A stretch of 24,891 nt of DNA, taken from the IMG/VR virus record IMGVR_UViG_3300010354_000604, positions 1-24,891 of that record. The stretch is one strand, 5' to 3'. This DNA comes from a virus. This document shows, one piece after another, positions 1 through 24,891 of this stretch. The position numbers and the translations under genes were made by a program. The first letter of the stretch is position 1. Each line of letters opens with the position of its first letter. The notes under the pieces were generated by a model that was given only the letters and a program-made list of their open reading frames with translations, ran no database searches and had not been told where the DNA came from.

Positions 1-3000
1 AACAACGGGTTCACCACAATCACCTTGACCTTTGATACCAGCACACATGCTGCTGGAGATCAGTTGCAGATCTTTGTTGAAACAGACGAACTGAAAGTGC
101 GTCCGTATGATTTTGGTATAGATGCAGTAGAGCGTATGAAAATTGCTCCACCACAATCCTTGATTGATGCAGACTTTGAATATGGCATGCAGCCAACCAA
201 ATGGGTGCAGTTTGCCAGCATGAACGACATGCCTTGTCATTTTGAATTGCCAGGCAGTGATCTACAGATTGGTGCTAATGCGTTTAGCTATGCCACTTTT
301 ATTGGTGGTGGTACTGCGGCGGCGAGTACATATCTTGCCAGTCCCGCACAAACCAATATATTATTTCAGAATCAAGGATTTGATGCACTTGGGCAATTGT
401 CTGCTTGCGGACCACGATCAATTACCAACGGTTACTATCTAATCATAGCGCAAGGTCAAGCCGGTCAACCCAACTGTGCAGCAGGTACCACACATATCAC
501 TCATGACTTGCCGGTCAGTCCCAAGACCGGTGGAATGTTTCAACGCACATTCACTGTGGCAAATACCGCAGGCTGGAGTCCAGGTGACATTGCCTGCGTG
601 GTTGAAATGCCAGGCGAAGGATTTTTTCCTGGTAGCTTGGTTACATTCCCAAGTGGAGTTGGTATCACAGGAAACAGTGTGGTAGCCACAGTTGCTACTA
701 CCGCAGTCACAGCAGGTGTAACTGCTGTAGCTGCCAACAACACAGCAGTGTCAGCTAACGCAATTATCATGGTTGAAACCACACAGTTTGGTGTCTGGGA
801 GGCCATGCAAGTAGCGGCTGGTGGTGGAACCGCTGCTTTGACTTGTATTCGTAACCTATGGGGTACAAATGCTGCTAACGCTACCATTCCGGTAGGCGCA
901 CGTATTCGTCAACTGTCAGGCAACGTTGGCGCAGCTCCGGCAGGATCTTTCTTCTCCAACGCTAACGTAGAAATCATGCGTATTGACAGTATTGACAGTT
1001 ACAACAAGTTCACTGTCACACGCTCATGGTTTAACACAAATGCGAGCCCTACCTTTGGCGCAAACAGTATTGTGTTCAAAGTAAACCATAGTGCTAATTC
1101 AGCTTTGGCACAGAACAGTGCCAACATTGAAATTGTAAGAACCACAACAGCTAACCCAGTGCCATTAACAGGGCAAGTAATTGAGCGAGGGCGCCTTGGC
1201 ACCAGACCATTAAGCGCAGCAGGTCCAGGTAGCCTTGCTATCACATTAACTGGTGCATTTGTGGCAGGGAACACTTCACAGCAGCAAGTGGTGTGCTATG
1301 TGCCACAGCACGGTATTGGTATGTACTCAAATGCAAACATTGCCAACTGCTATGTAAGCACATTGAATTTCAGTCAGGCTGTGACAGTGAGCAACATTGA
1401 AGGCGTATACATCAATCAAATGAATGATAGAGATTATATCGCTTACTATCCAAAAGTACAACTAAATCAGTTGCCTGGTTACCAGTTGAACCAAAACGAT
1501 CAACAGGGCATGATACGCCGTGGCGGTATATATTCAGGTGCCAATGTAGTGGTGGCAAATATTGCTTCTAATGTTGGATCACCTAGTTTGATCACGGTGA
1601 ACACAGTGTACAACCATGGTCTGACTCCTGGGCAAGCAATACAGGTACAGCTAGGCGTTGGTGCTCAAAGCACCGGACAGTTTCCAAACGTGTATGTAGG
1701 CGGCACAGGTCAGTTTGTGATTACCAGTACACCTACAGACAAGAGTTTTACATACGTGGGTAAACCCAATCTAGTGGTTCCTGCAATGTCAACTATTAAT
1801 CTTGGTGTGCCGTTGACAGATTCAGCAATGTATGCAAATGTAACCATATTCCCAACCGGACTGGTCAAGCATCGTTCATTTGATGGCGGTAACAACATTG
1901 GCACTAACACACCTGCTCATGGTTATGAGATGACACGTCAGACCAAGAAATACTTCCGTTATCAAAGTGGTAAAGGTACCATGTTCACATCTGGTACTCA
2001 ATTCATGCCCACTTTCCAGATTGCGAATATCGTTGCAGCAGGAACCAGCATTGGTAGTGCAATTACCATCACTACAGAAAATGAACATGGGCTACAGATT
2101 GGTGCAAATGTATCAGTGTATGGTGTAAATAGCACTGGTTATAACACTTTCTATAGAGTAAACTCAGTAACCAATAACAATCAGTTTACAATACTGGCCA
2201 CAGCGGAATTGGCTACTGTCAATCCGGTGTTCACTCGTACAAAACAACTGGCAACAGATTATCAAGGAGTTAGTTTTCCTCGTGTGACCATAACCAATTG
2301 GACTGGTGCTAAGGTACGCACTGGTATTTTTGATGATGGTAACGGAATGTTTTACGAATATGATGGTAATACCTTTTGGGCAGTAAAACGCAGCAGTACC
2401 AACGATATTGCCGGTCGCGCACAATTTAGTGTGAACAGTAATTATGTGACCGGAGACAAAGATTGTCGTTGGAGAGATCAACTGAACTCAGGTGATCAGA
2501 TCATTGTCAAAGGTATGACACACACCGTAACAGATATTATTGCACAAGACGAAATGTATATCACACCTGTGTATAGAGGAGTATTCAACGCTCAAGACAC
2601 ACGTATTGTTAGAATCAGTGAAGAGCGCACACCACAGCGTGATTTTAATCAAGATCGCATGGATGGTACAGGCCCTAGTGGCTATGTAATGGATCTAAAA
2701 AGAATGCAGATGGTAGGTATTCAATACACCTGGTATGGTGCAGGCTTTGTAGACTACATGATGAGAGCCATTGATGGTAAAATGTTAATAGCTCATCGTA
2801 GCAAAGGCAACAATGTTAATGATGAAGCATACATGCGTACCGGTAACCTGCCGGCACGTTATCAAGCGGTCAACAAAGGTGCACGAACCTGGTTAAGCAA
2901 AGCAGTGCCTCCGGCCGAAAGCACAGAAATTCAACTGTATGATGTAAGTGAATTTCCAACTGCTAATGCCACTTACCCTGTAACAGTTCAAATAGGCAAC

Positions 3001-6000
3001 GAGTTTATTAACTATACAGGTGTTTGGACAGCCAACGGCAATCTTACAGGTATAACTCGTGGTACTACCATGAGCAACTTTGTGATGAACGAAACTCGTA
3101 GTTTATGGCGTGGGTCAAATGCTGGAGTAGCATGGAGTCCTCGTGGTATGCCTAGCAATGCAGCCTGGAGCAGTCAAGCATTTAATCCACGCTCGGGCGT
3201 GTTTGTTGCTGTGGCAGGATATGCTAGTGCTAGCGATGAAACTGCTCGTAGCTTTGATGGTCATAATTGGAGTGCTGGTGGCGCATTACCAAGCAGTTCC
3301 AATTGGTATAATATTGCATTTGGACAGCTAGGAGGAGTTGATACTTTTGTTGCTATCAGTAATGCCAGCGGTACAATCTCAGCATATTCGCAAGATGATG
3401 GGGCAACCTGGACATCTTTAGCACTGCCAACAGTAGCACAGTGGTCAGGACTAGCATATGGACACGATGAAAACAATGTGCCAGTGTTTGTGGCAGTGGC
3501 AGGATTAGGTTCAGCATCAACTGCATCAGCTTATTTAAAATCGCTTGGCACAGGTTGGGTAGCAGGTGGTGCTCTTTCAGCAAGTCAAATGTGGACCAGT
3601 GTGGCATTTGGTAAAACCACTGCTAACACCGCAGTGACCAATACCGTAGTATCATTGAATGAAGCAGGAAGAACCAACTATTTCTGTGCGGTAGGCGCGG
3701 GTGCCAACATGACCACTGGTACAACAGTGTTTAACTACAGTACCAACGGTGGTGTAACCTGGAGAGCAGGTGCTTTCACGACTTCAGCTGGATATACTGA
3801 TATTGCATTTGGTAACAATACCTGGATCGCTATCGCAGGTGGTCTAGGCGGTACAGCTGGAACCACAGCTCAGTACATTCATGGAAATCCAGCAGCAGCC
3901 ACTTGGGCCTTGAGTTCACTACCCAGTAGCTCAGGATGGCGCAGCATTGCCTGGGGCGAAATCTATAGCATGAACAACAGTGCGGTACCTAATGTTGGTA
4001 TTGCTGGCCAATGGATGGTGGTAAGTGATACTGCCGCAGGACAAGCCTATGCTATTATGACCAATCCACATTTACTAGGCCCCGGTGTGGCACCAACCTG
4101 GAATCTAGGAGCCATGCCATTGGCCAGTTCATGGACCAGTGTGGTATGGGGCAAAGGCATGTTTACTGCCACACAGTACACAGCCAGCAGTCCAAACTGG
4201 CAGGCAGCGGTTAGCGTACATGGCAATGTGTTCCTAACTAGCGAAATGACCTTGGCCAGCAACTGGCGAGGTCTTGCACAGGGCGACGGTAACGTGGTAG
4301 CTGTGCAATATGGTGGCACAGGCGTTCAGGTAAGCTACACAGGTGGTCGCACCTGGAATGGTCCATTAGGACAAACAGGCAATACTACCGGAGCATTAGG
4401 TTCAAGTTCAAACTGGACTGCGGTTGCGTACTCGCCAGATGTAGGACGTAATCAACGCGGTAGATTCGTTGCTATTAGTAACACCAGCGGCACAATTAAT
4501 AACTGGCAAGATGCTGATAACCTCGGTGCTACATGGAACGCAGGTGGAGCATTGCCAGCAACTGCCACCTGGAGTGACATCACCGCGGTTAACAGAACCT
4601 TTATTGCAGTGGCCTCTGGCAGCCAAACCAGCGCATTCAGTAGCAATGGTGCCGCGGGTTGGGGTGGCGTTAGCCTGCCAAGCAGTAGCAACTGGAGTGG
4701 TGTGGCAGGCGGTATATTCCCAATCTTCCAAGCAAATACCGGCAATGTTTGGTGTGTAGCAGCGGTAAGCAGTACCACAGGAACCATTGCTGCATACAGT
4801 AATGTTAGAACCAGTATTGCTGGTCTAACTTCAGCACCAGACGGTGGCAATTCAGGTTTACAAGTGGTAAGCCTTTGGGGCACAGCCACCCTGCCTGCAT
4901 CAGCCAGTTGGTCAAGTGTTGGCTACGGATACGATAGTGTTACTACAACAGGTAGATTTATTGCAATAGCGTCAGGATCAGCAGACACTGCAATTAGCGT
5001 TGATGGTGGCATGACATGGACAGCAGGCGGCAACTTGCCAAGCTCCAGCTTGTGGATAAAAGTTGCATACGGTTCAAATGGTGTTTGGGTGGCAATTGCT
5101 AACAACAGAGATACTATTGCAGCCTACAGTAGAGATCAGGGTCTAAATTGGGTATCAAGTGCATTCTCAACAGCATGTAATTGGACCAATGTGATTTATC
5201 AGGATCGTCATCAACATTTTATTGCGATTTCAGGTGATGCGACTAACTCCAGTGCTAATGTGGCACTAAGCAGACCAACAGCAGGTGTTGCTCTGCATCA
5301 CACAGCCAACACTGGTGTGCGTGTTGTAAGTGTAACAGCCAGTCCAGACTTGAATCACTGGGGTAGTGCGGTGATCATGGACGGCGGCTTTACAGTTGAC
5401 CGTACCTATACCTTTACCTATAATGTAACAAACTACAACGTGGTTGGACATCTTGGTCAACCGCAGACCATGTTCATGATGAGACTAGCACCAAGTATCA
5501 GCAATGCACTCACCGGTGATCTAGGTGGTAAGGAATTGATTAACCGTGCGCAGGTGCTGCTGGTTGGTATGTATGTGAACGTGGGTTCTGCAGCAGCACG
5601 TTTCTTGGTGCAAGGTGTGTTGAACCCAACCAACGTGGTAAGTGCAAACTGGAGACCGTTGAATGCTGCGCCTACATTCTTGCAACCCAGCTTTACTCAG
5701 TTTGTAGCAAATGGACTTGCAGCACCAGTTGCAACCATACGTCAAATTGAATTTGCTGCAAATGCAACTGTAGGACAGGGTGGACAACAACTTGCTGCCA
5801 CAGGCGGTGAACAGGTGTTTTCAATTCCGGTTACACAAACCAACTCTGGTTACCTAGATCTAAGTGCAATCAAGGAGATCACTTCCATGGTGTTACCAGG
5901 ATCAGGCAGTTATCCAAATGGTAACGAAGTGTTGGCTATCAACATCATTCCAATCACAGCAGTTGGTAGTAACGTTGACATTCAGCTGACATTCATTGAA

Positions 6001-6012
6001 TCTCAGGCATAA
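1..6012 (+). CDS. giant virion structural protein (5' end outside window)
   Basis: The frame is open from base 1 to a TAA at 6010-6012, giving about 2003 visible residues. The TTG at 25 is an in-frame codon, not a convincing start, so the gene begins upstream. The N-terminal part contains DADFEYGMQPTKW, a pattern I recall from large structural proteins of marine T4-like phages; this is from memory. Bases 1579-1790 and 2038-2210 encode two similar small beta modules (HGL..G..V..., then TGYN..Y.V..V....FT in the second). Bases 3120-5230 encode fourteen Asp-box-like repeats, probably propeller blades. The Gly/Ala-rich C-terminus, with GYLDLSAIKEITSMVLPG, resembles the ends of cyanophage virion proteins. 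No signal peptide or membrane segment is visible. It lies directly upstream of the tail fibre, so a baseplate-peripheral or fibre-attachment role is inferred; the exact T4 equivalent is unknown. Confidence 0.85.
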   Translation, partial: NNGFTTITLTFDTSTHAAGDQLQIFVETDELKVRPYDFGIDAVERMKIAPPQSLIDADFEYGMQPTKWVQFASMNDMPCHFELPGSDLQIGANAFSYATFIGGGTAAASTYLASPAQTNILFQNQGFDALGQLSACGPRSITNGYYLIIAQGQAGQPNCAAGTTHITHDLPVSPKTGGMFQRTFTVANTAGWSPGDIACVVEMPGEGFFPGSLVTFPSGVGITGNSVVATVATTAVTAGVTAVAANNTAVSANAIIMVETTQFGVWEAMQVAAGGGTAALTCIRNLWGTNAANATIPVGARIRQLSGNVGAAPAGSFFSNANVEIMRIDSIDSYNKFTVTRSWFNTNASPTFGANSIVFKVNHSANSALAQNSANIEIVRTTTANPVPLTGQVIERGRLGTRPLSAAGPGSLAITLTGAFVAGNTSQQQVVCYVPQHGIGMYSNANIANCYVSTLNFSQAVTVSNIEGVYINQMNDRDYIAYYPKVQLNQLPGYQLNQNDQQGMIRRGGIYSGANVVVANIASNVGSPSLITVNTVYNHGLTPGQAIQVQLGVGAQSTGQFPNVYVGGTGQFVITSTPTDKSFTYVGKPNLVVPAMSTINLGVPLTDSAMYANVTIFPTGLVKHRSFDGGNNIGTNTPAHGYEMTRQTKKYFRYQSGKGTMFTSGTQFMPTFQIANIVAAGTSIGSAITITTENEHGLQIGANVSVYGVNSTGYNTFYRVNSVTNNNQFTILATAELATVNPVFTRTKQLATDYQGVSFPRVTITNWTGAKVRTGIFDDGNGMFYEYDGNTFWAVKRSSTNDIAGRAQFSVNSNYVTGDKDCRWRDQLNSGDQIIVKGMTHTVTDIIAQDEMYITPVYRGVFNAQDTRIVRISEERTPQRDFNQDRMDGTGPSGYVMDLKRMQMVGIQYTWYGAGFVDYMMRAIDGKMLIAHRSKGNNVNDEAYMRTGNLPARYQAVNKGARTWLSKAVPPAESTEIQLYDVSEFPTANATYPVTVQIGNEFINYTGVWTANGNLTGITRGTTMSNFVMNETRSLWRGSNAGVAWSPRGMPSNAAWSSQAFNPRSGVFVAVAGYASASDETARSFDGHNWSAGGALPSSSNWYNIAFGQLGGVDTFVAISNASGTISAYSQDDGATWTSLALPTVAQWSGLAYGHDENNVPVFVAVAGLGSASTASAYLKSLGTGWVAGGALSASQMWTSVAFGKTTANTAVTNTVVSLNEAGRTNYFCAVGAGANMTTGTTVFNYSTNGGVTWRAGAFTTSAGYTDIAFGNNTWIAIAGGLGGTAGTTAQYIHGNPAAATWALSSLPSSSGWRSIAWGEIYSMNNSAVPNVGIAGQWMVVSDTAAGQAYAIMTNPHLLGPGVAPTWNLGAMPLASSWTSVVWGKGMFTATQYTASSPNWQAAVSVHGNVFLTSEMTLASNWRGLAQGDGNVVAVQYGGTGVQVSYTGGRTWNGPLGQTGNTTGALGSSSNWTAVAYSPDVGRNQRGRFVAISNTSGTINNWQDADNLGATWNAGGALPATATWSDITAVNRTFIAVASGSQTSAFSSNGAAGWGGVSLPSSSNWSGVAGGIFPIFQANTGNVWCVAAVSSTTGTIAAYSNVRTSIAGLTSAPDGGNSGLQVVSLWGTATLPASASWSSVGYGYDSVTTTGRFIAIASGSADTAISVDGGMTWTAGGNLPSSSLWIKVAYGSNGVWVAIANNRDTIAAYSRDQGLNWVSSAFSTACNWTNVIYQDRHQHFIAISGDATNSSANVALSRPTAGVALHHTANTGVRVVSVTASPDLNHWGSAVIMDGGFTVDRTYTFTYNVTNYNVVGHLGQPQTMFMMRLAPSISNALTGDLGGKELINRAQVLLVGMYVNVGSAAARFLVQGVLNPTNVVSANWRPLNAAPTFLQPSFTQFVANGLAAPVATIRQIEFAANATVGQGGQQLAATGGEQVFSIPVTQTNSGYLDLSAIKEITSMVLPGSGSYPNGNEVLAINIIPITAVGSNVDIQLTFIESQA
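3120..5230 (+). repeat. fourteen Asp-box/propeller-like coding repeats
   Basis: Within the giant protein a unit of about 41-72 residues recurs. Each has the core L-P-S-S-S-x-W-x-x-[IV]-A-[YFW]-G followed by a hydrophobic F-[IV]-A-[IV]-[AS] strand; many also have an S-x-[DN]-x-G-x-[TN]-W turn. Codons of the core aromatic residue begin at 3166, 3304, 3442, 3592, 3793 (Tyr), 3937, 4132, 4264, 4414, 4570, 4693, 4909, 5053 and 5182. The S.DGG.TW turn is the Asp-box known from sialidase-type and Ycf48-type beta-propellers. Fourteen units would fit two seven-bladed propellers, which is inference. Confidence 0.8.
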
Positions 6013-6026
6013 AACGTGTAATGCTC

Positions 6027-6052
6027 AAAAAAGGGCCTCAGGGCCCTTTTTT
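6027..6052 (+). terminator. intrinsic terminator after the giant structural gene
   Basis: An 11-bp perfect stem (AAAAAAGGGCC at 6027-6037, GGCCCTTTTTT at 6042-6052) closes a TCAG loop and ends in a six-T tract. It begins 15 bases after the stop codon and separates this gene from the fibre unit. The A-tract on the 5' side would let it also work on the opposite strand. Confidence 0.9.
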
Positions 6053-6069
6053 GTTATCTAGCTCTACCC

Positions 6070-6076
6070 ATAAATA
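6070..6076 (+). promoter_or_regulatory. T4-type late promoter for the tail fibre unit
   Basis: ATAAATA matches the core of the T4 late promoter (TATAAATA) recognised by the gp55 sigma factor. It sits 20 bases before the fibre ATG and just after a terminator. The expected start is about six bases downstream, near 6082, which gives a leader of about 15 bases. Confidence 0.7.
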
Positions 6077-6096
6077 CACTATAATCTGAGATTGTA

Positions 6097-8172
6097 ATGG
6101 CACTAACCAGACCGCGTTATAGCAACATAGTTGACACAGACTACAAGGCCAGTTGTAGAGTAGTAACCACGACCAATGTTACACTTAGTGGTGGCGCCCC
6201 AAGTACCTATGATAGTGTGAGCTTTAACATTGGTGATAGGGTGCTGGTCACAGCGCAAAACATAGCTAGTCAAAACGGGATATACCTAGTACAGAGCGTA
6301 GGCACAGGCAGTAACGGAACCTGGGTACGAAGTTTTGATGCCAACGACGGCGAGAGATTGACAGCAGGTTTACAAACCAACATTTCCGAAGGTACTTATG
6401 CAGGAAAAAACTGGCGACTTACTACACCTGATCCTATCACGGTTGGTTCAACTAATCTAACCTTTGTAGAAGGTACCACAGTAGCATCAGGTGCCAATCG
6501 TAACTTACAATTCAACAATAGCAGTACACTTGCAGGCGCAACTGGTTTAGACTATTATACAGGTAATTTGGCACTGGTTACCAGTGGAAATATTCATGCC
6601 ACTGCTAATCTCATAGCAGGAGCTGTGTACACCAATCAACTGTTATGGCAGGCAAACAGTCAACCTGTTGCACTTACAGGTAATATTAATCCAACTATCT
6701 ATGTGGGTAACACACAGGTTTCTACTACAGTGACACGAGTAGATACACTACCAGCCGCAGGCAATGCCTACGTGCGTTGGAACGTAGTTGCCAAAGATCA
6801 AGTTAACAACAGATACAGATTCGTTACTATTGAATCAGTAAATGACACCAGTAGTGTTTACTATAGCGAGTATGGCAGTGTAAAATCAAATGCTGCGGCT
6901 GAAGTAGCAGAATTTACCAGCAACATCAGCAGTGGCAATATCAATCTATGGGCTACCGGCGACAGTGCCACAGTGTATGTTAACTTTCAACGTACCATGT
7001 TGGGATCCTTTGCGCCAACCGGATATATAAACAATTTTGGTCCTATTGGTCCTGCAGGTACGATTGCTGAAACCAGCAGTAACATAGTTACCACAGCTAC
7101 CAGTGCTGCTACCAGCACCACCACAGGTGCTTTGCAAATTGCAGGCGGTGCTGGTATAGCAGGCAATGCATACATTGGCGGCAATGCAGTGGTAGGCACA
7201 GATCTCACGGTGCTAGGTAACCTGTATGTACAAGGCGATCTTACTAGAATTAATGCAGCCACTATCACAGTAGAAGATCTTAATCTAACACTAGCCAACG
7301 GTGCAGCCACAGCAGGAGCGGCCAACGGTGCAGGTATCAGTGTGGATGGTCCTGCTGGTGCACAGATTGTTTACATTGCATCAGGTGATCGTTGGAATCT
7401 AAACAAAGATACCAAGGTTAACAATTTATATTCAGGTGGAATTTATTGGAGTGGTAACAATGCTGTGCTGCGTACAGGTATCAATTACTACAACAGCGCC
7501 AGCGCACCAACCAATCCAAACTATGGCGATAAATGGTATGACACCAGCACAGATATCTTGTATGAATGGCAGACCAGTGATGGTGCAAACGGTTTTTGGG
7601 TTGATGTAGGCAGTCTTGCTATTACATCAAACAGTGCCATCACTGCAAATATTATTACTTCAAACATAACCTCACTCACTGGTAATATCTCATCCACAGC
7701 TAATATTTCTTTTACGGGCAATATTACAGCGGCCAATATAATTACCAGTGGAGAATTGTTTGTAACAGGCACAGCTTGGGCATCTTATGCAGTTTTATGG
7801 ACAGCAGACGGAGTTTCGCAGCCTGATATTGGTAACGGTACACTCGTTGGAAAGTTCAAAAGAATTGGTAAAGTGGTTTTTGTACATGTAACACTAACCA
7901 CGGGTACTACCACCACATACGGTTCAGGTACTTGGCGGTTCAGTCTGCCATTGCCGGCAACAAGTTCTAGAGCTGTAACTGTTCCTGCTTTATATCTTGA
8001 TAACGGCATTGCGTATCATGCGGGGCAAGCTATAACAGAATTTGCAGGCAACACATCATTTGTTTCTGTGTTGTCAGGCGGCAGTCCAATGGCTCCAGTT
8101 ACTTCTACAAATCCATTTACTTGGGTTGGCGGTGACTCGCTAACAATTAATGGATCATATGAAGCAGTATAG
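6097..8172 (+). CDS. tail fibre protein
   Basis: A 691-residue probable trimeric fibre for host recognition. Residues about 15-125 form a common fibre N-terminal domain: V.T..N.TLSG, then GDRVLV..Q....NGIY.V, a Trp-Arg pair and NWRLTT. The middle (about residues 340-430) carries the stem pattern typical of marine T4-like fibres, TTGALQ..GGAGI.G..Y.GGN, DLTVLGNLYV.G and T.ITVEDLNLTL. A [ST]-N-I-[ST] rich repeat follows around residues 515-555. The C-terminal domain has an LTTGTTTTYGSGTW.FSLP pattern and is likely the receptor-contacting tip. It is served by a late promoter at 6070-6076. The start ATG has only a weak GAG upstream. No chaperone or intramolecular cleavage domain was recognised. 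Confidence 0.88.
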   Translation: MALTRPRYSNIVDTDYKASCRVVTTTNVTLSGGAPSTYDSVSFNIGDRVLVTAQNIASQNGIYLVQSVGTGSNGTWVRSFDANDGERLTAGLQTNISEGTYAGKNWRLTTPDPITVGSTNLTFVEGTTVASGANRNLQFNNSSTLAGATGLDYYTGNLALVTSGNIHATANLIAGAVYTNQLLWQANSQPVALTGNINPTIYVGNTQVSTTVTRVDTLPAAGNAYVRWNVVAKDQVNNRYRFVTIESVNDTSSVYYSEYGSVKSNAAAEVAEFTSNISSGNINLWATGDSATVYVNFQRTMLGSFAPTGYINNFGPIGPAGTIAETSSNIVTTATSAATSTTTGALQIAGGAGIAGNAYIGGNAVVGTDLTVLGNLYVQGDLTRINAATITVEDLNLTLANGAATAGAANGAGISVDGPAGAQIVYIASGDRWNLNKDTKVNNLYSGGIYWSGNNAVLRTGINYYNSASAPTNPNYGDKWYDTSTDILYEWQTSDGANGFWVDVGSLAITSNSAITANIITSNITSLTGNISSTANISFTGNITAANIITSGELFVTGTAWASYAVLWTADGVSQPDIGNGTLVGKFKRIGKVVFVHVTLTTGTTTTYGSGTWRFSLPLPATSSRAVTVPALYLDNGIAYHAGQAITEFAGNTSFVSVLSGGSPMAPVTSTNPFTWVGGDSLTINGSYEAV

Positions 8173-8181
8173 GGATAGATA

Positions 8182-8391
8182 ATGGGATTTCCAACTACAC
8201 CAACAAACGGACAACAAGCCACAGTAAACGGTATCACATATCAGTACGTGAGTGCTAAAAATGCCTGGAATAGAGTCACAGGGTCGTTTTCAGTGATTGG
8301 CGACATCACACTGGCAAATGTAAGTTATCAGGCCAACTCGGCTATACCAAAAAGTTATAGTGATGTTTTGAGCGTGACTTTTGGAATGTAA
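8182..8391 (+). CDS. small fibre-like protein (69 aa)
   Basis: It starts 10 bases after the fibre stop with an AGGGA ribosome site 6 bases upstream. The N-terminus, FPTTPTNGQ...NGITYQYVSAKNAWNRV, is a short module common near the start of phage tail-fibre and collar-type proteins. The remainder, including VIGDITLANVSYQANSAIP, resembles fibre-stem sequence. It could be a separate small fibre-tip or accessory protein, or a remnant of a second fibre gene. The proper ribosome site and coupled position favour a real gene. Function unproven. Confidence 0.65.
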   Translation: MGFPTTPTNGQQATVNGITYQYVSAKNAWNRVTGSFSVIGDITLANVSYQANSAIPKSYSDVLSVTFGM

Positions 8392-8400
8392 GGAAACAAA

Positions 8401-9138
8401 ATGCAAAAATTAAAAAAACTTTTTAGATCAGATTACGCAGGCGAAACCATGACCACCAGCAGCACCTGGGCTGGCAGTGAATGGACATACGCTCAAGAGT
8501 ACATTCCTAATGCAATTACCAACCAACATCTGTCTAGACGAGCAGTGGTTATTGGCAACGGGTCCAGTAGAAAAAACTATGAAATTAATCTTTTGAAAAA
8601 TCATCGCGCTGGCATACTTGGAGCACTGGCAGTACAAACCTATGGATGCAATGCTCTTTATAGAGATTTTACACCAACTTTTCTTGTGAGCACAGGCACA
8701 GAAATCAGTGCAGAAATAGCCAACAGCGGCTATTGTGAAGATAACATTGTGTATGCAAATGCTGAAGTTGTTGCTGCCCATCCGCAAAAGTTTTATCTTG
8801 TGCCACAAGACATACATTATGATTCTGGGGCACTGGCTGTGTACCTAGCCTGCTTTGATGGACACAAGCAGATATACCTGCTCGGGTTTGATAACTGGAC
8901 CGGCGAAGGAGATAACAGTAACATGTATCTTGAAACCAATGGTTATGGCAGTGCTAATCAAGAGCCTGCTCATAATTTTTGGACAACCACTTTAAAACAC
9001 ATCATGGAAACCTATCACGAAGTACAATTTACTAGAGTCATGCCTACGTCAGGCTGGTGGTGCCCTGAAGCATGGAAAAATTGTTTAAACTTTAATCAAA
9101 TAACCTATAAAGAATTCACACTGGCTATTGACTTATAG
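8401..9138 (+). CDS. GT42/DUF115-like putative glycosyltransferase-fold protein
   Basis: A 245-residue protein behind a good ribosome site (AAGGA, 6-base spacing) and 9 bases after the previous stop. The pattern fits the sialyltransferase-like GT42 and DUF115 (MptE/Maf-like) Rossmann fold. There is a strand ending in V-I-G-N-G-S-S-R-K at residues 50-58, then YGCNALYRDF at 81-90, then S-G-x-L-A-V-Y-L-A-C at 142-151, then IYLLGFDNW at 158-166. I recall YGCNALYRDF-type proteins in other marine phages. The substrate is unknown. The fibre-cluster position suggests modification of fibre or cell-surface glycans, but a non-catalytic role is possible. It converges on the NUDIX gene with a 6-base overlap and no clear terminator. 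Confidence 0.6.
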   Translation: MQKLKKLFRSDYAGETMTTSSTWAGSEWTYAQEYIPNAITNQHLSRRAVVIGNGSSRKNYEINLLKNHRAGILGALAVQTYGCNALYRDFTPTFLVSTGTEISAEIANSGYCEDNIVYANAEVVAAHPQKFYLVPQDIHYDSGALAVYLACFDGHKQIYLLGFDNWTGEGDNSNMYLETNGYGSANQEPAHNFWTTTLKHIMETYHEVQFTRVMPTSGWWCPEAWKNCLNFNQITYKEFTLAIDL

Positions 9139-9561
9139 AATTTTTTCTAAGGTTTTGATTTTAGAGATTACAGTGCTGAATTTGAATGTGCGCCAAACAC
9201 CGGGGTGTAAAGGCTTTGGATAGTGTTCTAATGGAACCCAACAATAACCATTGTGTTCGCTGTTCAATACTGGAATGAATTCTTCTTTGACCGGTATTAG
9301 AAAAGTATGATAACAAAAATTGTTGCCTTCGCTGGTAAATTTTTCTAAAGGAATAATCTTTAAACTGCCAGCATCCACGTCAATTTCTTCTTTGATTTCT
9401 CTTACTAGAGCTTGGGAAACTGTCTCTCCGGGTTCTACCGCTCCGCCGACCATGCCCCAGGAGTGTTTGTGTTTTTTTTGAGTTCTAAGTAAAAATAGAT
9501 ATCGTTTGGTTTGAATGCTGTAGATTAAAGCGCCACACCCGACTAGATTATTATGGTCCAT
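9133..9561 (-). CDS. NUDIX hydrolase
   Basis: A 142-residue protein with a clear Nudix box at residues 40-62 (G-x5-E-x7-R-E-I-x-E-E-I-D-V). Only the usual Gly near the end is replaced, by Asp61. The family hydrolyses nucleoside diphosphates linked to another group, such as NDP-sugars, oxidised dNTPs, Ap4A or capped RNA, using metal bound by the REUxEE glutamates. Substrate cannot be read from sequence. The W-G-M-V-G-G run just before the box is typical of MutT-like members. The start ATG lies inside the end of gp15 (19-base overlap) with an AGAAGG site, so translation is coupled and late with the neck genes. Confidence 0.88.
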   Translation of the reverse strand: MDHNNLVGCGALIYSIQTKRYLFLLRTQKKHKHSWGMVGGAVEPGETVSQALVREIKEEIDVDAGSLKIIPLEKFTSEGNNFCYHTFLIPVKEEFIPVLNSEHNGYCWVPLEHYPKPLHPGVWRTFKFSTVISKIKTLEKIL

Positions 9562-10994
9562 TTACCTTCTCTATATATGCCTTCATAACTACGGACCCAG
9601 CTTTCACCATCCCAGTAGAATTGCACATTGGTATTTAAGTTGGTAACATAGTGCTCATCAATATTGTTTTGACTATCAAATTTTACCTGCCATCTGGTGC
9701 CATTGTACTCAATAATATCATTGGCATTTGCATAAAAAGGTATGTCATTGGGACTCCAGGCCTTGGCAAAATCAGTGTTGTTAATGTTGTTTATAGGTTT
9801 TAGAATTAGATATCGTGTACCAATTTCAACTTTGTATGCACCTGTGTTACTGTCTATCAGCAGTTGATCAACATTGACCTTTTGTGGGTCTATGATAGCA
9901 TTCACTGGTGACAGCGTGTTAGCTGGCAGAGTATCAATAAAAGGTTCATACAAAAGCAAAGTATCATCCACAGGATGAAATGCAACTGTGCCTACAATCT
10001 CAGACCCATCTGGTTTTTGCAAGCGTATTTCACTGGTACCGTTTTTTAATACTCCATATAAACTCAAAAAACCACTCCAACTGTCTGGCTTGCCTGATCT
10101 TATTAAATCAAGTTCTACTGTGTTGGCCTGATCATTGTTAGTAAGGTCAGTGTCAAAAGGATCTTGTACTGGTTCATCATATTTTACCAACTGTAGTGTG
10201 TTTCCTGTGTACATGATACCATATCTCATGGGCACCCATGCTCTGCGTGTGAGTATTAGCTCCGGGTCATTGATAGCTTCTTCAGGCACATTACTTGTGG
10301 TGCTATCAAAAATAGAACTGATAACCTTTTGTACCACCCCTAGTTTTTTCAATTTAGCAGGCGGACTGATCCAGATTGGTATATCAAAAGTCATGGTAGC
10401 TACACTGAGTGGATCTTCAATGCCAATAGGCACGGTTCTACTGTCCCAACTGACATCTGTTAAATTAACCACGCTGAGACTGGTCCAGTCTATGTAATTG
10501 TCTGTGCTCTGTATTTCCAGACTAGGATTAAAAAGTGTACACAGTTGTTCAATCAGTTGTAGTTTTTGTTCGGTGTTGCTGGTCCAAATATCCAGTTTGA
10601 GTGTGAGTCTATATGGCACAGGCATGTGTCGTTCAACTGTAAAACTTTCGCCTTGTTCACTGGTAGGAATGCCGGTGTCAGGATCAAACCGTCTTTGTCT
10701 AATATGCAGTTTACTAATATGAAAAGGTTCCTGCATGCGCTCACGGTCGTATTGTAAAGCAGTAATATAAACTGCCATGGCAGGCACAGTGTTTAGAGCA
10801 TTTTCACTCATGCCTTTGAGAATGTGTTGAGCTTGTCTGCTGGCATCACCATAGAACACAGGCACAGTTTGTAGGGCCAATTTGCCTGTAACAGCATCTG
10901 TGGTACCAAATTGTACTTGGAAATTGCTGACCATTCTCATAAACTGCATTAAGAATTTGCGTATCTGCTCATCGTAAAAAAATTGAACTGCCAT
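9543..10994 (-). CDS. 15: tail sheath stabiliser / tail completion protein, gp15-like
   Basis: A 483-residue protein; T4 gp15 has 272. The N-terminus follows gp15: FFYDEQIRKFLMQFMRMVSNFQV, then TVPVFYGDASRQAQHI, then NTVPAMAVYIT and an LKLDIWTSN...QLIEQLCTLFNP segment. In T4 gp15 forms a hexameric ring at the head-proximal end of the tail and contacts gp18 and gp14. Residues from about 240 onward have no counterpart in T4 and include paired Y.[YW][ND]G..W units (EYNGTRW, YWDGESW) near the C-terminus. Its ATG overlaps the gp14 stop by one base (TAATG), with AAGGG 10 bases upstream. Order gp14-gp15 is kept, but orientation is opposite to gp13 and gp18. Confidence 0.85.
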   Translation of the reverse strand: MAVQFFYDEQIRKFLMQFMRMVSNFQVQFGTTDAVTGKLALQTVPVFYGDASRQAQHILKGMSENALNTVPAMAVYITALQYDRERMQEPFHISKLHIRQRRFDPDTGIPTSEQGESFTVERHMPVPYRLTLKLDIWTSNTEQKLQLIEQLCTLFNPSLEIQSTDNYIDWTSLSVVNLTDVSWDSRTVPIGIEDPLSVATMTFDIPIWISPPAKLKKLGVVQKVISSIFDSTTSNVPEEAINDPELILTRRAWVPMRYGIMYTGNTLQLVKYDEPVQDPFDTDLTNNDQANTVELDLIRSGKPDSWSGFLSLYGVLKNGTSEIRLQKPDGSEIVGTVAFHPVDDTLLLYEPFIDTLPANTLSPVNAIIDPQKVNVDQLLIDSNTGAYKVEIGTRYLILKPINNINNTDFAKAWSPNDIPFYANANDIIEYNGTRWQVKFDSQNNIDEHYVTNLNTNVQFYWDGESWVRSYEGIYREGKWTIII

Positions 10995-12400
10995 TAGTTG
11001 TCTGCCCTTGGTGATAATGCCTTGCTTAGGCTCACACGTTCAGAAACAGTGCTGCCATTTGCATCAGTCCATGTGGTTGTGTTGTTAACAAAACCAGACC
11101 GTTGAGTTTTGTTATCAACTGCCCCGGGTGTTAGATTGGTTCTTACACTGTCTTCAATCTTGACCCATTTTTTTCCGTTATATCTAAAAAGTCTATTAGG
11201 CACAAAATCCAATCTTAAAAAGTAATCTCCTGACTTTGCACCAGTTGGAAAAGCCACCCCCATGCTTACTTCAATGCCATTTGGTGCTGATCCATCTCCT
11301 GTTAGGTACCCTTGAACTTTAGACGCAGGAGCTGCATTACCACTTGACCCATCTAGATCTATGGTTTTGCGTAGAGTTATGATTTCGCCGCTGGCAATGG
11401 TGGTGTTACTGCTGATTATTATTCCGCTGTTGCCAAGTATACCAGTGACAACCACGCCGGCATTGGCAAAAATATTTGACGTGCTCACAGTGGCACCAAT
11501 AATTGCAGCCCTTGCATTGCCTACTAGCAATCTGTTACTGTTCACTCTTGTACTGGCAGCAATCAAACTCACCACAGAAGAACCGCTGGCATCAACATTG
11601 CCTGAGGCAATGTTTTGTCCACTAGGAGCAGTTAGTTGTCCGTTGACACCTCTAGTTACCACGTATAGGTTAGCATTATCATAACCACTTTTGGGTAATA
11701 GAACTTCGGCCTGCGCCACAATGGTTTCTGTGATATCAAGATACTTTTCGTAAGTGCTTACAATATCACCTATGCTGGTAGCATTGGCGTTGGCAGTAAA
11801 TGGATCGCTATCTGCTGCTATGCGATCTAGTATGTCCTTGTATTCTTGACCGTCCACTAGAGGTTGTAGTTTTACACGCCACAAGTGCGGATACCAAGTG
11901 GGACTAAACCCTTCTGCTGCCCAACTGGCATCTGATACCACATAATATCTTTTGATTGCAAAAGGCACTGATTGGTCTAAACTATGATAATCTTTGAGGT
12001 GCATAAGCTCTAGTACATCGCCGGCTATTATTTTACGGCCCACAGTTTGCACCATGTCATTTAAATGAAAAGTCATGAACTGTGTGCCTGCTGCTAGAAA
12101 TATACCAAACTGTTGCAGATCAAAATCTTGATCTTGTTTCTGATATATGCCACGCAAGGTATAGATATCCGGGTCATATTTACGATCACGGTTTTCTAAA
12201 AACAGTAGATCTTGGATGTTGAGTTCGCTTTGACTAGCATAGGCAGGTTTAGTAGCATCTGTGCCGTCACCGCTTTCTGATCCTAGGTATTTGTGTAGAT
12301 GTATGCCCGTGCCGCCCACAGTGAACATTTCGCTGATTCTACGATCTATAAATTTGTAATCATTGGCTTTGTTTTCGCGCCAGAGGCTCAAACGTGGCAT
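10994..12400 (-). CDS. 14: neck protein gp14-like
   Basis: A 468-residue protein; T4 gp14 has 256. The first 190 residues match the gp14 plan. An LQDLLFLENRDRKYDPDIY segment is followed by FGIFLAAGTQFMTFHLNDM, then a small barrel passage (VGRKIIAGDVLELMHLKDY) and W-Y-P-H-L-W-R-V-K-L. In T4, gp14 joins gp13 in the neck that connects head and tail. Residues about 210-350 are a Ser/Ala/Asn/Thr-rich insertion. The C-terminal part carries a GDYFLRLDFVPNRLFRYNGKKWV module and ends LSKALSPRADN. The start has AAGGG with 7-base spacing and a CTAAATA late promoter upstream. It heads the gp14-gp15-NUDIX operon. Confidence 0.85.
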   Translation of the reverse strand: MPRLSLWRENKANDYKFIDRRISEMFTVGGTGIHLHKYLGSESGDGTDATKPAYASQSELNIQDLLFLENRDRKYDPDIYTLRGIYQKQDQDFDLQQFGIFLAAGTQFMTFHLNDMVQTVGRKIIAGDVLELMHLKDYHSLDQSVPFAIKRYYVVSDASWAAEGFSPTWYPHLWRVKLQPLVDGQEYKDILDRIAADSDPFTANANATSIGDIVSTYEKYLDITETIVAQAEVLLPKSGYDNANLYVVTRGVNGQLTAPSGQNIASGNVDASGSSVVSLIAASTRVNSNRLLVGNARAAIIGATVSTSNIFANAGVVVTGILGNSGIIISSNTTIASGEIITLRKTIDLDGSSGNAAPASKVQGYLTGDGSAPNGIEVSMGVAFPTGAKSGDYFLRLDFVPNRLFRYNGKKWVKIEDSVRTNLTPGAVDNKTQRSGFVNNTTTWTDANGSTVSERVSLSKALSPRADN

Positions 12401-12419
12401 TTTTCAACCCTTATTGTTA

Positions 12420-12426
12420 TATTTAG
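12420..12426 (-). promoter_or_regulatory. late promoter for the gp14-gp15-NUDIX operon
   Basis: CTAAATA on the minus strand (TATTTAG on plus) lies 19 bases before the gp14 ATG. The same CTAAATA variant precedes the tail-tube gene on the plus strand. The expected start is near 12414, giving a leader of about 14 bases that contains AAGGG. Confidence 0.65.
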
Positions 12427-12440
12427 CTGTTCTAGCATGG

Positions 12441-12470
12441 TTGACAGAATAGCTCAAACTGCTATATAAT
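12441..12470 (+). promoter_or_regulatory. near-consensus sigma-70 promoter
   Basis: TTGACA (12441-12446) and TATAAT (12465-12470) are separated by 18 bases and lie 29 bases before the ATG of the 394-residue gene. Both hexamers are full consensus. It contrasts with the late boxes of the surrounding genes and diverges from the gp14 late promoter 15 bases away. Confidence 0.85.
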
Positions 12471-12499
12471 TAACTGTTACAACAAATTAGGAGCAAAGC

Positions 12500-13684
12500 A
12501 TGGCTACCAAAGCTGTTGCAAAAAAAGCAGCCACACCCACAGTTAAAAAGAGCGGCGTTAGGCGCAAACATTTGCCAGACGAAAAGTACACTGGCAGTGA
12601 ACCCCAGTGGGACACAGAACTTGCACTTAAAATGACAGACGAGGAGTTTGATCATCATCTGCGACGCAGTTTTTATTTTTATAACTATCATTATGCAGTT
12701 AAAGACCTAAAACCTGAGTTTGTCAAATGGTTGCAAGAACAAAAACATTTTGAAATTAGCAAAGCAGATCTTAGCAAGATCATTAAAAGTCGCTGGGTGC
12801 CCATGACTGCCTGTAGTTTAGTAATGGCACATGGTGTGGGCATGCCATTGCGCGGACGCACTCTTGAATATCTAAAAAACAGTGTGCAGGAAGTGTGTTT
12901 GAAATATGATTATTACAAAGAAGGCGACGAACAGCCCGTGGAAGAGGCACCTGTGCAGGCCAAAGTGCCCACTATTCAAGATCGCTTGAATGAACGTACC
13001 AGTGAATTGCTAGGCGAACTAGAAGGGCATTATGACGATGTGTGTGAAGGAAAAACATCTTTTGATGCTTACAAATTTCTTACCAGTAACAATGTGGTGC
13101 AAGGTCAACTCAGCAAGTATGAGGCACTGTATGCTGCTAGAAAAATTGAATTGGATGCTGCATACAACGGCTTGGATGCTGATCTAGTTGAAGGCTACAA
13201 ACACTATCGCGCAGCGGACTGGAAACGTATATTTGCCTGGATAGACAATCTGTTCACAGCCATAGAACAATATCGTGGAGTGAAAAAAGCCAGCAAGAAA
13301 GCACGAGTCAAAAAGGCTCCCAGCAAAGAAAAATTGGTAGGCAAGCTCAAATACTGCAAGGACTTTGCGCAGCTGAAGATTGTGAGTATCAACCCTGCAG
13401 AAATTGTTGGTGCACAAGAGCTTTGGGTTTACAACACCAAGACTCGCAAGCTGGGCAAATACATATCCAGTAACAGCGATGGACTTGTGGTCAAAGGCAC
13501 AACCATTGAAAACTTCACAGACAAAAGCGTGAGCAAAACACTTCGCAAGCCTGAGCAACAACTGTTGGAGTTTAATAAAAGTACCAAGGTACAATTGCGA
13601 AAGTTTTTAGAAAGCATCAAGGCCACAGAGACCTTGCTAAACGGACGTATCAACACTGACACTGTGCTGCTACGAGTACTCTAA
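12500..13684 (+). CDS. uncharacterised 394-aa protein, probably early expressed
   Basis: I do not recognise a named family. The start ATG has AGGAG at 12489-12493 (6-base spacing). Residues 1-23 are Lys/Ala-rich and basic. Residues about 24-125 form a compact-looking domain with DEEFDHHLRRSFYFYNYHYAVKDL and a helical segment ending in SRWVPMTACSLVMAHGVGMPL. An acidic linker lies near 133-145. A helical region follows at 148-260, then a very basic stretch at 263-282 and a final domain containing IVGAQELWVYNTKTRKL. The two basic segments could bind nucleic acid; this is inference. It is the only gene here with a full-consensus sigma-70 promoter, and it ends in the hairpin that also holds the gp13 promoter. 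Confidence 0.85.
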   Translation: MATKAVAKKAATPTVKKSGVRRKHLPDEKYTGSEPQWDTELALKMTDEEFDHHLRRSFYFYNYHYAVKDLKPEFVKWLQEQKHFEISKADLSKIIKSRWVPMTACSLVMAHGVGMPLRGRTLEYLKNSVQEVCLKYDYYKEGDEQPVEEAPVQAKVPTIQDRLNERTSELLGELEGHYDDVCEGKTSFDAYKFLTSNNVVQGQLSKYEALYAARKIELDAAYNGLDADLVEGYKHYRAADWKRIFAWIDNLFTAIEQYRGVKKASKKARVKKAPSKEKLVGKLKYCKDFAQLKIVSINPAEIVGAQELWVYNTKTRKLGKYISSNSDGLVVKGTTIENFTDKSVSKTLRKPEQQLLEFNKSTKVQLRKFLESIKATETLLNGRINTDTVLLRVL

Positions 13685-13688
13685 GTCC

Positions 13689-13724
13689 AAACCCCCGTCT
13701 GCATAAATACAGCAACGGGGGTTT
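13689..13724 (+). terminator. terminator-like hairpin enclosing the gp13 late promoter
   Basis: A perfect 10-bp stem pairs AAACCCCCGT (13689-13698) with ACGGGGGTTT (13715-13724). The T-rich end TTTCTT follows, and the start codon of gp13 comes at 13728. The 16-base loop contains the ATAAATA late box. It should terminate the upstream 394-residue gene's RNA and hide the GGGGG ribosome site of gp13 in any read-through RNA. The short T-tract makes strong termination less certain than the fold. Confidence 0.75.
13703..13709 (+). promoter_or_regulatory. late promoter for gp13, in the hairpin loop
   Basis: ATAAATA lies in the loop of the 13689-13724 hairpin. Six bases after it is 13715, the first base of the 3' arm. 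RNA from this promoter would therefore lack the 5' arm, start at about ACGGGGG and reach the ATG after some 13 bases. Confidence 0.7.
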
Positions 13725-13727
13725 CTT

Positions 13728-14861
13728 ATGGCCACACTAAAGCCAGGACTGAATTCTAAACAACACTTGATCACTGATAGCTTGGGCACACCGGGCCCTA
13801 TTGCCTACGACGAAACACAGTACGACAGCGTGGCAAAAAAACGCAAAGAAATAGAAGACTATGTGCGTTTTCGTTTGGGCGATGGCATGGTTGATGTTGA
13901 ACTGGATCCGGATCATTATAGAGTGGCCATTGATAGAGCACTGCTTCGCTATCGTCAACGTGCTGGCAACGGTGAAGAAGAAAGCTATGCATTTTTAGAA
14001 CTGCTGCCAGAAACACAAGAATACATCCTGCCGGAAGAAGTCATGACTGTGCGTCAAATATACCGCAGAGGTATTGGCAGTGTAACGGGAACCACTGCCA
14101 GTCAATTTGAGCCATTTGCCAGTGGCTATCTAAACACCTACATGCTGGTAGCGGGACGAGTGGGCGGGCTGCTCAATTATGAACTGTTCAGTCAGTATCA
14201 GGAACTGGCCATGCGCATGTTTGGCGGACACATGAATTTTACCTGGAATCCCATGAGTAAAAAGCTCACCTTGATTCGTAAGATTCCTGAAACCGGACAT
14301 GTTTACAAGCGTGTGAACAGCTTAACTGCCAGCGGTACCACAGCAGGCAGTACCATAACTATTACCTTTAGTGATGCCTGGAACGAAATCGTTGTAGGAG
14401 GCACCTTAGTTATTGCCAACTGTCCTGTGACTGGATATAACAATGCCTATGAAGTGCTTACTGTGGACAATGACAGCAAGGTGTTTACTATGGAAGCTCT
14501 TGGCAATCTAGGATCAGCCGCAGTGACCGGCAGCGACAGAGATCGCACCAGAGCATACAGTCCACAGAGCGATGATCCAGCAGAAACAGTTTTGCTGCAC
14601 ATCTATAACAAAAAGCCAGACAGCATGTTATTAAATGACAGTCGTATCTTTCCTTGGTTACAAGACTACTCTTTGGCAGTTGCCAAAGACATGCTTGGAC
14701 AAGCAAGAGAAAAGTTTGCGACCATTGCAGGACCACAAGGTGGCACACAGCTTAATGGTGGTGCACTAAAAACAGAAGCCAAGGCTGAAATGGAAGCACT
14801 TGAAGAAGAATTGAAACGTTTTTACGATGGCAGCATGCCATATACATGGGTTATTGGGTAA
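13728..14861 (+). CDS. 13: neck protein gp13-like
   Basis: A 377-residue protein; T4 gp13 has 309. Residues about 35-110 match the family: IEDYVRFRLGDGMVDVELD, then AIDRALLRYRQR, then SYAFLELLPETQEYILPEEVMTVRQI. Next comes a LLNYELFSQYQELAMRMFG helix and a FTWNPMSKKLTLIRKIP strand pair. In T4, gp13 binds the portal after DNA packaging and with gp14 prepares the head for the tail. Residues about 198-270 form an inserted beta module (TASGTTAGSTITITF, TGYNNAYEVLTVDN) closely resembling one in the giant structural protein. The C-terminus is helical and acidic. Its G-rich ribosome site lies in the 3' arm of the preceding hairpin. The stop overlaps the next ATG by one base. Confidence 0.85.
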   Translation: MATLKPGLNSKQHLITDSLGTPGPIAYDETQYDSVAKKRKEIEDYVRFRLGDGMVDVELDPDHYRVAIDRALLRYRQRAGNGEEESYAFLELLPETQEYILPEEVMTVRQIYRRGIGSVTGTTASQFEPFASGYLNTYMLVAGRVGGLLNYELFSQYQELAMRMFGGHMNFTWNPMSKKLTLIRKIPETGHVYKRVNSLTASGTTAGSTITITFSDAWNEIVVGGTLVIANCPVTGYNNAYEVLTVDNDSKVFTMEALGNLGSAAVTGSDRDRTRAYSPQSDDPAETVLLHIYNKKPDSMLLNDSRIFPWLQDYSLAVAKDMLGQAREKFATIAGPQGGTQLNGGALKTEAKAEMEALEEELKRFYDGSMPYTWVIG

Positions 14862-15241
14862 TGAAAATTAATGAGATCATAAACGAAGTACGTGCGGGTG
14901 AGCCCCCTGGTAATTATAAACAATCCAGTGCAGGACTGCATACTTTCAGCGACGGAGAAAGAGCAAATACGGACTACACTCACTATCGCCTTGGGCTAGC
15001 ATTAGCCTGCGCAGACGGTAAAGGGCAGCTGATTGATATGGATCCAAAAACCTTTTACGGTAAAAAACACACAGCTCATCCTTATACACAAGAGGAAGAA
15101 GACATGCTCAAACAAAGCTATAAAATAGTAGGAGCAAATTACAAAGATTTAAATAAAGGCAATCTTAACAGTATGGAAGTTCCAGAGGTAAACAAAACTA
15201 GTCCAACAGCCAAACCTAAGAAAAACAAGTACGGTGTTTGA
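14861..15241 (+). CDS. small protein with capsid-targeting-like N-terminus (126 aa)
   Basis: The frame is open from 14846, but the likely start is the ATG at 14861, which overlaps the gp13 stop (TAATG) for coupled translation. The N-terminus is MKINEIINE-V. It has the length and [LI]-x-E ending of the T4 capsid-targeting peptide (MKTYQEFIAE-A) that the gp21 protease removes from internal proteins. The body has FSDGERANTDYTHYRLGLALACADGK and GKKHTAHPYTQEEEDMLKQSYK. I recall a similar small family in other marine T4-like phages but know no function. The tail is Lys/Pro/Asn-rich. If packaged, it would be an internal head protein; this is inference. Confidence 0.8.
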   Translation: MKINEIINEVRAGEPPGNYKQSSAGLHTFSDGERANTDYTHYRLGLALACADGKGQLIDMDPKTFYGKKHTAHPYTQEEEDMLKQSYKIVGANYKDLNKGNLNSMEVPEVNKTSPTAKPKKNKYGV

Positions 15242-15267
15242 CCACCGAAGCAGTTTTAGTTTATAAT
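15238..15267 (+). promoter_or_regulatory. sigma-70-like promoter for dNMP kinase
   Basis: TTGACC (15238-15243, one mismatch from TTGACA) and TATAAT (15262-15267) have an 18-base spacer, the same as the promoter at 12441. The -35 box overlaps the stop codon of the preceding gene. The -10 box overlaps the 5' arm of the following terminator. The predicted start is near 15274, inside the hairpin loop. Confidence 0.65.
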
Positions 15268-15288
15268 GCCCCTAAGGGGGCATTTTTT
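15265..15288 (+). terminator. intrinsic terminator abutting the dNMP kinase start codon
   Basis: An 8-bp perfect stem (AATGCCCC at 15265-15272, GGGGCATT at 15277-15284) closes a TAAG loop and continues to TTTT. The next base is the A of the kinase ATG. The ribosome site AAGGGGG (15274-15280) is formed by the loop and 3' arm. The hairpin would both end upstream RNA and hide this site. Confidence 0.85.
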
Positions 15289-15981
15289 ATGATCATTGGT
15301 ATCAGCGGATTTATTGGTTCAGGCAAAGACACAGCAGCCAATTACTTGGTTGGCTTTCACGGATTCAGAAGAGACAGTTTTGCTGGCGCACTGAAAGATG
15401 CTGTGGCCACAGTGTTTGGGTGGGACCGCGAACTGCTAGAAGGCCTTACACCTGAAAGTCGTGCCTGGCGCGAGCAAGTAGACACCTGGTGGAGCCGGCG
15501 ACTGGCCATGCCTCATCTCACGCCCCGCTGGGTACTACAGCACTGGGGCACAGAAGTATGTAGGCAAGGATTTCATGACGACATTTGGATTGCTGCTCTT
15601 GAAAACAGACTACGACAGCGCACAGGTGACACAGTGATAACAGATGTACGTTTTCCCAACGAAATCAAGGCTATCAGAAATGCAGGCGGGATTCTTTGTT
15701 GGGTAAAACGTGGAGAACTTCCTGAATGGTATGATACTGCTTTACTAGAAAACACAACGCCTTTGGATAAGCAATGGTTACTAGAAGATGCGCATCAGCT
15801 TATGCCTCAAAAATATCCAAGAGTGCATGCCAGCGAATGGGCTTGGGTAGGTACTAGATTTGACCACGAAATTGATAATAACCATTCAGTGGAGCATTTG
15901 TATAATCAACTCAAAACCCTGGTACAGGTTCAGCAGGCTTCCATGGCAACCGCTCTTGATATAATACTTGCTGGCAGTTAA
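15289..15981 (+). CDS. 1: deoxynucleoside monophosphate kinase (T4 gene 1 type)
   Basis: A 230-residue protein; T4 gp1 has 241. It phosphorylates dNMPs, supplying dNTP synthesis during phage replication. The P-loop G-F-I-G-S-G-K-D is at residues 7-14. An SFAGALKDAVATVFGWDRE lid-like segment, an LQHWGTEVCRQGFHDDIW segment and VITDVRFPNEIKAIRNAGG follow, as in this kinase family. The open frame extends upstream to a TTG at 15238, but those codons fall in the terminator and promoter. The ATG at 15289, with AAGGGGG 8 bases upstream, is the credible start. The last 71 bases overlap the convergent HNH-like gene. As a nucleotide-metabolism gene with a sigma-70-type promoter among late genes, it is probably expressed early. 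Confidence 0.88.
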   Translation: MIIGISGFIGSGKDTAANYLVGFHGFRRDSFAGALKDAVATVFGWDRELLEGLTPESRAWREQVDTWWSRRLAMPHLTPRWVLQHWGTEVCRQGFHDDIWIAALENRLRQRTGDTVITDVRFPNEIKAIRNAGGILCWVKRGELPEWYDTALLENTTPLDKQWLLEDAHQLMPQKYPRVHASEWAWVGTRFDHEIDNNHSVEHLYNQLKTLVQVQQASMATALDIILAGS

Positions 15982-16261
15982 GACACACAGTGCGTAGATT
16001 TATTCTATCATTGTTTTTCAAATTACCATCAACATGAAACACTTGTAATTGTTTATCTGGTAGTTTGGCAATAAAATCACAATGGTCACACTGTGCTTTT
16101 TTCCTATAACCTGCCCTGTACCATGCTGGTATCTTTTTTGGTACACGTTTGCCTTTGCGTATGCAAGCATCACACCTTGATCTAAAGTGTGTGACCCCTT
16201 CAGAAATGTAGTTTACAGCCACTGGTCTTGAGCAGCAGGCTGGGCAAAGGTCTCTTTTCAT
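15911..16261 (-). CDS. zinc-binding HNH-like protein
   Basis: A 116-residue protein with two pairs of CxxC knuckles. C6-x2-C9 pairs with C30-x2-C33, and C58-x2-C61 with C93-x2-C96. Between the second pair lies F-H-V-D-G-N (75-80), then N-N and R-I-N-L-R-T-V-C, the H-x-D-x-N...N-L pattern of HNH nucleases. A basic region (residues 35-55) may bind DNA. It may be a small HNH nuclease, possibly linked to DNA processing, but the catalytic pattern is short. No intron or homing context is visible. Its last 71 bases are antisense to the end of dNMP kinase. There is no ribosome site, and a late box lies only 5 bases before the ATG. Confidence 0.72.
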   Translation of the reverse strand: MKRDLCPACCSRPVAVNYISEGVTHFRSRCDACIRKGKRVPKKIPAWYRAGYRKKAQCDHCDFIAKLPDKQLQVFHVDGNLKNNDRINLRTVCLNCQQVLYQERLPWKPAEPVPGF

Positions 16262-16266
16262 AACTG

Positions 16267-16273
16267 TATTTAT
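16267..16273 (-). promoter_or_regulatory. candidate late promoter giving a leaderless RNA
   Basis: ATAAATA on the minus strand ends 5 bases before the ATG of the HNH-like gene. With a normal late start six bases after the box, RNA would begin at about the A of that ATG (16261). No ribosome site lies between box and ATG. The match is good but the geometry is unusual. Confidence 0.5.
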
Positions 16274-16325
16274 TTGCTAAACCTTGGCAAAGGGCTCTAT
16301 AACCACCCAAAATTACCACTTCCAA

Positions 16326-16332
16326 ATAAATA
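16326..16332 (+). promoter_or_regulatory. late promoter for the tail sheath gene
   Basis: ATAAATA, within AAATAAATAT, lies 33 bases before the sheath ATG. The expected start is near 16338, leaving a leader of about 28 bases that holds AAGGA. It diverges from the minus-strand box at 16267. Confidence 0.7.
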
Positions 16333-16365
16333 TCTATAACATGATTTTTGTCAAAGGAAAATAAC

Positions 16366-19300
16366 ATGGCAACTTTAGTTTCTCCAGGATTAAGCGTAAC
16401 AGTAACAGACGAGAGCCAATATGTACCCGGCGGTCCGGGCACAGTACCATTGGTGGTTCTAGCTACTGCGCAAGATAAAACTTCACCATCAGGCGGTACT
16501 GCAACAGGAACCACAGCAGCCAAAGCCAATCAACTTCAAGCGTTTGGCAGTCAGCGTGAACTGATAACTGCTATGGGATATCCAGTGTTTAAAACATCAG
16601 CAGGCAGTCCAATTCACGGCGATGAGCAGAATGAGTATGGTTTACAAGCAGCATACAGCGCCATGGGTCTAGGCAACAGAATGTTTGTTCTGAGAGCAGA
16701 CATTGACCTTGATCAATTAACAGCTACCAGTGTGCGTCCAAAAGGCACTGTTGATGATGGATTTCATTGGTTTGATCTTGCCAATTCAGATTTTGGATTA
16801 TTCCAGTGGGATAACACTAATCAAGTGTTTGTCAAGCAAGATATCACAGTGCTTACCAGCACCGCAGATGTAAATTTTCCAGCATCAGGCGGAGATCCTT
16901 ACACACCAAAAGAAAGTGTTGGCGAAGTAGGATCATATGCAGTGATTGCCATTGATGATGACAATCCGGTATTTTATAAAAATTCAAGCAATGCATGGGT
17001 AGCAATTGGCAGTACTGATTGGCAAAAGGCCTGGCCTACTGTGCAGAGCTCTTTTGCAACCTATGCAGGCAATGAAGTATTGGCTGGAACACAGGTAACC
17101 ATTAACACAGTCACAGTCACCATCACAGCAGCAGGTGCGAATGCCACAGGTACAGAAGTAGTCACCGCAATTAATGCTGCATTTGCAGCCAACTATGGGG
17201 ATGGTATTCGTGCAGAAATTGATACTAACGGCAGACTAATTCTCCGCGCCACATCCGCTGCAAAAAGCGATGGCTCAACTGCTGACGGTATTATTGTTAT
17301 TGCTGACGATGCTGGTGCAGCTGATCTAGGATTCACTGGCGGACAAGATTACTATGCTCCAATGTTAGACTTTGGCAAGTATACAGATGTTCCAACCTTT
17401 GCCACAGGTGAAGCTACTCCTGCACCAACTGGAAGTTTATGGGTTAAAACCGGTGCAGTTGGTAATGGTGCTGACTGGATTATTAAAAGATTCAATGGTA
17501 CCACTGGAGCATTTGCAACACTAGCAGCTCCCTTATATGAGGACAAGGCTTCAGCTCTATATGGTTTAGATCCTCTGGGTGGTGGTTTCAATCTAGCGGT
17601 AGGAACATTGTATGTAGACTATTCAACACTGGCTAGCTATCCAGGTACATTTAAAATCTGGAGACGCTACAAGAGTGGAGTTACCAAGGTAACCGGTGCA
17701 GTGCCAGCGAGCACTAATCCATTTACAATTGGACATACCTTTAGACTGGCAGTAACACAGCCAGAGCAGGCTACCATTGACGAATACAATTTCACCATAG
17801 CAGCTACCAGTGTTGATGCATTTGTAACATTGATCCTAAGCAGAGCTATTCCAAACGTGTTTGCTTCAAAAGAAAGTTCTGGTGCAATCAGTATCACACA
17901 CAAAGCCGGTGGAGACATCTATCTTATTGACACCACGGCTGGTGTAAGCAATCCATTAACCAACGCAGGATTTACCACATCTACCAGTGGACTGCTTGTT
18001 GAAACTGTAGGATCATATTCAGGATCATTATTAGCCACAAACTGGGCTGTGCTAGACTATACCTACAGCGTTGAAGAGCCTTATGTGGCACCTGCAGATG
18101 GTTCACTCTGGTACTATGGCAGTGCTGTGGAAGCAGATGTAATGATTTGTACCACTACTGGATGGAAAGGTTATCGTACTGTTACCAGCGACTCTCGTGG
18201 ATATAATTTAAGTAACACTGATCCTAATGGTCCAATTTTCTCTGCCAGTAGACCTGTTTTACAAAGTGACGAAACTGCCTTGGTAGCAGGGGACCTTTGG
18301 GTAGACACTGGGGATCTAGAAAACTATCCAGTGATTTATCGTTACAACGGCAGCAAGTGGATCGCGATTGACAATACCGACACAATCACACAGAATGGTA
18401 TCCTATTTGCTGACGCACGTTGGGATGCAGATGTAAATGGAGCAGGAACTAGCATTGGTGGAATTCTTGATCCAATCAGTGGCGATTTGCCAGTTATAGC
18501 TGATATGTTGCTCAGTAACTATATTGATTTAGACTGCCCAGACTATCGCCTGTATCCACGTGGAACCATACTTTGGAATACTCGTCGTAATGGATTTAAC
18601 GTTAAACAATATGTGAGTGAAGCATTCACCACAGATACCTATCCTGATGCACCTGACACTGGAAACAATACCATTGGTACAATTCCAACACAATCAACTA
18701 CCTGGGTTTCAGCCAGCGGTAATCAAGATGATGGTAGTCCTTACATGGGCCACAAAGCACAACGTCGTATGGTAGTCAAGGCTCTACGTGCTGCTATTGA
18801 CAGTAACACACAAATTCGTGAAGAACAGTTTGTGTTTAACTTGATTGCATGCCCTGGGTATCCTGAATTGCTTTCTAACATGACCGCTCTTAATAACGAT
18901 CGCGCTAATACAGCATTTATTATTGGTGATACTCCATTGGATCTAGTTCCAGATACAATTGAGCTGACCAACTGGAGCAACAATGTAGCTACCACAGCAG
19001 ATATCTATACAGGAATTTTTTATCCTGCAGGACTTACCAATGATCTAAATGGCAATGAAGTAGTGGTGCCAGCAAGTCATATGGCTCTAAGAGCTTTGAT
19101 TCGTAATGATCAGATTGCTTATCAGTGGTTTGCACCAGCAGGCGCACGCCGTGGTTTAATTGACAATGCCACAGCAGTTGGTTATCTTGATTATGCAAGT
19201 GGTATTTTTACCAAGATAGGAGTACGTCAGAGTCTGCGTGACAGTCTGTATACTCTAAGACTAAATCCTATTGCTAATCTTCCTGGTCTTGGGCTGGCTA

Positions 19301-19665
19301 TATTTGGACAGAAAACTCGTAGTCCAATTCCACAGAGCACAGATAGAATCAATGTGTCACGTTTGATTAATTATATCAGAAGCATCTTAGGAGGTATTAG
19401 TAACAGCTTCCTGTTTGAACCAAATGATAAGATCACAAGAGATCAAATCAAACAAGTAATTGAAGGCGCTATGAACGATCTAGTGGCCAAGAGAGGTGTA
19501 TACGATTATCTAGTGGTGTGCGACGAAAGTAACAACACCAGTGATCGTATCGCAAGAAATGAATTGTATGTTGATATTGCTATTGAGCCTGTGAAAGCAG
19601 CTGAATTCATCTACATACCAATTCGCTTGAAGAATCCAGGCACACTAGCTGGAGCAGGAGCTTAA
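16366..19665 (+). CDS. 18: contractile tail sheath protein gp18
   Basis: A 1099-residue protein; T4 gp18 has 659. It forms the contractile outer tail tube. The N-terminus MATLVSPGLSVTVTDES.Y.PGG is characteristic. It continues with LQAFGSQRELITAMGYPVF, then NEYGLQAAYSAMGLGNRMFVLRAD. The C-terminal third holds the conserved core: KVYV-type NVKQYVSEAF, RRMVVKALRAAIDSN, ASHMALRALIRNDQIAYQWFAPAG, an ARLTAL-like NVSRLINYIRSILGG, and a final VDIAIEPVKAAEFIYIPIRL. Residues about 170-750 are enlarged, with repeated G-[SD]-L-W...W modules, and probably decorate the sheath exterior. The frame is open from a TTG at 16348, but the ATG at 16366 with AAGGA (7-base spacing) is chosen. Confidence 0.97.
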   Translation: MATLVSPGLSVTVTDESQYVPGGPGTVPLVVLATAQDKTSPSGGTATGTTAAKANQLQAFGSQRELITAMGYPVFKTSAGSPIHGDEQNEYGLQAAYSAMGLGNRMFVLRADIDLDQLTATSVRPKGTVDDGFHWFDLANSDFGLFQWDNTNQVFVKQDITVLTSTADVNFPASGGDPYTPKESVGEVGSYAVIAIDDDNPVFYKNSSNAWVAIGSTDWQKAWPTVQSSFATYAGNEVLAGTQVTINTVTVTITAAGANATGTEVVTAINAAFAANYGDGIRAEIDTNGRLILRATSAAKSDGSTADGIIVIADDAGAADLGFTGGQDYYAPMLDFGKYTDVPTFATGEATPAPTGSLWVKTGAVGNGADWIIKRFNGTTGAFATLAAPLYEDKASALYGLDPLGGGFNLAVGTLYVDYSTLASYPGTFKIWRRYKSGVTKVTGAVPASTNPFTIGHTFRLAVTQPEQATIDEYNFTIAATSVDAFVTLILSRAIPNVFASKESSGAISITHKAGGDIYLIDTTAGVSNPLTNAGFTTSTSGLLVETVGSYSGSLLATNWAVLDYTYSVEEPYVAPADGSLWYYGSAVEADVMICTTTGWKGYRTVTSDSRGYNLSNTDPNGPIFSASRPVLQSDETALVAGDLWVDTGDLENYPVIYRYNGSKWIAIDNTDTITQNGILFADARWDADVNGAGTSIGGILDPISGDLPVIADMLLSNYIDLDCPDYRLYPRGTILWNTRRNGFNVKQYVSEAFTTDTYPDAPDTGNNTIGTIPTQSTTWVSASGNQDDGSPYMGHKAQRRMVVKALRAAIDSNTQIREEQFVFNLIACPGYPELLSNMTALNNDRANTAFIIGDTPLDLVPDTIELTNWSNNVATTADIYTGIFYPAGLTNDLNGNEVVVPASHMALRALIRNDQIAYQWFAPAGARRGLIDNATAVGYLDYASGIFTKIGVRQSLRDSLYTLRLNPIANLPGLGLAIFGQKTRSPIPQSTDRINVSRLINYIRSILGGISNSFLFEPNDKITRDQIKQVIEGAMNDLVAKRGVYDYLVVCDESNNTSDRIARNELYVDIAIEPVKAAEFIYIPIRLKNPGTLAGAGA

Positions 19666-19677
19666 TAGGCTTATATT

Positions 19678-19701
19678 ATGAAGCGGCACCAGCCGCTTCA
19701 T
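19678..19701 (+). terminator. hairpin after the sheath gene
   Basis: A perfect 10-bp stem (ATGAAGCGGC at 19678-19687, GCCGCTTCAT at 19692-19701) closes an ACCA loop. It is followed by TAGTTTG, not a T-tract. It starts 13 bases after the sheath stop. It may be a weak terminator or an RNA 3'-end stabiliser. Confidence 0.6.
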
Positions 19702-19717
19702 AGTTTGCCAAAACAAG

Positions 19718-19724
19718 CTAAATA
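19718..19724 (+). promoter_or_regulatory. late promoter for the tail tube gene
   Basis: CTAAATA lies 23 bases before the gp19 ATG, after the sheath hairpin. The expected start is near 19730, and the AGGAG ribosome site follows at 19734-19738. Confidence 0.65.
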
Positions 19725-19747
19725 AGAATGTATAGGAGACAAATAAC

Positions 19748-20368
19748 ATGTCTGTAGCATCACTAACAAGATTCACAGTGCCCTTGGCTTCAAACCAAAG
19801 TGCCAGCGCACAAGGTTTACTAATGCCAAAATTGGCATACCGTTTCAGAGTTTCTTTTGAACAGTTTGGAGTAAGTCAACCAACCACAGAATTAACCAAA
19901 CAGGTTATGGACTTTACTCGTCCAAGTGTACAGTTTGGGGATATCACTGTTGACGTTTATAACAGCAAGATCAAATTACTAGGTAAGCCAGAATGGCAGG
20001 ACATCACCGTAAACCTAAGAGACGATGCTGGCGGAAATGTAAGCCGATTGGTTGGCGAACAGTTACAAAAGCAATATGACTTTATGGAACAGGCAAGTGC
20101 AAGTTCCGGTATTGACTATAAGTTTATCACACGTTGTGAAATGCTAGATGGCGGCAACGGCATTCTACAACCAAACGTGCTTGAAACATGGGAAATTTAT
20201 GGATGCTATGTATCTCAAGTGCAGTATGGCGAAGTAAACTATGCTAGCGGTACTGACATGGTCAAAATTCAACTAACAATCAAGTTTGATAATGCAGTTC
20301 AAACACCGCTTGGATCTGGTGTTGGAGGAGACGTAGGAAGACTGCTAGGTATTACAGCTACTGGTTAA
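19748..20368 (+). CDS. 19: tail tube protein gp19
   Basis: A 206-residue protein; T4 gp19 has 163. It stacks in hexameric rings to form the inner tail tube through which DNA passes. The family pattern is visible. AYRFRVSFEQFG comes first, then VMDFTRPSVQFGDITVDVYNSKI, then WQDITVNLRDDAGGNVSRLVGEQLQKQYDF. The typical LETWEIYGCYVSQVQYGEVNYASGTDMVKIQLTIKFDNA C-terminal strands follow. A strong AGGAG site lies 9 bases before the ATG. It follows gp18 directly, as in T4, and has its own late promoter, fitting high-level expression. The short extension after residue 185 is Gly-rich. Confidence 0.96.
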   Translation: MSVASLTRFTVPLASNQSASAQGLLMPKLAYRFRVSFEQFGVSQPTTELTKQVMDFTRPSVQFGDITVDVYNSKIKLLGKPEWQDITVNLRDDAGGNVSRLVGEQLQKQYDFMEQASASSGIDYKFITRCEMLDGGNGILQPNVLETWEIYGCYVSQVQYGEVNYASGTDMVKIQLTIKFDNAVQTPLGSGVGGDVGRLLGITATG

Positions 20369-20387
20369 ACAGTTTAGAGGTAATTTT

Positions 20388-20413
20388 AAACCCGGGATTT
20401 CCCGGGTTTTTTT
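20388..20413 (+). terminator. intrinsic terminator after the tail tube gene
   Basis: A 9-bp perfect stem (AAACCCGGG at 20388-20396, CCCGGGTTT at 20401-20409) closes an ATTT loop and ends in seven Ts. It lies 19 bases after the gp19 stop. Confidence 0.92.
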
Positions 20414-20418
20414 ATGAG

Positions 20419-20425
20419 ATAAATA
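20419..20425 (+). promoter_or_regulatory. late promoter for the second tube-like gene
   Basis: ATAAATA lies 15 bases before the ATG at 20441 and 5 bases after the gp19 terminator. The start is expected near 20431, giving a leader of about 10 bases that holds AAAGG. Confidence 0.68.
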
Positions 20426-20440
20426 TTAAAAAAGGTTACT

Positions 20441-21955
20441 ATGAGTATTAACCCCTACTTACAACAAGTCTCAAACAACAGCACGGTGCATGATTATGCA
20501 CATGCTGATCGTATATTTCGTACTGATGCCTTTAGGTTACATCCTAAATTTGCATTCTTATACTATGTAAGAATAAATCTAGCACCAGACTATACTCTGT
20601 TGAAAGGTACACATAAAACTGAAATTGGTAGCTTGGTTAAAACTGTGTCCTTGCCTAAGTTCACAGTGGATACCAAAACACTTAATGCGTATAATAGAGT
20701 CAACCTGGTACAAACCAAATTAAAATACGATCCAGTGGTAATTAAATTTCACGACGACGGCGCAGACATCATTAGAGAATTTTGGTACGATTATTATAGT
20801 TTCTATTTTAGAGACAGTGATCATGCTACGTCACTTTATCAAGGCGGACACAAATATAACCTAAGACAGACAGACCAATGGGGCTTTACACCACGACCCA
20901 CCGGTGGTAAAGAATCAACTGCATCTGTAACACAATTAATAACAGACATACAGATTTTTAGTTTTCATAATAAAAAATTCAGTGAAGTGACCTTGCATAA
21001 TCCTACCATAACCAGCTTTAGACACGGAGATCATGATTATGCTCAAGGCACCGGACTGCTTGAACATGAAATGACAGTTGCTTATGAAACAGTGACCTAT
21101 GCCAGCGGATTTTTTACAGAAGAAAACTTTGGTTCAGACATGCTACTCAAGTATGATACCACTCCTAGTAACATCTCTCCTGCAAGTGTGAACGGAGTAC
21201 CTGGTCAGGATGTGTTATATCAAAACGGGCAGGTGTTCAAACCAGGAAGTCAAACAGTGCCTTTTAGAGGCGGTAATACCAATGCTCCAAACTCACTCTC
21301 ACTAAGTCCAAAAGCTGGTTCTCAGTTTCTTAGATCAGGATCTAATATCACAGGTCCTCTAGGTAGAGTAGGACAACAAACTGGAACCAATATGTTTGGT
21401 ACACCTGCTGGACAGAGAGGCAAGTCTAGTGTGTTTGGTACAGCAGCACAAGGAATACTTTCAGGCATGATAAGTTCAGCAATAAGAGGCAGAAATCCTC
21501 TCAGTCAGTTTTCTGCTCCTAATGCCAGCAATCTTTTGTATCAAGCTGGTAGTGCAGTGGGCGGAGTTACAGGACAAAAAATTATTGCGTCTGCGGGTTT
21601 ATTGCGGGCTGGACAAACCATTGCAAGAAATGGAGTTGGACCTGGGAATTTTGGCACTGTGGCAGTTGCCATAGGTGCACTTGGACAATTGGGAGTAAGG
21701 CCAGAAAACATACTGCCAAATGTTTTTGGCGGTAGGGCCACAACCAATGGCAGCAGAGTTGCACGTACCAGTGGACCAACCGCAGTGACATCCTCGCCTA
21801 ACTTTCCCACAGTGAGCACTCCTGCCAATAATAGCACTAGTTCGTATTACTCAACTCCAAATTACAGTGACGGACGTTCAGTGACTATCAATGACAGTAG
21901 AGCCACTTTTCCGTCAAGCAATCAGGGTAGGCCAAACAATGGATTCACAATCTAA
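20441..21955 (+). CDS. tail-tube-fold baseplate/tail protein (gp54- or gp19-like)
   Basis: A 504-residue protein. Residues about 30-235 read as a tail-tube domain: LHPKFAFLYYVRINL, LVKTVSLPKFTVDTKTLNAYN, VVQTKL-like NLVQTKLKYDPVVIKFHDD, then a IREFWYDYYSFYF helix and a final LEHEMTVAYETVTYASG strand pair. The order strand, LP.F.V.T..LN.YN, KYDPV.I.FHDD matches gp19/gp54-type proteins of T4-like phages. The position after gp19 fits a tube initiator, cap or paralogous tube protein. Residues about 240-504 are Gly/Ser/Asn-rich and low in complexity, with a probable membrane-like or packing helix near 380-410. The exact T4 equivalent is unsure. The stop overlaps the next ATG by one base. Confidence 0.7.
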   Translation: MSINPYLQQVSNNSTVHDYAHADRIFRTDAFRLHPKFAFLYYVRINLAPDYTLLKGTHKTEIGSLVKTVSLPKFTVDTKTLNAYNRVNLVQTKLKYDPVVIKFHDDGADIIREFWYDYYSFYFRDSDHATSLYQGGHKYNLRQTDQWGFTPRPTGGKESTASVTQLITDIQIFSFHNKKFSEVTLHNPTITSFRHGDHDYAQGTGLLEHEMTVAYETVTYASGFFTEENFGSDMLLKYDTTPSNISPASVNGVPGQDVLYQNGQVFKPGSQTVPFRGGNTNAPNSLSLSPKAGSQFLRSGSNITGPLGRVGQQTGTNMFGTPAGQRGKSSVFGTAAQGILSGMISSAIRGRNPLSQFSAPNASNLLYQAGSAVGGVTGQKIIASAGLLRAGQTIARNGVGPGNFGTVAVAIGALGQLGVRPENILPNVFGGRATTNGSRVARTSGPTAVTSSPNFPTVSTPANNSTSSYYSTPNYSDGRSVTINDSRATFPSSNQGRPNNGFTI

Positions 21956-22338
21956 TGTCTAATTATAATAATGTTCAACCTATAGATACAGGTTCTAGAT
22001 CAGCTGGTTTTGATCCAGGCACATATTTTAACAATTTAAGTTTTGCTCCTTTGGAAATATCAACCAATGTCAGCCATGCTGTGCAGAGTTTTTTTGAAAA
22101 ATATACTGACAACAAACGCAGTGCAGAAATACTTGCCAGCTCTGTGATTTTTACCAGCGCCAGCCAAGGTGTTGACCCCATGCAAACACTAGACGAATTT
22201 CTAAAATTACCACCTGGCGATTTAAATGAGTTTCTAGTGACTTTTTTGAATTTTAATAGAGTGGGCACAAGTTTGTTAGGATTACCTAATACCACTAGAC
22301 CACTTAATAAAGTTATTCAAAGAACAATTCTGGTTTAA
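21955..22338 (+). CDS. small conserved-looking tail-cluster protein (127 aa)
   Basis: I do not recognise a named family. The ATG overlaps the stop of the tube-like gene (TAATG), so it is translationally coupled to it. Residues 1-35 are polar and extended (DTGSRSAGFDPGTYFNNLSFAPLEIS). Residues about 40-125 look helical, with AVQSFFEKYTDNKRSAEILASSVIF, then MQTLDEFLKLPPGDLNEFLVTFLNF and a basic C-terminus, TTRPLNKVIQRTILV. The position between the tube-like gene and gp4 suggests a virion or assembly role for the tail or head vertex. No cysteine, signal peptide or membrane segment is evident. Confidence 0.8.
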   Translation: MSNYNNVQPIDTGSRSAGFDPGTYFNNLSFAPLEISTNVSHAVQSFFEKYTDNKRSAEILASSVIFTSASQGVDPMQTLDEFLKLPPGDLNEFLVTFLNFNRVGTSLLGLPNTTRPLNKVIQRTILV

Positions 22339-22342
22339 TCTC

Positions 22343-22780
22343 ATGGCAAGAAATTATGCACAAGGCAAGTTTCAATGTAGGAATCCTGCTAAGTACATAG
22401 GCAAAGGTCAACCAACCTATCGTTCTGGTTGGGAGATGGTGTTCATGCAATTCTGCGACAACAATCCTGCCATACTTAACTGGGCCAGCGAAAGTATCAA
22501 TATTCCCTATCGTAATCCATTCACAGGCAAAAGCACAATTTATGTGCCTGACTTTCTAATAATATATGAAGATAAAAATGGGCAAAAGCATGCAGAAGTG
22601 ATTGAGATCAAACCCAGCACAGAAGCCACAATGGAAAGTGCCCGCAACACTAGAGATAGAGCCTATGTTGCATTGAATCATGCCAAATGGTCAGCAGCAA
22701 ATGCCTGGTGCAAGCAGCAGGGGTTGACTTTTAGAGTTATCACAGAGAATCAAATCTTTCACAAGGGTCAAAAGCGGTAA
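22343..22780 (+). CDS. 4: head completion nuclease-fold protein gp4
   Basis: A 145-residue protein; T4 gp4 has about 150. In T4, gp4 acts at the head vertex after packaging, before tail joining. The alignment by eye is good. There is a GKF...NP.KY.G start, then Y-R-S-x-W-E (26-31), WASESINIPY (47-56), V-P-D-F (68-71), EVIEIKP (85-91) and NHAKWSAANAWC. P69-D70, E88 and K90 form a PD-(D/E)xK nuclease signature with E31 upstream. No good ribosome site is seen; the start is 4 bases after the previous stop, so coupling is likely. The chosen ATG is the first in frame. Confidence 0.9.
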   Translation: MARNYAQGKFQCRNPAKYIGKGQPTYRSGWEMVFMQFCDNNPAILNWASESINIPYRNPFTGKSTIYVPDFLIIYEDKNGQKHAEVIEIKPSTEATMESARNTRDRAYVALNHAKWSAANAWCKQQGLTFRVITENQIFHKGQKR

Positions 22781-22787
22781 ATACCGT

Positions 22788-23276
22788 ATGACCAAAAAAC
22801 TTGAACAATTGTTTGATTTACCCACCGTTCCTGATTCACTAGAAACCATAGAGGAACACCGCAGTACCATTCATGAAATTGATTTGGCTATTGACAAGAT
22901 AGATGCAGCACTGCCCACAGTGCGCGATCTAGAAACAGCAGATAAAGAAATGGACGATCTAGCTGCACTGGCCAAAGATAAATTTGATGATCTAATGGAT
23001 CTGGGCATGAATGTTGAACCAAGATATGCAGGCGTTATATTCCAAACTGCAGGAGTGCTACTAGGACATGCCATCACAGCCAAGCAGGCCAAATTGGATA
23101 AAAAGCTGCGCATGGTGGATCTACAGCTCAAGAAGCTGCGCATAGATCAGATGGCAGAAAAAAACTCAGACACTCCTGCGGCAGTAGAAGGACAGGGTGT
23201 GGTACTGGATAGAAATGCCCTACTAGCAGAAATACTAGGCAAACGTCCTGATATTCAAAAAGATAATAAAGCATAA
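22788..23276 (+). CDS. 16: probable small terminase subunit gp16-like
   Basis: A 162-residue, mostly helical protein; T4 gp16 has 164. The N-terminal KLEQLFDLP motif corresponds to the KL-LFD/KLLDI start of gp16 proteins. A long coiled-coil-like region runs over residues 20-118 (AIDKIDAALPTVRDLETADKEMD, then MNVEPRYAGVIFQTAGVLLG, where gp16 proteins have a PR..EV...L segment, then AKLDKKLRMVDLQLKKLRID). The C-terminus has VVLDRNALLAEILGK, comparable to the gp16 tail. In T4 it forms rings that regulate DNA packaging by gp17. The large subunit gp17 is not in this window. It starts 7 bases after gp4, with no strong ribosome site. Other short helical virion proteins cannot be excluded. Confidence 0.65.
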   Translation: MTKKLEQLFDLPTVPDSLETIEEHRSTIHEIDLAIDKIDAALPTVRDLETADKEMDDLAALAKDKFDDLMDLGMNVEPRYAGVIFQTAGVLLGHAITAKQAKLDKKLRMVDLQLKKLRIDQMAEKNSDTPAAVEGQGVVLDRNALLAEILGKRPDIQKDNKA

Positions 23277-23279
23277 ATA
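23273..23279 (+). promoter_or_regulatory. late promoter for the 208-aa gene
   Basis: ATAAATA overlaps the stop codon of the gp16-like gene and lies 21 bases before the ATG at 23301. The start is expected near 23285, and AGGA follows at 23290-23293 with 7-base spacing to the ATG. Confidence 0.65.
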
Positions 23280-23300
23280 GATACTGTATAGGATCCTGTA

Positions 23301-23927
23301 ATGAAAACCTTTAAAACCTACTTGCAAGAAAGTGTTAGAACCTATAGTTTCCGTGTGCGTCTAGCAGATTGTGCTTGCGACGGCGAACAAATGGACAAAA
23401 TAGAACAAGCATTAAGTGCATTTAAACTGGTTGATATAACCAAACCCAAGAGCATGCCAGTGGCTCGCAGCGAAGAATTTTACAAGCTAGGACCAGTTGG
23501 TCGTCATACGTTTGATGTGGTGACTGCTTATCCTGCTAATCCGCCACAAGTACAACAGGCCATTCACAACTGCTGTGGAGTACCTCTAAGTCACATCTAT
23601 GTTGCTAATCTAATAGGTGATCAAATGGAGGCATTGCCAATCAGTACCAGCGAAGAAGGTGCAGTATTAGCCAACAGCGAATATCCTAAGTCTGATGGTA
23701 AAGAACAAGAGCATGTGGGACTGAAAAAAGTTGATAGTCTACTTAAAGAACTTGAGAAGAACCGCGGGGTTGCATCTCAGTACAAAGGAGTGAACGATGA
23801 AATTCTCGCGAAAGACCAGGCTAAAGAAAGCACACCTAAAACAACTAATAGCCTACCGCAAAACAATCGCAGCCCAGTCACAGACACCGGCGGCAAAGCA
23901 ACCAATAAAAAAGTAAAGGCACTATAA
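23301..23927 (+). CDS. probable internal head protein with capsid-targeting peptide (208 aa)
   Basis: The N-terminus MKTFKTYLQE-S matches the T4 capsid-targeting peptide MKTYQEFIAE-A in length, in the Lys at position 2, in the aromatic at 4 and in the L/I-x-E end at 8-10. In T4 this peptide sends internal proteins into the prohead and is cut by gp21. The body (residues 14-115) alternates strands and helices: TYSFRVRLADCACDGEQMD, HTFDVVTAYPANPPQVQQAI, then VPLSHIYVANL. It may be ferredoxin-like; this is inference. Residues about 140-208 are hydrophilic and disordered-looking, ending in Lys. It has its own late promoter and an AGGA site. The family is otherwise unknown to me. Confidence 0.82.
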   Translation: MKTFKTYLQESVRTYSFRVRLADCACDGEQMDKIEQALSAFKLVDITKPKSMPVARSEEFYKLGPVGRHTFDVVTAYPANPPQVQQAIHNCCGVPLSHIYVANLIGDQMEALPISTSEEGAVLANSEYPKSDGKEQEHVGLKKVDSLLKELEKNRGVASQYKGVNDEILAKDQAKESTPKTTNSLPQNNRSPVTDTGGKATNKKVKAL

Positions 23928-23929
23928 CA

Positions 23930-24891
23930 TGAGCAAGCACAATGACATTTATAACATCTTGGGTAAACTGAATTCTTTAAAGCCTCAAGAAGAAAACAAG
24001 CCCAGTATTCTAAGAGAGTTCGCTGAACCAAAGCCTGCTGATGTTGTACAAAATCTAAATGCCAAGTATCAAGAGCACAAACAATTAAATGAATATTTTC
24101 ATTTTGATATGCCTACCAGCAAGGATCGTGGCCCTCGTGACACAGGCACAGATGAACTGGCTCGTCGCGAAAAAGTTCTAGGCAAAGGTGGTTTAGGCAA
24201 GACTGGTAAGTTTGGAAAAGAATACAAAGAAAAAGATCGCTACGGTGACGGCTATAAAATTGCCGGACCAAAAGGCCATCTGCCAGAGGGCGATATGGAA
24301 GAAGGACCAGCAGATCTATTGGCTGCGGTTGAACAAGAAATCAATAACCCAGGTGGTAGTGTTGATAACTTGAGAGATGTATTGAATGCTACTTTTGGTA
24401 GCGATCGTTCTCCTCAGTTTAAAAAGGCTCGTGCTGTAATTGGCAAGTATCTTGACTTGGTAGACAACGCTGCAATGGGCAGTGAACAAGATGGTATTGC
24501 TCCAATGAGAAGCGGCAATATTGCTCGTCATATACAACAATATGACCTAACTGATTATCTACAAAATGCTGCTGCTATGTTGGATAAAACAGTTAAAGAT
24601 CCAATGGGCGAAGCTGTAGATCAAGAAGGACCAGCAGATCTATTGGCTGCGGTTGAACAAGAAATCAATAACCCAGGGCGAAGTACTGATAATCTAACAG
24701 ATGTCATGAACGCTACTTTTGGTAGCGATAGATCACCTGAATTTAAAAAAGCTCGTGCAGTCATTGGCAAGTATATTGATCTGGTCAATAATGCAGCAAT
24801 AGGGAAAAGTGGCAATATTGCTCGTCATATCCAACAATATGACCTAACTGATTATCTACAACATGCTGCTGCTATGTTGGATAAAGTGGTT
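23930..24891 (+). CDS. incomplete gene with internal tandem duplication (3' end outside window)
   Basis: The ATG lies 2 bases after the previous stop, with AAAGG about 10 bases upstream. The frame stays open through 320 codons to the window edge. Residues 1-60 are polar with ILREFAEPKPADVV; residues 64-120 are Gly/Lys-rich and basic (VLGKGGLGKTGKFGKEYKEK). Two near-identical domains follow, beginning GPADLLAAVEQEINNPG and ending YDLTDYLQ.AAAMLDK, at residues about 125-220 and 233-319. The second lacks 9 residues found in the first. I recognise no family. The T4 order would place gp17 near here, but no Walker motif is visible. A late virion role is inferred only from position. Confidence 0.75.
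24301..24885 (+). repeat. in-frame tandem duplication, two copies of about 270 bp
   Basis: Copy 1 spans 24301-24588 and copy 2 spans 24625-24885, offset by 324 bases at their starts. The first 53 bases are identical in both copies, and a second long match covers GACCTAACTGATTATCTACA and its flanks near the end of each. Copy 2 lacks 27 bases of copy 1 near its middle. The frame is kept. Identity this high at synonymous sites suggests a recent duplication or ongoing gene conversion. A third copy may lie beyond the window. Confidence 0.9.

Follow-up and report, generated by a model that had tools for sequence, protein, structure and literature searches.

The promoter of a deoxynucleoside monophosphate (dNMP) kinase gene in a large myovirus probably serves also as a cis-acting RNA insulator, blocking the kinase start on read-through RNA. 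The DNA between the -35 element and the transcription start point would encode the 5′ arm of a hairpin, the 3′ arm being the ribosome-binding site of the kinase. All support for this reading is computational: sequence elements, their conservation and co-variation, their dependence on gene context and the predicted accessibility of the start, from which we infer start sites, timing, repression and termination.

The kinase start region

The window, the whole stretch of 24,891 nucleotides that was analysed, comes from IMG/VR and represents part of a large myovirus genome. The nearest long relative is a 355-kb contig, with a gp13 that is 96% identical. PA5oct, Atu_ph07 and the 121Q/GAP32 group fall below 50-60% protein identity to the window, and the window region, searched as nucleotide sequence against phage records, returned no match. 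A comparison of the region with Rfam 15 likewise gave no match above threshold, a single chance-level hit lying elsewhere.

The kinase gene (15289..15981, + strand; PHROG 139, E 3e-50) follows an ORF without family assignment (14861..15241, + strand) that ends inside the kinase -35 element. This element, TTGACC (15238..15243), holds the stop codon TGA (15239-15241), an overlap also present in many relatives (KYGV-stop, encoded by ..GTTTGAC..). A terminating ribosome should therefore not reach the hairpin. With the -10 element TATAAT (15262..15267), the promoter matches the sigma-70 consensus at 11 of 12 positions over an 18-nt spacer, within the 16-18 spacing of this class, and is one of the top three promoter-like sites in the 20 kb scanned. 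The hexamers are conserved in relatives, the -10 as TAWAAT, while the spacer diverges.

The -10 element reaches into the base of the 5′ arm, AATGCCCC (15265..15272), which pairs with the 3′ arm, GGGGCATT (15277..15284), to give a stem of eight pairs, five of them G-C. The loop TAAG (15273..15276) contains the predicted transcription start, A15274, 7 nt past the -10, and the loop/start geometry is conserved in 40 sequences. The Shine-Dalgarno-like AAGGGGG (15274..15280) lies mostly within the 3′ arm, and a T6 tract (15283..15288) touches the ATG at 15289, so that the site has the sequence of an intrinsic terminator in read-through RNA. The layout set out in the initial annotation, with TTGACC-18-TATAAT, an 8-bp hairpin, a T-tract touching the ATG and a start predicted in the loop, is exact.

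These features suggest the following scheme. RNA from upstream, predicted to be late, to start at the gp13 promoter and to cross the 14861-15241 ORF, would carry both arms and fold, blocking the kinase start; in the window version, the T6 tract would make the hairpin a probable intrinsic terminator too. Host sigma-70 polymerase starting at about 15274, in the loop, would produce RNA from which the upstream 5′ arm is missing, leaving AAGGGGG exposed for translation. Kinase synthesis would then follow the gene's own early-type promoter instead of late read-through. The labels late and early rest on motifs and analogy to T4; the four relatives tested encode a gp55-like late sigma factor, which supports the late-promoter reading. 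By calculation, opening the start region takes 13.4 kcal/mol when the RNA enters from upstream and 2.1 kcal/mol when it comes from the kinase promoter, in line with the earlier proposal that the kinase's own RNA frees its AAGGGGG site. That each gene is translated only from its own promoter, as was also proposed, is a prediction.

The window alone is not decisive, since terminator-like hits in the region show no excess over shuffled sequences (11 against 16.1) and the fold of 91 nt around the site has a z score of only -1.7. We nevertheless judge the pattern not to be chance, as had been claimed, because promoter and hairpin are kept together and co-vary in relatives.

Downstream, an HNH-endonuclease-like ORF on the - strand (15911-16261; weak PHROG match, E 2e-4) overlaps the 3′ end of the kinase gene and has the tail sheath gene on its other side.

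Other sites in the window

A second hairpin lies upstream of the gene for a gp13-like neck protein (head-tail adaptor Ad2; 13728..14861, + strand), the presumed source of late read-through RNA. Its 10-bp stem (13689-13698/13715-13724, + strand) ends three bases before the ATG at 13728, and its loop holds the late-type promoter motif CATAAATA (13702-13709), as befits a late gene. With few exceptions, relatives retain [C/T]ATAAATA or GCTAAATA within the hairpin, and their stems are altered in sequence on both sides with pairing retained. Both of the adjacent cases to which the initial annotation had drawn attention, late-type at gp13 and sigma-70-type at the kinase, are thus present in the sequence.

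An internal negative control is provided by a 12/12 sigma-70-type promoter (12441..12470, + strand) ahead of the next early-type gene (12500-13684), which has a homologue in the 355-kb relative. Here the neighbouring upstream gene points the other way, and no hairpin blocks the start.

A third hairpin (20388-20409) was considered as a further case and rejected, because its ATG does not open a long ORF and GATAAATA, of late type, follows. The segment 20388-20425 combines a strong terminator (nine pairs, T7) with GATAAATA directly after it; the ATG past the T-tract opens a two-codon frame only (ATGAGATAA), and the same is seen in the 355-kb relative.

Neither promoter-hairpin combination is a genome-wide rule in its literal form. 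Late promoters in hairpins were rejected as a general feature, 4 of 73 late motifs in the 355-kb relative lying in hairpins against 10 of 188 control motifs; gp13 is the conserved case. Promoter-in-terminator was rejected similarly. A scan of related genomes for starts in the loops of start-proximal terminators had been suggested, and of 162 terminator-like sites in the 355-kb relative just one, at the kinase, combines a promoter start in the hairpin with a gene ATG behind the T-tract. When seven relatives (885 kb in all) were scanned, the kinase was essentially the only place where a promoter start recurrently lay no more than 8 nt from a terminator loop with a gene ATG following.

The same seven relatives have an excess of promoter starts at a distance of about 50-60 nt on the downstream side of terminator loops. 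These genomes also contain terminator-then-promoter units, for example TTTTATGGTTGAC, in which the ATG is no gene start.

Kinase loci in relatives

The block TTGAC - 17/18 nt - TAWAAT - GCTCC - loop - GGGGC - ATTTTTT - ATG is kept in about fifty viral contigs, with divergence in the promoter spacer. Four scans of viral contigs yielded 216 distinct kinase loci, 182 of which carry a sigma-70-type promoter matching at least 9 of 12 positions near the ATG. The -10 lies either 5-7 nt or mostly 19-26 nt from the ATG, a bimodal distribution. We distinguish four layouts, the boundaries between them having been drawn after the sequences were seen. Layout A is that of the window and the sole one with a T-tract. 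In layout B, predicted to be leaderless, the repeat surrounds the -10 and the 3′ arm touches or spans the ATG. Layout C has the 5′ arm right after the -10, the Shine-Dalgarno sequence in the loop and the 3′ arm just before the ATG. In layout D, counted with C, the 5′ arm is just after the -35 and the 3′ arm on the Shine-Dalgarno sequence.

What these sequences share is predicted occlusion of the start site by a hairpin whose 5′ arm lies within the promoter; in layouts other than A it covers the Shine-Dalgarno sequence or AUG without a T-tract. The design rule put forward in the initial annotation holds in this broader form, recurring among relatives; promoter-in-terminator is only one version of it, and most of the distant relatives have the hairpin but no T-tract. 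Modelled opening costs agree, at 11.1, 6.8 and 9.3 kcal/mol in read-through RNA for A, B and C and 3.3, 0.4 and 3.7 kcal/mol in own RNA. Several promoter-bearing kinases show little occlusion (e.g. locus L011), and in the kinases of PA5oct and GAP32 the arrangement is absent.

Could the hairpin simply be an ordinary intrinsic terminator of the upstream operon, overlapping the promoter through genome compactness and with no selected effect on translation? The GC-rich 8-bp stem with T6 does score as a terminator, it is the first such site on the + strand downstream of gp13, and the T-tract is near-invariant among the 40 class A relatives. In class B and C relatives, however, the T-tract is gone and pairing with the ribosome-binding site or AUG stays. 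The sites of the 5′ and 3′ arms shift together, the 5′ arm following the -35 or the -10, and T4 gene 1 and regB, described below, have similar pairing and no T-tract. We consider this explanation unlikely.

Two observations on individual groups may be added. In one clade (L056, L057, L060, L062, L063, L065-L067, L069, L312-L334) just 5-7 nt separate the kinase -10 from the ATG, and an inverted repeat surrounds the -10; by sequence the kinase mRNA is predicted to be leaderless, in phages of presumably Gram-negative hosts. In Sinorhizobium phage Phosso (L122, 4899-4958), where no kinase promoter was identified, the kinase ATG comes after a hairpin of about 17 bp ending TTTTCT; its start occlusion is 13.9 kcal/mol, a value reached by 0/100 shuffles.

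Specificity of pairing and gene context

Pairing was assessed by a swap test on 100 non-redundant kinase loci, in which the segment from -35 to -1 was paired with its own leader or with the leaders of other loci. Own leaders paired better than swapped partners over all loci (0/2000 permutations), in layout C (0/2000) and in layout A (2/2000), although such tests reduce and do not remove the effects of shared descent. For layout B the result was 83/2000, or 0/2000 when the sequence was split inside the -10. Dinucleotide shuffles of the leader gave z scores of -11.3 (A), -7.0 (C) and -8.7 (B). Start occlusion in class C is 9.3 kcal/mol, against 6.0 with swapped upstream sequences. A fixed-register complement test gave class C a weaker signal (19 against 7.2, maximum 16) because the arms shift register.

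The arrangement depends on the neighbouring gene. An own promoter is found at 160 of 163 kinase loci behind a structural gp13/orf2 gene and at 2 of 25 behind an exonuclease gene; the latter kinases are mostly without promoter and hairpin. Occlusion differs in the same way, 10.1 kcal/mol behind gp13/orf2 and 5.0 behind the exonuclease (p 4e-8, uncorrected for descent). On the kinase tree there are five independent context switches, one of them well supported, and all or nearly all go in the expected direction; with only five, an independent-pairs test of context cannot reach significance. Changes of architecture number at least about 24 on this tree, which is in part weakly supported, and pairing persists through them.

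Other genes were compared in the genomes of eleven relatives. Those with their own promoter and a co-directional neighbour show the pairing (0/2000, 58 genes), whereas divergent genes with their own promoter show no clear pairing (113/2000, 23 genes). Among 402 promoter-free co-directional genes there is no consistent excess (45, 761 and 814 of 2000 in three subsamples). Examples in the 355-kb relative are two DnaJ-like genes and a 145-codon ORF (CCTCCTAGT..ACTAGGAGG-TTCTT-ATG). The pairing is confined to a minority of the relatives' genes.

These comparisons bear on whether shared ancestry and base composition are sufficient, the promoter-leader being inherited as a block and the pairing a by-product of promoter and Shine-Dalgarno consensus. 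Class A sequences are clearly homologous, and C-rich stretches past TTGACC tend to match a G-rich Shine-Dalgarno sequence. Yet swapped partners retain both consensus sequences and pair worse, the set was non-redundant with the shuffle scores given above, and divergent and promoter-free genes have little or no excess, all of which makes this account very improbable. Even less credible is that the inverted repeat serves a regulatory protein (a repressor, or RegA-like) as a DNA operator or RNA site and does not act as an insulator: palindromes around a -10 are typical of operators and in some class B repeats a perfect palindrome surrounds TATAAT, but stem sequences vary widely while complementarity persists, where an operator would keep its sequence, and G-U pairs (GCUCC/GGGGC) are workable only in + strand RNA.

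Comparison with known systems

We return to the proposal that the kinase promoter encodes an insulator. The principle of read-through occlusion is itself already known, from T4 late genes. Sequestration of the ribosome-binding site in read-through RNA is established for T4 genes e, soc, 49, I-TevI and others (PMC3014915). For gene e (lysozyme), the long upstream RNA hides the ribosome-binding site in a helix and the gene's own late promoter lies in the region of the 5′ strand (McPheeters et al. 1986; PMC3014915). In T4 I-TevI, I-TevII, I-TevIII and segB and in Aeh1 mobE, the site is hidden only when transcription begins at an upstream promoter, or hairpins at the site have been shown or implicated; genes so controlled are all late ones whose sequence is also present in early or middle RNA (PMC2988022). 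A review of T4 prereplicative transcription does not mention such structures for early genes (PMC2988021).

The window gp13 case, with its late-type promoter in the loop, matches gene e in form and fits the known late-gene pattern. The kinase resembles gene e in that a helix in read-through RNA can hide the Shine-Dalgarno sequence and/or AUG, the stem covering most of AAGGGGG, and in that the promoter is so placed that its own RNA, from the predicted start, would be without the 5′ strand. The differences are that gene e, being late and having a TATAAATA promoter, is guarded from early RNA, whereas the kinase has TTGACC-18-TATAAT and is presumably guarded from late RNA; the kinase hairpin also has a T-tract and abuts the ATG. 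By analogy, therefore, the kinase presumably reverses the known pattern, a sigma-70-type gene being shielded from late RNA. The kinase likewise shares with the I-Tev genes, segB and mobE a ribosome-binding site hidden in RNA started upstream, but those are late genes, while the kinase and T4 gene 1, regB, alc, modB and nrdC.8 have early- or middle-type promoters. A comparable logic operates in the IS10 and IS50 transposase genes, where outside transcripts fold over the start region and transcripts from the inside promoter are without the 5′ arm. There too the 5′ arm is present only in outside transcripts, as proposed for the kinase, but the setting is the ends of mobile elements, with no phage timing.

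Start occlusion in T4

T4 gene 1 (NC_000866, 75374-74649) encodes the same enzyme family and sits behind a late structural gene, gene 3. Its own promoter has TATAAT and a MotA-box-like TGCTTC, PM1 being annotated as putative in X03016, and a helix of 12-13 bp joins the promoter spacer to AACACAUGAAACU in the AUG region. It differs from the window kinase in its middle-type promoter, in having no T-tract and in that the helix covers the AUG and first codons. In Mosigvirus the helix is preserved by compensating changes (TAGCTCCGTATGTT/AACCTATGGAGCTA), and shuffled upstream sequences never match it (0/100 each). In most T4-like genera genes 3 and 1 overlap and there is no gene 1 helix; a search of viral contigs with T4 gp1 found only three near-identical loci. 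The helix is not reported in the T4 reviews consulted, which cover part of the T4 literature, and earlier descriptions of the gene 1 or regB leaders may exist.

When 215 T4 genes were ranked by read-through start occlusion, regB, nrdC.8, alc, e, 1, modB, segB, 49, motB.2, ndd.4 and I-TevI came first, the top dozen or so scoring 13.0-18.2 against a median of 4.6. The reviewed cases e, segB, 49, I-TevI and I-TevII rank at the top, and the measure therefore recovers known biology. The remaining top genes have early or middle promoters and own-RNA costs of 0.8-5.9. In the swap test, 46 T4 genes with a called promoter gave 0/5000. As a group, T4 genes with sigma-70 promoters are not more occluded than promoter-free genes (p 0.33); only a subset of genes is therefore involved.

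What appears new is the use of occlusion at sigma-70-type genes and its spread, with T4 gene 1, regB, alc, modB and nrdC.8 scoring in the model like the known cases. A wider generalisation, which we offer tentatively and hold a little short of even, is that in T4-type and related jumbo phages the never-transcribed part of a sigma-70-type promoter serves as an anti-start arm. An early/middle set (the kinase, T4 gene 1, regB, alc, modB, nrdC.8, motB.2, alt.-3, 30.8 and denV) would then be translated only from own-promoter RNA, a genome-wide translational privacy that would have arisen repeatedly, in several hairpin layouts, and would work at the kinase in the opposite sense to the late-gene cases.

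T4-like phages make long overlapping transcripts. If such filtering is true for sigma-70-type genes, RNA levels would be no guide to the protein output of those genes, the promoter sequence itself encoding a filter, and the arrangement would offer a compact natural design for gene insulation in synthetic operons. How mRNAs made at one time come to be translated at another remains open in a T4 transcriptome-proteome study (PMC9697503).

Around the starts of T4 regB, nrdC.8, alc, modB, motB.2, alt.-3, 30.8 and denV (NC_000866; L438, L469, L470), several early-promoter spacers complement their own Shine-Dalgarno region. The alc and alt.-3 genes have a near-identical promoter-leader block in common.
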